Translations under genes and position numbers: made by a program
Notes under the pieces: generated by a model
Databases searched by the model: none
The model's input: the letters and a program-made list of their open reading frames with translations, nothing else
Told to the model about the DNA's origin: nothing
Shown: one piece after another, positions 1-64,000 of the stretch
Numbering within the stretch: position 1 is the stretch's first letter
Layout of the letters: each line of letters opens with the position of its first letter
Origin: Sphaerobacter thermophilus DSM 20745
Lineage (GTDB): Bacteria; Chloroflexota; Chloroflexia; Thermomicrobiales; Thermomicrobiaceae
Reading direction: 5' to 3'
Assembly (NCBI RefSeq): GCF_000024985.1
Contig: NC_013523.1
Span: forward strand, 992,001 to 1,056,000
Length of the DNA stretch: 64,000 nucleotides

Positions 1-1917
1 CTGACCGATCAGCGGCCGAACGTCCTCGACCGGCTCTTCAAGCTCAGTCAACTGTGAGGGCACCTCGACGGCCGGCTCTCCCGCCGCGAGGTAGTCGATC
101 TGGCGGTACTCGGCGAGGAGCACCACCTCGTGGCCGGTGAGGAAGAGACCAACCCCGCCGCTCGCGGCACGGCCAAGGTAGACGGCCCAGCCGCCTCGGC
201 GAAGGTGGACGATGACCCCGGCCGGGAGTTCGCGGAAGGCGCGACGCAGCGCCTGCCGTCCCGGCTCAGGCCAGGGGCGCTGATCCAGGTTGAGCCGCAG
301 TGCGTGCACCTCGCGCTGGAGGCGCCGCTCGCGCCCGCGGAGAGCATTGATCGTGGCGTTTAGGCCGCGGTATTCGTCAAGCAGCTCGTCCCCGCCGTCG
401 AGGCCGATGAGGCACCCCTGGGGCACCGCATCGATCTCGCGGCCGACCTCGATGATGAGGTCCTCGATCTCGCGCACCCGCCGCGCCGTCTGGAACTGCG
501 ACAGGCTCTGCTGGAGCATGTGCCGCACGCGGGTGCCGTGCGGCGGGTCCCACAGGTTGAGGACCGTGTTGTAGCGGATGGCGAACGAGCTTCGCACCGG
601 CTCCAGCTCGCCGGTGGCGATCTCCAGCATCTCGCGGAAGCTCATCCAGGGACTGTAGGGGACCACGACCGAGCCGCGCTCGTCCATGCCACGCCGGCCT
701 GCTCGCCCGGCCATCTGCTGGAACTCATTGGGGGTGAGCGGGCGACGGCGACGGCCGTCCCACTTGGTCATCCGGCCGATGACCACGCTGCGGGCCGGCA
801 TGTTCACGCCGAGGGCGAGGGTGTCCGTTGCGAAGACGACCTGCATCAATCCCCGGCTGAAGAGCACCTCAACGAGCTGCTTCAGGATCGGCAGGAGCCC
901 GGCGTGGTGGAAGCCGATGCCGAGCTGCGCCAACGACGCGATCTGCTGGACCTGCGCCAGCTCGCGGTCCTCAAGGCGCATCTGGCTGAGGTAGTTCTCG
1001 ACGACCGTGTTGATCTCCTGCCGGATCTTGTCGTCTTTGACCAGGTTAGGTCGCATCAGGGCGAAGCGCTGCGCATAGTCCTCGCAGTCGCGCCGGCTGA
1101 AGAGGAAATAGATCGCCGGGAGCATGTCCTGAGTCTGAAGCGCCCGGATGATCTCCCAGGGCGGCGGCTCGGCCTGCTCGGCCTGGCGCCGCTGCTCGGA
1201 GGAGAGCCCGCCGCGCATCATCTGGCGCCGCAACTCGCCGCCGGTGTTGGGGAAGTCCGCCACCTGGCGCCCGTGCTCGTCGATGACCAGGTGCAACTTC
1301 TTGTCGAGGAAGTAATAGAGCGAGAGTGGTACCGCACGCTCGTAGTGGGTCACCAAATGGATCGGGCGATGGGTGCGGCTGATCCACTGGGCGATCTCGT
1401 CGGCGTTAGAGACGGTGGCCGAGAGGCAAATGAGCTGAATGTGCTCCGGGCAGAGGATGATCGCCTCTTCCCAGGTGGTGCCCCGCTCCGGGTCGGCGAT
1501 GTAGTGGACCTCGTCGAAGATGATGCAGTCGACCGCGTCGAGTTCCCACGGGGTCTGCAGCAGCATGTTGCGGAGGACTTCCGTAGTCATCACGACGATC
1601 GGTGCGTCGGCGTTCTCGGTGATGTCGCCGGTGAGCAGCCCGACGTTGTCGCCGTAGATGACCCGCAGGTCGCGGAACTTCTGATTGCTCAGCGCTTTGA
1701 TCGGGGTCGTGTACATCACCCGGCCGCCGCGGCGGAACGCCTCGTAGACGCCGAACTCCGCGACGACCGTCTTGCCGGTGCCGGTCGGGGCGGCGACCAT
1801 CACGGAGTCGCCAGCCAGGAAGGTCTCGATGGCCTCGCGCTGGAAGGGGTCGAGCGTGAAGGGATAGAAGACGGAAAACTGCTCGATGATGCCCGCGACG
1901 TCGCTGGTCTGGTGCAT
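1..1917 (-). CDS. Ski2/Mtr4-like DEAD/DEAH-box helicase (3' part outside window)
   Basis: An open frame of 639 codons runs on the minus strand from an ATG at 1917 to the window edge, so the C-terminus is missing. It begins MHQTSDVAGIIEQFSVFYPF and contains the Walker A motif APTGTGKT (about residue 39), the DEVH box in IIFDEVHYIADPERG, SAT (LICLSATVSN), and the motif VI region QMAGRAGRRGMD. This is the Ski2/Mtr4 (HelY-like) arrangement of superfamily 2 helicases, ATP-driven 3'-to-5' RNA or DNA translocases. The part after about residue 480 is helical and would lead into the DSH domain beyond the window. An extended -10 element (TGC then TATAAT, plus-strand 1984-1989) lies upstream. The long plus-strand frame opposite this gene is a GC shadow. 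The family is clear; the substrate is not. Confidence 0.9.
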   Translation of the reverse strand, partial: MHQTSDVAGIIEQFSVFYPFTLDPFQREAIETFLAGDSVMVAAPTGTGKTVVAEFGVYEAFRRGGRVMYTTPIKALSNQKFRDLRVIYGDNVGLLTGDITENADAPIVVMTTEVLRNMLLQTPWELDAVDCIIFDEVHYIADPERGTTWEEAIILCPEHIQLICLSATVSNADEIAQWISRTHRPIHLVTHYERAVPLSLYYFLDKKLHLVIDEHGRQVADFPNTGGELRRQMMRGGLSSEQRRQAEQAEPPPWEIIRALQTQDMLPAIYFLFSRRDCEDYAQRFALMRPNLVKDDKIRQEINTVVENYLSQMRLEDRELAQVQQIASLAQLGIGFHHAGLLPILKQLVEVLFSRGLMQVVFATDTLALGVNMPARSVVIGRMTKWDGRRRRPLTPNEFQQMAGRAGRRGMDERGSVVVPYSPWMSFREMLEIATGELEPVRSSFAIRYNTVLNLWDPPHGTRVRHMLQQSLSQFQTARRVREIEDLIIEVGREIDAVPQGCLIGLDGGDELLDEYRGLNATINALRGRERRLQREVHALRLNLDQRPWPEPGRQALRRAFRELPAGVIVHLRRGGWAVYLGRAASGGVGLFLTGHEVVLLAEYRQIDYLAAGEPAVEVPSQLTELEEPVEDVRPLIGQ

Positions 1918-1983
1918 GCAGGTCCTGTCCTCGATCGTTTCCCGCGTAGTACCGGAGCCTGTCCGAGCCGCGGCCACCGGGTG

Positions 1984-1989
1984 ATTATA
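1984..1989 (-). promoter_or_regulatory. Extended -10 promoter for the Ski2-like helicase
   Basis: Read on the minus strand this is TATAAT preceded by TGC, an extended -10 element. No good -35 box is seen 17 bases upstream. Transcription would start near 1977, giving a leader of about 60 bases before the ATG at 1917. Confidence 0.5.
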
Positions 1990-2130
1990 GCACCCGGCCT
2001 GCCCGTCCCTGCGGGGGAGAGCCGTCGGGGACCCCACCCTGTGCTACGATTTCCGCGCGCCGGGCGGTCAGGCGAGGCGACCACGGGGGACCGGGCAGAG
2101 TGGCGGGGACCGCCACGGTGGAGGCGCTGA

Positions 2131-3294
2131 GTGCGGGTTGGAGTCCTTGGACATCTCCTCTCGTTTGCCCCGGGGTATCGGCAGGCGGGCGTGAGCCGCT
2201 ACATCGAGTTCCTGCTGCGAGCGCTCCCGGCGGCCGCGCCGGATATCGAGGCGGTGGTATTCACCGGGCCGCAGGCGGGAGATTGCCGCGAGAGCTTCCC
2301 TGCGTCGCTACAGTGGCGGCCAAGCCGCGTGCCGACCGGGAGGCCGGAGGTGCGCATCCTCTGGGAGCAGGTGGCCGGGCCTCTGGTGCTGCGGCGAGCG
2401 GGCGTCGATCTGGTCCACGGGCCGGTGAACGTAATGCCGTTGCTGGATGGCCTGCCGGGCGTGGTGACGGTGCACGATCTGGCGTTCCGCATCTACCCGG
2501 AGCAGTATCCGCGGGCGAAGCAGCGCTATCTCGACCTGCTCACCGGCCTGTCGGTGCGCCGTGCCGCGCGGGTCATCACGGTCTCGGAGAGCACGCGCCG
2601 CGACGTGCTGCGGTTCTACCGCGTCGATCCGGAACGGGTCGTGACGGTGCCGAACGGCGTCGACCCGTCGCTCGCGCCGGTGACCGACGAAGAACGGCTG
2701 GCGGCGTTCCGACAGGAGCACGGCCTGCCCGACCAGTTCATTCTGTTCCTCGGCACGCTCCAGCCGCGCAAGAATCTGGTGGGCTTGCTCCGGGCCTATG
2801 CGCGGGTGCAGGCGAGGCTCGATGCGCCGTTGGTAGTGGCCGGCGGCAAGGGGTGGATGTACGAGCCGGTATTCGCCGAGGTCCGGGCGCTCGGCGTCGA
2901 GGACCGGGTCATCTTCGCGGGGTACGCCGACCCGGAGGATCTGCCGCTCTGGTACAGCGCCGCCACGGTCTTCGTTTACCCTTCCCTGTACGAGGGCTTT
3001 GGCCTGCCGGTGCTCGAGGCCATGGCCTGCGGCGCGCCCGTGATCACGTCGGGCACGTCGTCGCTGCCCGAGGTGGCGGGTGATGCGGCGCTGCTGGTCG
3101 ACCCGCGCGATGTCGATGCGCTGGCGGCGGCGATCGAGCGGCTCATGGGAGATGCTACGCTGCGGGCTGAGCTGCGGGAGCGCGGGCTGGCGCGGGCGCG
3201 GGAGTTCTCCTGGGAACGGACGGCGCGGGAGACCGCGGCGGTGTACCGCGCCGCGTGCGACGCGGGTCGGGTGGAGGAGAGGAGCGAGGTGTAG
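2131..3294 (+). CDS. GT4-family glycosyltransferase
   Basis: This 387-residue protein has the two-Rossmann GT-B fold of glycosyltransferase family 4. Near the N-terminus, AGVSRYIEFLL is the acceptor-side loop. FLGTLQPRKNL (about 208-218) opens the nucleotide-sugar domain. EGFGLPVLEAMACGAP (about 288-303) is the E-x7-E donor-binding motif. Such enzymes transfer a sugar from an activated donor, often in polysaccharide or glycolipid synthesis; donor and acceptor cannot be told from sequence. The GTG start is chosen because GGAGG sits at 2120-2124 and the next residues form the first beta strand. The stop is two bases before the ATG of thiL, so the two genes are probably co-transcribed, though no functional link is known. 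Confidence 0.9.
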   Translation: MRVGVLGHLLSFAPGYRQAGVSRYIEFLLRALPAAAPDIEAVVFTGPQAGDCRESFPASLQWRPSRVPTGRPEVRILWEQVAGPLVLRRAGVDLVHGPVNVMPLLDGLPGVVTVHDLAFRIYPEQYPRAKQRYLDLLTGLSVRRAARVITVSESTRRDVLRFYRVDPERVVTVPNGVDPSLAPVTDEERLAAFRQEHGLPDQFILFLGTLQPRKNLVGLLRAYARVQARLDAPLVVAGGKGWMYEPVFAEVRALGVEDRVIFAGYADPEDLPLWYSAATVFVYPSLYEGFGLPVLEAMACGAPVITSGTSSLPEVAGDAALLVDPRDVDALAAAIERLMGDATLRAELRERGLARAREFSWERTARETAAVYRAACDAGRVEERSEV

Positions 3295-3296
3295 GG

Positions 3297-4325
3297 ATGC
3301 GCGTGCCGTCCGGCGGCCGGCCGGTCAAGGAGGTCGGCGAGTTTCCCCTCATCGACATGATCGACGGTGTCGTCAGCGCCACACTGCCGCGGCGGCTTCG
3401 GATGGGCATCGGCGACGACGCAGCCGTCTGGCGCCCACGGCCGGGCCGCGACCTCGTCTTCACCACCGACATCCTCGTGCAGAACGTCCACTTCCGCCTC
3501 GACTGGATGGACTGGCAGGCGGTGGGGCACAAGGCACTGGCGGTCAATCTCAGCGACGTGGCGGCCATGGGCGCCCAGCCAAGACTGGCTCTCGTCTCGC
3601 TCGCACTGACGGGCTCGGAGCGCGACCGTGAGGTGACGGATCTGTTCCGGGGCATGAACGCGCTCGGAAGGCGGCACGGCGTCGTGGTGGCGGGTGGGGA
3701 CTTGAGCGCGTCCCCGAACGGCGTGATCGTGTCGGTCACCGTCATCGGGGAGACGTCCGCCGGCCGTCGCGCGGTGATGACGCGCGACGGAGCGAGGCCC
3801 GGGGACATCATCGGCGTCACCGGGCCGCTGGGGATGGCCGCAGCCGGGCTGCGGGTGTTCCAGCAGCAACTCCTGACGCTCGACGGTAACCCGGCCATGC
3901 GAGAGGCGTACAGCCGGCCGAAGCCGCGCGTTCGCGAGGGGCGGCTCCTGGCCCGCGCCGGTGTGCGAGCTGCGATGGACCTCAGCGACGGACTGTTGGG
4001 CGACCTGCCGAAGATGTGCCAGGCCAGCGGCGTCTCAGCCGTGATTGACATCGCGCGTGTGCCCATTCCGAACGCGATCAAGTGGAACTTCGATGACTGG
4101 TTCGACCTGGCCCTGCGCGGCGGCGAGGACTACGAGTTGCTCTTCACCGCGCCGCCGGCGGTGTTCGCGCGGGTGTGCCGGGCGTTCCGCCTTGCCGGGC
4201 TGCATGGACCGTGGCGCATCGGCGAGATCGTCAAGGCCGGTGCGAAGGGCCCCGAGGTGAAGATCCGCGAGGCGAGCGGCAAGGTCGAAGAGGTCGAATC
4301 AGGAGCGTACACCCACTGGGGCTAG
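3297..4325 (+). CDS. thiL: Thiamine-monophosphate kinase
   Basis: ThiL phosphorylates thiamine monophosphate with ATP to give thiamine diphosphate, the last step of cofactor synthesis. The 342-residue protein has the family hallmarks: GEFPLIDMI near the N-terminus, GDDAAVW, TTDILVQNVHF (Mg/ATP-binding aspartates), NLSDVAAMGAQP, and the C-terminal GGEDYELLFT. The ATG at 3297 was preferred over an upstream in-frame start at 3255 because it gives the normal N-terminus and sits right after the glycosyltransferase stop. No thiC, thiE or thiD is in the window. It converges on the small membrane gene that follows; a GC-rich imperfect hairpin at about 4327-4357 lies between the two stops. Confidence 0.93.
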   Translation: MRVPSGGRPVKEVGEFPLIDMIDGVVSATLPRRLRMGIGDDAAVWRPRPGRDLVFTTDILVQNVHFRLDWMDWQAVGHKALAVNLSDVAAMGAQPRLALVSLALTGSERDREVTDLFRGMNALGRRHGVVVAGGDLSASPNGVIVSVTVIGETSAGRRAVMTRDGARPGDIIGVTGPLGMAAAGLRVFQQQLLTLDGNPAMREAYSRPKPRVREGRLLARAGVRAAMDLSDGLLGDLPKMCQASGVSAVIDIARVPIPNAIKWNFDDWFDLALRGGEDYELLFTAPPAVFARVCRAFRLAGLHGPWRIGEIVKAGAKGPEVKIREASGKVEEVESGAYTHWG

Positions 4326-4385
4326 CGGTGGACGGCGATCGGTTCGTCCGCCACCGTCCGGTGGCGACGGCCGAATCGTTTGTCC

Positions 4386-4625
4386 CTACGGGGTCGTGGA
4401 TTCGTCTTCCCGACGGCGCATGACGAGCGCCACGGTGATCTCCACGACCGCGATCACGAGGATGAACAGGCCGATGCTGGGGAGTGCGGGGATCGCGAAG
4501 ACGAACGCGAGCACGCCGGCAATCAGCATCATTGTCCAGGAGCGCTGAACCAGCGCGCCGAGGGCGAGCAGGACCGATACCCCCAGAATGGTCCAGAGAA
4601 CCCCGGCGATGAGCTCGTCGGACAC
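4386..4625 (-). CDS. Small two-helix membrane protein, unknown function
   Basis: This 79-residue protein consists almost entirely of two or three hydrophobic stretches (IAGVLWTILGVSVLLALGAL, then MMLIAGVLAFVFAIPAL and LFILVIAVVEITVALVM) followed by a basic and acidic tail MRRREDESTTP. The GTG start at 4625 is supported by GGAGGGAG just upstream; the longer frame to 4757 has no hydrophobic or conserved content. A possible -10 (TAGGAT preceded by TGTGC on the minus strand, 4681-4686) would serve it. I do not recognise the family. It is probably an integral membrane protein. Confidence 0.6.
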   Translation of the reverse strand: MSDELIAGVLWTILGVSVLLALGALVQRSWTMMLIAGVLAFVFAIPALPSIGLFILVIAVVEITVALVMRRREDESTTP

Positions 4626-4822
4626 GGGCCGTCTCCCTCCGTGGTAGGGCTGACCGCACGTGTGGTCGCCCTCGTTGCCGATCCTAGCACATGCCAGTTC
4701 GTGAACGCGTCCGCGGTCGCAGTCGTGGGCCGGAATGGCTCCCGGGTGTGCTACCATGCGGCCGAAGCATCAGGGGAACAGGGCAGTCGGCGCGCGGTGG
4801 CGCGTGGAAGGGATGTGCGACG

Positions 4823-6232
4823 GTGGACGCGATCGATCTGTGCTACCTGCCGGCGACGGAACTGCGGCGACTGTACGCGGAGCGTGCGCTGTCACCGGTC
4901 GAGGTGACCCGAGCGGTGCTGGAGCGCATCGAGCGACTCAACCCGACCCTGAACGCGTTCATTACCGTCACGCCTGACCTGGCGATGGACCAGGCACTGG
5001 CGGCCGAGCGAGACTACGCCGCAGGGCGGGCCGACAGACCGCTCCTCGGCGTGCCGATTTCGATCAAGGACCTGTCCGTGACCCGTGGGATTCGGACCAC
5101 GCGCGGCTCACTGGTATGGAAAGACTGGGTGCCCGACTTCGACGCCCCGTTTGTCGAACGCCTCTACGCTGCCGGAGGCGTCATGCTCGGCAAGACCAAC
5201 ACTCCCGAGCTGGGATGGAAGGGTGACTCGGGGAACCGGGTGATCGGCCCCACGCACAACCCGTGGAAGCACGGTCGGACGGCGGGGGGCTCCAGTGGAG
5301 GCGCCGGGGCAGCCGTGGCGGCCGGGTTGGGTCCGCTCGCGCAGGGCAGCGACGGCGCCGGGTCGATCCGCATCCCTTCGGCCTTCTGCGGGATCTTCGG
5401 CCTCAAGCCATCCTTCGGCCTGATCCCCTCTTACCCGCCGAGTGCAGTCGAGTCGTTGTCGCACATCGGACCGATGACGCGCACCGTGCGCGATGCCGCG
5501 CTGATGCTCGACGTGATGGCGGGCTTCGACCCGCGCGACCGGCTGTCTCTCGATCCCAAGATTCCCAGCTTCGTGGCGGCCTGTGACGGCGGTGTGGCCG
5601 GGCTGCGCGTCGCCTGGAGCCGGGACATGGGCTACGCCGTGGTTGACCCGGAGATCGGCGACATCGCAGCCAGGGCGGCGGCGGTCTTCAGGGACCTCGG
5701 CTGCGAGGTCGAGGAAGTGAATCCCGGATGGGATGATCCCTTCCAGATCCTCGACGCGATCTGGAGCACCGCGATGGCGGGCGTGTTCCGTGACAACTTC
5801 GAGCAGGTGCGCGACCAGCTCGACCCCGGCCTGGTGCGGGTGATCGAGGCCGGGCGCCAGGTGAGCGGGGTGGACCTCGCCGCGGCGATGCAGCGGCGTA
5901 GCCAGTTCGTGGATCAGGTGCGGCGGTTCATGGAGCGCTATGACCTGCTCCTGACCCCGACCATGCCCCTCGCTGCGTTCCGGGCCGGTGACGATAATCC
6001 GGGCGAGATCGCCGGGCAGCCGGTGACCCGTCTGAGCTGGACGCCGTTTACCTACCCGTTCAATCTCACGGGGCAGCCTGCGGCGACGGTGCCCGCCGGA
6101 TTTACCGAGGCGGGGCTGCCGGTCGGGCTACAGATCGTCGGCCGCCTGCGGGACGACGCGACGGTCCTGCGCGCGGCCGCGGCGTTTGAGGAAGCGCGCC
6201 CGTGGGCAGACCGGCGTCCACCGGTCGACTGA
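4823..6232 (+). CDS. Amidase, amidase-signature family
   Basis: This 469-residue protein hydrolyses an amide bond with the Ser-cisSer-Lys triad of the amidase-signature family. The lysine is in PISIKDL (about 73-79), and the glycine/serine-rich signature GGSSGGAGAAVAAGLGPLAQ (about 155-174) continues into GSDGAGSIRIPSAFCGIFG, holding the two serines. FNLTGQPAATVPAG near the C-terminus is also typical. GTG at 4823 is chosen because GGAAGGGA ends 9 bases upstream and the protein then begins with the usual DLCYLPATEL helix. It does not sit beside gatB or gatC, so it is more likely a catabolic or detoxifying amidase than GatA. A weak -10 (TACCAT preceded by TGTGC) lies at 4752-4757. Confidence 0.88.
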   Translation: MDAIDLCYLPATELRRLYAERALSPVEVTRAVLERIERLNPTLNAFITVTPDLAMDQALAAERDYAAGRADRPLLGVPISIKDLSVTRGIRTTRGSLVWKDWVPDFDAPFVERLYAAGGVMLGKTNTPELGWKGDSGNRVIGPTHNPWKHGRTAGGSSGGAGAAVAAGLGPLAQGSDGAGSIRIPSAFCGIFGLKPSFGLIPSYPPSAVESLSHIGPMTRTVRDAALMLDVMAGFDPRDRLSLDPKIPSFVAACDGGVAGLRVAWSRDMGYAVVDPEIGDIAARAAAVFRDLGCEVEEVNPGWDDPFQILDAIWSTAMAGVFRDNFEQVRDQLDPGLVRVIEAGRQVSGVDLAAAMQRRSQFVDQVRRFMERYDLLLTPTMPLAAFRAGDDNPGEIAGQPVTRLSWTPFTYPFNLTGQPAATVPAGFTEAGLPVGLQIVGRLRDDATVLRAAAAFEEARPWADRRPPVD

Positions 6233-6323
6233 GCATCCGCTTACTTGAGGTCGCCCTCCCCGGTCGCGGCCGCCAAACCCGAGCGACCGCGACCGGGGTT
6301 CGGCCCTGACCTGAGCGGATGCT
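6232..6323. repeat. Nested perfect inverted repeats after the amidase gene
   Basis: Outer arms AGCATCCGCT (6232-6241) and AGCGGATGCT (6314-6323) are perfect complements. Inside lie a second perfect 12-base pair of arms, CCCCGGTCGCGG (6258-6269) and CCGCGACCGGGG (6287-6298). The structure begins within the amidase stop codon. No T-run follows, so it is not a standard intrinsic terminator. It could be an mRNA-stabilising hairpin, a Rho-linked end or a small palindromic element. The rest of the gap to 6499 holds no gene. Confidence 0.7.
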
Positions 6324-6499
6324 GACCGTTGCAGGGATGACCCGTGCCGGCGGATTCGCTGCGTCCGAGCTCGTCGTTCACAATTCCGTGACATTCCCGT
6401 CAAAGCTTCGTAGCGGCCTCCCCGTACCCTCGTGATGGTGGCTGGAGCAATAGGCGCTCCGGCCCGCACGTCACGACGGTGTATCGGGGAGGTTCATCT

Positions 6500-7474
6500 A
6501 TGGTGCAAGCAGTTGCGCCGGACCGCACGCGAAGCTCGGCATCCGTGGCCGAGCGCCCGCCGGTGCTGCGCGCTACCGGCCTCCGCAAGCGCTACGGCAA
6601 CCACGATGCAGTGCGCGGTGTCAGCTTCACGGTTCATGCTGGAGAGGTCTACGGCTTCCTGGGACCGAACGGCTCGGGGAAGTCGACCACCATCGCGATG
6701 ATCCTGGGGCTGGTCGAGCCGACTGAGGGCACGATCGACCTCTTCGGGCTCGGGCCGGAGCGGCGGGGCGAGGCGTTGTCGCGCGTCGGGGCGATCATCG
6801 AGCGGCCGACCTTCTATCCGTATCTGTCCGGGTTCGACAACCTGTCGGTGCTGGCGGCGCTGCGCGGCGGAATCCCTTCCCGGCGGATCCATGAGGTGCT
6901 GGAACTGGTCGGCCTTTCCGAGGCGGGCAAGAAGCCGTTCGGCAAGTACTCCCTCGGCATGAAGCAGCGGCTCGGGATCGCCTGGACATTGATCCACGAT
7001 CCGGAGTTGATCATCCTCGACGAGCCGACCAACGGTCTCGATCCGGCCGGGATGATGGAGGTGCGTCACCTCATCCTCCGGCTGTCCGAGGCGGGCAAGA
7101 CCATCTTTCTCTCGTCCCACTTGCTAAACGAAGTCGAGCAGGTATGCGACCGGGTGGCGATCCTCCGCCGCGGCGAGGTGGTCCTGGAAGGGTCGGTGGC
7201 CGAGTTGACCGCACGGGGTCAGCAGACGCTGGTGCGGGTGGACGATCCTCTTCGGGCCACGGACATCCTGCGGAATCTCCCCGTGGTGCAGCACGTGGAG
7301 GAGCGGGACGGTGCGCTGATCGTGCGAGCGACGGATGGCGAGCGGGCCGCGTTGACGGCCGCGTTGGTGCAGGCCGGTGTCGCGGTTGAGGAGGTCCGGC
7401 CGGTCGGAAATACCCTCGAGGAAGCGTTCCTCGAGATTACAGGAGAACTGGGGAGCGAGGTGCGGCGTGGCTAG
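6500..7474 (+). CDS. ABC transporter ATP-binding protein (exporter type)
   Basis: This 324-residue ATPase belongs to the ABC-2 export class (CcmA/DrrA-like). Walker A is GPNGSGKST (about 55-63), the signature is YSLGMKQR (the usual Ser-Gly-Gly replaced by SLGMKQ, common in this class), Walker B is LIILDEPTNGLDP, and the switch histidine is in FLSSHLL. The C-terminal 90 residues form the extra domain seen in DrrA-like exporters. ATG at 6500 is preceded by GGGGAGG at 6486-6492; the start at 6479 has no such site. It overlaps the permease gene by 8 bases, so the two form one transporter. The substrate is unknown; such pairs move drugs, peptides or lipids. Confidence 0.9.
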   Translation: MVQAVAPDRTRSSASVAERPPVLRATGLRKRYGNHDAVRGVSFTVHAGEVYGFLGPNGSGKSTTIAMILGLVEPTEGTIDLFGLGPERRGEALSRVGAIIERPTFYPYLSGFDNLSVLAALRGGIPSRRIHEVLELVGLSEAGKKPFGKYSLGMKQRLGIAWTLIHDPELIILDEPTNGLDPAGMMEVRHLILRLSEAGKTIFLSSHLLNEVEQVCDRVAILRRGEVVLEGSVAELTARGQQTLVRVDDPLRATDILRNLPVVQHVEERDGALIVRATDGERAALTAALVQAGVAVEEVRPVGNTLEEAFLEITGELGSEVRRG

Positions 7475-8351
7475 TGGAACCAATACCCTGACCGCGGCGA
7501 CGCTGAGCGCAAGCGACGCGATCCGTGGCCGCCCGGGCGTCGCCGCACTGACGCGGATGGAGCTAGGGAAGCTCCGGAAGCGTCCCATGACCAAGGTGAC
7601 GTTCGGTCTCGGGATCCTGGCGGCGGTGGGCTTTATGGTGCTCGTGCTCGTCGCCGGGACCGACGGCTCGCGTGAGGCGTTCGTCTTCCCCAACATCGTT
7701 GAGGACAGCTTCCAACTGATTCAGCTCATGGGGAACATGACCCTCCCGGTGATCGGTGCAGCCATTGCCGGGTCCGAGTACGGCTGGGGCACGATGCGCC
7801 TTCTCCTGGCGACGGGCGTGGGACGTGGCCCCCTGTTCGCGGCGAAGTTGCTGGCGCTCCTGGTGGTCGACCTGCTCTTCGTCCTGATGATGGCGGTGCT
7901 CATCTGCGTGGAGGCCGCATGCAGCGGGTGGCTCGGCGGATACGAGCAGGACCTGAGCGTCATCGACGGTGCCTGGGTGGCGGATGCCGTGCAACTTTTC
8001 GCGACGACCACCGGGCTGCTCTTCTTCCTCGTCATCGTGGCGTTTGGTGTGGCTATGCTCGGACGCTCGATGGCGGCCGGAATCGCGGTCGGGATTGGCT
8101 TGCCGATCGCGCAGCAGATCGCTGCCGTGATCGCTCCGGCGGTCTTCGGCCGATTGGGCGAGCTGATGGTCGACTTCTTTCCGAACACGAGCTTCCAGGC
8201 GCTAGCGATGCGGGCCGGATTTGATCCCGCGCCGGCGGAAGGCTTGCTCAGCCCTGAGCGGGCGATCGCGACGCTCGTCGGCTACAGCGTGCTGATCCTC
8301 GGCGTTGCGGCACTCGTGTTCTGGCGGCGTGATGTCCCCTCCGGTGACTAG
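7467..8351 (+). CDS. ABC-2 type transporter permease
   Basis: This 294-residue membrane protein is the partner of the preceding ATPase. About six hydrophobic segments can be read: FGLGILAAVGFMVLVLVAG, MTLPVIGAAIAGSEY, LLALLVVDLLFVLMMAVLIC, LFFLVIVAFGVAMLG, IAVGIGLPIAQQIAAVIAP and LVGYSVLILGVAALVFW. SEYGWGTMR in the first cytoplasmic loop matches the coupling element of ABC-2 permeases. The GTG at 7467 lies inside the end of the ATPase gene with GGGGAGCGAGG upstream, giving translational coupling; the longer frame to 7377 would lie wholly within the ATPase gene. Confidence 0.87.
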   Translation: MASGTNTLTAATLSASDAIRGRPGVAALTRMELGKLRKRPMTKVTFGLGILAAVGFMVLVLVAGTDGSREAFVFPNIVEDSFQLIQLMGNMTLPVIGAAIAGSEYGWGTMRLLLATGVGRGPLFAAKLLALLVVDLLFVLMMAVLICVEAACSGWLGGYEQDLSVIDGAWVADAVQLFATTTGLLFFLVIVAFGVAMLGRSMAAGIAVGIGLPIAQQIAAVIAPAVFGRLGELMVDFFPNTSFQALAMRAGFDPAPAEGLLSPERAIATLVGYSVLILGVAALVFWRRDVPSGD

Positions 8352-8433
8352 GGACGCGCGGATTCGGTCGGACGGGTCGACACCATCCAGTGGCGGCCCG
8401 TCCCGTCGCCGCGGGTCGGGGACGGTGCGTTGG

Positions 8434-8439
8434 TATACT
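8434..8439 (+). promoter_or_regulatory. Extended -10 promoter of the two-component operon
   Basis: TATACT preceded by TGG lies 59 bases upstream of the response-regulator start. No good -35 is present. It would give a leader of about 50 bases. Confidence 0.45.
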
Positions 8440-8497
8440 GACTTGGATGCGTTGTTTGCGCGTTGCACGGTTGTTAGATGCGAGGTTCTGAGGGGAC

Positions 8498-9220
8498 GTG
8501 GCGGATATTGTCGTCGTCGAGGACGAGCGGGAGTTGGCGACCCTGGTTGAGCGGGCGCTGCGTGAGGAGGGGCACCGGGTCGAGGTCATCCGCGATGGGG
8601 CTGCGGCGCTTGAGCGGCTGACCGGTCCTGGCCAGCCGGAGCCGGACCTGATCGTGCTCGATCTGATGCTCCCCAACGTTGACGGGCTGGAGATCTGCCG
8701 CCGTGTGCGGCAGTCGAAGATCACGCCGATCCTGATGCTGACGGCCCGGTCGACGGAGCTGGACCGTGTGCTCGGTCTGGAGCTCGGCGCGGATGACTAT
8801 CTGACCAAGCCCTTCTCGCTGCGGGAGCTGCAGGCGCGCGTCTCGGCGATCCTGCGCCGGGTGGAGATGATGCGGGCGCTCTCGCGCACCGAGGACGGCA
8901 CGACGCGGATCGATCACGGCGACCTGACGATCGATCCCCTCTCGCGGGAAGTGACGTCGCGCGGGCAACCGGTGCACCTGACGGCCAAAGAGTTCGACCT
9001 CTTGCACCTCCTGGCGGCCAACCCCGGGCGGGTCTTCAGCCGCGACTACCTCCTGCATCGCGTCTGGGGTGAGGACTACGTCGGCGTCGATCGAACGGTG
9101 GACACGCATATCCTCCGGCTGCGCAAGAAGCTGGGCGGACCGGGTAGCCCGGCCGAGCGGATCGTTACCTTGTGGGGCGTCGGCTACAAGTACGAACGAC
9201 CGCGTGACGGAGGGGCGTGA
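8498..9220 (+). CDS. OmpR/PhoB-family response regulator
   Basis: The 240-residue protein has an N-terminal receiver domain with acidic pocket E9/D10, phospho-acceptor D55 in LIVLDLMLPNVDG, the conserved threonine in LMLTARS, and lysine in DDYLTKPF. From about 135 on it has a winged-helix DNA-binding domain (LTAKEFDLLHLLAANPGRVF, RTVDTHILRLRKKLG). It would be phosphorylated by the next gene's kinase and act as a transcription factor. Its stop overlaps the kinase start. The targets are unknown; the ABC exporter just upstream is one candidate, since such pairs often neighbour the transporter they control. Confidence 0.93.
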   Translation: MADIVVVEDERELATLVERALREEGHRVEVIRDGAAALERLTGPGQPEPDLIVLDLMLPNVDGLEICRRVRQSKITPILMLTARSTELDRVLGLELGADDYLTKPFSLRELQARVSAILRRVEMMRALSRTEDGTTRIDHGDLTIDPLSREVTSRGQPVHLTAKEFDLLHLLAANPGRVFSRDYLLHRVWGEDYVGVDRTVDTHILRLRKKLGGPGSPAERIVTLWGVGYKYERPRDGGA

Positions 9221-10851
9221 TGCGTCGGGTGTTCACCGCGCCGTGGCGAGCGGTGCGGTGGTTCTTCCGGGCCTATCGCCAGCGGCTGAGCGTCCAACTC
9301 ATCGTCTCCCACGTCCTGGTGGTGTTGCTGACGGCCCTGGTGATCGAGCTTGCCGTGGCCGGGGTCTTTCTCGGCGCCTATAACGCCGGGTTGCTTCCAC
9401 TGAGTTCGGGCATCGACGCGTTTGCGATCAACACGGCGACCACGGTGGCCCGGACGACGGGGCCCGACGCGGTCGCCGCGGAGGCGCTCGGGGACATGGA
9501 ACGGTTGGATTCCATCCAGCAGCGCCTCGCGTTCGTGGCAGGCCAAGTCGAGGTTGGGAACCCTGGGCGAGGTGATCGCCGGATTGCGATCACGGACGCC
9601 GACGGTCGGATCGTGGCCACTTCCGACCCAGGCTGGGCGCCGCCTGGTCAGACCGTCGACGTAATCCCGAACCCGCTCACGGTGCGTATCGCCCGGCGTG
9701 GTCTGGAACTGGCCGGCGCGCCGTCGGGTCACGGCAACCTCTGGGTCACGGACGGCGATGAGAATGAGACGGTCGTAGTCCACCCCATCCTGTCTGACGG
9801 CGACGTTTTCCAGGGGCTGGTCGTGCTCGAGCGGTTCGACCCGTCACCGGGCCCGACGTCGTTGCCGGCGCCGACGCTCGCGGCAGGGCTGGTCTACATC
9901 ATCGTCATGACGCTGGCGGTCCTCATCGCCCCGGCGCTCATCGTGGCGGTGCCGGTGGGGATCCTCCGAGCGCGGCGCGTATCGAAGCGCGTATCGCACC
10001 TGGCCGAGGCGGCCGATGCCATGGCGCAGGGCGATCTCGGGCGCCGTGTCGCGGTCAAGGGGGAAGACGAGATCGCGCGGCTGGCCGAGCGCTTCAACGA
10101 GATGATCGCCAGCGTGGACCGCACCGACCGCGCACGCAAGGCGTTCGTGGCTAACGTGTCGCACGACCTGCGGACACCGGTCGCGATCGTGCGGGGCCAC
10201 ATTGAACGGCTGCTGGCGAGCCGGGGCGCTGACCCGATCTCCGGTTCGCTGGGCGAGCTGGACGACGAAGAAACGCGGTCGCTCGCTGTGGTTCACCAGG
10301 AGGTGCTCACCCTGGAGCGCCTTATCAACGACCTCTTCACACTGGCCCGGATTGAGGAGGCCACGCTGCACATCGAGCCGGCTCCGGTGGCGATCGACGA
10401 GGTGGCGCGAGCCGCGGTCGAAGGCGTCCGCCCCATGGCGTGGGATCAGCGGAAGGTCGCGGTCGAGGCGATGCTCCCGCCGGGCCTGCCGCCGGTGCTG
10501 GCGGATCGCACGCGCCTGCAGCAGATCTTCGGAAACCTCCTCTACAACGCTCTGCGCCACACCCCGGAGGGCGGCCTGATCGTCGTCGGCGCCGAGCAAC
10601 GCGACGGGGTGGTCGAGGTCTCGGTCCGCGACACCGGTGGGGGCATCCCGGAGGAGGAGTTGGACGCCGTGTTCCAGCGCCACTACCGGCTGGGCGACGG
10701 CGCCGGCTTCGGCGAATCGAGTGGGCTGGGGCTCGCCATCGTCAAGCAACTGGTTGAGGCGCAGGACGGGTCCATCTGCGTGGAGAGCGTCCCCGGCGAG
10801 GGGACGGTGTTCCGCTTCACGTTGCCGGTGGCGACCAAGGGGCGCGGCTGA
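9220..10851 (+). CDS. HAMP-domain sensor histidine kinase
   Basis: This is a 543-residue membrane kinase. The first transmembrane helix is at about 25-55 (LIVSHVLVVLLTALVIELAV). An extracytoplasmic sensor region of about 170 residues follows, then a second helix (LVYIIVMTLAVLIAPALIVA). HAMP begins RARRVSKRVSHLAEAADAMA, the H-box is FVANVSHDLRTPVAIVRGH, the N-box is FGNLLYNALRHTPEGG, and the G-boxes are VRDTGGGIPEE and SSGLGLAIVKQL. It is complete and should be active. ATG at 9220 overlaps the regulator's TGA; a GTG at 9217 is directly in front and could also be used. GGAGGGG lies at 9209-9215. The periplasmic sensing part matches no fold I know by eye. Confidence 0.93.
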   Translation: MRRVFTAPWRAVRWFFRAYRQRLSVQLIVSHVLVVLLTALVIELAVAGVFLGAYNAGLLPLSSGIDAFAINTATTVARTTGPDAVAAEALGDMERLDSIQQRLAFVAGQVEVGNPGRGDRRIAITDADGRIVATSDPGWAPPGQTVDVIPNPLTVRIARRGLELAGAPSGHGNLWVTDGDENETVVVHPILSDGDVFQGLVVLERFDPSPGPTSLPAPTLAAGLVYIIVMTLAVLIAPALIVAVPVGILRARRVSKRVSHLAEAADAMAQGDLGRRVAVKGEDEIARLAERFNEMIASVDRTDRARKAFVANVSHDLRTPVAIVRGHIERLLASRGADPISGSLGELDDEETRSLAVVHQEVLTLERLINDLFTLARIEEATLHIEPAPVAIDEVARAAVEGVRPMAWDQRKVAVEAMLPPGLPPVLADRTRLQQIFGNLLYNALRHTPEGGLIVVGAEQRDGVVEVSVRDTGGGIPEEELDAVFQRHYRLGDGAGFGESSGLGLAIVKQLVEAQDGSICVESVPGEGTVFRFTLPVATKGRG

Positions 10852-10860
10852 CGCTTGCGC

Positions 10861-10890
10861 TTGCCGGTTCAGTCGGGTGCTGGCTATGAT
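10861..10890 (+). promoter_or_regulatory. Sigma-70-type promoter of the t6A operon
   Basis: TTGCCG (10861-10866), an 18-base spacer, and TATGAT (10885-10890). It would start transcription near 10897, about 65 bases before tsaE. Confidence 0.55.
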
Positions 10891-10963
10891 GGGGTCACGC
10901 CTCAGCGACTCCGGCGTAGGCCTGCACGCTGCGGCGCGCAACACGACGGAGGACACTGCCCCG

Positions 10964-11500
10964 ATGGTGACCCAGCGCCCGGCGCTCGACGTGATCAGCC
11001 ACAGCCCGGATCAGACGCGGTGGCTCGGCTCTCGGCTCGGCCGGCTCGTCCGGCCAGGGGACGTGATCCTGCTCACCGGCATCATCGGTTCGGGCAAGAC
11101 GACGCTGGTGCAGGGTATTGCGCGGGGATTGGGCGTGACCGGCTACGTGCAGAGCCCGACCTTCACCCTGGTCCACGAGCATCCCGGGCGGACTGCCGAC
11201 GGGCGGCCGGTGACGCTCTACCACCTCGACCTCTACCGCCTGGAGGGTAACGAGGAGCTGGTCACGTTCGGCTACGAGGACTACTTTGCCGACCCGGCGG
11301 GGATTACGGTGGTTGAGTGGCCGGAGCGGCTCAGCGCCGAGCTGCCCGAGGAGTACCTGCTCGTTAACCTCGAATACATTGCCGATGCGAAGCGCCGGCT
11401 CGCCCTTTACCCACGGGGCGAGCGCTACGAGGCGCTGGTGGAGGCCTTTCGCGTGGAGGTGTTTGGTGCCCGCCGAGGACCGGCTGCTTCTGGCTATTGA
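10964..11500 (+). CDS. tsaE: tRNA t6A synthesis ATPase TsaE
   Basis: TsaE is the ATPase that cycles the TsaB-TsaD complex making N6-threonylcarbamoyl-adenosine at tRNA position 37. The 178-residue protein has the P-loop GIIGSGKTTLVQGIARGLG (about 43-61), VQSPTFTLVHEH (switch region), LYHLDLYRLEG, and VVEWPERL, all characteristic. ATG at 10964 is chosen because GGAGGA sits at 10948-10953 and the longer frame runs back into the kinase gene. It overlaps tsaB by 35 bases, which ties the two together. Length is normal for the family. Confidence 0.94.
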   Translation: MVTQRPALDVISHSPDQTRWLGSRLGRLVRPGDVILLTGIIGSGKTTLVQGIARGLGVTGYVQSPTFTLVHEHPGRTADGRPVTLYHLDLYRLEGNEELVTFGYEDYFADPAGITVVEWPERLSAELPEEYLLVNLEYIADAKRRLALYPRGERYEALVEAFRVEVFGARRGPAASGY

Positions 11501-12173
11501 CACGTCGACCGAGGTCGCGGGGCTGGCGCTCTACGACGGCGCGACGGTCAGCGAGCTGACCTGGTATGCCGGGCGGAACCAAACCGCGTCCCTCCTCACC
11601 CAGATCCGGCACCTGCTCGACATTAACGGGCGTGACCTGACGGAGGTCGGCGCCGTCGCCGTGGCGATCGGGCCGGGCACGTTCAACGGCCTGCGCGTGG
11701 GGATGAGCGTGGCCAAGGGGCTGTGCTACGGCCTCGGGTTGCCGCTCATCGGGATCGGCACGCTGGATACGATCGCCTACCCGCACGTGCGGTCGCGCCA
11801 CCCGATCCGCGCGGTCGTCCCGGCCGGGCGGGGCCGGGTGGTCTATGCTGACTACCGGTACCGGAATGGGCGGTGGGTGCGGCTGAGCGACCTTCGCAAC
11901 GAGCGGATGGACCAGTTGGCGGACGAGCTGGTCGAGAAGACTATCATTGCTGGAGAGTTGCCGGCGGACCTGGCGGCCAAACTGGAGGAATCTCCGCTCG
12001 TCATCGTGCCGCCTCCCGCGCTGCGGGTGCGGCGACCGGCGTACCTGGCGGAGGTTGCGCACCGGCGCTGGCTGGAGGGGGATACCGACCCATTGGAGAC
12101 GCTTGAGCCGGTCTATGTGCACGGCAGCGCGAGCACGGCTGCGGCGCCCGAGCCGCGCGCGTCCACAGGGTGA
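11466..12173 (+). CDS. tsaB: tRNA t6A synthesis protein TsaB
   Basis: TsaB is the inactive ASKHA-fold partner that dimerises with TsaD. The 235-residue protein opens with LLLAIDTSTEVAGLALYDG, and has AIGPGTFNGLRVGMSVAKGL and GIGTLDTIAYPH, the family signatures. The GTG at 11466, inside the end of tsaE, is preceded by GGAGG at 11455-11459. As in other TsaB proteins, the HxxxH metal motif of TsaD is absent. Its place between tsaE and rimI-tsaD is the common bacterial order. Confidence 0.93.
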   Translation: MPAEDRLLLAIDTSTEVAGLALYDGATVSELTWYAGRNQTASLLTQIRHLLDINGRDLTEVGAVAVAIGPGTFNGLRVGMSVAKGLCYGLGLPLIGIGTLDTIAYPHVRSRHPIRAVVPAGRGRVVYADYRYRNGRWVRLSDLRNERMDQLADELVEKTIIAGELPADLAAKLEESPLVIVPPPALRVRRPAYLAEVAHRRWLEGDTDPLETLEPVYVHGSASTAAAPEPRASTG

Positions 12174-12230
12174 CGCAGCGCTACAGGCTGGAGACGGTGT
12201 CGCGGGCACCGGTGGAGAGAGACAGGCATC

Positions 12231-12920
12231 GTGAACAACGAGACGACCGCAGGGCCTCGCCGGTACTACGTGCAGCCGATGCGCGTCGAAGACGTGCCCG
12301 AGGTGTCCCGCGTTGAGCGGCGCTGCTTCACCAACCCGTGGCCGGAATCGGCTTACCGGCGCGAGCTTCGCAACCCTGCCAACAACCACTACATCGTCCT
12401 GCGCTGGCACCGCGGTGAGCGCGTCGAAGGGGCCGGAGCGCCCGAGCCGCGGGGCCGCCTGGCACTGCTGCCGCTGATCCAGCGGTCGGAGCCGCAGGTG
12501 ACCGACCCAATCGTCGGATTCGCCGGGATGTGGGTGCTCTACGATGAGGCACACATCACGACGATCGGGGTGGATCCCGACCATCGGGGTCGTGGGCTCG
12601 GTGAGTTGTTGCTTGTCAGCCTGTTCGACGAGGCGATCCGGCGGAGTGCCGAGTGGGTGACGCTTGAGGTGCGGGTATCGAACCAGACGGCGCAGGCGCT
12701 GTATGAGAAGTACGGGTTCACGCGCCAGGGGCTGCGGCGACGCTACTACAGCGACAACGGCGAGGACGCCTACATCATGTGGTCGCCGTCGCTGCGCGAC
12801 AAGGCGTCCCGGCAGCGCTACGACGAACTCCGCGAGCGGTTGTTCGCGCGCCTCGCGGCAGAAGGGATCGTGACGGGTCAGCATGGCGACGAGCACGGGC
12901 AGAATCATTCTGGGCATTGA
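12231..12920 (+). CDS. rimI: Ribosomal-protein S18-alanine N-acetyltransferase (RimI-like)
   Basis: This 229-residue GNAT acetyltransferase carries acetyl-CoA-binding motif A in [18 protein letters not shown] (about 108-125) and the motif B region [18 protein letters not shown] (about 160-177) with EDAYIMW, as in RimI. RimI acetylates the N-terminal alanine of ribosomal protein S18. It is longer than usual (about 150-160), with an insert near residues 60-90 and an arginine-rich C-terminal tail of about 40 residues. GTG at 12231 has GGTGGAGAGAGA upstream. It overlaps tsaD by 38 bases, and the tsaB-rimI-tsaD order supports the call. Confidence 0.88.
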
Positions 12921-13998
12921 GACGTCCTGCGACGAGACATCCGCCGCCGTCGTCCGTGACGGGCGAGAGGTCCTCTCCAATGTCATCCACTCGCAGATCG
13001 ACCTGCACCAGCGCTACGGCGGGGTCGTGCCGGAGTTGGCATCACGCCGTCACATCACGACTATCATCCCAGCCATCGACCTGGCGCTGGAGCAGGCGGG
13101 GGTGACGCGGGACGACATCGACGCCATCGCGGTGACCGAAGGGCCGGGTCTGGCGGGGTCGCTCCTGGTTGGGGTCAACGTGGCGAAGACGCTGGCGCTG
13201 ACGTGGGGCCTGCCGCTGGTGCCGGTCAACCACCTGGAGGGTCACATCTACGCTAACTGGCTGTCGCTGCCGGGCGAGGAGCCGGTGCCACCGCCTGAAT
13301 TTCCGCTCGTGTGCCTGGTCGTCTCCGGAGGGCACACGGAGCTCGTCTTCATGCGTGGGCATGGCGAGTACGAGTTGCTGGGTCGTACGATCGACGACGC
13401 GGCCGGGGAGGCATTCGACAAGGGTGCGCGTATTCTGGGATTGGGCTATCCGGGTGGCCCGGCGATCCAGCGGGCGGCTGAGAAAGGGCGGCTCGGGCGC
13501 TTCACCTTCCCGCGGGCATGGCTCGGCGACAGTTACGACTTTAGTTTCAGCGGCCTGAAGACCGCGCTCCTGCGGGAGGTGGAAAAGTACCGGCGACCCG
13601 GCCCGCGGAAGCGCCGGCAGAAGGGGGACCAGCCGTTCCTCACCCACGAGCCGCCGGAGTATGCGCCGAACATGCCGGTCAACGACCTGGCTGCCGACTA
13701 TCAGGACGCGATCGTTGACGTCCTGGCCGAAAAGACAATCCGCGCCGCCCGCGAGACGGGTGCGGCGACGGTGTTGCTCGCCGGCGGGGTGGCGGCGAAC
13801 ACTCTGCTGCGGCGCCGGCTCACCGGGGCGCTCGACATTCCGGTCCGCTATCCTCCTCCGATCCTCTGCACCGACAACGCGGCGATGATCGCCGGCGCGG
13901 CCTACTATGTGCAGCGGCGTGGGGTGAAGGCAGGGTTGGACCTCGATGCCCACCCGCAGTTGCCGCTGGTCACGGCGACCGCATTCCCGGATGACTGA
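12883..13998 (+). CDS. tsaD: tRNA N6-threonylcarbamoyl-adenosine transferase TsaD
   Basis: TsaD transfers the threonylcarbamoyl group from its AMP ester to A37 of ANN-decoding tRNAs. The 371-residue ASKHA protein has [16 protein letters not shown] at the start, the iron-binding histidines in [11 protein letters not shown] (about 112-122), the loop VSGGHTELV, and [15 protein letters not shown] near the C-terminus. An insert of basic residues around 225-250 ([18 protein letters not shown]) lengthens it relative to the usual 330-345. Start ATG at 12883 is within rimI. It ends the t6A operon; the next gene begins 44 bases later. Confidence 0.95.
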
Positions 13999-14042
13999 GC
14001 GCAGACCCGCCGTGCGTCGAGGCGGGCAGTGAGGAGCACACG

Positions 14043-14849
14043 GTGACAACGGAGACGTTGGAGGCGGCCCGGGCGGTAGCGACCGACGCGGCGCTCCAGG
14101 CCGGGGCGCTGCTACGGCGGATGGCCGGGCAGGTCAACGACGTGCGGCACAAGGGCCCGGTCGATCTCGTCACGGAAGCCGATCGGGCGAGCGAGCGACT
14201 GATTCTGGAGGCCATTCGCGCCCGCTTTCCCGAACACGCGATCCTTTCCGAGGAGAGCGGTGCCCTCAGCGGTGCCGACGACGCGCCCCGCTGGCTGATC
14301 GACCCGCTCGACGGCACCACGAATTACGCGCACGGGTACCCGCTCTACGCCGTGTCGATTGCCTTCGAAGTCGCGGCCGAAGTGGTCCTCGGTGTCGTCT
14401 ACGTCCCGACGCTCGACGAGTTGTATGTCGCGGAGCGCGGGCGGGGCGCCTGGCTCAACGGCCAGCCGCTGCGCGTCTCCCGGACGGACACCCTGCTCGC
14501 GTCGCTCCTTGCCACGGGATTCCTGTATGATGTGGATACGCGCGGACGGAATCTTCCGCACTGGGAGAACTTCATCCACGCGACGCAGGGGGTGCGGCGC
14601 AGCGGTTCCGCCGCGATCGACCTATGCCACGTCGCGGCGGGGCGCCTGGACGGCTACTGGGAAGAGGGGCTGGCGTCCTGGGACTCGGCAGCCGGCTCGC
14701 TGATGGTCACTGAGGCGGGCGGCACGGTTACGGGCTACGACGGGGAGCCGTTCCGTCTGGACGGGCCCAACTGCGTTGCATCGAACGGAGTCATTCACGC
14801 GGCGATGCTGCGGGTGTTGGCGCAGGGTATGGCGGCGCTGCCGGATTGA
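14043..14849 (+). CDS. Inositol monophosphatase-family phosphatase
   Basis: This 268-residue Mg-dependent phosphatase has the family's metal ligands in ILSEESGAL (about 77-85), IDPLDGTTNYAHGYP (about 95-109) and ASWDSAAGSLMVTEAGG (about 214-230). It would release phosphate from inositol monophosphates or related sugar phosphates; some relatives are histidinol-phosphatases (HisN) or act on fructose-1,6-bisphosphate or NADP. The his genes one kilobase downstream make a HisN role possible, but the sequence does not decide it. GTG at 14043 is preceded by GTGAGGAG. Confidence 0.9.
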   Translation: MTTETLEAARAVATDAALQAGALLRRMAGQVNDVRHKGPVDLVTEADRASERLILEAIRARFPEHAILSEESGALSGADDAPRWLIDPLDGTTNYAHGYPLYAVSIAFEVAAEVVLGVVYVPTLDELYVAERGRGAWLNGQPLRVSRTDTLLASLLATGFLYDVDTRGRNLPHWENFIHATQGVRRSGSAAIDLCHVAAGRLDGYWEEGLASWDSAAGSLMVTEAGGTVTGYDGEPFRLDGPNCVASNGVIHAAMLRVLAQGMAALPD

Positions 14850-14911
14850 CGGGCGCCGCTCGTGCGGTGGCATCGAGCTGGTTCGATGCCGGGCGTGGCC
14901 GGAGGTGCGTC

Positions 14912-15142
14912 GTGACCAAGGCGTATGTCCTCATCACCACCGAGATCGGCAAAGGCGACGACGTCTATGAAGCCCTGTCGCGCATCGAGGGAGTATCCGC
15001 CGTCAACATCGTGGCTGGAACCTACGATGTGGTCGCCGTTCTGGAGGCGGCGGACGCGCGGGAGATCGGACGCCTTGTCATGGGCCCGATCCAGAAGATC
15101 GATGGGGTGATGAGCACGGTCACGCTCATGGCTATCCGCTAG
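14912..15142 (+). CDS. Stand-alone Lrp/AsnC ligand-binding (RAM) domain protein
   Basis: This 76-residue protein consists only of the alpha/beta effector domain of Lrp/AsnC regulators, without a DNA-binding helix-turn-helix: AYVLITTEIGKGDDVYEAL, then GVSAVNIVAGTYDVVAVLEA, and GPIQKIDGVMSTVTLMAI. Such SraA-like proteins bind amino acids or modify the oligomers of full-length Lrp proteins. GTG at 14912 has GGAGG at 14901-14905; the longer frame to 14846 adds no conserved sequence. It stands alone between the phosphatase and the deacetylase genes. The ligand is unknown; its position before the his cluster hints at amino-acid sensing, but this is inference. Confidence 0.85.
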   Translation: MTKAYVLITTEIGKGDDVYEALSRIEGVSAVNIVAGTYDVVAVLEAADAREIGRLVMGPIQKIDGVMSTVTLMAIR

Positions 15143-15157
15143 GAGGCCAGGGCGCCA

Positions 15158-15187
15158 TTGCCGTCGCATTGCCGGGCGGCATATACT
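15158..15187 (+). promoter_or_regulatory. Promoter giving a probably leaderless transcript
   Basis: TTGCCG (15158-15163), an 18-base spacer and TATACT (15182-15187). The deacetylase ATG begins at 15195, only 7 bases beyond the -10 box, and no Shine-Dalgarno sequence intervenes, so the mRNA would begin at or next to the start codon. Confidence 0.65.
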
Positions 15188-15194
15188 GTGGCGC

Positions 15195-16160
15195 ATGGAC
15201 ATCCCGACCGCGCTGATCCTTTCGGATCGATTTCGCCTCCACGACACCGGGGCACATCCGGAAAATGCCCAGCGCCTGGTGGCGATTGAGCGTCACCTGC
15301 ACGAGTGCGGGCTGATGAACGAGCGGGCCGTGCTCGATCCGGAGCCGGCTACCCCCGAGGACATTGCGCTGGTGCATGACCCGGAGTACATCCGGTTCAT
15401 CGAGCACATCGCCCATGCTGGAGGAGCCTACCTCGACAGCGATACCTATGTCTCCCCGCTGACCTACGAGACGGCGATGCTCGCGGCTGGCGCCGCGATC
15501 CAGGCTGTGGACTATGTCCTCGACGGTGCGGCTCCGCGGGTATTCGTCTTTCCCCGGCCGCCCGGGCACCACGCCTTGCGCCGGCAGGGCATGGGCTTCT
15601 GCATCTTCAACAACATCGCGGTTGCGGCGCGCCATGCGCTCGAGCGCCGTGGTCTCCGCCGGGTGGCGATCATCGACTGGGACGTCCACCACGGGAACGG
15701 AACGCAGGAGGCCTTCTACGACACCGACGAGGTCCTCTTCTTCTCGGTGCACCAGTGGCCCCTCTTTCCGGGCACCGGGCATCGGGACGAGGAGGGAGTC
15801 GCGTACGGCCAGAGCTACACCGTCAACCTCCCTCTGCCTCCCGGCTCGGACGATGCCGACTACGCTCGCGTCTTCGACGACGTTATCGGACCGCGCCTTA
15901 TCGAGTACGCACCCGACCTGATCCTGGTCTCGGCAGGGTTTGACGCGCACCGGGACGACCCGCTTGCCCTCATGGAGGTGACTGAGCGTGGCTTCTACGG
16001 GATTGCGCGCCGGGTACGCGAGTGGGCGGACCAACTGAGCGAGGGGCGTTTGGTCCTGCTGCTTGAGGGCGGTTACAATCAACGCGCGCTGGTCCGGAGC
16101 GTGGAAGCGACGATCCGGGCGCTGGACGCGCTCCCGGCGCCGGAAGAGTGTGCAGAATGA
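15195..16160 (+). CDS. Histone deacetylase/AcuC-family zinc amidohydrolase
   Basis: This 321-residue arginase-fold enzyme has the deacetylase motifs: HPENAQRLVAIERHL (about 18-32), RPPGHHALRRQGMGFCIFNN (tandem catalytic histidines), IDWDVHHGNGTQ (zinc Asp and His), and SAGFDAHRDDPL (second zinc Asp). Bacterial members deacetylate acetyl-lysine (AcuC) or acetyl-polyamines (AphA). ATG at 15195 is chosen because it is the first start after a strong promoter. Its TGA overlaps the ATG of hisH (ATGA), so it is translationally coupled to histidine genes, which is unusual. The function within that operon is not obvious. Confidence 0.9.
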   Translation: MDIPTALILSDRFRLHDTGAHPENAQRLVAIERHLHECGLMNERAVLDPEPATPEDIALVHDPEYIRFIEHIAHAGGAYLDSDTYVSPLTYETAMLAAGAAIQAVDYVLDGAAPRVFVFPRPPGHHALRRQGMGFCIFNNIAVAARHALERRGLRRVAIIDWDVHHGNGTQEAFYDTDEVLFFSVHQWPLFPGTGHRDEEGVAYGQSYTVNLPLPPGSDDADYARVFDDVIGPRLIEYAPDLILVSAGFDAHRDDPLALMEVTERGFYGIARRVREWADQLSEGRLVLLLEGGYNQRALVRSVEATIRALDALPAPEECAE

Positions 16161-16771
16161 TCGCGGTCGTCGACTACGGCGCTGGCAATGTCGCCAGCGT
16201 CATCAACGCACTGAGCCGGGTCGGCGCGGATGCATGCGTCACGCGCGACCCGGACGTTATCAGGACCGCCGCGGGGGTCATCGTACCCGGCGTGGGCGCT
16301 GCCGCGGACGTGATGTCCCACCTGACCGGCCACGGGCTGGTCGACGTGCTACGGGAGACAATCGCGGCGGGCACCCCGTACCTCGGCATCTGCATGGGGA
16401 TGCAGGTGCTCTTCAGCGTGAGCTATGAGGACGGGGAGCATCCATGCCTGGGCGTGATCCCGGGCGCGGTGCGACGCCTTCCCGGTGGTCAACCGCTCCC
16501 ACACGTGGGCTGGAACCAGGTGTGCCAAGTCGGATCGAGCCCGCTCTTCCACGGTATCCCGGACGGCGCCGACTTCTACTTCGTCCACTCCTACTACGTC
16601 GACCCGGCGGTGGAGGGCTGGACAGCGGCGACAACGGACTACGGCTTGCGCTTCACCAGCGCGATCGCGCGCGATAACGTGATGGGGACTCAGTTCCATC
16701 CCGAGAAGAGCGGCCGGTGGGGGCTGAAACTGCTCCAGAACTTCACGCGGATGGCCGGCGCCGGTCGATGA
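16157..16771 (+). CDS. hisH: Imidazole glycerol phosphate synthase, glutaminase subunit
   Basis: HisH releases ammonia from glutamine and channels it to HisF for imidazole glycerol phosphate formation in histidine synthesis. The 204-residue class-I amidotransferase shows MIAVVDYGAGNVASV, the oxyanion strand PGVGAAADVM, the nucleophile cysteine in LGICMGMQ (about 75-82), and the His-Glu pair in GTQFHPEKSG near residue 181. ATG at 16157 overlaps the previous stop by four bases. It is followed 13 bases later by hisA. Confidence 0.95.
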   Translation: MIAVVDYGAGNVASVINALSRVGADACVTRDPDVIRTAAGVIVPGVGAAADVMSHLTGHGLVDVLRETIAAGTPYLGICMGMQVLFSVSYEDGEHPCLGVIPGAVRRLPGGQPLPHVGWNQVCQVGSSPLFHGIPDGADFYFVHSYYVDPAVEGWTAATTDYGLRFTSAIARDNVMGTQFHPEKSGRWGLKLLQNFTRMAGAGR

Positions 16772-16784
16772 ACGGTGGCCCGAA

Positions 16785-17549
16785 ATGCTGATTATTCCCG
16801 CGATCGACCTGCGCGGCGGGCGATGCGTACGCTTAGTGCAGGGGGACTTCGCTCGCGAGACCGCGTACGACGACGACCCGGTGCGGGTGGCGCGGCGATG
16901 GGCGGACCTGGGTGCGCGCTGGATCCATGTGGTGGACCTCGACGGCGCGCGCGCCGGCAAGCCGATGCAGCTCGATCTGGTGCGTGCGATCGCGGAGGTC
17001 GGGGTACCGGTCGAGCTGGGCGGCGGGCTGCGCAGTCTGGCCGACCTGGATGCGGCGTTCACTGCCGGAGTCAGCCGCGCGGTGCTGGGTACTGCTGCGG
17101 TCGAACGCCCCTCGCTGATGGGAGAAGCGGTCGCGCAGTTCGGGCCGGAGCGCGTGGTGCTCGGGGTGGACGCGCGTGGTGGCCGGGTCGCGGTGCGCGG
17201 GTGGGCGGAGACGTCCGATCTGGCTGCCGAGGATGTGATCGCCCAGGCACGGGATGCGGGGGTCCCGCGGGTGATCTACACGGACATCGAGCGAGACGGC
17301 ACGCTGACCGCGCCAAACTTCGCGGCGATCGCCGCGATCGCGCGTGTCGGTCTGCCGGTCATCGCCTCGGGCGGGGTGGCCCGCCGAGACCATCTGGAGC
17401 GTCTGGCCGCCATCGCGGGGGTGGAGGCCGCTATCGTCGGGCAGGCACTGTACACCGGGGCGTTGACGATCGGAAGTGCCGAAGACTGGTGGGTGGAGCC
17501 TGCCACGTCGTTGCCGGGTATGGGGGAGGACCATGAGCGCGCGCACTGA
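16785..17549 (+). CDS. hisA: Phosphoribosylformimino-5-aminoimidazole carboxamide ribotide isomerase
   Basis: HisA isomerises ProFAR to PRFAR, the step before HisH/HisF. The 254-residue (beta/alpha)8 barrel has the family signatures LIIPAIDLRGGRCVRLVQGD (catalytic Asp), VVDLDGARAGKP, ELGGGLRSLADL (phosphate site), YTDIERDGTL (second catalytic Asp), and VIASGGVARRDHL (second phosphate site). In some actinobacteria HisA (PriA) also does the Trp-pathway reaction; nothing here shows that. It overlaps the next gene by 17 bases. Confidence 0.95.
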   Translation: MLIIPAIDLRGGRCVRLVQGDFARETAYDDDPVRVARRWADLGARWIHVVDLDGARAGKPMQLDLVRAIAEVGVPVELGGGLRSLADLDAAFTAGVSRAVLGTAAVERPSLMGEAVAQFGPERVVLGVDARGGRVAVRGWAETSDLAAEDVIAQARDAGVPRVIYTDIERDGTLTAPNFAAIAAIARVGLPVIASGGVARRDHLERLAAIAGVEAAIVGQALYTGALTIGSAEDWWVEPATSLPGMGEDHERAH

Positions 17550-18660
17550 TCTGGCCGACAGTGTCCGCGAGGACGATCGGCGGAAGCGCGAAGAGGCCAA
17601 GATCCAGGGGCTGCAGGCACAGATCGACGAGTTGCGGCAGATCACCCGCGAGTTGCTGAGCCGCCAGCTCCGCGAGGAAGAGCAGATCAAGGCCACCGAG
17701 ACGGCTCTGGCGCAGCATCGTCTCGCCCTCGAGCAGCACCGCCATGAGGTCGCCCAGGCGGCCCAGGCGCGCCAGGTCGAGGAGGCACGTTTCCGGCAGC
17801 AACTGACTGACCTCAACCAGCGCATCGACGACGTTGCGCGTCCGATCCGCTCCTTGCAGGCCCACGTGAGCGAGTTGCTGGAGACGGTGCGCCGCCAGCG
17901 GGAGGATGTGGGTCACGACACCAAGCGCTTCGACGAGCTCCGCGCCCTGATCGATCACCTCAGCGCCCACGGGGAGCGGCAGGTGGCTGTCTCCCAGGGC
18001 TTGCGCGACTCGGTGGACGCGCTGCGCACCGAGGTTGAGCGCCTCCAGCGGGATCTGATGCGCACGGACGACGCGGTTCGGATCGTTGAGCAAGAGTTGC
18101 GGCGTCGGGTGGCGGAGATTGTCCAGGAGGTTTCCAACCTGGAAGCGCGGATCGCCGAGGAGGCGGCCGGGGTCGCCGCGGTGCAGGCGCAGCTCCAGGA
18201 GCTGCGCGAGGCGATGAAGGAGATCGACCCGCAGTTCGAAGCAATCGGGAACATTCTGGAGCGCCTGGAGAGCGAGATCGATCGGTTCCATACCCAGGCC
18301 GTGGAGCGCGACGAGCTCATGGCGGAGCGGATCGAGGAACTGCGCCAGCAGTTCGACGCGCAGCTCCGCGATATCCAGGAACGGCACGACATGCGCTTCG
18401 AGCGTGCCGTCCAGCGTGCCGACCAGATGGAGGAGGTCGACCGCGACCTGGCCTACCGGATGCAGATGATTGAGATCCGGCTGGAAGAGCTGCATCAAGT
18501 AGACCGTCGGCTGCGGCGGGAATTGTGGTACCTCCACGAGCAGCGGGCGCGGCTGCGGTTCGAGCAGGCACAGCAGGAACTGGAAGCAGTGGTGGAGGCC
18601 CGGCGCGACATCGAGCGAGAAGACGCCGGTGGCCGGCCGCAGGACCGGACCGGGGAGTAG
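17533..18660 (+). CDS. Coiled-coil protein inserted in the his operon
   Basis: This 375-residue protein is nearly all predicted coiled coil: long stretches rich in Glu, Arg, Gln and Leu with heptad spacing, such as AQIDELRQITRELLSRQLRE and EVERLQRDLMRTDDAVRIVE. No signal peptide, membrane segment or catalytic motif is visible. ATG at 17533 is preceded by GGGGGAGGA; it lies within the end of hisA, and its stop is 6 bases before hisF, so it is co-translated with histidine genes. I do not recognise a family. It could be a structural or scaffold protein; no link to histidine synthesis is known. Confidence 0.8.
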   Translation: MSARTDLADSVREDDRRKREEAKIQGLQAQIDELRQITRELLSRQLREEEQIKATETALAQHRLALEQHRHEVAQAAQARQVEEARFRQQLTDLNQRIDDVARPIRSLQAHVSELLETVRRQREDVGHDTKRFDELRALIDHLSAHGERQVAVSQGLRDSVDALRTEVERLQRDLMRTDDAVRIVEQELRRRVAEIVQEVSNLEARIAEEAAGVAAVQAQLQELREAMKEIDPQFEAIGNILERLESEIDRFHTQAVERDELMAERIEELRQQFDAQLRDIQERHDMRFERAVQRADQMEEVDRDLAYRMQMIEIRLEELHQVDRRLRRELWYLHEQRARLRFEQAQQELEAVVEARRDIEREDAGGRPQDRTGE

Positions 18661-18666
18661 ATTCAG

Positions 18667-19431
18667 ATGCTCACGCGGCGCATTATTCCCTGCCTCGATG
18701 TGAAGGCGGGGCGGGTGGTCAAGGGCGTCCAGTTCCAGGGGTTGCGCGACGCGGGCGACCCGGTCGAGCTGGCACGGCGCTACGACGAGGCCGGTGCGGA
18801 CGAACTGGTCTTCCTCGACATAACGGCCAGTAGCGAGGACCGCGACACCATCGTGGACGTGGTGCGGGAGACGGCGCGCCAGGTCTTCATCCCGCTCACC
18901 GTCGGGGGGGGGGTGCGCAGCGCGGACGACATGCAGCGGCTGCTGCGGGCGGGCGCCGACAAGGTCAGCGTGAACAGCGCGGCTGTGGCGAACCCCGAGT
19001 TGATCGCGACGTGCGCCCGGCGCTTCGGCTGCCAGTGCGTCGTGCTGGCCATCGATGCCCGGCGGCGGCCGGAAGGTGGCTGGGAGGTCTACACCCGAGG
19101 TGGTCAGGTGCCAACCGGCCTCGACGCCGTGGAGTGGGCGCGCCGCGGCGTGGAACTGGGAGCAGGGGAGATCCTGCTGACCAGCATGGATGCAGACGGC
19201 ACCCAGGACGGGTATGACCTGGAGTTGACCCGCGCGGTGGCCGAAGCGACCGGCGTGCCGGTGATTGCCTCGGGGGGTGCCGGTACCCTCGAACACCTCT
19301 ATCAGGCATTGACCGAGGGGAAGGCGCAGGCAGTCCTGGCCGCGTCGATCTTTCATTACGGAACGTACACAATCGCAGAGGCGAAAGCCTATTTGGCTGC
19401 CCGTGGCGTGCCGGTGCGGCAAGGGCAGTGA
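18667..19431 (+). CDS. hisF: Imidazole glycerol phosphate synthase, cyclase subunit
   Basis: HisF turns PRFAR and HisH-derived ammonia into imidazole glycerol phosphate and AICAR. The 254-residue barrel shows [20 protein letters not shown] (catalytic Asp), [48 protein letters not shown] (catalytic Asp) and [12 protein letters not shown]. Length and motifs are standard. It ends the cluster; hisG, hisD, hisB, hisC, hisI and hisE are not in the window. Confidence 0.96.
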
Positions 19432-19495
19432 CCTCACTCGGTGCGTACGTTCGCCCCATTCGTTGCGATCTCCGTGCTGACGCGCTGTCACATGA

Positions 19496-19524
19496 TTGAC
19501 AGGAACAAGCGCATGTGCTAGCCT
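19496..19524 (+). promoter_or_regulatory. Promoter of the NlpC/P60 hydrolase gene
   Basis: A consensus -35 TTGACA (19496-19501), 17-base spacer and TAGCCT (19519-19524) with an extended TG element before it (TGTGC). Transcription would start near 19531, leaving a leader of about 325 bases. Confidence 0.65.
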
Positions 19525-19529
19525 GCGAC

Positions 19530-19856
19530 CTATACGGCAGTCCGGCTGGCCGCACTCGGGGGAGCGCAGCCAGCGGAGTGGCTGCCGGCGCCGACGCACG
19601 ACATCCTGTCTGAAGCGATCATCCGGCCCGGGGATCCGGGAGCGCAAGCCCGCAGCCAGCGGGCGCGGCGGGATGTGGTGTGTGAGGCCTGTGGCGGCGC
19701 ACCGGTCCGGGCGCAGCGGGCGCATCGAGAGGGGATCTCGATGCACAACCACCCGCGGCGCACCGCGAGATTGGAGGAGGGTTCAGGCACTGGTTTCCCA
19801 CCTCCAGTGGGACAACTGGTATTGCCGGCCACACGGACTCCAGGAGGGAAGGACGA
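19530..19856 (+). ncRNA. Long structured 5' leader of the NlpC/P60 gene (candidate RNA element)
   Basis: No gene is supported here. The leader has several perfect hairpins: GCAGCCA/TGGCTGC (19566-19572 with 19579-19585), GCCCGC/GCGGGC (19648-19653 with 19659-19664), ATCGAGA/TCTCGAT (19724-19730 with 19736-19742) and TCCCAC/GTGGGA (19796-19801 with 19807-19812). I looked for the ydaO/c-di-AMP riboswitch, which often precedes cell-wall hydrolases, and did not find its conserved segments. It may be an unrecognised regulatory RNA or merely a long leader. Confidence 0.4.
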
Positions 19857-21140
19857 TTGGGCGTTCGAAAGAGACGCCACCTGCTCGGTGGTGTCGCTCT
19901 CGCTGCGGCGGTGGCTGTGACGGGGGTTTCGCCAGTCGCCGCGGATACCAACCTCGTAATCGGTGGACAGGCAATCGTAGCGAATACAGAGGGTGTCGGC
20001 GTCAACCTGCGAGGCGCCGTCGGGTACGATGCCCCAATCCTGTTCACTGTCTCCGAAGCAACGACAATCAATGTTATCGGGGGGCCGAACACCGCGCCGG
20101 ATGGTTCCGTCTGGTACAACGTGGAGGTCAACGGCACCCTGGGCTGGATTGTCAGCGATTACCTGACGCTGCCGCCGCTTGCGGCCGGGCAGGTTGCCAT
20201 CGTGTCCGGGACTGACGGACACGGGCTCCGGCTGCGCGAGGCCCCGAGCCTGAGCGCGGCCACGCTCACCGTGATGCCCGAAGGTGCTGAGGTGAGTGTG
20301 GCGGGTCCAGAACAGACCGACGATCAGGGCATGACCTGGGCCCACGTGAGCTACGGCGGCCTCACGGGGTACGCTGCCCGGAGTTACCTGTCGGTGGGCG
20401 GCACTGGCGGTGCCGTCCAGGCGGTGCCGGTGTCGAACCCGGCTCCCGAGGCTGCCCCGTCGGGGATCGTGGTCGGTGGGAACGCCGAAGTCGTGAACAC
20501 CGGTGGTGCCGGCCTGAACCTGCGGCACGACGTGGGCTACGGTGCGGGCATCGCGACGGTGGCCGCCGAGGGTGAGGTGGTCCACGTCATCGACGGACCG
20601 CGCTACGACGCCGCGGGTGACCCCTGGTGGGGCGTCGACTATAAGGGCATTCGCGGCTGGATGATGGGCGCGTACCTCGCGCCGACCGACCGGGAGCCGA
20701 CCCTGGCTCCAGCTCCCGCGTTGGCTGGCAGCAATGAGCAGCCGGCGGCATCGGCACCGGCCAGCGACATCGGCGCGGCCATCGTTGCCGAGGCGATGAA
20801 GTACCTGGGCTACCCCTACGTCTGGGGCGGGACGACGCCGGCTGGCTTCGACTGCTCCGGATTCACCTACTACGTCGTCAATAAGGTTCTGGGAGGCGGT
20901 TTCCCGCGGGCCATGGAGAGCCAGGTGGTCTCGGGCACCTACGTGGACCCGAACGATCTGCGACCGGGAGACATCGTCTTCCAGCAGAACACCTACCAGT
21001 GGGGGCTGTCGCACACCGGGATCTACATCGGCGATGGGAAGTTCATCCACGCGGCCGATGCCAGCACCGGCGTGATCATCAGCAATCTGTGGGACTCCTA
21101 CTGGGGCTCCCGCTACTACACGGCACGCCGCATCGGCTAG
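19857..21140 (+). CDS. Secreted SH3b-repeat NlpC/P60 cell-wall hydrolase
   Basis: This 427-residue exported protein starts with a signal peptide (MGVRKRRHLLGGVALAAAVA, cleavage likely after SPVAA). Three bacterial SH3 repeats follow at about 35-105, 110-180 and 200-280, each ending in a G(W/Y)-x5-YL motif (GWIVSDYLTL, GYAARSYLSV, GWMMGAYLAP). The C-terminal NlpC/P60 peptidase has the Cys in GFDCSGFTYYV and the His in LSHTGIYIGDG and FIHAAD. It should cleave peptidoglycan stem peptides. The start is TTG at 19857, supported by AGGAGGGA at 19842-19849; no ATG or GTG fits. It is followed by a terminator. Confidence 0.92.
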   Translation: MGVRKRRHLLGGVALAAAVAVTGVSPVAADTNLVIGGQAIVANTEGVGVNLRGAVGYDAPILFTVSEATTINVIGGPNTAPDGSVWYNVEVNGTLGWIVSDYLTLPPLAAGQVAIVSGTDGHGLRLREAPSLSAATLTVMPEGAEVSVAGPEQTDDQGMTWAHVSYGGLTGYAARSYLSVGGTGGAVQAVPVSNPAPEAAPSGIVVGGNAEVVNTGGAGLNLRHDVGYGAGIATVAAEGEVVHVIDGPRYDAAGDPWWGVDYKGIRGWMMGAYLAPTDREPTLAPAPALAGSNEQPAASAPASDIGAAIVAEAMKYLGYPYVWGGTTPAGFDCSGFTYYVVNKVLGGGFPRAMESQVVSGTYVDPNDLRPGDIVFQQNTYQWGLSHTGIYIGDGKFIHAADASTGVIISNLWDSYWGSRYYTARRIG

Positions 21141-21169
21141 CCTGAGCGACTATCCCAACGGGCATTGTG

Positions 21170-21197
21170 ACGGACCCGCCCCGAGAGGCGGGTCCGT
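21170..21197 (+). terminator. Terminator hairpin after the NlpC/P60 gene
   Basis: A perfect 11-bp stem, ACGGACCCGCC with GGCGGGTCCGT, and a 6-base loop CCGAGA, followed by a T-rich TCGTGTTTGTG. It lies 30 bases after the stop. Confidence 0.75.
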
Positions 21198-21275
21198 TCG
21201 TGTTTGTGAGGGAAATGGGGGACTCGTCGCCTGGGCGCTACCGGACTCACGGGTCCAGGAACCCCGTTTCGCGGG

Positions 21276-21371
21276 TGTCATCCTTCGCGCCGCTGCACGG
21301 TGGCTCTGAAGCCAGATCCTTCGACTCTGCCGCCCGTCGCGCCGCTGCGGCCGGCTTCGCTCAGGATGACA
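21276..21371. repeat. MITE-like element with TGTCATCCT termini
   Basis: The 96-base segment is bounded by TGTCATCCT (21276-21284) and its perfect complement AGGATGACA (21363-21371), and contains internal pieces reading GATCCTTCGACTC and GGCTTCGCTCAGG, the latter part of the right arm. Similar palindromic repeats are scattered in many high-GC genomes. No coding capacity. The rest of 21198-21676 holds no supported gene; short frames on both strands lack coding features. Confidence 0.5.
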
Positions 21372-21676
21372 TCGGATGGTGGGTACGGGTGCAGTTGGAA
21401 TGACACGGTTCTGACGTCGTGGTTGGCGTGGGTGCGTTGTTTCCCCCGGCATGGCCTTTCAGCGATCGGCGGACGGATTCTTGGGTCGGGACGTGATCGT
21501 CCCGCCTGATGGGTACGTTGCCTGGCCGCCTGTCGAGGATGCTCCGGAGGCAGGCACTACAACGCCCGCCCAGGCTCACCACGGCTTCGCGGGTGCCGCT
21601 CGCCTTCATGGCTACCCGGGCGGGCGCTTAGGCGGCCGCTTAAACGCTCGAGGGCGTTGGACGTGCCCGGCGCAGG

Positions 21677-22735
21677 CTAGGAGAGAACTTCGTCCTCGGC
21701 CAGCTCCTCGGCCTCGGCGGACGTGCCGTCGTAGTTAATGCGCGAGCGCAGTTCGGGCGAGGCAGCCCGGATCTGCTGCTCGATATCCCGCAGGATGTCC
21801 GGATTCGCCTTGAGGAATTCCTTGACGTTCTCCCGGCCCTGGCCGAGCCGCTCCTCGCCCAGGTAGAACCAGGCGCCCGACTTCCGGATGATACCGAGGT
21901 CGGTCCCGACGTCGATGATGCTGCCGATGGCCGAGATGCCCTCGTTGTACATGATGTCGAACTCGGCCTGGCGGAACGGGGGCGCCACCTTGTTCTTGAC
22001 GACGCGGACCCGCGCCCGGATGCCGATGCTCTCCTGGCCCTGCTTGATCGTCTCGATCCGGCGGATGTCGAGCCGGACCGACGAATAGAACTTCAGCGCG
22101 TTACCGCCGGTCGTCGTCTCCGGGTTGCCGAACATCACGCCGATCTTCATCCGGAGCTGGTTGATGAAGATGACCGCGGTGCGCGACCGGCTGATGGCGC
22201 CGGTGAGCTTGCGGAGTGCCTGGCTCATGAGCCGCGCCTGTAGGCCGACGTGGGCGTCACCCATGTCGCCGTCAATCTCCGCCCGCGGGACCAGGGCCGC
22301 GACCGAGTCGATGACGATCACGTCGAGGGCGCCGCTGCGCACTAGCGTTTCGCAAATCTCCAGCGCCTGCTCGCCGGTGTCGGGTTGGGAAATCAGGAGG
22401 TCGTCGAGCTTGATGCCGCAGCGTTCGGCATAGACCGGGTCGAAGGCGTGCTCGGCGTCGATGTACGCGGCGACACCCCCCAGCTTCTGCGCTTCGGCGA
22501 TGATGTGCTGGGCCAGCGTCGTCTTACCGCTCGACTCCGGGCCGTAGATTTCCGTGATCCGGCCGCGCGGGATGCCGCCGACCCCCAGCGCGAGGTCGAG
22601 GGCGATCGAACCGGTCGGGATCGCCTCAATCTGGAGACGCGATTCTGCCTCGCCCATGCGCATGATCGACCCCTTGCCGAACTGGCGCTCGATCTGCGCC
22701 ATGGCGAGTTCGATCGCTCGGTCTCGTTCGGACAT
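21677..22735 (-). CDS. recA: Recombinase RecA
   Basis: RecA forms filaments on single-stranded DNA, performs strand exchange and triggers LexA self-cleavage. The 352-residue protein shows the P-loop [17 protein letters not shown] (about 63-79), [19 protein letters not shown] (Walker B), [34 protein letters not shown] (loop 2 and its lead), and [18 protein letters not shown] normal acidic C-tail ends [10 protein letters not shown]. Its own promoter and LexA-like box lie between it and the DarA-like gene upstream. ATG at 22735. Confidence 0.97.
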
Positions 22736-22779
22736 TCGCCGCTGCCTCTCTTCCGCGTCGGGTTGCGTGCTCGCCAGCC

Positions 22780-22795
22780 TAGAAAAAATGTTCTA
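22780..22795 (-). promoter_or_regulatory. LexA-like operator (SOS box candidate) at recA
   Basis: The near-palindrome TAGAACATTTTTTCTA on the minus strand holds GAAC-N4-TTTC, one mismatch from the GAAC-N4-GTTC box of LexA in Gram-positive bacteria. It begins a few bases after the predicted recA transcription start, where a repressor would block transcription. Confidence 0.5.
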
Positions 22796-22806
22796 TTCCG
22801 GCCCTA

Positions 22807-22836
22807 ATCATACGAAACCGAAGGGACCCGCGTCAA
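22807..22836 (-). promoter_or_regulatory. recA promoter
   Basis: Minus strand: TTGACG (plus 22831-22836), an 18-base spacer, then TATGAT (plus 22807-22812). It lies between the DarA-like stop and recA and would start near 22800, giving a leader of about 65 bases. Confidence 0.65.
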
Positions 22837-22849
22837 CGGCCGTACAGGG

Positions 22850-23179
22850 TCAGAGTCGCTCGAACCGCTCCACATCCAAGACGAAAACGACTGCGCCGCC
22901 GACCTCCACCTCGAAGCTGTCGCTGAGGAAGAGGAGGCCGGGTTCTAGCGCAGGGGTGTACGGCACAGCGACCTGCGTGCGGCGGCGGCAGACCTGGCTG
23001 ATAATCCCCAGCACCCGCGGCACCTCGGAGTCCTCAACGCCGATCAGCAGGCTCGTGTTTCCAGTGCGCAACAGGCTGCCGGTGCTGCTGATGCGAGTCA
23101 CGCGGTACTGGGACGCCACCAGTTCGTCGACGAGGTTGTCGGCGTCTTCGTCCTGGACGACCGCCACGATGAGCTTCAT
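22850..23179 (-). CDS. DarA/PstA-like PII-family protein (cyclic-di-AMP receptor family), copy 1
   Basis: This 109-residue protein belongs to the YaaQ/DarA (DUF970, PII-like) family, whose Firmicutes members bind cyclic di-AMP. It shows MKLIVAVVQDEDADNLVDEL, a glycine-containing strand (SSTGSLLRTGNTSLLIGVED) and the C-terminal VEVGGAVVFVLDVERFERL. A second copy at 57817-58155 shares the ends almost exactly but differs in the middle (RRRTQVAVPYTP here against CYTRTQYVNPLLP there), where DarA binds its ligand. ATG at 23179 has GAGGGGAG upstream. It precedes recA in the same direction, but recA has its own promoter. Ligand binding is inferred from the family only. Confidence 0.85.
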   Translation of the reverse strand: MKLIVAVVQDEDADNLVDELVASQYRVTRISSTGSLLRTGNTSLLIGVEDSEVPRVLGIISQVCRRRTQVAVPYTPALEPGLLFLSDSFEVEVGGAVVFVLDVERFERL

Positions 23180-23269
23180 CTCGGCTCCCCTCGATCGGGC
23201 TGCGGGAGATTCGCCCTCAGCACGGCCTGCGTTTCTCGGGGGCCAACCGCTCGCAGTATACGGGAGGCT

Positions 23270-24910
23270 TCAACTACCGGCAACGGGCGGCGCGACGCGC
23301 TCCGGATCGCTTACGGCGTGCTGATGCGCCTCGAAGCCGGGTATATCTTCGAGGACGAGCGCACGGCCGCCGAAGATCCGGTTGATCTGTGTGGCGTAGG
23401 TGAGGGAGCCGGTCAGGACCTGTCGCGGCGGGCCGTCGGCCACGACCTCCCCGTCACCCAGGAGCAGCACGCGGTCGGCGCAGACAGCCGCCAGCTCTAC
23501 ATCGTGGGTGGCCATCACGACGCAGGTACCGATACCAGCAAGGCGTCGCAGCAGCGCGATCAGCCGCTCACGCGCCTCGCCGTCGAGCCCGCGCGTCGGC
23601 TCGTCGAGCAGGAGGACTGCGGGCGCGCTAGCCAGCACTGCGGCCAGGGCGACACGCTGGCGTTCCCCGGTGCTGAGGTCGCGCGGGTTGCGCGCTGCGA
23701 GGTGGGCGACTCCTGCCATCTCCAGTGCGGGGCCGACATCTCCCGGAAGTCCGAGCGCTCGCAGGGTGAAACGCACCTCGGCCGCGACCGTCTCGTTGAA
23801 CAGCATGGCGCTGGGGTTCTGGGGCAGGTAGGCCACGGTGCGTGCCAGGTCTGGCGTCGCGGTGCCGGCGATGTCCTGGCCGCGCAGGAGGATGCGTCCC
23901 GCCGCCGGACGCAAGAGCCCGTTGAGATGCTTGAGCAGGGTGGTTTTTCCGGCGCCGTTTCTGCCCATCAGGGCGGTGACGGTGCCCTCACGGAAGACAG
24001 CGGAGACGTCCCGCAGCGTGGTGCGCTCGCCGTAGCGGAATGTGACCCCCTGCACCTCAAGGACGACGTCGCCACCGGCCGATGGGTCGTTCAGTGGGGT
24101 GACCGGGGGCGGCATGCTCTGCGCCAGGCGGCGCCCCTCCCGCACCGTGAGCGGGAGCGGGTCCCAGCCGAGTGCCAGGCCCAGCCGCACGAGCGGGGGA
24201 GGATACTGAAGTGCCGCGGCCACGCTGCGAGGCGGACCGCTCGCGACGATGCTCCCGTCCGAGCCGAGCAACAGGACGCGTTCGGCGGAGGGCAGGACGC
24301 GATCAAGGCGGTGCTCGGCGATCACGACCGTCGTCCCGAGGTCGGCGTGCAGGCGGTCGAGGACGGAAAGGACCGCTTCAGCGCTCCAGGGGTCGAGCTG
24401 CGAGGTCGGCTCGTCCAGCGCCAGTACCGGAGGACGCATCGCCATCGCCGCGGCGATCACGACGCGCTGGCGCTCACCGCCGGAGAGGGACGCGATCTCC
24501 CGGTCGCGGAGCGGCGCGATCCCGAGCAGGTCTAGCGCCTCCTCGACGCGCAGGCGGATCTCGTGGCGTGGCAGCCCGTAATTTTCCGGCCCGAAGGCGA
24601 TCTCATCCTCGACCCGGTCCATGACCGTCTGGCGCTCCGGGTCCTGGCCGACGAAGCCCACGATCCGGCCGAGGTCGGCCGGCTGCACTCGGCGGGTATC
24701 GATCCCCTGCACGAGCACCCGGCCGCCGAAGACACCGCCGTAGAAGTGGGGCACCAGCCCGTTGAGCGCGCGCAGCAGGGTCGACTTCCCCGCGCCGGAA
24801 GGTCCGGCCACGACGGTGTAAGAGCCGGGGGCCATCTCCTCGGTGATGGCGCTGAGCGCCGGCGTCGAGCGCCGTGGGTAGCGGTAGGTCAGCCGATCGA
24901 GGTGGATCAT
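23270..24910 (-). CDS. Energy-coupling factor ATPase, two ABC domains fused (EcfA-EcfA')
   Basis: This 546-residue protein holds two complete ABC domains. The first has Walker A AGPSGAGKSTLLRALNGLVP (about 35-54), the Q-loop GQDPERQT typical of ECF ATPases, signature LSGGERQRV, and LALDEPTSQLDP. The second has ALMGRNGAGKTTLLKHLNGL (about 311-330), LPQNPSAMLF, STGERQRVALA (an S-T-G-E signature) and LLLDEPTRGLDG. It would power vitamin import with EcfT. Its ATG overlaps the ecfT stop by four bases, within the cobalamin-riboswitch operon. All catalytic motifs of both halves appear intact. Confidence 0.92.
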   Translation of the reverse strand: MIHLDRLTYRYPRRSTPALSAITEEMAPGSYTVVAGPSGAGKSTLLRALNGLVPHFYGGVFGGRVLVQGIDTRRVQPADLGRIVGFVGQDPERQTVMDRVEDEIAFGPENYGLPRHEIRLRVEEALDLLGIAPLRDREIASLSGGERQRVVIAAAMAMRPPVLALDEPTSQLDPWSAEAVLSVLDRLHADLGTTVVIAEHRLDRVLPSAERVLLLGSDGSIVASGPPRSVAAALQYPPPLVRLGLALGWDPLPLTVREGRRLAQSMPPPVTPLNDPSAGGDVVLEVQGVTFRYGERTTLRDVSAVFREGTVTALMGRNGAGKTTLLKHLNGLLRPAAGRILLRGQDIAGTATPDLARTVAYLPQNPSAMLFNETVAAEVRFTLRALGLPGDVGPALEMAGVAHLAARNPRDLSTGERQRVALAAVLASAPAVLLLDEPTRGLDGEARERLIALLRRLAGIGTCVVMATHDVELAAVCADRVLLLGDGEVVADGPPRQVLTGSLTYATQINRIFGGRALVLEDIPGFEAHQHAVSDPERVAPPVAGS

Positions 24911-25914
24911 GCTGGCCGCCGTCCCTCTGAGAGCAGCGCGGGCGCTGCAATCAGGAGGCCGGCCACGCCAGGGGCCAGCGCAAACGGTGGCCAGGTAAGG
25001 CGCGGATAGGGGGAGTAGTTCAGGGCGGCAGTTGCGATCGAGGCGACGACCAGGAGCACGCCCAGCGTCGCTGTCGCCAGGATCGCGGCATCACACCAGT
25101 CCCAACTCAAGCGACGATAGCGGCCGCGCCCGTGCGTTCCCCGCCGCGCGGCCACGACCAGTCCGACGATGGGGATGAGGAACACCGCCGCGGCGAGGCG
25201 GTACCCCAGCCCGACCGCCACGGCTGATGCGGCCGCGATTGCGACCGCCGGGATTGCCCAGTGTGCCGGGATGCGCGCTGTGCGCCCGGCGCCGAAGGCG
25301 CGGCTCTCCATTGTCTCGGCCAAGTCGAAGGCGTGCTCCAGCCCGAGGGTCAGGACGGGAACCAGGAGCGGCGGCACGTCGCGGATCGAGCGGATACGGA
25401 ACCCGCGAGCCATCTGGGCCTCGCGGACCTCCCGAACCGCGCGAAGCGTCTGCGGGAAGATGCTCAGGCCGATGATGGCGGCGACCCCGACGGCCGCCAG
25501 CGGACCAGGAACCAGCCGGAGGAGCGCCGCCCGATCGACCGCCGCGCTGAACGCTGCCGCCAGCAGCAGGAGATCGAAGATCGCTAGCGCCGAGACGAGG
25601 CCGTAGACCAAGGCGTTGAGTGTCACCGGGCCGCCCACGATGGGGATCGAGTCGGGCAGGCGCGCGAGCACCCGGTCCCCAGTGTGCACGGTCAGGATGT
25701 TGAAGAGCACGCTGATCGCAGCGACCACGGCTCCGAAGCGGAGCACAGTCCCCCATGCAGCCTGGGCCACGGAGCGGCGGTCCAGTGAGAGCAGAACCGC
25801 CGCCAGGGCCGCCGTGGCGAGCATGAGGTAGAGCGGGTTGCGGGTGGTCACCACCAGCAGGGCAGATGCGCCCGCCCACGCGAGCCAGGAAACGGGGTTC
25901 ACGCGCTGGCTCAT
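24907..25914 (-). CDS. Energy-coupling factor transporter transmembrane (T) component
   Basis: This 335-residue protein is a CbiQ/EcfT-type scaffold. It has at least five hydrophobic stretches, beginning WLAWAGASALLVVTTRNPLY, and the two cytoplasmic coupling motifs: EAQMARGFRIRS (Ala-Arg-Gly) and AETMESRAFGAGRT (the second Ser-Arg-Ala form). T-components hold the two ATPases and a substrate-binding S-component together. It overlaps genes on both sides by four bases. No S-component lies in the operon, so it must use one encoded elsewhere, or the upstream secreted proteins substitute in an unknown way. Confidence 0.9.
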   Translation of the reverse strand: MSQRVNPVSWLAWAGASALLVVTTRNPLYLMLATAALAAVLLSLDRRSVAQAAWGTVLRFGAVVAAISVLFNILTVHTGDRVLARLPDSIPIVGGPVTLNALVYGLVSALAIFDLLLLAAAFSAAVDRAALLRLVPGPLAAVGVAAIIGLSIFPQTLRAVREVREAQMARGFRIRSIRDVPPLLVPVLTLGLEHAFDLAETMESRAFGAGRTARIPAHWAIPAVAIAAASAVAVGLGYRLAAAVFLIPIVGLVVAARRGTHGRGRYRRLSWDWCDAAILATATLGVLLVVASIATAALNYSPYPRLTWPPFALAPGVAGLLIAAPALLSEGRRPA

Positions 25915-26660
25915 GCCTGGCTCCCGCTCCGTCGCCGCCGGAGCACGGTGACCATCGCCACACCTGCGGCTGCGATCAGCAGCGCACCGAAGGCCAGGTA
26001 GGTTGTCGGCATCGACCCGTCGTCCTCCTCCGGCTGGGCGGTGCGGGTGGTGACCTGACCGCTGGGGTCGACCTCGACGGCCAGCACCCTCGGCTCTGCC
26101 CCGTCCCCGGCACCCTGTCCGTCGACGCCGTTCAGTCGAGCGATCTCGTCGATCGATATGGCAGGCAGTTGGGGGTCGTCAGCGGCCCAGGACCACCCGT
26201 CGACATCCCCGTCGCGGACGGTACGGTTATCCGGGCCGTTCATCTGGAGGTTCCACGTCCCGTCCGGTGTCAGGCTCAAGTACTGCCAGTAGTAGGAGGG
26301 GTTGTCGTCGCTCTGGCAGAAGCAGTCATCGGAGGGACAGCCTTCGCCGTCGAGTGAGCAGACAGCGCTGCCAAGGCCGCTGAAGGTGGTCACCTCCGTT
26401 GCGAGCCCGGATCGGGTGAGGAGCTCCATCCCTGTCAGCTCGGGCTCGGTGAACTCGACGTAGACGTAGACCAGGCGCCCGTCACCGTGGCGGACCACCA
26501 GTCCCGCCGCGTTCGTGTCAGCGGCGGCGGCTCTAGGGGAGAACACAAGTGCGGCGAGCATGGCGAGCGCCGCCAGCGCGCCGAGCACGCGGGTTGAAAG
26601 CATCACCCCCGGGCGCCCCGAACCGCGGCGGCCGGGTGGGAGAATGGTGTCGGTACTCAT
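25911..26660 (-). CDS. Membrane-anchored DUF4430/transcobalamin-beta-like protein
   Basis: This 249-residue protein has an N-terminal export signal (LSTRVLGALAALAMLAALVF), an extracytoplasmic domain, and a C-terminal membrane anchor (YLAFGALLIAAAGVAMVTVL followed by RRRRSGSQA). The middle carries four cysteines (AVCSLDGEGCPSDDCFCQSD), then YYWQYLSLTPDGTWNLQMNG and VRDGDVDGWSW, resembling the DUF4430 fold that forms the cobalamin-covering beta domain of animal intrinsic factor and transcobalamin. Its first ATG overlaps the stop of the toroid gene. Its place behind a cobalamin riboswitch, beside a toroid protein and an ECF module, supports B12 binding. The match is by eye. Confidence 0.7.
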   Translation of the reverse strand: MSTDTILPPGRRGSGRPGVMLSTRVLGALAALAMLAALVFSPRAAAADTNAAGLVVRHGDGRLVYVYVEFTEPELTGMELLTRSGLATEVTTFSGLGSAVCSLDGEGCPSDDCFCQSDDNPSYYWQYLSLTPDGTWNLQMNGPDNRTVRDGDVDGWSWAADDPQLPAISIDEIARLNGVDGQGAGDGAEPRVLAVEVDPSGQVTTRTAQPEEDDGSMPTTYLAFGALLIAAAGVAMVTVLRRRRSGSQA

Positions 26661-28183
26661 CAGTTCACCTCACGTGAGCGGGTCAGCAGCTCAACACCCA
26701 GTCGCCCGACCAGAACGTCATAGTGCGACCATGCGGCACCTGGATGCCACTCCAGCCGTGCCCGCTCGAAGTACTGAACCGTGCGGCCGTCTTCGACGAC
26801 CTCCTCGCTGATGGGATAGCCGTAGACCGAGAGCGCGCCGTAGCGCTGCCAGTAGTCGTTGAACCCGCCACAGAGGTTGTGTTGGGTCTGGGGGAAGTAG
26901 AGGCAGTCAGGTTGCTCGATCGGCTCAGCCGGAGCGAATGGTGGCGAGCTGGCGCGGCCCGCGGTGTGCTCGGAGCCGATTCGCCCGAGTAGCACGTCGA
27001 AGCGCTCCGGAGCGACGCCGGGATGCCACTCGAAACGGGCACGCTCGAAGTACGGGACCGTGCGGCCGTCCTCGATGAATTCCTCGGTGATCGGATAGCC
27101 GTAGACGGCGAGCCCGCCGTACGCGAGCCAGTAGGAGAGGAACCCGGCGCACAGGTTGTGGCCCGTCGCCGCGTAGTAGGCGCAGCTCTCCTTCGGCGAG
27201 GCCGGTTGCATCGCGCGCTCAATGGCAGTGGTGCGCCCGAAACCTGTGTGAGGCGGCACCGGGAGCGGCTGGAGGGCCAGCGCCGGGACTGCCTGGGCCG
27301 TCACGGGCAGGTTGTCGCCGGGCTCGTCAGCCCAGGCGCGCAGCGCGCCGCTGTCGTTCTGCAGGCGCTCCAGCGCGGCCATTCCGACCGCCACGGTGTC
27401 CAACGTGGCGCGCTCGCCCGCTGCGAGCATCGCCTGGATCGCGAACGCACTCGACGTGGCGTCGCCCACGGCCGGGACCTGGGCTCCGACCTGGGCGACG
27501 AACGAACCATCGTCGGTCTGCGCAGCCAGGAGGTATCCGATGCCGCGATCGACCGCGGTGGTGCCCCGCTCCCCGGCCGCAACAAGCGCCTGGATCGTGA
27601 GCGCCGTCGTGCGGCTGTCGCTCCGGCGGGATCCTTGTTCCGGGAGGGAAGACCAGCCCCCGTCGATCGCTTGAGCATCGATCAGCGCGTTGACTGCGGC
27701 AGCCGGGACCGGTTGCCTTGCCGCCGCCAGCGCCATGACGGCGAAGGCATGGTTGACGATCTGCGGGTCGAACAGGCCGGTCGCGGGGTCAAAGTTCGCC
27801 GTGAGGCGCGCGAGCAGATCTATCCCGCCGAAGTCGCGCGGGTCTACGCCGCTGGCGACCGCAACCAGCGTCAACTTCGCAGCGCCGACCGGCGTGTCGG
27901 CATAGTCGCCGGCCACGGCGCGCAGGTAGTCGATGATCGACGGACCGCCCGCTGCCACGAGATCCGGGTCAACCCCGGCCGCGGCGAAGGCGAGGGCGGC
28001 GTCGGCGGTGATCCCCGGCTCGCTGTCACCCGACTGGCTGGCAAACCCGCCATCCGGCTGCTGCTGGGTACGCAGCCAGTCAACCGCGCGGGTCACCGGC
28101 AGGCTGGGACTCCCGCGCGCTGGCGGTGCCAGACCGAGCCAGAGCGGGCTCGCCAGCACCAGGGTCGGAATCGTTCGTTGCAT
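26660..28183 (-). CDS. Secreted alpha6/alpha6-toroid protein with two GYPI repeats, B12-regulated
   Basis: This 507-residue exported protein begins with a signal peptide (MQRTIPTLVLASPLWLGLAP). Residues about 30-310 are repeats of the prenyltransferase/terpenoid-cyclase toroid: AVDWLRTQQQPDGGFASQSG, VNALIDAQAIDGGWSSLPEQ, GIGYLLAAQTDDGSFVAQVG. This is the same fold class as the alpha domain of intrinsic factor and transcobalamin. The C-terminal part has two copies of a roughly 75-residue repeat with GHNLCAGFLSYW / QHNLCGGFNDYW, VYGYPI and YFERAR.EWHPG. ATG at 28183 has GGGGGGA upstream and starts the signal peptide; the longer frame to 28231 adds 16 unlikely residues. It is first in the operon after a cobalamin riboswitch, so a cobalamin-capture role is inferred. 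Confidence 0.8.
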   Translation of the reverse strand: MQRTIPTLVLASPLWLGLAPPARGSPSLPVTRAVDWLRTQQQPDGGFASQSGDSEPGITADAALAFAAAGVDPDLVAAGGPSIIDYLRAVAGDYADTPVGAAKLTLVAVASGVDPRDFGGIDLLARLTANFDPATGLFDPQIVNHAFAVMALAAARQPVPAAAVNALIDAQAIDGGWSSLPEQGSRRSDSRTTALTIQALVAAGERGTTAVDRGIGYLLAAQTDDGSFVAQVGAQVPAVGDATSSAFAIQAMLAAGERATLDTVAVGMAALERLQNDSGALRAWADEPGDNLPVTAQAVPALALQPLPVPPHTGFGRTTAIERAMQPASPKESCAYYAATGHNLCAGFLSYWLAYGGLAVYGYPITEEFIEDGRTVPYFERARFEWHPGVAPERFDVLLGRIGSEHTAGRASSPPFAPAEPIEQPDCLYFPQTQHNLCGGFNDYWQRYGALSVYGYPISEEVVEDGRTVQYFERARLEWHPGAAWSHYDVLVGRLGVELLTRSREVN

Positions 28184-28264
28184 GGAGGTCCCCCCAGTGT
28201 ACGGCAGACAATGGGCCGTCTGCGTCCTCACGATGAGGCCGCTCAGAGGTGAGCGATTGGGGGG

Positions 28265-28291
28265 CTAGGTTCGGCGTAGCGTGGGCACCAT
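28265..28291 (-). CDS. Eight-codon leader ORF between riboswitch and operon
   Basis: Minus strand: ATG at 28291, then MVPTLRRT and TAG. It is preceded by the strongest Shine-Dalgarno in the region (GGAGGGAGG). It lies between the cobalamin aptamer and the toroid gene, where the aptamer's regulatory stem could sequester its ribosome site. Function is inferred from position only. Confidence 0.35.
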   Translation of the reverse strand: MVPTLRRT

Positions 28292-28330
28292 GGTGTCCTC
28301 CCTCCTTGGCTCGAGGCGGTTCGGACACGG

Positions 28331-28451
28331 CAGCGGCGGGTAATCTGGCTTCGCCGCGGCGAGGCGCGGCGTCACAGTTGCGGCACAGCCCCGGACTTTC
28401 ACCGGTGTTCCCCCGGGTGGACCGGCCAGGCTTAGGCCGGTACCCGCTGCC
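28331..28451 (-). ncRNA. Cobalamin (B12) riboswitch aptamer
   Basis: On the minus strand the conserved core reads GGGGGAACACCGGTGAAAGT, then CCGGGGCTG, CCGCAACTGTGACG, then GAAGCCAG and TACCCGCC. These match the cobalamin riboswitch consensus, including the B12-box region CCGCAACTGT. The closing stem is formed by GCAGCGGGTA (28441-28450) and TACCCGCCGCTG (28331-28342). It sits between the promoter at 28494-28522 and the toroid-DUF4430-ecfT-ecfA operon, which it should repress when adenosyl- or methylcobalamin is bound. Confidence 0.95.
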
Positions 28452-28493
28452 GTCGGGGATTCTCCATTGCTGTCCACGATGTGGACTCCCGTT

Positions 28494-28522
28494 AATATGG
28501 CACCGTTTTGCGGCCACGTCAA
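28494..28522 (-). promoter_or_regulatory. Promoter of the cobalamin-riboswitch operon
   Basis: Minus strand: TTGACG (plus 28517-28522), a 17-base spacer and CATATT (plus 28494-28499); an alternative -10 TATTAA overlaps it. It lies just upstream of the aptamer. Confidence 0.55.
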
Positions 28523-28589
28523 GCGCCGCGTGGCCAGTTCAGCCAGCCCTTTGGGGACGGAGCCGACGAGGACGACCGGAACCGGGTGC

Positions 28590-28595
28590 TATAAT
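28590..28595 (+). promoter_or_regulatory. Extended -10 promoter of the MrfA-like helicase gene
   Basis: TATAAT preceded by TGC, about 64 bases before the start codon and divergent from the B12 operon. The -35 is weak. Confidence 0.5.
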
Positions 28596-28658
28596 CGCGG
28601 CGGCGTTAGAATACATGTTCGTGTGCCTGGGACGGGCCGCAGCAGGGGCAGGAAGGGG

Positions 28659-30998
28659 ATGCCGGTGCAGCGGGAGAGTGGTGGGATTGCCGCCGTCATC
28701 GAGCGGTTCCGGACCGACCCACGCTTTGCCTCATGCATCACCGCCTGGCGCACGATCCCTGAACGCCCGGCGGAGACAGTGCCGCTCCCGGAGGACCTTG
28801 AGCCGCGTCTCGCGGAGGCGCTGCGGGCGCGGGGGATCCAGCAGCTCTATTCCCACCAGGCCGAGGCGTTCGCCAGCGTGCGCCAGGGGCGGCACACCGC
28901 CGTCGTCACCGGTACGGCCTCGGGCAAGACATTGTGCTACACGCTGCCAGTGCTCGACGCGATCCTGCGGGACCCGACGGCGCGTGCGCTGTATCTCTTC
29001 CCGACCAAGGCCCTGGCGCAGGATCAGTACGCCAACCTTCACTCCCTGATCGAGGCTGCGGGGGCGGACATCAAGACCCACACCTACGACGGCGACACCC
29101 CGGCGAACATCCGGCGGATCATCCGTACGGCGGGCCACGTCGTCATCACCAACCCCGACATGCTGCACTCGGGCATCCTGCCGCACCACACCAAGTGGCA
29201 CAACCTTTTCGAGAACCTGCGCTTCGTGGTGATCGACGAGATGCACGGCTACCGGGGCGTCTTCGGCTCGCACGTTGCCAACGTGATCCGGCGGCTGAAG
29301 CGAATCTGCCAGCACTACGGGTCAAGCCCGGTCTTCATCCTGGCGTCGGCGACGATCGCCAACCCGGAGGAGCTTGCGCGGCGGCTCATCGAGGAGGACG
29401 TGCACGTCATTGATCGGGACGGCGCACCCCACGGACGGCGGGAGTTCGCCTTCTTCAATCCGCCGGTGGTGAATCAGCAGTTGGGCATCCGTCGGTCGGT
29501 GGTGCTGGAGGCGACCAGGATCGCCAGCGAACTGGTGCGGGCCGGTGTCCACACCATCGTGTTCGCACGGGCGCGGGCCACGGCGGAGGTGATGCTGACC
29601 TACCTGCGTCAGGCACTGCCCTCGGGAATCGGCACCGAGGAGAGCATCCGGGGATACCGCGGCGGCTATCTGCCGCGGCAGCGGCGGGAGATCGAGCGCG
29701 GCCTGCGTGAAGGGCGCGTCCGCGCCGTAGTGTCGACCAATGCGCTGGAGCTGGGGGTCGACATCGGCTCGCTCGACGCCTGCGTCATGACCGGCTACCC
29801 CGGTACGGTGGCGAGCACCTGGCAGCAGGCGGGGCGCGCCGGGCGACGGGATGCGCCGTCGCTGGCGGTGCTGGTTGCATCGTCCAACCCACTGGACCAG
29901 TTCATCGTGCAGAACCCGGACTACTTCTTCCAACGCCCGCCCGAGCACGGATTGATCAACCCGGACAACCTGCTCGTGTTGGTGGACCACCTGAAGTGCG
30001 CCGCGTTCGAGTTGCCGTTCAAGGACGGGCAGCGCTTCGGGAACGTGGACCCCACGGAGGTGCTGGAGTACCTCGAAGAGGAGCGTGTGCTCCACCATGC
30101 GGGCGACACCTGGTACTGGACAGCCGACACCTACCCGGCAGAGGAGATTAGCCTGCGCACGGCGGCGCGCGACAACGTGGTCATCATCGACACCGGAGAG
30201 CCGGGAAAGCCGCGGGTGATCGGCGAGGTAGACAGCTTCGCGGCGCCGATGCTGGTCCACACAGAAGCCATCTACATGCACGAGGGGCAGCAGTACCACG
30301 TCGACCGGCTGGATTGGGACGAGAAGAAAGCCTACGTCCACCCTGTTGATGTGGACTACTACACCGACGCGAGCATGTCGGTCCGGGTGCAGGTCATCGA
30401 ACAGTTCTCGGAGGGCGAGCCCTGGGCCGAGCGGCACCACGGCGAGGTGCTGGTGGGGGCCATCGTGACCCAGTACAAGAAGATCAAACTGTACACCCAC
30501 GAGAACATCGGCTGGGGTCGGGTCCACCTGCCCGAGCAACAGATGCACACGTCTGCCTACTGGTTCTCGCTGCCGGAGCATGCGACTGCGCGCATGCGCT
30601 CGGCCGACCTGCAGGGCGCGCTAGTCGGCCTGGCGAACGTGGTCGGGAACGTGGCGCCGCTCTTCCTCATGTGCGACCCGCGCGACATCGGCGTCTATCC
30701 GCAGGTGCGCTCGCCCTTCACCCAGCGGTCCACCATCTTCGTCTACGACCAGATCCCTGGCGGGATCGGCTTCAGCCCGAAGCTGTACGACCTGCACCAC
30801 GAACTGCTCAGGGCGGCCTACGACCTCGTGCGTGGCTGCGGCTGCCAGTCGGGCTGCCCGTCGTGCGTCGGGCCGATGACGGAGGTCGGAGAATCCGGGA
30901 AGGCCAACACGCTGGCGCTCCTCCGCATCATGCGGGGTGCCGCGTCCGGCGCCAACGGGCGCGGACGCGGCGTGGAGCGCGCGGATGGCTACCAGTAG
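28659..30998 (+). CDS. MrfA/YprA-type DEAD/DEAH helicase with DUF1998 zinc domain
   Basis: This 779-residue superfamily 2 helicase is related to Bacillus MrfA and fungal Hrq1, DNA-damage repair helicases. Walker A is VTGTASGKTLCYTLPVLDAI (about 78-97), the DExH box reads VIDEMHGYRGVFGSH, motif III is LASATIANPEE, motif VI is WQQAGRAGRRDAPS. The C-terminal DUF1998 domain ends in four cysteines, CGCQSGCPSCVGP (about 725-740), a zinc site. ATG at 28659 is listed; a GTG at 28665 has better spacing from GGAAGGGG (28651-28658) and may be the true start. The usual exonuclease partner MrfB is not adjacent. Its end overlaps the convergent dehydrogenase gene by 10 bases. Confidence 0.92.
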   Translation: MPVQRESGGIAAVIERFRTDPRFASCITAWRTIPERPAETVPLPEDLEPRLAEALRARGIQQLYSHQAEAFASVRQGRHTAVVTGTASGKTLCYTLPVLDAILRDPTARALYLFPTKALAQDQYANLHSLIEAAGADIKTHTYDGDTPANIRRIIRTAGHVVITNPDMLHSGILPHHTKWHNLFENLRFVVIDEMHGYRGVFGSHVANVIRRLKRICQHYGSSPVFILASATIANPEELARRLIEEDVHVIDRDGAPHGRREFAFFNPPVVNQQLGIRRSVVLEATRIASELVRAGVHTIVFARARATAEVMLTYLRQALPSGIGTEESIRGYRGGYLPRQRREIERGLREGRVRAVVSTNALELGVDIGSLDACVMTGYPGTVASTWQQAGRAGRRDAPSLAVLVASSNPLDQFIVQNPDYFFQRPPEHGLINPDNLLVLVDHLKCAAFELPFKDGQRFGNVDPTEVLEYLEEERVLHHAGDTWYWTADTYPAEEISLRTAARDNVVIIDTGEPGKPRVIGEVDSFAAPMLVHTEAIYMHEGQQYHVDRLDWDEKKAYVHPVDVDYYTDASMSVRVQVIEQFSEGEPWAERHHGEVLVGAIVTQYKKIKLYTHENIGWGRVHLPEQQMHTSAYWFSLPEHATARMRSADLQGALVGLANVVGNVAPLFLMCDPRDIGVYPQVRSPFTQRSTIFVYDQIPGGIGFSPKLYDLHHELLRAAYDLVRGCGCQSGCPSCVGPMTEVGESGKANTLALLRIMRGAASGANGRGRGVERADGYQ

Positions 30999-32284
30999 CG
31001 CATCGCGTCCCGGAAGATGCCGGCAAGAGCATCGGCGTCGACCGGCCGGGGGGAGCCGACCAGCAGCCTCTGCTGCTTCATGGCACCTTCGACCAGACCG
31101 GGGATGTCGGCCTCGCCATAGCCCAGCTCCTCTAGTCCGTTGGGGATTCCCACGTCCCGCATCAGTTGCTGGATTGCGTCGGCGGCTGCCTCGGCGGCGG
31201 CCCGCACAGGCATGCCGCGGGTGTCGACCCCGAGCAGCTCTGCCAGCTCGGCGTGGCGCTCCGGCCACGCCGCCGCGGTGTAGCGGAAGGCGGCCGGCGC
31301 ATTGATGATGACCGACAGCCCGTGGGGCACCAGCGGCTCATCGACGTCGTAGTCGGGCGGCCAGTACTCCTTGACCATCCCGGCGACCGGGTAGGCCATG
31401 GCGTGCGGGATGTGGACACCGGCGTTGCCGAAGCCGATCCCGGCGAAGGTACTGGCGAGCAGCATGTAGCTGCGTGCCTCGATGTCGAGGGGGTTGTAGG
31501 TCGCCCGCCGCAGGTAGGTGGCACACCACCGGATCGCCTGCTGGCTCCACAGGTCAGCGATCGGGTTCGAGCCGATGTAAGCCGGGCGCTCCGCCGGGTT
31601 GGGAATCCGTGGCCGGGTGTCGTACGGGCGGGCGGTGAACGACTCGGCCGCGTGGCAGATCACATCGCAGCCGACCGAGGCGGTCACCATCGGTGGGCAG
31701 TGCAGCGTATTGAGCGGATCGATCACGGCCACGGTCGGACGGATGTAGCGGTGCGAGATGCCCGTCTTCACCTTCTGGTCCAGCAGGTCGAGGACGATAA
31801 CCGGAGTCGTCTCACTGCCGGTCCCGGCTGTGGTCGGGAGCGCGATGTGGGGCTTGAGGGGGCCGGGGACCGGCTTGCCGGCCCCGATCGGCTTGTTGAT
31901 GTAGTCGAGCAGCTCCCCCTCGTGGGTGCTGAAGAGGTTCATCGCCTTGGCGGTGTCGATCGTGCTGCCGCCGCCGAGCGAGATGAACGCTTCCGGCCTG
32001 CTCTTGCGTGCCACCTCGATCGCCTCGCGCAGCGAGACATCGGTTGGCTCGACATGGATGTGGTCGAAGATCTCCAGCTCGACCCCGGCGTCGCGGGCGA
32101 TGCCCTCCACCTTTTCGACGAGACCGAACTGCCGGAGGTTGCGGTCGGTGACCAGCATGGCGCGGCGGATGCCGAGCCGATCCAACTCGTATCCCAGCTC
32201 CTCGGTCGCGCCGAGCCCGAAGCGGATCGGGACCGTGTCGAGCGCGATGATCGTCTCGGTGGGGATGAGACGCTCGGTCGCCAC
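30989..32284 (-). CDS. Iron-containing alcohol dehydrogenase (HOT/ADHFE1-like)
   Basis: This 431-residue group III dehydrogenase has the dinucleotide loop LGGGSTIDTAKAMNLFSTHE (about 97-116), ALPTTAGTGSETTPVIVL, and the metal ligands in GCDVICHAAE, HIPHAMAYPVAG and LVPHGLSVII. It is closest in pattern to hydroxyacid-oxoacid transhydrogenase (ADHFE1), which oxidises 4-hydroxybutyrate while reducing 2-oxoglutarate; other members oxidise simple alcohols or lactaldehyde. The insert TARPYDTRPRIPNPAERPAY is shared with that subgroup. ATG at 32284 with GGAGAGGAGG upstream. The lactonase gene 37 bases upstream runs in the same direction, so the two may share a transcript. Exact substrate unknown. Confidence 0.88.
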   Translation of the reverse strand: MATERLIPTETIIALDTVPIRFGLGATEELGYELDRLGIRRAMLVTDRNLRQFGLVEKVEGIARDAGVELEIFDHIHVEPTDVSLREAIEVARKSRPEAFISLGGGSTIDTAKAMNLFSTHEGELLDYINKPIGAGKPVPGPLKPHIALPTTAGTGSETTPVIVLDLLDQKVKTGISHRYIRPTVAVIDPLNTLHCPPMVTASVGCDVICHAAESFTARPYDTRPRIPNPAERPAYIGSNPIADLWSQQAIRWCATYLRRATYNPLDIEARSYMLLASTFAGIGFGNAGVHIPHAMAYPVAGMVKEYWPPDYDVDEPLVPHGLSVIINAPAAFRYTAAAWPERHAELAELLGVDTRGMPVRAAAEAAADAIQQLMRDVGIPNGLEELGYGEADIPGLVEGAMKQQRLLVGSPRPVDADALAGIFRDAMRYW

Positions 32285-32321
32285 CGCGTGCCTCCTCTCC
32301 TGTCTGGCGTGTGGCGGGCGG

Positions 32322-33137
32322 TTACTCGTAGTACTCGGGCGCCTTCTTGAGCCGCTGGAACGCCTCCATGTCGTGCCCGAAGCCTATTGTGGCCTCGTAC
32401 TTCCGCGCGATCTGCTTGATGGCGTACATCGACCGATAGTAGGCAACCGTGTCGTAGACGATACCCGACAGCCGCCACTCGTTGAGGTTGCGCTCCAGGT
32501 AGATGGCGTCCGAGGTGAAGATGAAGGTGCCCGAGTGCTGGGTATGGGCGACCATACCGATCAGACCAGGGGTATGGCCCGGCCAATGGAAGAGGTGCAG
32601 ATCCGGCGCCAGTTCGAGGTGGTTACTCATCATGACGTCGTAGTTCAGATTCGGCAGGTCAAACTCGACCTTGGCATAGGCGCCGGCGAAATCGAGCGGG
32701 CCGGTGTGGGTCACCTTCAGGGCGTGCGCCAGCTCGTCCTCGTGGACGATAATCCCCCGGCTACCGGCCTTGGTCCCGCGGAAGAAGTCAAGGCAGCCGC
32801 AGTGGTCCACATGCAGGTGCGAGATGACAACGATGTCGATGTCGCTCATGCGGAGGCCGAGTTGCTCCAACTGCGCAGGCAGGAGCTGCTTCGGGCTGGC
32901 TCGGTAGGGGAAGACGGGTCGCAAGGCTTCAGGCCAGCGCTGCTCCCACTCGGGGTGGCAGGTGGCGTCGTAGAGGACCCATCCGAGCTTCGGGTGCTCG
33001 ATCAGGACGGTGTACGTGGGGATTGTGACCCACTCCGCGGGCGGGTTGGGATTGTCGACGGTACCGGTGTGCGGGTTGAGCACCAGCCAGGCGAGGTCGA
33101 GGTCGAGCGTGCCGTTGTCGAGGATGAAGAGTTTCAC
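32322..33137 (-). CDS. Metallo-beta-lactamase-fold hydrolase, N-acyl homoserine lactonase family
   Basis: This 271-residue protein has the dinuclear zinc motif SHLHVDHCGCLDFF (about 104-117) and the further ligands HWPGHTPG, TSDAIYLE and FGHDME, in the arrangement of AttM/AiiB-type quorum-quenching lactonases. It would open lactone rings; with the neighbouring 4-hydroxybutyrate-type dehydrogenase it could act on gamma-butyrolactone, as AttM and AttL/AttK do in Agrobacterium. GTG at 33137 is supported by AAGGAG; the longer frame to 33191 lacks conserved sequence. The pairing suggests lactone catabolism, an inference. Confidence 0.87.
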   Translation of the reverse strand: MKLFILDNGTLDLDLAWLVLNPHTGTVDNPNPPAEWVTIPTYTVLIEHPKLGWVLYDATCHPEWEQRWPEALRPVFPYRASPKQLLPAQLEQLGLRMSDIDIVVISHLHVDHCGCLDFFRGTKAGSRGIIVHEDELAHALKVTHTGPLDFAGAYAKVEFDLPNLNYDVMMSNHLELAPDLHLFHWPGHTPGLIGMVAHTQHSGTFIFTSDAIYLERNLNEWRLSGIVYDTVAYYRSMYAIKQIARKYEATIGFGHDMEAFQRLKKAPEYYE

Positions 33138-33245
33138 GGCCGAGCTCCTTCCTGCACGGATGCGACGTGTCGACAAGCAGGCAAGGCTCAAGCGGTGCCG
33201 GCGTTCCGCTCTGCCCCGGTGTTATTGGGTTGTGCCCTTGATCCC

Positions 33246-33273
33246 AGTATATGCTAACGACACAGGAAGTAAA
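33246..33273 (-). promoter_or_regulatory. Promoter of the lactonase-dehydrogenase unit
   Basis: Minus strand: TTTACT (plus 33268-33273), 16 bases, TATACT (plus 33246-33251). A perfect inverted repeat GTCACCAC/GTGGTGAC (33311-33318 with 33326-33333) lies upstream and may be an operator for either direction. Confidence 0.5.
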
Positions 33274-33336
33274 GCCTCGGAGGCCGCGAAAAGGGTTCTT
33301 GTGCCTCCAAGTCACCACTGCCCGCGTGGTGACATC

Positions 33337-33480
33337 ATGGAGGGCACCGGCCCGGCGGAGTCGCGCATAGCGGCAGACGAGCTCCATCGCTGCTACCCAG
33401 CTAACGCGGCCGTGGTCGTGGTAGCCTCCCGCACGGACGGTTGGGAGACCGTCGAGACGGGCGAGTGGCGCCAAGTCTGA
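33337..33480 (+). CDS. Possible 47-residue protein upstream of the membrane-protein gene
   Basis: An ATG-started frame of 47 codons (MEGTGPAESRIAADELHRCY, then NAAVVVVASRTDGWETVETG) has strong G/C bias at third positions like real genes here. No clear Shine-Dalgarno is seen and I recognise no family. It ends 9 bases before the next gene. Low confidence. Confidence 0.3.
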   Translation: MEGTGPAESRIAADELHRCYPANAAVVVVASRTDGWETVETGEWRQV

Positions 33481-33489
33481 GCCAAGGCG

Positions 33490-35024
33490 ATGCGCACTGT
33501 CGGTGAGCACGGAAGCGGGACGACGTTGACGGGTCTGCAGGAGAGGGTGGAGGAGCGAGGCCAAGCGTCGCCAGAGCGTACCTCGCGGCGGCGAGTCGAG
33601 CTGCTGGTCGCGGTGGCTCTCATGTGCGTCTACTTCGCGGTCATGAGCGGGCGGCTCTACAGCATGGACGGCCTGTTCATGTACCGGCAGGCGTGGGCCA
33701 TCGCCTTCGACCACTCGATCCGGTTTGAGACTCCGGTCTGGATCTGGAAGCCGGACCCGGTCTGGAACAGCAAGTACGGTATCGGGCTGTCGCTGTTGTA
33801 CCTCCCGGGCATCCTGCTCTTCCGGCGCTGGTTCGGCGACAGCACTCCCGTGTCGCTCACCCGGCCGGAGCCGCTCGACCAGTTCTACTGGAGCGAGCTG
33901 TACCTCGACCGGCTTTACACCGTGGGCGGGGCCTGGGTGCACGCCGTTGTCGTCGCCGTGACCGCCTACCTCCTGGCGCGGCTCGTCGCGGAGTTGGGCG
34001 GCTCGCGGCGGGCTGGCGTCTGGGCGATGCTCTTCTACGGCCTCGGCTCTTCCGCCTTCGTCTACGCCAAAGGGGACTTCGCTCAGCCGCTGGAGGGATT
34101 GTGCTGGGTCGCGGCATTCCTGGCTGCGGCGCGGTTCCGGCAGACCGGGGCGCGGCGGGACGTGTGGCTTGCGTCCGCGGCGGTCTGGTATGCGGTGCTT
34201 ACCCGCCCAGTCGAGGGAAGCCTGCTGGTTCCTGCGGTGCTCGCCCTCGTTGCCCTCGACCTGCGGCCGGGCGAGCGGCCGTCGATCCGCATCCGAACGG
34301 CACTGCCCGTCGTCGGGCTCTACGGACTGGCTTTCGCCATCACCCTGCTGGTGAACTGGGCACGCTTCGGATCCCCGTTCGTGACCGGCTACGAGCCGCA
34401 AGAGGGGTGGCGGATGCCGGACACGACGCGTGTCCTCGGCGTGCTGGTCAGCCCGGCCAGGGGGATCATCTGGGAGTTCCCGGCGCTGGTGTTGGCCCCG
34501 CTCGGTTTCCGGGCACTGTGGCGTACCTCTGCCCGCTGGGTCGCGGTGGCGATGGTCGCGCTGGCGGGCGTGCAATTGGCCAACGTGGCGACCTGGTTGA
34601 TGTGGTGGGGCGGCTGGAACTGGGGCCTGCGCCTCTTCGGTCCAGCCATCCCTTTGCTGGCAGTGCTCGCCGGGTTCGGCGCCTCAGCGCTCGGGCCGCG
34701 CACGCGCCGTTGGATGCCGGGGCTCCTCTTGCTCGCCGGGATCGCCTGGGCGGCACCCGGTATCGTCACCGATCTGCTCGGGGGTACGGCCTGCTGGCGG
34801 ACGGGCCGCACGGTAGTTGGCGGATCGATGCCTTCCCGCCCTACGGCGCATGGCAGTTCCTGGAGCGATGGAGCCCACGGGCTGAGATCGACTGGGGCTC
34901 TGTCGACAATCTCTGGGTGCGATTGACGCGCACCCACGGGGACCTCGTGCTGCTCGTCCCGGCGTTGCTGCTCGGAACCGCCGCTGCGCTGGCGGGGCGT
35001 GCGTGGCAGCTCGCACGGCGGTAG
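33490..35024 (+). CDS. Polytopic membrane protein (glycosyltransferase-like) with a one-base frameshift
   Basis: The gene encodes a protein with about nine hydrophobic segments (first: LLVAVALMCVYFAVMSGRLY), an early acidic/aromatic region (SMDGLFMYRQAWA), and later LVNWARFGSPFVTGY and WWGGWNWGLRLFGPAIPLL, as in GT-C-like dolichol-phosphate-type glycosyltransferases of prokaryotes. The first frame runs 33490-34926, but after DLLGG its residues turn low-complexity (TACWRTGRTVVGG). The other frame continues as YGLLADGPHGSW... to 35024, ending in another membrane helix. Adding one G to the five-G run at 34780-34784 joins them. This is either a true inactivating shift at a homopolymer or a sequencing error. 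The substrate is unknown. Confidence 0.75.
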
Positions 35025-35113
35025 GGGTGATGCGTCATGCGTCATACGTCATACATGAATCGGCGCGTGCTCGGTGGTTGATGGAGGTTGATACTGGTCC
35101 CGCGTTGTGGTCC

Positions 35114-35274
35114 GTGCCCGGGGCTAGAGCCGCCGGGCTGAATAAGGGCGAGCCCACTTAAGGGGCTGTGGTGCCTACCCGCAGGCGTATCCGATCCGGC
35201 CTTCTACCGGACGCCGCGGCTCCAGCCCGCTAAAGCGGGCTTCGTTTGTCAGCCCGGGGGTGAACCCCGGGCAC
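35114..35274. repeat. 161-bp imperfect inverted repeat (MITE-like)
   Basis: Left arm 35114-35174 starts GTGCCCGGGG; the right arm 35214-35274, read on the minus strand, also starts GTGCCCGGGG, and the arms share CCGGGCTGA and GGCT blocks at matching places. Centre about 39 bases. The right arm carries the small hairpins AGCCCGCTAAAGCGGGCT and CCCGGGGGTGAACCCCGGG. No gene lies in 35025-35395 apart from this. Just before it, 35030-35056 has short repeats of GCGTCAT / ACGTCAT. Confidence 0.6.
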
Positions 35275-35395
35275 GTGCTGCTACCGTAGTTCCTTCGTGT
35301 AAGTTCAACCCAATCACCCGTGGGACACGCGATACGTGGAGCGCTTCTCTCTGGTGCAGATGCCTCGCGGGGTGACATGCTGGTAGCGCCTGTGC

Positions 35396-35424
35396 TTGAC
35401 CAGGGGGGTGCGGCGGGGTATACT
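35396..35424 (+). promoter_or_regulatory. pyr operon promoter
   Basis: TTGACC (35396-35401), exactly 17 bases, TATACT (35419-35424). Transcription would start near 35431, about 175 bases before pyrC. Confidence 0.8.
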
Positions 35425-35430
35425 TCGCCG

Positions 35431-35606
35431 GATTGAGAACTGGCGGGGTTGTACGAACACAGGGAACGGTCAGATTGCGCCAGTCCGCAGAACAATTCGA
35501 GGGCTTCCTGCCATCTGAAGTTGATCGTTCAAGGCCTTTGGGTTCCGGCCGAACCCAAAGGCTTTTTTCGTATGAGGTACACGGACACCGTGGAGGCCGC
35601 CCGATC
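35431..35606 (+). promoter_or_regulatory. pyr operon leader with attenuator
   Basis: The leader has an early potential stem ACTGGCG/CGCCAGT (35439-35445 with 35478-35484) and ends in a strong terminator. The layout resembles pyrimidine-sensing attenuation, but I could not match a PyrR-binding loop, and no pyrR lies in the window. Confidence 0.55.
35534..35568 (+). terminator. Intrinsic terminator (attenuator) in the pyr leader
   Basis: Perfect 12-bp stem GCCTTTGGGTTC (35534-35545) with GAACCCAAAGGC (35551-35562), loop CGGCC, and six T's (35563-35568). It lies between promoter and pyrC, so most transcripts should stop here unless antitermination occurs. Confidence 0.9.
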
Positions 35607-35610
35607 CTGA
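35572..35610 (+). CDS. Possible 12-residue leader ORF overlapping the pyrC start
   Basis: ATG at 35572, MRYTDTVEAARS, TGA at 35608-35610. The stop overlaps the proposed CTG start of pyrC by two bases. No Shine-Dalgarno is seen (only the T-run of the terminator lies upstream), so whether it is translated is uncertain. It contains the GGAGG that would serve pyrC. Confidence 0.25.
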   Translation: MRYTDTVEAARS

Positions 35611-36914
35611 TCCGGGGTGGTCGCGTTGTGGACCCGTCGCAGGGGCTGGACGCGGTCGCCGACGTGTTGGTGGTCGGCGAGCAGATTGCTGCGGTCGGCG
35701 TGGGCCTGGCTGCCCCGGCGGGCGCCGAGGTGGTCGATGCGAGTGGCCTGGTGGTGACTCCCGGCTTGATCGACGTGCACGTCCACTTGCGTGATCCAGG
35801 CTTCCCGGAGAAGGAGACGCTGGAAACGGGAGCGGCCGCGGCGGTGCGGGGCGGCTTCACCACGGTGTGCTGCATGCCCAATACCAATCCGGCGCTCGAT
35901 ACCCCGGAGCGGATCGCCGACGTGGTCGAGCGGGCAGCCGGGTTGCCGGTTCGTATCTACCCGATCGGTGCCATCTCGATCGGCCGTGCCGGAACGGAGC
36001 CGGCGGACTGGGCAGGCATGGCCGCAGCGGGGGCGATCGGGTTCTCCGACGACGGCGACAGCACACGGAGCAGTGCGGTCATGCGCCAGGCGCTGGCGTG
36101 GTCGGCCGACTCCGGTCTGCCGATCATGGTGCACGCCGAGGACTGGACGTTGGCGCCTAGTGGGGTGATGCACGAGGGCGACGTCTCGCGAGAGCTTGAC
36201 CTGCCCGGCATCCCGGCTGCGGCCGAGGAGATCATCACCGGGCGCGACATCGAACTCGCGCGGCTCACCGGCGGCTGGCTGCACGTGCTGCACGTCAGCA
36301 CGGCGCATGCGCTCGACATGGTCCGGGCGGCGAAGCGCGATGGGCTACGGGTCACCGCTGAGGTGATGCCACACCACCTGCTGCTGAGCTACGAGTGGGT
36401 CGCCGGGCGGCGTCGCTTCGTCTGGGAGGATACCGTCGTGTCAGGTCCGTGCCCGGACCCGAACGCCAAAGTGAATCCGCCGCTCCGGCCAGAGGCCGAT
36501 GCTCGTGCGCTGCTGGATGGCGTGACGGATGGAACGTTCGACATCATTGCGACCGACCACGCGCCGCACGCTGCGTCGGACAAGCCGGCCGACCTGCGGC
36601 GGGCGGCGTCGGGGATGATCGGTCTCGAGGTGGCATTGCCGCTGCTACTGCGTCTCGTCGAGGCTGGGCGGCTGCCGCTCATAACGGTGATCGACCGGCT
36701 CTCGACCGCTCCGGCACGGCTCTTCGGCCTCCCGGGCGGGAGCCTCCGCCCGGGCGGCGTGGCTGACCTCACCGTCTTCGACCCGGCCGCTGAGTGGGTC
36801 GTAAGCCCGGAGACCATCGCGTCGAAGAGCAAGAACACCCCGCTGGTCGGGATGACGCTGCGGGGTGCGGTTCGCATGACCATGATCGCAGGGGAGGTGC
36901 GGTATCGTGGCTGA
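35607..36914 (+). CDS. pyrC: Dihydroorotase
   Basis: Dihydroorotase cyclises carbamoyl-aspartate in pyrimidine synthesis. The protein (about 435 residues from 35607) is of the longer, class I type: zinc ligands in IDVHVHLRDPGFPEKETLET, CCMPNTNPALD, VMVHAED-like IMVHAEDW, LHVLHVSTAHAL, and the catalytic Asp in IATDHAPHA. The start is a problem: no ATG, GTG or TTG lies in frame after the terminator until a GTG inside the first strand. GGAGG at 35592-35596 is correctly spaced for a CTG at 35607 (or ATC at 35604), giving the normal N-terminus (M)IRGGRVVDPS. A TTG at 35433 is in frame but would be translated through the attenuator. Overlaps carA by 8 bases. Confidence 0.92.
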   Translation: MIRGGRVVDPSQGLDAVADVLVVGEQIAAVGVGLAAPAGAEVVDASGLVVTPGLIDVHVHLRDPGFPEKETLETGAAAAVRGGFTTVCCMPNTNPALDTPERIADVVERAAGLPVRIYPIGAISIGRAGTEPADWAGMAAAGAIGFSDDGDSTRSSAVMRQALAWSADSGLPIMVHAEDWTLAPSGVMHEGDVSRELDLPGIPAAAEEIITGRDIELARLTGGWLHVLHVSTAHALDMVRAAKRDGLRVTAEVMPHHLLLSYEWVAGRRRFVWEDTVVSGPCPDPNAKVNPPLRPEADARALLDGVTDGTFDIIATDHAPHAASDKPADLRRAASGMIGLEVALPLLLRLVEAGRLPLITVIDRLSTAPARLFGLPGGSLRPGGVADLTVFDPAAEWVVSPETIASKSKNTPLVGMTLRGAVRMTMIAGEVRYRG

Positions 36915-38067
36915 GTTTCTCGCCTCCCGGGGGGCACTCGTGCTCGAAGACGGTCGGATCTTCCGTGGCGAGCCCTTCGGCGCCGAAGTCGATGCCGAGG
37001 GGGAGGCCGTCTTCACGACCAGCATGGTGGGTTACCAGGAGATCGCGACCGATCCGTCCTTCTACGGGCAGCTCGTCTGCCTGACCTACCCGCTCATCGG
37101 TAACTACGGCGTCAACGCTGAGGATGACCAGTCGCGCCGGCCGTGGGTGGCCGGGCTGATCGTGCGTGAGTACTGCGACGAACCGAGCCACTGGCGTGCG
37201 ACCGGCACGCTGGCGGAGTACCTGCGCCGGCACGGCATTCCCGCGCTCCACTCGGTCGACACCCGTGCCCTGACCCGGCATATCCGCCGGCACGGGGCGA
37301 TGCGTGCGCTGCTCGTCTCCGACCGCGCGGGACGAAGCGATGAGGAGCTGATCGAGCGGGCACGGCGGGCATGGACGCCGGGCGAACATGAAGTTGTCTC
37401 GACCGTCACGACGCCAGAGCCGCAGGTGATCGACGGCCCTGGCCCGCACGTCGTCGTGCTCGACTGTGGTCTGAAGGAGGGCATCATCTCGTCGCTGAAG
37501 CGGCGTGGTGCTCGTATTACGGTCGTTCCGGTAACGACGCCGGTATCCGAGATTCTGGCGCTGGCACCGGATGGCGTGGTGACCTCGCCAGGACCGGGCG
37601 ATCCGGCACAGGCAGAGGCGGCGATGGAGACCGTGCAGGGCATTCTCGGGGCGGGAGTCCCGTTCCTCGGGATCTGCCTCGGCCACCAGTTGCTGGCACG
37701 TGCCATCGGCGCCGAGACGCGACGGTTGAAGTTCGGCCACCGGGGCGGCAACCATCCGGTGAAGGATCTCCAAACCGGGGTGGTGCGCATCACCTCGCAG
37801 AACCACGGCTACTACGTAGATGCCGGCAGTGTGCCGGTCGCACAAGGCTGGCGTGTGTCCCAGGTGAGCCTGAACGACGGGACCGTGGAGGGGCTGGAGC
37901 ACGTCTCACTGCCGTTCTTCTCCATCCAGTACCACCCGGAGGGGTCGCCCGGGCCGCTCGATAGTCAGGGTGTCTTCGATCGATTTCTCGACCGCGTTCG
38001 CGCCGCGGGCTCCCGGCGGGAGGCGCCGGTGACGACGGGGACGCGGATCGGCGGGGTGCAGGAGTAG
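36907..38067 (+). CDS. carA: Carbamoyl-phosphate synthase, small (glutaminase) subunit
   Basis: CarA supplies ammonia from glutamine to CarB for carbamoyl phosphate, used for pyrimidines and arginine. The 386-residue protein has [20 protein letters not shown] and the interaction domain, then the amidotransferase domain with [10 protein letters not shown], nucleophile Cys in [13 protein letters not shown] (about 256-268), and [14 protein letters not shown] (His-Glu pair). GTG at 36907, overlapping pyrC, has GGGGAGG in front. Length is normal. Confidence 0.96.
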
Positions 38068-38075
38068 CGGACGAC

Positions 38076-41000
38076 GTGCAATCGACCAAGCCAATCTCGA
38101 AGGTGCTGGTGATCGGCTCCGGACCGATCGTCATCGGCCAGGCGGCGGAGTTCGACTACGCCGGGACGCAGGCGCTCCGGGCGCTGCGCGAGGAGGGGAT
38201 TCAATCCGTCCTGGTCAACTCCAATCCGGCCACGATCATGACCGATGAAGATGTGGCCGACGTGGTCTACATCGAGCCGTTGACACTCGACGTCCTGCGC
38301 CGGGTCATCATCCGGGAGCAGCCCGATGGACTGCTGCCGACACTGGGCGGTCAGACCGGCCTCAACCTGGCGGTGGAGCTGGCTGAGGCGGGCATCCTGG
38401 ACCGTTACGGCGTGCGGCTACTCGGGACGCCCCTCGATGCCATCCGCAAGGCCGAGGACCGGGAGTTGTTCAAGCAGCTCCTGCTCGACATCGGCGAGCC
38501 GGTCATCGAGAGCACGATCGTCCACAGCCTCACCGAAGCGCGGGAGTTCGCGCGGGAAGTTCCGCTGCCCCTGATCATCCGCCCCGCCTACACCCTGGGC
38601 GGCACCGGCGGCGGCATTGCCACCACACCGGAGGAATTGGACCGCATCGTCGTCGCGGGGTTGGCCGCCAGCCCGATCAATCAGGTGCTACTTGAGCGCT
38701 CCCTGCTCGGCTGGAAAGAGATCGAGTATGAGGTGATGCGGGACGCGAGCGACACCTGCATCACCATCTGCAACATGGAAAACATGGACCCGATGGGGGT
38801 CCACACCGGCGACAGCATCGTCGTCGCGCCGAGCCAGACGCTCACCGACCGCGAGTACCAGATGCTCCGCAACGCGGCGCTCAAGATCATCCGCGCACTC
38901 GGGATCGAGGGTGGCTGCAACGTGCAGTTCGCGCTCGACCCCAACTCGGAGCAGTACTACGTCATCGAGGTCAACCCGCGGGTCAGCCGCAGCTCGGCGC
39001 TCGCGTCCAAGGCGACCGGCTATCCGATCGCCCGAGTCTCCGCCAAGATCGCGGTCGGCCGGCGGCTCGATGAGCTGATGAACTCGGTAACACGCCAGAC
39101 GACGGCGGCGTTCGAGCCGGCGTTGGACTACTGCGTGGTGAAGATTCCGCGCTGGCCTTTCGACAAGTTCCGCCGGGCCGAGCGCACCATCGGCACCCAG
39201 ATGAAGGCCACCGGTGAGGTCATGGCCATCGATCGGTCGTTCGAGGGGGCGCTGCAGAAGGCAGTCCGCTCCTTGGAGACCGACCAGGAGGACCTGGGCT
39301 GGGAAGACCCACTGTGGTCCGAAAACGAGTCCGCGCTCGAGGATCAGATCCAGCGGCCGAACGACCTGCGCCTCTGGGCCATGATGGCGGCGCTGCGTCG
39401 CGGGTGGACCCCGGAGACCGTCAGCCGGTTGAGCGGTATCGATCCCTGGTTCACGCGGAAGCTGGCCGGTCTGGTGGCGATGGAGCGGCGGCTGGCCGAG
39501 GAGGAGTTGACTCCACAACTCCTCTGGACGGCCAAGCGTATGGGCTTCTCCGACGCGCGGATCGCGGCGCTGGCCAACCTGACTCCTGACGAGGTCACGG
39601 CTCGCCGCCGCGAGGCGGGGATCGAGCCGGTCTACAAGATGGTCGACACCTGCGCGGCGGAGTTCGAGGCGGCCACCCCCTACTTCTACGGCACCTACGA
39701 GGAAGAAGATGAGGCTGAGCCGCTCCCAGGCGCCAAGGCGGTGGTGGTCGGCTCCGGCCCGATCCGGATCGGGCAGGGGATCGAGTTCGACTACTGCAGC
39801 GTCCAGGCGGCGACCTCGCTCGGGGAGTCGGGTCATGCCTCGATCATGATCAACAGCAACCCGGAGACGGTCTCCACCGACTTCGATACCTCCGACCGGC
39901 TCTACTTCGAGCCGCTGGACGAGGAGAGCGTCTTCGAGGTGCTGCGCCACGAGTCGGGCAGCGACGGTCGCGCGCCCGATGTGCCGGTCATCCTCCAGTT
40001 CGGCGGACAGACGGCGATCAACCTCTCCGAGCCGCTGGCAGCGCGTGGGGTACCGATCCTCGGCAGCGCGCGCGAGGCCATCGACATCGCGGAGGACCGC
40101 AAGCGGTTCGAGCGCTTCCTGGCCAATCTGGGGATCCCGCAGCCCCCGGGCGATGCGGTGACCTCGCTGGAGGCCGCGATCGAGGTGGCGGAGCGGATCG
40201 GCTATCCCGTGCTGGTCCGGCCGTCGTACGTGCTGGGTGGGCGCGCCATGGAGGTCGTCCACTCCAGGGAGTACCTGGCGCGCTATCTGGAGACGTCGGT
40301 GACCTTCGACACCGGCCACCCGGTGCTGATCGACAAGTACCTCCAGGGCAAGGAGGTCGAGGTCGACGCCATCTGCGACGGCAAGGAGGTCCTGATCCCC
40401 GGCATCATGGAGCACATCGAGCGCGCCGGGGTCCACTCCGGGGACAGCTTCGCCGTGTACCCAGGTCTGAACCTCTACCCGCGCGAGGTGGACAAGATCG
40501 TCGAGCACACGACCCAGATCGCCCTCGCGCTCGGGGCGGTCGGGCTGATCAACATCCAGTACGTGATCCACGCCGGGCGGATCTACGTGCTGGAGGTGAA
40601 CCCGCGTGCCAGCCGCACCGTGCCGTTCCTGAGCAAGGCGACCGGCGTGCCGATGATCCGGCTGGCAACGAACGCCATGCTGGGCCGCAGCCTCCGCGAG
40701 CAGGGATACGAGGGCGGGCTGTGGCCGCGGCAGCCGCTGGTGGCGGTCAAGGCGCCGGTCTTCTCGATGGCCAAGCTCCGCGGCGTCGAGGTGCATCTCG
40801 GTCCGGAGATGAAGTCCACCGGAGAAGCGATGGGGATCGACCGGTCGTTTGCCCCGGCGTTCTACAAGGCGCTGCTCGCGGCCGGGATGGCGCTGCCGCC
40901 GCGCGGGTCGATCCTGGTCAGCCTGGCCGACCAGGACAAGCCGGATTCGGTCGGGTGGCTGGAGGTCCTGGCGCGCCTCGGCTACCGCATCTACGCGACC

Positions 41001-41318
41001 GAGGGGACCGCAGCCATGATCGAGCGGAACGGCATCCCGGTCCAGATGGTGACCAAGCGGATCGGCGCCGGCTCGCCCGATATGCTCGACGTCATCCTCA
41101 ACGGGACGGTGGACGCCGTCATCAACACACCGGGGCCGGCCCAGCGTGAGGTGCTCGACGGCTTCCAGATCCGGCGCGCGGCGGTGGAACGCGGCATCCC
41201 GTGCATCACCTCGATCGACACAGCCCGTGCCATCGTCCAGACATTGGAGAGCGCGCCGAACGGCTACGCCGTCCAGCCCCTGGGCACCTACCGCCAGCGG
41301 GTGCAGGTAGGGTACTGA
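38076..41318 (+). CDS. carB: Carbamoyl-phosphate synthase, large subunit
   Basis: CarB makes carbamoyl phosphate from bicarbonate, ammonia and two ATP. The 1080-residue protein has the duplicated ATP-grasp halves: [20 protein letters not shown] (about 9-28) and [20 protein letters not shown] (about 558-577), the metal loops [20 protein letters not shown] and [20 protein letters not shown], and the C-terminal MGS-like regulatory domain (about 930-1080; [20 protein letters not shown]). Full length and normal. GTG at 38076 lies 8 bases after carA. Confidence 0.97.
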
Positions 41319-41369
41319 GGCGGGCTGCCGGCTGGGGCCTCAGAGCGGATCGTGACGGAGGGGGAGCGG

Positions 41370-41975
41370 GTGACCGAGGCAGAATTCGAAACGCTGCTCC
41401 GCGAGGTCGGGGCGCTGAAAGAGGGGCACTTCCTGCTGGCGTCGGGGCGACACAGTGGCCAGTACATCGAGAAGTTCGACCTCCTGCGCCAGCCTCGGAT
41501 GACCGAGCAGGCGTGCCGCGAATTCGTGCGCCAGGTACAGGACTGGGGCGTCGAGGTGGTTGCCGGGCCGACCACCGGCGGCATCCTGCTCGCCTTCGAG
41601 GTCGCGCGGCAGCTTGGGGTGGCGGCGGCCTACGCGGAGCGGGCAAGTGACGGCAGCTCCGCGCGGGAGTTCCGCCGCGGGACCCAGTTCCCACCGGGCG
41701 CCAAGGTGCTGGTGGTGGACGATATCCTCACGACCGGCGGGTCGGTGCGTGAGACGCTGGCGGCGCTTGAGCGAGAAGACGTCCAGGTGCTGGGAATCGC
41801 CGTGCTGGTGGATCGCAGCGGCGGGCGGGTGGCCTTCGACGTGCCGCTTCTGGCGCTGACGCGCATGGATATCGCCACATGGGAGCCGGACGACTGCCCC
41901 CTCTGCCGTGCGGGTGTGCCACTGGTCAAGCCAGGTACCACGGCTTCCGGCGGAGGCGCACCGAAGCCCGCCTAG
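41370..41975 (+). CDS. pyrE: Orotate phosphoribosyltransferase
   Basis: PyrE adds phosphoribosyl to orotate to form orotidine 5'-phosphate. The 201-residue protein has GHFLLASGRHSGQYIEKFDL, AGPTTGGILLAFEVARQLG, and the PRPP loop KVLVVDDILTTGGSVRETL (about 113-131). The C-terminal 30 residues with a CPLC pair (DDCPLCRAGVPLV) are an extension beyond the core fold, seen in many thermophile and chloroflexi PyrE proteins. GTG at 41370 is chosen because GGAGGGGGAG sits at 41357-41366; an earlier GTG at 41352 would have no ribosome site. It ends the pyrC-carA-carB-pyrE operon; pyrB, pyrD and pyrF are absent from the window. Confidence 0.93.
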   Translation: MTEAEFETLLREVGALKEGHFLLASGRHSGQYIEKFDLLRQPRMTEQACREFVRQVQDWGVEVVAGPTTGGILLAFEVARQLGVAAAYAERASDGSSAREFRRGTQFPPGAKVLVVDDILTTGGSVRETLAALEREDVQVLGIAVLVDRSGGRVAFDVPLLALTRMDIATWEPDDCPLCRAGVPLVKPGTTASGGGAPKPA

Positions 41976-42157
41976 TGCGGCGCGTCGTACCCGGCGAATC
42001 CACCCGGGTGCTCCCCTCTCTCGATCACGCGCACGGTGCCGCGGCGTGACGCACGCGGTCCGGTCGCTAGGTTCCGGCGGCCGGACGCGGTTTTTCTCGA
42101 GGGCTGCCTTCGCGAGGTAGAGTCGAGGATCGATGTGGGATCTCTCGGAGTGTGTCA

Positions 42158-42892
42158 ATGCACGACCTCAAGTCACTACAGGCATTCGTCGATGGCGCCT
42201 CCGTTGACGACGCGGTGTTCGCGCTCAGGCCCGACTACCGCGCGCTGCTGATCGCCGTCGACGGGATCATCCCCGGCCCGGGTGACGAGATGAGCGAGGC
42301 GTTGCTCCGCGAGGCTGAGGCCGCTGCCTGTGCCCTGCTCCGCGACCGGCCGGTGAGCGAAGTCCCGCATGTGGCCGCATGGCGTGAGGCGTACCGGGCG
42401 TTCGGTGCCAAGCCGCAACGGACCCGCAACAGCCTGGAAGCCCTGTTGCGCCGCGCGCCGTCAGGCCTGCCCCGCGTGAACCGGCTGACCGACGTCTACA
42501 ACGCAATCTCCGTGCTGCATCAGGTTCCGGCCGGTGGAGAGGATCTGGACCGCTACCGCGGCTCACCCCGGTTGATCCGTGCCACGGGCGAGGAGCCCTT
42601 CGACACCGTGGCTGATGGCGAGGTCGTGATCGAATACCCCGAACCCGGTGAGGTCGTGTGGTGCGACGACGCAGATGTGACCTGCCGACGCTGGAACTGG
42701 CGCCAGGCACGCCGCACCCAGCTCACTGACGAGACCACCGCGGCGCCGTTCATCCTGGACGCGCTGGAACCGATGACCGACGAGGCACTCCACGCGGCCG
42801 CCGACGACCTGATCTACCACCTGTCACGGTTCTCCCCCGACATCCGCGTCGCCCGCCGGGTGATAGCGCCGGACTTGCGCTCTGAGAACTGA
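42158..42892 (+). CDS. B3/B4 tRNA-binding-domain protein
   Basis: This 244-residue protein is the free-standing form of the B3/B4 domain found in the beta subunit of phenylalanyl-tRNA synthetase: WREAYRAFGAKPQRTRNSLE, LPRVNRLTDVYNAISVLHQV, RATGEEPFDTVADGE and PGEVVWCDDADVTCRRWNWR are family features. In that synthetase the domain edits Tyr-tRNA(Phe); stand-alone members are thought to act on mischarged tRNAs or amino acids but are little studied. ATG at 42158 has GGAG 7 bases upstream, which a nearby GTG at 42152 lacks. It stands alone. Confidence 0.85.
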   Translation: MHDLKSLQAFVDGASVDDAVFALRPDYRALLIAVDGIIPGPGDEMSEALLREAEAAACALLRDRPVSEVPHVAAWREAYRAFGAKPQRTRNSLEALLRRAPSGLPRVNRLTDVYNAISVLHQVPAGGEDLDRYRGSPRLIRATGEEPFDTVADGEVVIEYPEPGEVVWCDDADVTCRRWNWRQARRTQLTDETTAAPFILDALEPMTDEALHAAADDLIYHLSRFSPDIRVARRVIAPDLRSEN

Positions 42893-43273
42893 CGGTCTGG
42901 GTCCAACGACGCACGGGTGCTCCCCGAGGCACCGGTGCCGCCAACTGCCAGGACCACGGCTCCTCACCGCCGGGGTGTGTCAAGTCCTTGAACCGGGATG
43001 CACTCTGATGGATCGCTTCAAGAGTATCCCGCCTACCCGGTCTGCTCCTGGGATCCGGCCTGTGCCTGGCGGAGGGCGCGGAGTTGGATGTGGAGGGCCG
43101 CAAGTTCGGTGAGGCGGCGCGAGGGTGTTGTGCGTGGCTCCCGCACGTGCTCGTCCCGGCGTTCAAGGATCATGAACGCAATTCTGCCGATTGTCCGGAC
43201 AACGTAGACTGGATCGTCCGCTCGGGTCTCGGTGCGGTAGCCGGACCACGTTGCTCCTTGTCAGGCGTCGGCG
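42893..43273. other. Intergenic region with a small minus-strand open frame and a palindrome
   Basis: No confirmed gene. A minus-strand frame open from 43260 to a stop at 43033 reads like protein (VVRTIGRIAFMILERRDEHV, LTELAALHIQLRALRQAQAG) but has only one standard start, an ATG at 43173, without a ribosome site. A perfect palindrome TTGTCCGGACAA lies at 43191-43202. This may be a remnant of a small gene or of a mobile element. Confidence 0.35.
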
Positions 43274-47446
<4,173 letters not shown>

Positions 47447-47457
47447 GGGCCTGACCT

Positions 47458-47486
47458 TTGCGAACAGGCAGGGCGTGTGCTAGCCT
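47458..47486 (+). promoter_or_regulatory. Promoter of the phosphohexomutase gene
   Basis: TTGCGA (47458-47463), 17 bases, TAGCCT (47481-47486) with TGTGC before it. The 11-mer TGTGCTAGCCT is the same as at the NlpC/P60 promoter. Confidence 0.55.
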
Positions 47487-47529
47487 CACACGTTGTGCTC
47501 GCAACGTTGGCACACCGAACGGATCCGGG

Positions 47530-48927
47530 GTGGCGATACAGTTTGGTACAGACGGCTGGCGAGCCGTCATCGCCGATGAGTTCACCTTTGCCTCGGTACG
47601 CGCGGTAGCGCGGGCCTACGCCCTTATGCTGCACGAGCAGGTTACGGAGCGCCGGCCGCAGGTCGTGGTCGGGTACGACCGGCGCTTCGCCTCCGATGCC
47701 TTCGCGCGGGCGGCGGCCGAGACGCTGGCTGCAGCGGGCGTGTCGGTTCACCTCGCTCGGCGCCCTCTGCCGACGCCGGCTATTAGCTGGGCCACGGTCG
47801 CGCTGGGTGCGGACGGTGCCCTGGTTATCACCGCGTCGCACAACCCGCCTCTCTACAACGGGATCAAGCTGAAGACCGCGGCCGGGGCGTCGGCGCCGCC
47901 AGCTCTGGTGCGCCGGGTGGAGGCGCTGCTCGGCGCCGATCGAGAAACCGGCGGCACCGCCGCGCCCGTCGTCGAGATAGACCCGACGGACGACTACCTG
48001 GCGGGGCTGCGGTCGGCGGTGAATCTCCCCCGTATCCTGTCTGCGGGCCTGACGGTGGTGGCTGACGCGATGTTTGGGGCGGCGGCGGGACTCCTGCCGT
48101 TGCTCCTCAACGGGGACGCCACCGAGACGATCGAGATCAACGCTGCGCACAACCCGCTCTTCCCGGGTCTGAAAGGCCCGGAGCCAGTGGAGCGCAACCT
48201 GGCGCGCCTCAAGAAGGTCGTGGCCGACGGCGGCGCGACCCTCGGGGTCGCCTTCGATGGGGACGGCGATCGTATCGGGGTTGTTGACGAGCGGGGCGAG
48301 TATGTCTCGACCCAGCATGTCTTCGGCTTGCTCGCGCGCTACGTGCTGGAGGTGCGCAAGACGCGCGGGCCGATCGTCAAGTCGGTCACGGGTAGCGCGA
48401 TGGTCGACCGGCTAGCCGAGCGGGCTGGAGTGCCCGTAGTAGAGACGGCGACGGGCTTCAGCCGGATCGCCGAAGCGATGCAGGAGGAGGGGGCGATCCT
48501 GGGAGGGGAAGAGAGCGGTGGCTACGCCTTTGGATTCCACCTCCCGGAGCGCGACGGACTCCTCGCCGCGCTGCTCCTGCTCGACTACCTGGTGCAATCC
48601 GGCAAGCCCCTCTCGGCGCTTCTGGCGGAAATGGAGGCCGCGATCGGTCCGTGGCACTACCGCAGGGTGGACGTGCCGCTGGCACCGGAGGTTGCCGCGA
48701 AGGTCGTGGCCCAGGTTCAGGCCAGCGAGTGGCCTTCACGTATCGCCGGGATGCCTCTGGCCGGTGTGCGGGATATCGACGGGGTGAAGCTCGAGTTCGA
48801 GGATGGGAGCTGGCTCCTGCTCCGGCCGTCCGGGACCGAGCCGCTGCTGCGCCTGTACGCCGAGGCGCACTCTCCCGACGATGTCGATGCGTTGCTGGCG
48901 GCGGGCCGGGAATTCCTCGGGATCTAA
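47530..48927 (+). CDS. Phosphoglucomutase/phosphomannomutase-family enzyme
   Basis: This 465-residue alpha-D-phosphohexomutase has QFGTDGWRAVIADEFTFA at the start, the phosphoserine loop VITASHNPPLYNGIK (about 101-115), the Mg-binding loop FDGDGDRIGVVDE (about 243-255), the sugar loop GGEESGGYAFGFHLP, and the phosphate loop LRPSGTEPLLRLYAEA. It moves a phosphate between C1 and C6 of glucose or related sugars; the GEESGG loop fits glucose or mannose phosphates rather than glucosamine (GlmM), but specificity is not certain. GTG at 47530 was chosen because the protein then begins at the usual place; its ribosome site is weak. Confidence 0.92.
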   Translation: MAIQFGTDGWRAVIADEFTFASVRAVARAYALMLHEQVTERRPQVVVGYDRRFASDAFARAAAETLAAAGVSVHLARRPLPTPAISWATVALGADGALVITASHNPPLYNGIKLKTAAGASAPPALVRRVEALLGADRETGGTAAPVVEIDPTDDYLAGLRSAVNLPRILSAGLTVVADAMFGAAAGLLPLLLNGDATETIEINAAHNPLFPGLKGPEPVERNLARLKKVVADGGATLGVAFDGDGDRIGVVDERGEYVSTQHVFGLLARYVLEVRKTRGPIVKSVTGSAMVDRLAERAGVPVVETATGFSRIAEAMQEEGAILGGEESGGYAFGFHLPERDGLLAALLLLDYLVQSGKPLSALLAEMEAAIGPWHYRRVDVPLAPEVAAKVVAQVQASEWPSRIAGMPLAGVRDIDGVKLEFEDGSWLLLRPSGTEPLLRLYAEAHSPDDVDALLAAGREFLGI

Positions 48928-48995
48928 ATCGGCGTACGCTCGCGAGTGGACGTATACTTCTGTCCCGGTGAGATGGACGCTGTGAGGAGGCAATC

Positions 48996-49604
48996 TTGAC
49001 AGCGAGTCTGGACACGATCGCGGCGCGTGTGCGCGTCTGCACGCAATGCGAGTTGCATCGCATGCGGACCAACGCGGTCCCGGGTAACGGGAACCCCAAC
49101 GCCGAGGTCATGTTCATCGGCGAAGGGCCGGGCTGGCACGAAGATCGCCAGGGGCTCCCGTTTGTCGGCGCCGCGGGGCAGTTCCTGAACGAGATGCTGC
49201 AGAGCATCGGGCTGTCTCGGGACGAGGTCTTCATCACCAACATCGTCAAGTGCCGTCCGCCCGGCAACCGCGATCCGCTGCCCGACGAGATCGCCGCTTG
49301 CTCCGCCTACCTCGATGCGCAGATTGCCGCGATCAAGCCCAAGGTGATCGTGACGCTCGGTCGCTTCTCGATGGCCCGCTGGTTCCCGAACGAACGCATC
49401 TCACGCATTCACGGCCAGCCGCGCCGCTTCGGTGACGTGGTCGTGGTGCCGATGTACCACCCTGCGGCAGCGCTGCACCAGTCCTCGCTGCGCGCGACCA
49501 TCGAGGCGGACATGGCGAAGCTGCCGCAGATCCTGGAGGAAGCCCGCCGCGAGGCGGCGGCGGAGGACGCCCCCCCGCCACCGCAGCAGATGCGGCTCTT
49601 CTAA
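48996..49604 (+). CDS. Family 4 uracil-DNA glycosylase with iron-sulfur cluster
   Basis: This 202-residue enzyme removes uracil from DNA, mainly from deaminated cytosine. Its 4Fe-4S ligands are visible: C15 and C18 in VCTQCELH, then NIVKCRPPGNRDP and EIAACSAYL. The catalytic loop is GEGPGWHEDRQGLPFVG, and the second loop is PMYHPAAALHQ. This is the thermophile-type UDGa (family 4). TTG at 48996 has GAGGAGG just before it; a -10 TATACT lies at 48953-48958. The C-terminus QQMRLF resembles a bacterial beta-clamp-binding motif, which would tie the enzyme to the replisome. Confidence 0.93.
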   Translation: MTASLDTIAARVRVCTQCELHRMRTNAVPGNGNPNAEVMFIGEGPGWHEDRQGLPFVGAAGQFLNEMLQSIGLSRDEVFITNIVKCRPPGNRDPLPDEIAACSAYLDAQIAAIKPKVIVTLGRFSMARWFPNERISRIHGQPRRFGDVVVVPMYHPAAALHQSSLRATIEADMAKLPQILEEARREAAAEDAPPPPQQMRLF

Positions 49605-49674
49605 CACGCCGGCCGCGGGAGCTGGCCCGGTTGCCTCCCGGCGTGGGATCGACGGAGAAGGAGAGCATTCCCGG

Positions 49675-51342
49675 TTGAACAACGACCACCACCTCGACGT
49701 CACGTTCCTCGGCGGGCTCGGTGAGGTCGGAAAGAACATGCTCGTGCTGGCGTCGGGTGACGACATGATCGTCATCGATGCCGGCGTCGGGTTCCCGGAG
49801 GAGGACATGTTCGGTGTGGACCTCCTCCTTCCCGACATAACGTACCTCCGCCAGAACGCGGACCGTGTCCGCGGGATCTTCATCACCCACGGCCACGAAG
49901 ATCATATCGGCGCGCTCGCCTATCTACTGGAGGCGGTCAACGCCCCGGTCTATAGCACGAGGCTCACCCAGGGGCTGCTGCGGAATCGCCTCCGAGAGCG
50001 CAAGATGCTCGATCGCGCGGACCTGCGCCTGATTGTCCCGGAGGAGGACCCGCGCATTACCGCCGGGTGTTTCACGGTCGAGTGCTTCCGTGTGAGCCAC
50101 AGCATCCCCGACGCCGTTGGCTTTGCGATTGAGACACCGGTCGGGCTGGTGGTGCACACCGGCGACTTCAAGTTCGACCAGACGCCGGTCGACGGCCGGC
50201 TGACGGACATGGCGAAGCTCGGTGAACTCGGGCGCCGCGAGCCGCTCCTCCTTATCAGCGACTGCGTGCACGTCGAGTCCCCTGGGACGACGCCGTCCGA
50301 GCGGGTAGTCGAGCAGACCTTCGACGACGTGATGCGCCGCGCGTCCGGGCGGGTGATTGTCGCCACCTTCGCCTCGAACATCTCACGCGTGCAGCAGGTG
50401 CTGACGACGGCGCACCGGCATGGTCGTCGTGTGGCGTGCGTCGGCCGGTCGCTGCAGAACAACGTCCGCGTGGCGCTGGAACTGGGGTACCTCACCCCGC
50501 CGCCCGACACCCTGATCCGTGTGGCGCAGGCGGCCAAGCTCCCCCCGGAACAGGTGGTCTACGTCTGCACCGGGAGCCAGGGAGAGCCGATGGCGGTGCT
50601 CAGCCGCATCGCGCGGGGCGACCATAAGGAGATCCGCATCCAGCCGGGTGATACCGTGGTGATCTCGGCGACGCCGATCCCCGGCAACGAATCGTCGGTC
50701 TACCGGCTCATCAATCAGCTCTTCAAGCAGGGCGCGGAGGTGATCTACGCCGCTCACGCGCCGGTCCATGTGTCGGGACATGCCAGCCAGGATGAGCTGC
50801 GCATGATGCTCAACCTGGTGCGGCCGCGCTTCGTCCTCCCGTTCCACGGTGAACCGCGCCACCTGTATCTCTACGCCGACCTGGCTCGCAGTGTCGGCAT
50901 CCCGGACGAGCGCATCATGATCGGCGAGGTCGGCACGGTGTTTCGCTTCGATGGAGAGACGGCCGAGATCGTGGGCAGCGTGCCGAGCGGGACGGTCTAC
51001 GTCGACGGGCTGTCGGTCGGCGAGGCGGGAGACAAGACGATCGTCGATCGGCGGCTCCTGGCGCGGGATGGGGTGCTCTTGATCGTCGTCACGATCGACC
51101 GAGAGTCGGGTCAGGTGGTGGCCGGTCCGGAGATCGTGGGGCGCGGGTTCCTTCCTGATGGGGTGGGGACCGCCTTCCTGACCGCCGCGCGAGATCACCT
51201 CAGCCAGGTGCTGGGCCAGAACGGCCACACCAGCCATGGCCGTCTCGCCGCCACGCGCGCGATCCACGAGACGGTGCAATCGTTCGTCTACCAGCAGACG
51301 CGGCGCCGGCCGGTGATTCTCCCCGTCGTGCTGGAGGTATGA
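49675..51342 (+). CDS. rnj: Ribonuclease J
   Basis: RNase J is a metallo-beta-lactamase-fold 5'-to-3' exonuclease and endonuclease for mRNA decay and rRNA maturation. The 555-residue protein has DVTFLGGLGEVGKNMLVL, the zinc motif ITHGHEDHIGALAYLL (about 63-78), HTGDFKFDQTP, STFASN-like ATFASNISRVQQV (beta-CASP), GSQGEPMAVLSRIA, VHVSGHASQDELRMML, and FVLPFHGEPRHLYLYA, all family marks. The C-terminal domain is complete. TTG at 49675 is used because GAAGGAGAG lies upstream and the longer frame runs back into the glycosylase gene. No second RNase J lies nearby. Confidence 0.95.
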   Translation: MNNDHHLDVTFLGGLGEVGKNMLVLASGDDMIVIDAGVGFPEEDMFGVDLLLPDITYLRQNADRVRGIFITHGHEDHIGALAYLLEAVNAPVYSTRLTQGLLRNRLRERKMLDRADLRLIVPEEDPRITAGCFTVECFRVSHSIPDAVGFAIETPVGLVVHTGDFKFDQTPVDGRLTDMAKLGELGRREPLLLISDCVHVESPGTTPSERVVEQTFDDVMRRASGRVIVATFASNISRVQQVLTTAHRHGRRVACVGRSLQNNVRVALELGYLTPPPDTLIRVAQAAKLPPEQVVYVCTGSQGEPMAVLSRIARGDHKEIRIQPGDTVVISATPIPGNESSVYRLINQLFKQGAEVIYAAHAPVHVSGHASQDELRMMLNLVRPRFVLPFHGEPRHLYLYADLARSVGIPDERIMIGEVGTVFRFDGETAEIVGSVPSGTVYVDGLSVGEAGDKTIVDRRLLARDGVLLIVVTIDRESGQVVAGPEIVGRGFLPDGVGTAFLTAARDHLSQVLGQNGHTSHGRLAATRAIHETVQSFVYQQTRRRPVILPVVLEV

Positions 51343-51366
51343 GGCTGAATCCCTACCCCTCGGTGC

Positions 51367-51372
51367 TATAAT
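51367..51372 (+). promoter_or_regulatory. Extended -10 promoter of ftsK
   Basis: TATAAT preceded by TGC, 35 bases before the ATG at 51408. The -35 is weak. Transcription near 51379 leaves room for GGAGGGGG before the start. Confidence 0.55.
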
Positions 51373-51407
51373 GCGTACGAACACGACGCACGTACACGGA
51401 GGGGGCG

Positions 51408-53633
51408 ATGGCAGCGCAGGCCAAGGGGCGCCGGAAGAAGGCACAGACGAGGAGCACGGCACGCCGGAAGGGTAATAGCCGCTCGACGCCGCCTGCCGCC
51501 CTTGCGCTGGTCTGGCGTGGCCTCAGGGCTGTCGGCGCCTGGTTCGCAAGCTGGGAGGTGCCGAGCCGTCTCCAGCGGGAAGTCCTAGGCGTCCTCTCCC
51601 TCGCCACGGCGGTGCTGCTGGCGCTCCCGGTGGTGTTGGCCGAGGACCAGCAGGGGCTGATCGGCGTGCTGGGCGACTGGCTGCGCGAACTGCTCGGCCG
51701 AGGAGCGCTCCTGGTACCGGTCGGGCTGGCAGGCCTGGCCATCGAGCTGTTCGTGCCGGGTGGTGACGGCGCACGCCGCCGCCGAGTGGCGGGTTACATG
51801 CTGTTCACCGCGGCCGTGGTCACCTTCCTTCACCTGATCGGTGCGCCGGAGGTGGAGCAAGCTGGTGGCCACCTGGGGAGCGGTCTGGGCGAGCTCGCGC
51901 GCATGGCGGCGGGCCATGCCGGGGCCTCCATCATCGCCTTCACCGTCGGTGTGGTCGGCGTCTACCTCCTGACGGGAATGGACCTCCTGAGCGCCGTGCA
52001 GGCGTGGCGCAGCCTGCGCGAGTCCCGCGCGGCGATGCGTGCAGCGGCGCCGCCCGCCGCGCCCGCAGCACCGAAGCGCCGGGCCGCGCAGGCGGTTGTC
52101 GAGGAAACTGAGAACTCGGCCCCGCCGCCGCGCCCGGTGATCAATCTGCCCAAGACAGAGCCGCCGGCTGCGAAGGCCGACGATCCCCCGCCCCCGGCGC
52201 AACCCGTGGCTAAGGATGAGGGCGAGCCAGCGCGGCTCCCGCCGTTACCCCTGCCGGACATCAAGCGCCTGGCGCTCTACGACGGTGGTACGCCGGATCC
52301 CGCTGAGCTGGAGAGCAAAGCGGCCCTGATCCAGGAGTCGCTCAAGAACTTCAAGGTCGATGCTCACGTGCGCGAGATCTTCCCCGGTCCCGCCGTCACC
52401 ATGTTCACCCTCGAGCCGGGACCGGGCGTGAAAGTGCGGCGCATCACGGAGCTACAGAACGATCTCGCCCTGGCGCTGGCCGCCCCGTCGATCCGTATCG
52501 AGGCGCCCGTCCCCGGGATGGCCCGCGTCGGGATTGAGGTGCCCAACTCCAGCGTCCTCACCGTCGGGCTGCGCGAGACGCTGGAGTCGGCGGCCTTCCA
52601 GCGCTCCAAGGCGAAGCTGCCGCTGGCGCTCGGGCGCGATGTCAACGGTCGCTATGTGATCGGCGACCTGGCGAAGATGCCGCACCTCTTGATCGCTGGT
52701 TCGACCGGCTCCGGGAAGTCGGTCTGCATCAACGGCATCATCGCCACCTTCTTGCTCACCCGCCGCCCGACGGAGCTGCAGATGGTGCTCATCGACCCGA
52801 AGAAGGTCGAGCTGGTCGGGTTCAACGGCGTGCCGCACCTGAAGTGCCCGGTCGTGACCGACATGGACAAGGTGGTCGGCACGCTCCGCAAAGTGCTGGA
52901 GGAGATGGAGCGCCGCTACCAGCAGTTCGCGGCGCTCGGTGTGCGGAACATCGACGGCTACAACCTCCGGCGCCAGGAGGACCCCGGCCTCGAGATCATG
53001 CCCTACCTGGTCGTCATCATCGACGAGCTGGCCGACTTGATGATGACCACGCCCGAGGAGGTCGAGACGCTGCTCGTCCGCCTGGCGCAGATGGCGCGCG
53101 CGACGGGTATCCATCTCCTGATCGCCACGCAGCGGCCCTCGGTCGATGTGCTGACCGGGCTTATCAAGGCGAACGTCCCGGCGCGTATCGCCTTCGCGGT
53201 GACGTCGGTGACGGACAGCCGGGTGATCCTCGACCTGCCTGGGGCAGAGCGCCTGCTCGGTCGGGGTGACATGCTCTTCCTGCCCCCTGACGCTGCCAAG
53301 CCGCACCGCGTTCAGGGGTCGTTCATCGAGGACCGCGATCTGCAGTACGTCGTCCGCCACTGGCGGAAGGTAGCCCCCAACCACCAGTACGACCCGAACT
53401 GGGTGAACGTGGAGACCGACGAGCCGACCGAGACGGGGGAAGACCCGCTCATGGAGCAGGCGCTCCAGATCGTGCGCCAGCAGGGGACTGCTTCCGCCTC
53501 GATGCTCCAGCGGCGCTTGCGGATCGGCTACAACCGCGCAGCGCGCCTCATCGAGCAGATGGAGGAGCTAGGCTACGTCGGGCCGGCGGACGGCTCGCGT
53601 GGGCGGCCGGTCTACATCATGGACGAGGAGTAA
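51408..53633 (+). CDS. ftsK: DNA translocase FtsK/SpoIIIE
   Basis: FtsK pumps chromosome DNA through the closing septum. The 741-residue protein has a basic N-terminus, about four membrane helices within residues 60-190 (EVLGVLSLATAVLLALPVVL, LLVPVGLAGLAIELFV, YMLFTAAVVTFLHLIG, GASIIAFTVGVVGVYLLTG), a short Pro/Ala-rich linker (about 205-280), the alpha-beta motor with Walker A IAGSTGSGKSVCINGIIATF (about 430-449) and VVIIDELADLMM, and a gamma winged-helix domain (ASMLQRRLRIGYNRAARLIE) that reads polar DNA motifs. It is shorter than E. coli FtsK because of the linker, as in SpoIIIE. ATG with GGAGGGGG. Confidence 0.96.
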   Translation: MAAQAKGRRKKAQTRSTARRKGNSRSTPPAALALVWRGLRAVGAWFASWEVPSRLQREVLGVLSLATAVLLALPVVLAEDQQGLIGVLGDWLRELLGRGALLVPVGLAGLAIELFVPGGDGARRRRVAGYMLFTAAVVTFLHLIGAPEVEQAGGHLGSGLGELARMAAGHAGASIIAFTVGVVGVYLLTGMDLLSAVQAWRSLRESRAAMRAAAPPAAPAAPKRRAAQAVVEETENSAPPPRPVINLPKTEPPAAKADDPPPPAQPVAKDEGEPARLPPLPLPDIKRLALYDGGTPDPAELESKAALIQESLKNFKVDAHVREIFPGPAVTMFTLEPGPGVKVRRITELQNDLALALAAPSIRIEAPVPGMARVGIEVPNSSVLTVGLRETLESAAFQRSKAKLPLALGRDVNGRYVIGDLAKMPHLLIAGSTGSGKSVCINGIIATFLLTRRPTELQMVLIDPKKVELVGFNGVPHLKCPVVTDMDKVVGTLRKVLEEMERRYQQFAALGVRNIDGYNLRRQEDPGLEIMPYLVVIIDELADLMMTTPEEVETLLVRLAQMARATGIHLLIATQRPSVDVLTGLIKANVPARIAFAVTSVTDSRVILDLPGAERLLGRGDMLFLPPDAAKPHRVQGSFIEDRDLQYVVRHWRKVAPNHQYDPNWVNVETDEPTETGEDPLMEQALQIVRQQGTASASMLQRRLRIGYNRAARLIEQMEELGYVGPADGSRGRPVYIMDEE

Positions 53634-53688
53634 GGTGGGCGGCGTTGCACGGCCGAGCGCGGCGCGACGGGGGAAATGAGCCGTTTGG

Positions 53689-53694
53689 TATACT
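53689..53694 (+). promoter_or_regulatory. Extended -10 promoter close to the recR start
   Basis: TATACT preceded by TGG. The first GTG of recR (53703) lies only 8 bases after it, so the transcript may be leaderless. Confidence 0.5.
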
Positions 53695-53702
53695 CATAGC
53701 CG

Positions 53703-54338
53703 GTGCGACGCCATACGGATCGTGAGGAACGGGTGCGATCTCGGGTTACGGCAGAACCGGTTGCCAAGCTGATTGACGAATTCGGTAAGTTGCCCGGGGT
53801 AGGCCCGAAGACGGCATCGCGCCTGGCCTACCACATCCTACGGAGCGACCGCGAGGAGGCGGTGGCACTGGCGGAGGCGATCCTCGAGGTCAAGGAGCGG
53901 ATCGTGCTCTGCTCGACCTGCTTCAATATCACGGAGCACGACCCATGTCCGATCTGCTCCGATGAACAGCGGGACCGCCGCACGATCTGCGTGGTCGAGG
54001 AGCCGCTGGATGTGGTAGCGCTCGACCGGACCGGCGAATACAACGGGCTGTATCACGTGTTGCATGGTGTCCTGTCGCCGGTCGATGGAATTGGCCCGGA
54101 CCGATTGCGTATCCGTGAGTTGGTCGCGCGCGTACAGGCGGACCCGCCCGATGAGGTGATTTTGGCGCTGAACCCGAACATTGAAGGCGATGCCACCGCC
54201 ATGTACATTGCGCGGCAGTTGCTCCCGCTCGGCGTCACTGTCACCCGCCCGGCCAGTGGGCTGCCGGTGGGGGGCGACCTCGAGTACGCCGACGAAGTGA
54301 CGCTCGGGCGAGCGCTTGCCGGGCGTCGCGCGCTCTGA
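53703..54338 (+). CDS. recR: Recombination mediator RecR
   Basis: RecR works with RecO to load RecA on gapped DNA. The 211-residue protein has the HhH motif LIDEFGKLPGVGPKTASRLA (about 22-41), a zinc finger in LCSTCFNITEHDPCPICSDE, and a Toprim domain (RTICVVEEPLDVVALDRTGE, ILALNPNIEGDATAMYIARQ). Two starts are possible: GTG 53703, 8 bases from a -10 box (leaderless), or GTG 53733, with GAGGA a few bases upstream; the latter gives the more usual length. recO and recA are also in this window but not adjacent. Confidence 0.94.
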   Translation: MRRHTDREERVRSRVTAEPVAKLIDEFGKLPGVGPKTASRLAYHILRSDREEAVALAEAILEVKERIVLCSTCFNITEHDPCPICSDEQRDRRTICVVEEPLDVVALDRTGEYNGLYHVLHGVLSPVDGIGPDRLRIRELVARVQADPPDEVILALNPNIEGDATAMYIARQLLPLGVTVTRPASGLPVGGDLEYADEVTLGRALAGRRAL

Positions 54339-54400
54339 GCCCTCCCGGCGCGGGCTGCCGGGCTCCGGCAGGAGCCGATCTGCACGGGGGTAGACGCATC

Positions 54401-55438
54401 ATGGCCACGCTGACCGTTCGCCCCATCGGCATCCGCGATCTAACCGGTTTCCGTGCACTACAGCGAATCCCGCTGGGTCTCGGCGACGGTGGTGCGCCGG
54501 TGGGCCCGATGGGGGCCGGGGTGCTGGCGAGCCTGCCCGTGACGCGCCGCTACTGGCGTGGGTACATCGCAACGGCCAGCCAGGGCCTCCGCGCCGCGGT
54601 GGAGATCCAGCCGGAGCCGCGGGACTACCGCTGGGTGGTGGCCGCGCTTGCCGCAGGACCGGAGTCCGTTCCCGAGCAGTCAGAGTTGCTGGTCGACGTG
54701 TGGGAGGCCCTGCTGATCGCGGCGATCCGCGCGGCGGGTGCGTCCGGTGCCAAGCGGCTCCACGCGTGCGCACCGTTGGATGGCCCGGCCCTGGAGGCAT
54801 TGCTGCGCGCCAATTTCACCATCTACGCGTATCAGACCACGCTTGCGGCATCAGGTGTTGGTCCGGGTGCGTTGAATGGGACGGTGATTCGAGAACAAGA
54901 ACCAAGTGATGCCTGGGCCTTGCAGCAGTTGTACCAGCGGGCGACCCCGCAGCCGGTCCAGTTTGCCGAGGCGTTCACGACTAACCACTGGGACGTCGGC
55001 CGGCGTGCGGCCTGGCGCGTGCGTGGCTTTCTGGTGGAACGCGACCACCAGGCGGTCGCGTACTGCCGCGTGACGTCGCGCGGGCACCAGCACGTTGTCG
55101 ACGTGCTGGCGCTCCCGGGTGAGGCGGGGCTCTTGCGAGAACTGGTGCCGCAGGCGCTGGCGCGGTCCGGCGCCGGGGAGAACGATGAGGTTTGGGTGGG
55201 TGTGCCCGACTACCATAGCGAGTACATCTCGCATCTGGAGGCGGTGGGGTTTGCCGTCACCGGGCGCCAGGCCCGGATGGTGCGGTATACGGCGGTGCCG
55301 GTGCGCACGAGTCAGGCCCGACCCCTGCCGCTGGTGCCGGAGGTCGGGGAGCGACTTTCGGCGCGGCTGCCTTCGTATTCCAGCACGGGCACGACGCCGC
55401 CGGCTGATGGCGTCACATCAGGGACGTTGACGGTATAG
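54401..55438 (+). CDS. Acetyltransferase-like protein, unknown function
   Basis: This 345-residue protein resembles a double GNAT-type fold: TLTVRPIGIRDLTGFRALQR at the start, and two halves with RDYRWVVAALAA and QAVAYCRVTSRGHQHVVDVL, but the acetyl-CoA loop Q/RxxGxG/A is not clear in either. The C-terminal about 40 residues are Pro/Ser/Thr-rich and likely disordered. ATG at 54401, with GGGGG upstream. It stands between recR and the R3H ATPase without overlaps. A GNAT-related role is plausible, not proven. Confidence 0.6.
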   Translation: MATLTVRPIGIRDLTGFRALQRIPLGLGDGGAPVGPMGAGVLASLPVTRRYWRGYIATASQGLRAAVEIQPEPRDYRWVVAALAAGPESVPEQSELLVDVWEALLIAAIRAAGASGAKRLHACAPLDGPALEALLRANFTIYAYQTTLAASGVGPGALNGTVIREQEPSDAWALQQLYQRATPQPVQFAEAFTTNHWDVGRRAAWRVRGFLVERDHQAVAYCRVTSRGHQHVVDVLALPGEAGLLRELVPQALARSGAGENDEVWVGVPDYHSEYISHLEAVGFAVTGRQARMVRYTAVPVRTSQARPLPLVPEVGERLSARLPSYSSTGTTPPADGVTSGTLTV

Positions 55439-55456
55439 CGACGGAGTGGATTTCAC

Positions 55457-57178
55457 TTGACAACCTGGAGGACCACATCCGCGACGGAATCGCCGGCGCC
55501 GTTCGGCGAGGAAATCACCGATAACCTGGAGGATCTGCTCGCGGTCTTGCCGCCCCACGTTGTGGAAGCACTGGAGGCGCAGAGCACGCCTGAGGAACGC
55601 AAGGAGCTTATTGAGATCGTCCTGGACCTCGGGCGGCCGCCGGAGGCGCGCTATCCGGACCGCGAGGTGTATCTCTCGGACCGCGAGGTCACACGCGAAG
55701 ACATTGCCTACGTCGCGGAGCGCATCGGTCGCTTCGGCGACGACAACCGGGCCGGGATCGAGCGGACCCTGCATCGCATCTCCGCCATCCGAAGTCGCTC
55801 CGGGCAGATCGTTGGGCTGACCTGCCGGATCGGGCGGGCCGTCTACGGGACGATCGGCATCGTGCGCGATCTGGTGGAGTCGGGCGAGAGCCTGCTCCTG
55901 CTCGGTCGTCCCGGGGTCGGGAAGACCACGATGCTGCGCGAGACGGCGCGGGTCCTGGCCGACGACCTGGGTAAGCGGGTGATCATCGTCGACACGAGCA
56001 ATGAGATTGCGGGCGACGGGGATATTCCCCACCCGTCGATCGGGCGTGCGCGCCGTATGCAGGTGCCGACGCCTGCCATGCAGCACGCGGTGATGATCGA
56101 GGCGGTGGAGAACCACATGCCCGAGGTCATCGTCATCGATGAGATCGGCACCGAGCTGGAGGCGGCCGCGGCGCGGACGATCGCCGAGCGCGGTGTGCAG
56201 CTCGTGGGGACGGCGCACGGGAATACCCTCGAAAACTTGATGATGAACCCGACGCTGTCCGATCTGATTGGCGGGATCCAGTCGGTGACGCTGAGCGACG
56301 AGGAGGCTCGCCGCCGCGGTACGCAGAAGTCGATCCTGGAGCGCAAGGCTCCACCGACCTTCACCATGATGGTCGAGATCCAGGCCCGTGACCGGGTGGC
56401 CGTGTACCGGGACGTGGCCAGCGCAGTCGACGCCATTCTGCGCGGGCAGCCGTTGCGGGTCGAGGTCCGGCAGCGTGCGCCGGACGGCTCGGTTACGGTT
56501 ACCTACGAGCAGCCGTACCACGCCGAGCACGCTGCGGACACTGACCGGCGGAGTGGCCGGCGACGGGGTGGTGAGGCGATGCATCCGGCAGCGGAAGAGA
56601 CGGCGCCGGTGGTGCGGGACGTCATGCGCGCGGGCCGGGGAACTCCGGACCGCCCCGCGCGCGTTTTCCCGTTTGGCGTGAGCCGCAACCGACTGGAGCA
56701 GGCGATTCACCAGATGGCCGCGCCGGCAACGGTCGTCCGTGACCTGCGCGACGCGGACGTGGTGGTCACCCTCAAGAACTACTACCGGCGGCGGCCGCAG
56801 CCGCTGCGGGAGGCGGAGGCGCGTGGCATCCCGATCTACGTGCTGCGCAACAACACCATCGTTCAGATGGCGAACCTGCTCCGATCGCTGTTTGCTGAGC
56901 AACTGCAGAGCAGTGTGATGCGCCAGGAGTCTGAGCGGTGGGATGAGGAGGAGGCGGAGGTTCCCGAGGATCGGCTTGCGGCGGCGATGTTCGAGGCCGA
57001 GGCTGCGATCCACGACGTGCTGAGTGGCGAGGTCTCGAGCGTCGACTTGCGGCCGCAGGCCTCGCACGTGCGACGCCTGCAGCACCAGCTTGCTGAGCGC
57101 TATAACCTTGCCTCGCGCAGCCGCGGGCGCGAGCCCCAGCGCTACGTCGAAATTTTCCGCCGGGACGGTCTTCCGTGA
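55457..57178 (+). CDS. R3H-domain AAA ATPase (SpoIIIAA/Ycf45-like)
   Basis: This 573-residue protein has an N-terminal helical part, an ATPase domain with Walker [21 protein letters not shown] (about 149-168) and Walker [17 protein letters not shown], the arrangement of the SpoIIIAA-related/Ycf45 family, and a C-terminal R3H-type segment near 540-573 ([19 protein letters not shown]) for single-stranded nucleic acid. Residues 340-400 link the two and are basic. Start is TTG at 55457. It overlaps tmk by four bases, suggesting a shared transcript. Function is unknown; an RNA- or DNA-linked role is likely. Confidence 0.85.
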
Positions 57179-57813
57179 GCCTGTTCGTGACGTTCGAGGG
57201 GCCGGAGGGGGCGGGCAAGTCGACCCAGATCCGGCGCCTGGCGAGTGAACTGGAGGCTCGCGGCTATTCGGTCGTGGCGACTCGCGAGCCTGGCGGGACC
57301 GCGATCGGCGAGGCCATCCGTCAGATTTTGCTCGCGCCCGAACACTCTGCTATGCTGCCGGAGACCGAAGCGTTGCTGAACACGGCCGCTCGGGCCCAGC
57401 ACGTCGCGGAGGTGATTCAGCCCGCCCTCGCGGCGGGCAAGATCGTGCTCTGCGACCGTTTCGTTGACTCGACGCTGGTCTACCAGGGTGCAGGGCGCGG
57501 CCTGCCAACGAGCGATTTACTGGCACTCCAGCGCTTCGCGACGCGCGGGCTGTGGCCCGACCTGACGCTGCTGCTGGACCTGCCGGTCGAGGTCGGGCAG
57601 GCGCGTCGGCGGGCATCGGGCGAGCCCCTGAGCCGTTTCGACGCGGATGCGCTAGGATTTCACGAGCGGGTGCGCACGGGGTTCCTCGCGCTGGCACGCG
57701 ATGATCCGGCGCGGTGGCGCATCATCGACGCGGCCCAGTCTGAGGAGGCGGTGGCGCGGGAGGTGCTGGCGGTCGTGCTTGAGCGACTGCCGCCGGCGCC
57801 GGGGCGCCAGTAG
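57175..57813 (+). CDS. tmk: Thymidylate kinase
   Basis: Tmk phosphorylates dTMP to dTDP for DNA synthesis. The 212-residue protein has the P-loop [20 protein letters not shown] (about 4-23), the substrate motif [35 protein letters not shown] (DRY-like), and the LID region [15 protein letters not shown] at 57175 overlaps the R3H ATPase stop. It is followed 3 bases later by the second DarA-like gene, the same tmk-yaaQ order as in Bacillus. Confidence 0.95.
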
Positions 57814-57816
57814 GGG

Positions 57817-58155
57817 ATGAGTATGAAGCTGATTTTCGCGGTGATCCAGGGGAAGGATGCAGACAACCTGCTTACGGCGCTCCGGGATAACGGCTATCGC
57901 TCGACCCAGATCAACAGCGCGGGCGGATTCTTGCGAGAGAACAATGTGACGGTCCTGATCGGCGTGGAGGATCCGTACGTGCCCGACGTGTTGCGGCTTA
58001 TTGAGCAGAACTGCTATACGCGAACGCAGTATGTGAACCCGCTCCTGCCGATCATGGAGCCTGGTGAGTTTTACGTTCCGAACCCCGTCGAGGTACAGGT
58101 GGGCGGCGCGACCGTCTTCGTGTTGGACGTCGAACGCGTCGAGCGTATCCCCTAG
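57817..58155 (+). CDS. DarA/PstA-like PII-family protein (cyclic-di-AMP receptor family), copy 2
   Basis: This 112-residue protein is the canonical copy of the family: MKLIFAVIQGKDADNLLTAL, RSTQINSAGGFLRENNVTVL, GVEDPYVPDVL, and the C-terminal VEVQVGGATVFVLDVERVER. In Firmicutes the same gene after tmk encodes the cyclic-di-AMP receptor DarA. Ligand-loop residues (TQINSAGGFL) resemble DarA more than copy 1 does (22850-23179). ATG at 57817 or 57823. No diadenylate cyclase is in the window, so c-di-AMP binding is inferred. Confidence 0.88.
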   Translation: MSMKLIFAVIQGKDADNLLTALRDNGYRSTQINSAGGFLRENNVTVLIGVEDPYVPDVLRLIEQNCYTRTQYVNPLLPIMEPGEFYVPNPVEVQVGGATVFVLDVERVERIP

Positions 58156-58163
58156 GCGGGGAG

Positions 58164-58188
58164 CGACCGGCTGGCACGGAGCCGGTCG
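58164..58188. promoter_or_regulatory. Hairpin between the DarA-like and zinc-ribbon genes
   Basis: A perfect 9-bp stem CGACCGGCT with AGCCGGTCG and 7-base loop GGCACGG. No T-run follows, so it could be a weak terminator or an operator; a -10-like TACACT follows at 58194-58199. Confidence 0.4.
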
Positions 58189-58226
58189 TGCGGTACACTC
58201 CCGACCGACGGAGGGAGAGAGTTTCG

Positions 58227-59012
58227 ATGGAAGCCATCATCGCCCGAGCCGTCCAGGTCATCGTCGCCCTCGGCGGTGCCTACCTGCTCGCGCTCTGGTT
58301 TGCCCTGGTGGTCTGGACGTTCCAGGACATCCAGCGCCGCAGCCGCAGCGTCATCGCGCAGATTTTTTCGACGCTGGTCGTCGTTCTGTTCTTCGTTCCC
58401 GGTATCCTGATCTATCTCATTCTGCGCCCGCGCGAGACGCTCGACGATACTTTCCAGCGATCGCTGGAGGAGGAGTACCTGCTGCAGGATTTGGAGGAGC
58501 TGCCGCTCTGCCCGTCCTGCCAGCGCTACGTCAATGAGGACTTCGTCTACTGCCCATACTGCCGGGCGGACCTCCGCCAGCCCTGCCCCGGCTGCGAGCG
58601 GCTGATCGATCTTCGCTGGGAAATCTGCCCGTACTGCGGCATTGAGCAGTACCCGAGCGAGGAGCCTGGCCATGCCGCATCGTGGGAGCGGCCGGAGCCG
58701 GCCGTGGTGAACCGGCTCGTGCAGGGGGCGCGTGAGCGATTCTCCGGTCGCTGGTCGCGGTTGCCCGACGACGCGACGATCGCGATCGAGCAGCCCATCG
58801 GAGGTGCGGGCGAGCGGGCACGGACCACGTCGGAGAAGACGAACGTGCCGGAAGCGTCGGTCTGGCGAGGACACAGTCGATCGGCCGCGGACGACAACGG
58901 CAGTGACGCGTTCGAAGCCCGCTGGGGTGAGCCGGAATCCACGGCGGTCGACCCCCTGGAGGAGACGGACGAGTTGCCGGCCGGGGTCTCTCAGCCGGGG
59001 CCGCGCACCTAG
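58227..59012 (+). CDS. Membrane protein with double zinc ribbon
   Basis: This 261-residue protein has an N-terminal pair of membrane helices (VIVALGGAYLLALWFALVVW and FSTLVVVLFFVPGILIYLIL), then two zinc ribbons: LCPSCQRYVNEDFVYCPYCR and PCPGCERLIDLRWEICPYCG (about 95-150), followed by a disordered, acidic C-terminal half. Double zinc ribbons of this type occur in many membrane-bound proteins without assigned roles. ATG at 58227 is chosen for GGAGGGAGAG upstream; an earlier start at 58188 lacks one. No partner is evident. Confidence 0.8.
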   Translation: MEAIIARAVQVIVALGGAYLLALWFALVVWTFQDIQRRSRSVIAQIFSTLVVVLFFVPGILIYLILRPRETLDDTFQRSLEEEYLLQDLEELPLCPSCQRYVNEDFVYCPYCRADLRQPCPGCERLIDLRWEICPYCGIEQYPSEEPGHAASWERPEPAVVNRLVQGARERFSGRWSRLPDDATIAIEQPIGGAGERARTTSEKTNVPEASVWRGHSRSAADDNGSDAFEARWGEPESTAVDPLEETDELPAGVSQPGPRT

Positions 59013-59060
59013 GCGGCGCACGCCGTCACCGGGCACGGCGGGGCGACGAGTGGACCGGGC

Positions 59061-59906
59061 TTACGGCCTCTCACGCCCCCGCCGACCGAGGGTCGGGACG
59101 GCATCCGGCCGGATCATGAAATTGAACTTGCTCCGGAACGCGTCGTAGAAGTTCATCCCCTCCAGCACTGCAAGCCGGAAGCGGTGGGCGCCGTCGCGGA
59201 CAGTCACCACGTCGCCCTCCTGCAGCTCCAACTCGGGTACGCCGTCGAGGATGAGGTGGGCCTCTCGCTCGCTCGCCAGGACCAGCTCGATCAGGGCCGA
59301 CTTGGGCACGACCAGGGTCGTGCGGATCGGTGAGTGGGCGCAGATTGGGGTCACGGCGAACCCGCCGACGCCGGCCGCCAGCACCGGGCCGCCCGCGGCC
59401 ATGCAGTAGGCCGTACTGCCCTGCGGCGTGGCGACGATCATGCCGTCCCCGGGGTAGGTGTTGACGTAGCGTTCGTCGATGTAGACCTCGACGTCGATCA
59501 GCTGCATACCCGAGCGGATGACCACGTCGTTGATGGCCCAGGCGTCGACGATAGCCTGCCCGTTGCGGAAGACCGTCGCCTCCAGCGTGGGGCCCTCCTG
59601 TACCTCATAGCGGCCGTCGATGATCTCCTGCAGAGCGTCCTGCCAGTGCTGACGCTCCGTCATCGCCAGGAACCCCACGCGCCCGACGTTGATGCCAAGA
59701 ATCGGGATGTCGGGCAGGTCGTGGGCGACGCGCATGATCAACCCGTCGCCACCAAGGGCGACGATGACGTCCGGCCGTGCACCGCCCCGGAGTTCATCCT
59801 CGTTCAGCACCTCGCACCCGCGCTGCTCCAGCCACGGGATCACCTCGGCGGCCAGACTCTCGGCCTCCGTCTTACCGTGCGCGGCGATCAGGCCGATCCG
59901 GGCCAT
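59061..59906 (-). CDS. nadK: NAD kinase
   Basis: NadK phosphorylates NAD to NADP. The 281-residue protein has IGLIAAHGKTEAESLAAEVI, the GGDG motif in VIVALGGDGLIMRVAH (about 53-68), LGINVGRVGFLAM, AINDVVIRSG (the usual NE is ND here), and PQGSTAYCMAAGGPVL (about 161-176), with HSPIRTTLVVP in the C-terminal domain. ATG at 59906 is chosen because MARIGLI is the normal beginning and GAGAGGGG precedes it; a start at 59924 is possible. It converges with the zinc-ribbon gene. Confidence 0.93.
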   Translation of the reverse strand: MARIGLIAAHGKTEAESLAAEVIPWLEQRGCEVLNEDELRGGARPDVIVALGGDGLIMRVAHDLPDIPILGINVGRVGFLAMTERQHWQDALQEIIDGRYEVQEGPTLEATVFRNGQAIVDAWAINDVVIRSGMQLIDVEVYIDERYVNTYPGDGMIVATPQGSTAYCMAAGGPVLAAGVGGFAVTPICAHSPIRTTLVVPKSALIELVLASEREAHLILDGVPELELQEGDVVTVRDGAHRFRLAVLEGMNFYDAFRSKFNFMIRPDAVPTLGRRGRERP

Positions 59907-60065
59907 GCGTCGCCCCTCTCTCATGAGTCAGTCACCCCCGCGACCCCCGTCTTGGGCCGCACTGCCCATGGTACCGCATCAACCCAGCCCGCTTCACCGC
60001 GGCGTCCGGCTCTGTGCCGCGGTACACTTGGTGCGGGAACTGGCGATAACGAAGGGGTGCCCGGG

Positions 60066-60710
60066 ATGCACTGGATCGAAGAGTCGGGCCTGATCGCGGT
60101 GATTCGCCTCGACGACCTGAGCCGCGCGGTCGAGCTGGCGACGGCACTCGTCGAGGGCGGCATTCGGGTGCTGGAGTTTACCTACACCAACCGGCAGGCC
60201 GGCAGCGCGATTGAGCAGGTCCGTACGGCATTGGGTGACGTTTGCCGCGTCGGCGCGGGAAGCGTGCTCGATGCCGAAACGGCGCGGGCGGCTATGCTGG
60301 CCGGGGCCGAGTTTATCGTCACGCCGACGCTGCGAGCCGAGACGATCGAGATCTGCCGCCGCTACTCCGTCCCCTCCGTCATCGGCGCCTTCACGGCGAC
60401 GGAGATCCTGACGGCGTGGGAGCAGGGCGCTGACTATATCAAGGTCAACCCGGCCCGCGCGGCCGGTCCCGAGTACTTCAAGGACATCCTCGGGCCGCTG
60501 CCCCAGGTGAAGCTGATCCCGTCGGGCGGGGTCACGCTGGAGACCGGGCCGCGCTTCCTGGCTAACGGCGCCGTGGCGCTGGCGGTGGGGGGCGAGCTGG
60601 TCGACAAGCGCGCGGTGGTCGCTGGCGACTGGGCGGCCGTTGCGGCGCGTGCGCGGCAGTGGGTGGAGATGGTGGCGCGTGCCCGAGCGGAGCTGAGCCA
60701 TGGAACCTAG
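60066..60710 (+). CDS. KDPG/KHG aldolase (Eda family)
   Basis: This 214-residue class I aldolase has GLIAVIRLDDLSRAVELATA, GGIRVLEFTYTNRQA (catalytic Glu), VGAGSVLDAETARAAMLAGA, EFIVTPTL, and the Schiff-base Lys in GADYIKVNPARAAGPEYFKD (about 126-145). It cleaves 2-keto-3-deoxy-6-phosphogluconate to pyruvate and glyceraldehyde-3-phosphate, or the related 4-hydroxy-2-oxoglutarate. No Entner-Doudoroff dehydratase is nearby. ATG at 60066 with AAGGGG upstream. It overlaps recO by 11 bases, an unusual partner. Confidence 0.9.
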   Translation: MHWIEESGLIAVIRLDDLSRAVELATALVEGGIRVLEFTYTNRQAGSAIEQVRTALGDVCRVGAGSVLDAETARAAMLAGAEFIVTPTLRAETIEICRRYSVPSVIGAFTATEILTAWEQGADYIKVNPARAAGPEYFKDILGPLPQVKLIPSGGVTLETGPRFLANGAVALAVGGELVDKRAVVAGDWAAVAARARQWVEMVARARAELSHGT

Positions 60711-61530
60711 CGGAGAGCGGGTGGCCGACGCGCCGGCGGTCCCGTCCAGCGCCGACCAATCGGAGACCGCGCCTCGCCGGGAACGGATCCGGCTGTACCG
60801 CACCGAGGCTGTGGTGCTGCGCCGCCGAGACCTCGGCGAGGCGGATCGCATCCTCACGCTCTTCACCGCCCGCCACGGCAAGCTGCGCGTCGTCGCCAAA
60901 GGCGTGCGCCGTCCGCAGAGCAAGCTGGCCGGTCATCTGGAGCCATGCGCGCGAACCTCGCTGCTGCTGGCTCAGGGCCGCAACCTCGATATCATCACCC
61001 AGGCGCAGCTCGTCAAACCCTACCGCGCGTTGCGCGAGAACGAGATTTCCATCGCCTACGCGGGATACTTCGCGGATCTCCTCGACGCGCTGACGGTCGA
61101 GGCACAGCCGAATCCTGCGGCCTACGATGCGCTGGTGTCGGCATTCGAGATGCTCGATCGCGGCCTCGACCCGTTCGTGATCGCCCGGATCTTCGAACTG
61201 CACCTCTTGACGGTGACGGGCTTCCGCCCGGAGCTGTACCGCTGTGCCGGGTGCGGCGAGACACTGGAGCCGGTGGTAAATGCCTTCAGCGCCGAGGCGG
61301 GAGGCGTCCTCTGCCCTGTGTGCCGGCAGGCCCAGCCGCAGGCGCTGCCGCTCCCGGTGAATGCGCTCAAGTTCCTCCGCCTGATCGACCGCGACCCGTC
61401 GGCAGCCTTCCGCCTGCGCCTCAGCGACTCGCTGCGGCGCGAGATCGAGGATCCCCTCCGGGCGCAGATCCGGCAGGTGGTGGAGCGCGACCTCGGCTCG
61501 CTCGCTGTGCTGCGCTTGCTCACCCATTGA
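60700..61530 (+). CDS. recO: DNA repair protein RecO
   Basis: RecO displaces SSB and helps RecR load RecA. The 276-residue protein has an N-terminal OB fold (LYRTEAVVLRRRDLGEADRI, LTLFTARHGKLRVVAKGVRR), a helical domain, and a zinc finger with CAGCGETLEPVVNAFSAEAG then LCPVCRQ (about 183-208). About 30 N-terminal residues before LYRTEAV are an extension beyond the usual start and look disordered. ATG at 60700 lies inside the aldolase gene. Confidence 0.92.
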   Translation: MEPSGERVADAPAVPSSADQSETAPRRERIRLYRTEAVVLRRRDLGEADRILTLFTARHGKLRVVAKGVRRPQSKLAGHLEPCARTSLLLAQGRNLDIITQAQLVKPYRALRENEISIAYAGYFADLLDALTVEAQPNPAAYDALVSAFEMLDRGLDPFVIARIFELHLLTVTGFRPELYRCAGCGETLEPVVNAFSAEAGGVLCPVCRQAQPQALPLPVNALKFLRLIDRDPSAAFRLRLSDSLRREIEDPLRAQIRQVVERDLGSLAVLRLLTH

Positions 61531-61624
61531 TCCCAGCCCGCTCTGCCCGCTACGATACCGGCACCGATCGACCCGGAGGGCAATCCGACGCATCGGGAAA
61601 GGCTGTCAGCGCGAGGAGGGCACC

Positions 61625-62248
61625 GTGGCATACATCGACGGACTCCTGGGCCAGGGAGAGCGCATCCTGATCGTCGAGCGACGGCATCCGATCTTCATCG
61701 CCGGGCGGCTGGCGCTGTTCATCCTCGCGGCGGCTGTGCTGGTGGGTCTCGGCGTCTGGCTCGGGACCGCCGTTTCTCGGCCGGCCGGGATTATCGTCGG
61801 GGCGCTGGCGGTCATCCCACTCGCCTGGGCGCTGTGGCGCTTCCTGGCCTGGCACCGCGAGCAGTACGTCGTCACCAACGCCCGCATCGTGCAGGTGGAG
61901 GGCATCATTACCAAGCGCGTGATGGACTCCTCGTTGGAGAAGGTGAACGACATCCTCCTGACCCAGAGCGCCATGGGTCGCCTGTTCAACTACGGCACGC
62001 TCGAGATCGTGACCGGCAGCGAAATCGGGGTGAACCGGCTCGACGCGCTCGCGGAGCCGTTCCGGTTCAAGCGCGCGATCCTTGACGCGCGCAGTCAGAT
62101 GGGGTGGGCAGATGACCGCCGCCCTGCCCCGCCGGAGGATGTGACGCGGCTGTTGGTCGCCTTGAACGACCTGCGGAACGCGGGCGTCCTGTCGGAGTCC
62201 GAGTATCTGGAGAAGCGGGCAGCCCTGCTCGGGTCGGAAGCGCGGTGA
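61625..62248 (+). CDS. Bacterial PH-domain membrane protein with SHOCT-like tail
   Basis: This 207-residue protein starts with a soluble turn (LLGQGERILIVERRHPIFIA), then two membrane helices (LALFILAAAVLVGLGVWLG and IIVGALAVIPLAWALWRFLA), then a bacterial PH-2 domain (QYVVTNARIVQVEGIITKRV, DSSLEKVNDILLTQSAMGRL). The C-terminus (LNDLRNAGVLSESEYLEKRA) fits a SHOCT oligomerisation motif. Proteins with this order are common membrane proteins of unknown role. GTG at 61625 with GAGGAGGG in front. Confidence 0.85.
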   Translation: MAYIDGLLGQGERILIVERRHPIFIAGRLALFILAAAVLVGLGVWLGTAVSRPAGIIVGALAVIPLAWALWRFLAWHREQYVVTNARIVQVEGIITKRVMDSSLEKVNDILLTQSAMGRLFNYGTLEIVTGSEIGVNRLDALAEPFRFKRAILDARSQMGWADDRRPAPPEDVTRLLVALNDLRNAGVLSESEYLEKRAALLGSEAR

Positions 62249-62260
62249 GCGGAGTGCGAC

Positions 62261-63076
62261 GTGACGCACGCTGATCTGAACGCCCTGCTGGTTGCCAGTG
62301 GTCTCTCGCCGCGGGTGGCGCTGGTCATCGGATCGGGGCTCGCGCCGGTGGTCGCGGAACTCGACGTGGCTGCCCGTGCGGCGATGGACGATCTGTTCAG
62401 GGTCCAGGTGCCGGCTGTTCCGGGGCATGCGCGGGAGGTGGTGGTTGGGCGCTTCGCCGGGGTACCGATCCTGGTCTACCTCGGCCGCTACCACCTTTAC
62501 CAGGGGTTGACGGCCGCCGACGTTGCGGCACCGATCCGCGCGCTGCAGGGGACGCCCGTGCGCCGGCTGGTGCTGACCAACGCCGCGGGTGGGCTCGACC
62601 CGGCCTTCCAGGTCGGCGACCTGATGCTGATCCGTGACCATCTGAACCTCCCTGGATTGGCCGGGCAGAGCCCGCTGATTCCGCCGCGCGGGGCCGAGGT
62701 CGACTTCATCCCGATGCGTGATGCCTATTCCCCGGAGCTGCGGGAGCTGGCGCATGCGGCCGCCCGCGCAGTTGGTGTCTCACTGCGGGAGGGCGTCTAC
62801 GCCATGGTCGCCGGGCCGAGCTATGAGACGGCCGCCGAGCTGCGCTTCTTGCGGGCCGCCGGCGCCGACGCAGTCGGCATGTCGACGGTGCCGGAGGTAG
62901 TCATGGCACGCGCGATCGGGCTGGACGTTCTAGCGCTGTCCACGATCACCAACCGCGCTGTGGCTGACGAGCCGGCCACGCCGAGTCACGAGGAGGTCGT
63001 GCGCGAGGGTGCGCGCGCGGCGGAGCGCCTCGCCGCGGTCCTGCGCGAGTTGTTGCCACGTCTCGCAGGCCAGTAG
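62261..63076 (+). CDS. Purine nucleoside phosphorylase
   Basis: This 271-residue trimeric-type (PNP/MTAP) enzyme splits purine nucleosides with phosphate. It shows VALVIGSGLAPVVAEL (phosphate site), VPGHAREVVVGRFAGVPILV, GRYHLYQG, LVLTNAAGGLDP, LIRDHLNL, YAMVAGPSYETAAELRFLRA (about 181-200), GADAVGMSTVPEVVMARAIG (the MSTVPE purine site) and TNRA. These fit purine nucleoside phosphorylase I better than MTA phosphorylase, whose base-site residues differ. GTG at 62261; it follows the PH-domain gene by 12 bases. Confidence 0.92.
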   Translation: MTHADLNALLVASGLSPRVALVIGSGLAPVVAELDVAARAAMDDLFRVQVPAVPGHAREVVVGRFAGVPILVYLGRYHLYQGLTAADVAAPIRALQGTPVRRLVLTNAAGGLDPAFQVGDLMLIRDHLNLPGLAGQSPLIPPRGAEVDFIPMRDAYSPELRELAHAAARAVGVSLREGVYAMVAGPSYETAAELRFLRAAGADAVGMSTVPEVVMARAIGLDVLALSTITNRAVADEPATPSHEEVVREGARAAERLAAVLRELLPRLAGQ

Positions 63077-63097
63077 CCCCGGTGCCTCACGTATGAA

Positions 63098-63123
63098 AAC
63101 CGGGCCTCGTTTGAGGCCCGGTT
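63098..63123. terminator. Hairpin between converging pnp and ftsH
   Basis: A perfect 11-bp stem AACCGGGCCTC with GAGGCCCGGTT, loop GTTT. On the minus strand it is followed by extra T's (GGTTTTC), so it best fits a terminator for ftsH; on the plus strand the tail is GCGCGTG. It may serve both. Confidence 0.65.
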
Positions 63124-63152
63124 GCGCGTGTTCATGGGTAATCGGGGGTGGT

Positions 63153-64000
63153 TCAGGTGCGGTCGATCTGCGGCTTGGCGGCACGGAGGGATTCGACCGC
63201 GTCGCGCGTGAAGCTTGCGACCAGCCCGATTGCCCGGCCGACGCGATGGGCACTCCCCTTGCGCCGACCTTCGCGGATCGGCGCCCGATGGAGCGGGGTC
63301 GGTAGGGCCTGCTCCACTGGCCGGCGAACCGGGAGCTGGCGTGGCGGGCTGATGAGCGTCTCCAGCTCCTCCCCGTCGATCGTCTCCACTTCCAGCAGCC
63401 GCTGGGCGACGCGCTCCAGATCGTCTGCGTGGGCGCGCAGCACGTCGAGCGCGACCTGGTGAGCCTGCTGAACCAGCTCCAGCGCCTCCTGCTCGGCGGT
63501 GTAGGCCGACTGAGGCGAGAGCTGCTGCAAGTCACTGCCTGCTCCGGTTGACAGGAGACCGAAGCGCTTGCCCATGCCGTACCGCTGGACCATCGAGGTG
63601 GCGATCGCGGTCGTCTGCTCCAGGTCGTTGGACGACCCCGTGGTGATGTCGCCGAAGATGAGTTCCTCGGCGGCCAGTCCGCCCAGCAGCGCCGCCAGCC
63701 GGTCGCTGAGCTGAGCGCGGGTCCACAGGCCGCGATCCTCATCGGGCACGATCATGGTGTAGCCCCCGGCGCGACCGCGGGACACGATCGAGACCTTGCG
63801 CACCGGGTCGGCATGCGGCAGCAGGTGAGCCACCACCGCATGGCCCGCCTCGTGGTAGGCGACCACACGCCGCTCGCGCTCGCTGAAGCGCCGAGCGTTG
63901 CGCGCGGGACCGGCCAGGGTGCGGTCGAGCGCTTCGAGCAGATCCTGATTCGTGATCGTCTCGCGTCGGTCCCGTGCGGCCAGGATCGCCGCCTCGTTGA
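63153..64000 (-). CDS. ftsH: ATP-dependent zinc metalloprotease FtsH (C-terminal part)
   Basis: The gene enters from the window's right edge, so the membrane helices and AAA motor are outside. Seen are the end of the AAA lid (NEAAILAARDRRETITNQDL), the zinc motif YHEAGHAVVAHLL (63820-63870 region), SRGRAGGYTMIVPDED, LAALLGGLAAEELIFGDITT (third zinc Asp/Glu region), SNDLEQTTAIATSMVQRYGM and the helical end ELVQQAHQVALDVLRAHADD. FtsH degrades misassembled membrane proteins and some regulators. The last about 60 residues, basic and Pro/Arg-rich, extend past the usual end. Confidence 0.93.
   Translation of the reverse strand, partial: NEAAILAARDRRETITNQDLLEALDRTLAGPARNARRFSERERRVVAYHEAGHAVVAHLLPHADPVRKVSIVSRGRAGGYTMIVPDEDRGLWTRAQLSDRLAALLGGLAAEELIFGDITTGSSNDLEQTTAIATSMVQRYGMGKRFGLLSTGAGSDLQQLSPQSAYTAEQEALELVQQAHQVALDVLRAHADDLERVAQRLLEVETIDGEELETLISPPRQLPVRRPVEQALPTPLHRAPIREGRRKGSAHRVGRAIGLVASFTRDAVESLRAAKPQIDRT

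Follow-up and report, generated by a model that had tools for sequence, protein, structure and literature searches.

Known cobalamin carriers and importers

The animal cobalamin carriers transcobalamin, haptocorrin and intrinsic factor are composed of a PF01122 toroid and a DUF4430-type beta domain. Many bacteria that require B12 cannot synthesise it, and many B12 importers are unidentified (PMC6072759, PMC2667541). Bacterial transcobalamin-like SLBB proteins, toroid fusions and CbiO/CbiQ operons were predicted to function in B12 scavenging by Burroughs et al. in 2007, in low-GC Gram-positives, planctomycetes and euryarchaea (PMC1796856), and the animal carriers were proposed to have been acquired from bacteria. 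A Lacticaseibacillus protein is annotated as 'additional lipoprotein component of putative cobalamin ECF transporter' (PMC9963975), which suggests that a similar helper is already on record. BtuG and BtuH of Bacteroides can be likened, by their description, to the system reported here, in that B12 is captured at the surface and supplied to an importer; unlike it, these lipoproteins are there described as partners of the TonB-dependent BtuB at the outer membrane (PMC6143338, PMC8941943).

The operon analyzed here is located in the window, the whole stretch of 64,000 nucleotides from Sphaerobacter thermophilus DSM 20745. It shares with the animal carriers both domain folds, predicted export and a link to B12, here through a riboswitch, and in relative L144 a single chain carrying a signal peptide additionally has the two domains in the same order. 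In contrast to the animal carriers, the window encodes two separate proteins, one of them putatively membrane-tethered, and its system would serve an ATP-driven importer, whereas the animal carriers enter by receptor endocytosis. Moreover, PF14478 and PF01122 are unmatched by the window proteins, and the domain arrangement is not reproduced in the model of a relative's fusion.

Common to the SLBB systems of 2007 and the one described here are a secreted or anchored SLBB domain, a toroid on either side, a second paralogous SLBB protein, CbiO/CbiQ neighbours, the lack of key B12 synthesis enzymes and the prediction of B12 scavenging (PMC1796856). Since bacterial toroid proteins with CbiO/CbiQ were predicted at that time, the general idea is not new. 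What is added is a branch in Chloroflexota and actinobacteria that PF14478 misses, control by a riboswitch, a CbrT-like S component, fusions of the beta domain to S, split halves and a BtuFCD-like alternative. Neither 'Chloroflex' nor 'riboswitch' occurs in the text of 2007 (PMC1796856), and no description of this branch was found in the literature within reach of our search. A preliminary description of the window, made from the sequence alone, had interpreted the operon as a bacterial counterpart of the animal carriers; folds, fusions and riboswitch linkage speak for this interpretation, but it overlooked the lack of an S component in the operon, and its general idea had been published before.

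Operon organization and B12 regulation

The following features were identified in the window.

28494..28522, minus strand: promoter-like site TTGACG-17-CATATT (consensus match only)
28318..28463, minus strand: cobalamin riboswitch aptamer RF00174 (covariance model)
26660..28183, minus strand: secreted alpha6/alpha6 toroid protein, 507 aa, with signal peptide, toroid at about residues 25-325 and C-terminal repeats at 331-505
26663..27193, minus strand: C-terminal part of the toroid protein, a tandem pair of ~85-aa repeats (49 of 94 alignment columns identical)
25911..26660, minus strand: DUF4430/transcobalamin-beta-like protein, 249 aa, with signal-like N-terminal helix and C-terminal TM helix from residue 222
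24907..25914, minus strand: ECF T component, CbiQ family (PF02361, 30.1 bits against a 25-bit cut-off)
23270..24910, minus strand: fused ECF ATPase with two CbiO-type ABC domains, 546 aa (TIGR04520, 339.7 against 315 bits)

The promoter-like site matches 9 of 12 consensus positions (mean over shuffles, 0.0). The riboswitch, read from 28463 to 28318, exceeds its gathering score of 31.5 with 38.5 bits (E 3.3e-6) and is the sole RF00174 match found across the 3.99 Mb genome. It is followed on the same strand by the genes for the toroid protein, the DUF4430-like protein, the T component and the fused ATPase, which overlap successively by 1, 4 and 4 bases. The promoter, the clear cobalamin riboswitch and the four-gene operon with overlaps of 1-4 bases had all been recognized in the preliminary description, although its span of 24907-28522 leaves out the fused ATPase gene (24910-23270).

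A cobalamin riboswitch precedes 64 of the 72 relatives' operons, where about 0.14% per locus is expected by chance, and in 32 further genomes the operon riboswitch is the only RF00174 match. It was also present upstream of all ten Anaerolineae-type operons scanned and of four actinobacterial loci. The homologues are thus regularly found inside B12 regulons. The window genome encodes methylmalonyl-CoA mutase and a MeaB-like protein, and its only TP-methylase candidates are RsmI-like and MazG-like; judged from gene content, it seems to lack corrin ring synthesis. FecCD permeases give four matches in the same genome, of which the best two form a tandem pair (C2:139377-141379).

The window operon is very probably a corrinoid capture-and-import system. 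Its main cargo might be cobinamide or other incomplete corrinoids instead of finished cobalamin, to be completed by the cell via CobU/CobS/CobT. This is in line with the cobS, cobT and CobC-like genes that adjoin the beta-domain gene in several relatives' operons, and with the study of the S component CbrT, in which both cobinamide and cobalamin were used (PMC5997447). However, the window operon contains none of these genes and a broad-specificity system would accept both ligands, and we regard such a preference as somewhat unlikely.

The beta-domain protein and its proposed pairing with the toroid

The profile of DUF4430 (PF14478) found no match at E<=1 in the protein encoded at 25911-26660 or elsewhere in the window genome, and a single one (E 0.13) among 41 aligned family members. 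As this search was essentially negative in the window protein, the genome and the relatives, it was replaced by fold comparison. The AlphaFold model of the beta domain (residues 38-185) has a pLDDT of 92.5, and its eight best PDB matches are transcobalamin, haptocorrin, intrinsic factor and the bacterial 3u7z. The best Foldseek match has E 1.3e-4 and probability 1.00; VIA Z ranges from 11.1 to 12.5, with rmsd 1.6-2.9 over 95-102 residues, and the next family reaches only Z 5.4. As modelled, the window protein possesses the DUF4430/transcobalamin beta-domain fold. The label 'DUF4430-like' in the preliminary description is therefore borne out by fold (VIA Z 11-12.5) but not by the Pfam profile, and the predicted TM helix agrees with its proposal of a C-terminal membrane anchor. 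A beta-domain profile searched against PDB sequences with hmmsearch returned mostly antibody chains at E>=0.02, which were rejected as chance matches.

Natural fusions were found in the relatives, joining toroid and beta domain in both orders, or beta domain and S component. Relatives L144, L091, L129, L142 and L143 carry the toroid followed by the beta domain on one chain, where the window has two genes. The occurrence of both orders supports, at the level of gene structure, that toroid and beta domain belong together. For folding, alignment A5 was used, while alignment A3, with beta-only rows, toroid-only rows and one fused row, was set aside as misaligned. The model of a relative's toroid-DUF4430 fusion has a pLDDT of 93.7, and its 14 best Foldseek matches are all animal B12 carriers (transcobalamin, haptocorrin, intrinsic factor), with E down to 2.8e-11. 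Both halves thus match B12-carrier folds, as the preliminary description had anticipated for the two transcobalamin domains. However, when 335-346 residues of both domains are aligned to transcobalamin, the rmsd is about 22 A for this model, which carries no ligand or inter-domain error estimate. The predicted domain arrangement appears to differ from that of transcobalamin, so that the model gives no support to a shared sandwich.

This failure to reproduce the arrangement would fit a corrinoid bound by the beta-domain protein alone, with the toroid as surface scaffold or co-receptor and not as half of the pocket. Families f25 and f49 point the same way, as they possess riboswitch, beta domain, T, A and S with no toroid in the DNA stretch examined, and the toroid is thus not always needed. 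In most other loci, however, the toroid lies next to the beta domain or is fused to it, in both orders, and one B12 is sandwiched by both domains of transcobalamin (PMC1796856). We take binding by the beta domain alone to be unlikely, and prefer joint capture by both proteins.

The ECF transporter and its probable S component

The T component contains the coupling motifs ARG at 169 and SRAFG at 204, and the fused ATPase has two copies each of Walker A, signature and Walker B. Together with the profile scores above the cut-offs, this upholds both assignments made before. However, T component and ATPase do not form a whole ECF module as had been thought, because the operon encodes no S component; one is encoded elsewhere in the genome. 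Its gene is located in trans, 1.6 Mb off, beside a BtuF-like gene (G000:C1:2666838-2667620), with PF12822 at 54-56 bits against a cut-off of 30.7 and an E of 1.7e-90 to the S-family profile. No cobalamin riboswitch was found near it, which, like its distance from the operon, counts against the proposed reading. Two other candidates were rejected. The T component has two additional TM helices (about 217-260) relative to the short form in some relatives, but many relatives lack these helices, and there is a genuine S component; a second PF12822 protein of the window genome (L157) is unmatched by the S profile.

The S family is found in 50 of 84 loci, lies within most of the relatives' operons and is sometimes fused to the DUF4430 half. 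Each of the two is present in 71 of the 301 Chloroflexota genomes, and they occur together in 66 (Fisher p 5e-54). Searched against the PDB, the S-family profile (A7) matches 6fnp_A at E 6.8e-8, with the next match at 0.07. This entry is CbrT, the proven B12 S component of Lactobacillus delbrueckii ECF-CbrT (PMC5997447). The S family would, by this relationship, transport cobalamin, and the copy encoded in trans may work with the T component and ATPase of the window operon. Besides the related S component, both systems have a T component and ABC ATPases; the window system differs by its fused ATPase domains, a dedicated T and A operon and accompanying extracellular capture proteins.

The T and A families carry cobalt-transport names (CbiQ, CbiO), and the module might import cobalt ions as in the CbiMNQO type, in which case the riboswitch would respond to the need for cobalt in B12 synthesis. 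This is very improbable, since cobalt uptake for B12 would be pointless in a genome with no sign of corrin ring synthesis; moreover, the S component is a PF12822 member whose profile extends to the B12-specific CbrT, and B12 carriers are what the surface proteins match.

The toroid protein

The secreted alpha6/alpha6 toroid of the preliminary description was recovered with its signal peptide, but the two C-terminal repeats had been overlooked; this repeat module has matches at about 20 further places in the window genome. The Cobalamin_bind profile (PF01122) found no match at E<=1 in the protein of 26660-28183, whereas SQHop_cyclase_C matched it at 5.9e-12. Among the aligned toroids, PF01122 matches 6 of 37 at E<=1 (best 8.8e-6) and SQHop_cyclase_C all 37. 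In sequence as well as in VIA Z (26 versus about 20), the toroid is closer to squalene-hopene cyclases, and taken alone it is no evidence for B12. That it is a terpene-metabolism enzyme lying in the operon by chance, as these best matches might indicate, is hardly credible, given that the catalytic DxDD motif of squalene-hopene cyclases is absent from the window toroid (P0001) and all 37 toroids of alignment A1, and that the protein carries a signal peptide and its counterparts in relatives are fused to transcobalamin-beta-like domains.

In the NCBIfam library, which gives no function for either family, the toroid protein resembles SCO2321_fam (8e-20; 71 bits, curated cut-off 300) and the beta-domain protein SCO2322_fam (4e-5; 24 bits, cut-off 85), two Streptomyces families with consecutive locus numbers.

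Proposed mechanism

We infer ligand binding, complex formation and transport, and thereby capture, sandwiching and hand-over, in the following way. When cobalamin is scarce, the riboswitch would leave the operon on, as is known for RF00174. From their sequence features, both proteins are probably exported, the toroid protein being retained at the surface through its C-terminal repeats and the transcobalamin-beta-like protein tethered by its C-terminal helix. Toroid and beta domain may jointly trap cobalamin or another corrinoid, e.g. cobinamide, between them as in transcobalamin, which is suggested by the folds, by the natural fusions and by what was predicted in 2007. From the tethered beta domain the ligand would then pass to the CbrT-like S component encoded in trans, a step supported by the natural fusions of beta domain and S. 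By the ECF mechanism, T component and fused ATPase would power import, and the imported corrinoid would feed methylmalonyl-CoA mutase.

For one B12 importer, all the parts can now be listed (capture proteins, S, T and A), with a riboswitch as marker, and an ECF transporter fed by an extracellular carrier is proposed. The thermophile proteins, split and fused, can serve for testing the bacterial origin proposed in 2007 for the animal B12 carriers. As a tentative extension, in which we have distinctly less than even confidence as a whole, the split proteins would be an inducible two-piece surface transcobalamin that closes on the corrinoid and docks on the CbrT-like S for direct hand-over from carrier to ECF transporter; the same capture module, whether toroid, beta domain or fusion, could serve either ECF or BtuFCD-type importers, and in it the ancestor of the animal B12 carriers would be represented in a disassembled form. 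In locus L044, which has no S component, BtuFCD-like genes are located beside toroid and beta domain.

Operon organization and riboswitch control

The operon below, together with an S component (substrate-binding membrane protein), very likely forms a system for capturing corrinoids and importing them through an ECF transporter.

28522-23270, minus strand: promoter-like site, cobalamin riboswitch and four tightly overlapping genes

The genes encode, in order, a toroid protein, a DUF4430-like beta-domain protein (D44), an ECF T component and a fused ECF ATPase. Apart from this riboswitch, no RF00174 match was found in the genome (3.99 Mb, two contigs), and the operon riboswitch is likewise the sole match in 32 other genomes. 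A cobalamin riboswitch lies at most 6 kb upstream on the same strand in 64 of 72 homologous loci (median distance 1283 bp), against a chance expectation of about 0.14% per locus; these counts are not independent events, because loci within one phylum are related. It was also found in all 10 Anaerolineae-type loci scanned and at the actinobacterial loci L227, L235 (Janibacter terrae), L237 and L238. A gene flanked by those for the ATPase and a RecA-like protein (22850-23179, minus strand) encodes a 109-aa protein that, judged by eye, resembles cyclic-di-AMP receptors of the PstA/DarA type; a similar gene in L032 belongs to a cluster that recurs in five loci.

Beta domain and toroid

A direct search detected D44 homologues in 71 of the 301 Chloroflexota genomes, including that of the window. 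The Pfam DUF4430 profile, proposed as a check in the preliminary description, matched neither the D44 protein of the window nor any other protein of its genome, and gave one match, at 0.13, among 41 aligned D44 members. The fold claimed there is borne out by an AlphaFold model of residues 38-185 of the window protein P0002, built from the 41 aligned sequences (pLDDT 92.5). The best eight Foldseek matches of this model are to transcobalamin (also as the isolated beta domain), haptocorrin, intrinsic factor and the bacterial structural-genomics protein 3u7z, which we take to be of DUF4430 type. VIA-align gave Z of 11.1-12.5 for these B12 carriers and 3u7z, and at most 5.4 for all others. Cysteines 101 and 113 of P0002, present in 40 of the 41 sequences, perhaps form a disulfide.

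Squalene-hopene cyclase profiles match all 37 aligned toroids, none of which contains the catalytic DxDD motif, and the Cobalamin_bind profile matches six of them (best 8.8e-6). The toroid protein of the window ends in a repeat region:

26663-27193, minus strand: two tandem repeats of about 85 aa, residues 331-505, identical in 49 of 94 columns

These repeats have no Pfam match but about 20 further matches across the genome, and are probably a surface-attachment module. Triple toroids in one protein were observed beside D44 genes in L137 (7806-10562, minus strand) and L187.

Natural fusions of the two halves

Single chains with the beta domain before one or two toroids occur in relatives (L122-L128, L130, L132, L134, L145 and L056), and the reverse order occurs in L091, L129 and L142-L144. 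Starting with a signal peptide, the L144 chain runs through a single toroid and a single beta domain to a proline-rich stalk and a C-terminal helix; its domain order is like that of transcobalamin, to which it adds a membrane anchor. For a model of the L144 toroid and beta domains (pLDDT 93.7, pTM 0.80), the first 14 Foldseek matches are all transcobalamin, haptocorrin or intrinsic factor chains, with alignments that span both domains and E from 2.8e-11 to 9.3e-8. The mutual placement of the domains in the model differs from that in crystal structures of these carriers (rmsd about 22 A), and the toroid alone is nearer to cyclases (VIA Z 26 versus about 20). The modelling thus supports both transcobalamin folds and their order, the toroid/beta sandwich itself being a prediction. 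A putative two-piece transcobalamin enclosing its ligand is plausible.

The S component

The ECF module described earlier holds for the T component and ATPase, but the operon lacks S. A PF12822-type membrane protein is encoded close by in 50 of 84 relatives' loci, and in L123-L127 S is fused to the beta domain, occupying the position of the anchor. In the window genome this family has a single member:

G000:C1:2666838-2667620: S gene, located about 1.6 Mb away from the operon and immediately preceded by a BtuF-like (PF01497) gene

The family profile matches 6FNP at 6.8e-8, with the next match at 0.07; this structure is of the B12-specific CbrT from L. delbrueckii. Among the 301 genomes, 71 have S, 71 have D44 and 66 have both (Fisher p 5e-54, uncorrected for kinship). 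A BtuF-like gene also adjoins S in four related contigs (L160, L161, L168 and L177). In L156 (6850-8645) BtuF-like and CbrT-like S genes overlap by 4 bases with no BtuCD adjoining; it would be unusual for an extracellular binding protein to be paired with an ECF S component.

Metabolic context and earlier predictions

A methylmalonyl-CoA mutase and a MeaB-like gene were named by eye from translations of the window genome. Corrin ring synthesis appears to be absent, because the only clear TP-methylases, also assigned by eye, resemble RsmI and a fusion with MazG. Genes for cobS, cobT and a CobC-like phosphatase lie within several relatives' operons.

The central idea of the preliminary description is an already known prediction, since Burroughs et al. 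2007 (PMC1796856) described bacterial transcobalamin-like SLBB domains, with toroid fusions on either side and CbiO and CbiQ in their operons, noted that key B12 synthesis enzymes were lacking, and proposed B12 scavenging as well as lateral transfer to animals. A Lacticaseibacillus protein is annotated as "additional lipoprotein component of putative cobalamin ECF transporter" in a proteomics paper (PMC9963975). In the open-access papers covered, we found no description of this D44 branch, which PF14478 misses, of its control by a riboswitch, of a CbrT-like partner encoded in cis, in trans or as a fusion, or of a link of the D44/toroid module to BtuFCD-like genes.

Variant loci

Five D44 genomes lack S. 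In one of them, G198, locus L044 combines a double toroid and a pair of beta-domain genes with BtuF-, BtuC- and ABC-ATPase-like genes; two others of the five, G094 and G230, share its toroid and beta-domain layout. No ECF T or S was found in L044 3861-16424, and this gene content suggests that the capture module may serve an importer other than ECF. The same stretch also holds a second permease and a 2Fe-2S ferredoxin. A reduced form in L077 and L081-L090 (families f25 and f49), in which no toroid was found, comprises a riboswitch, a small anchorless beta-domain protein, T and the ATPase, with S in most. In L056 (10626-14714, plus strand), S, T and ATPase domains lie within one reading frame.
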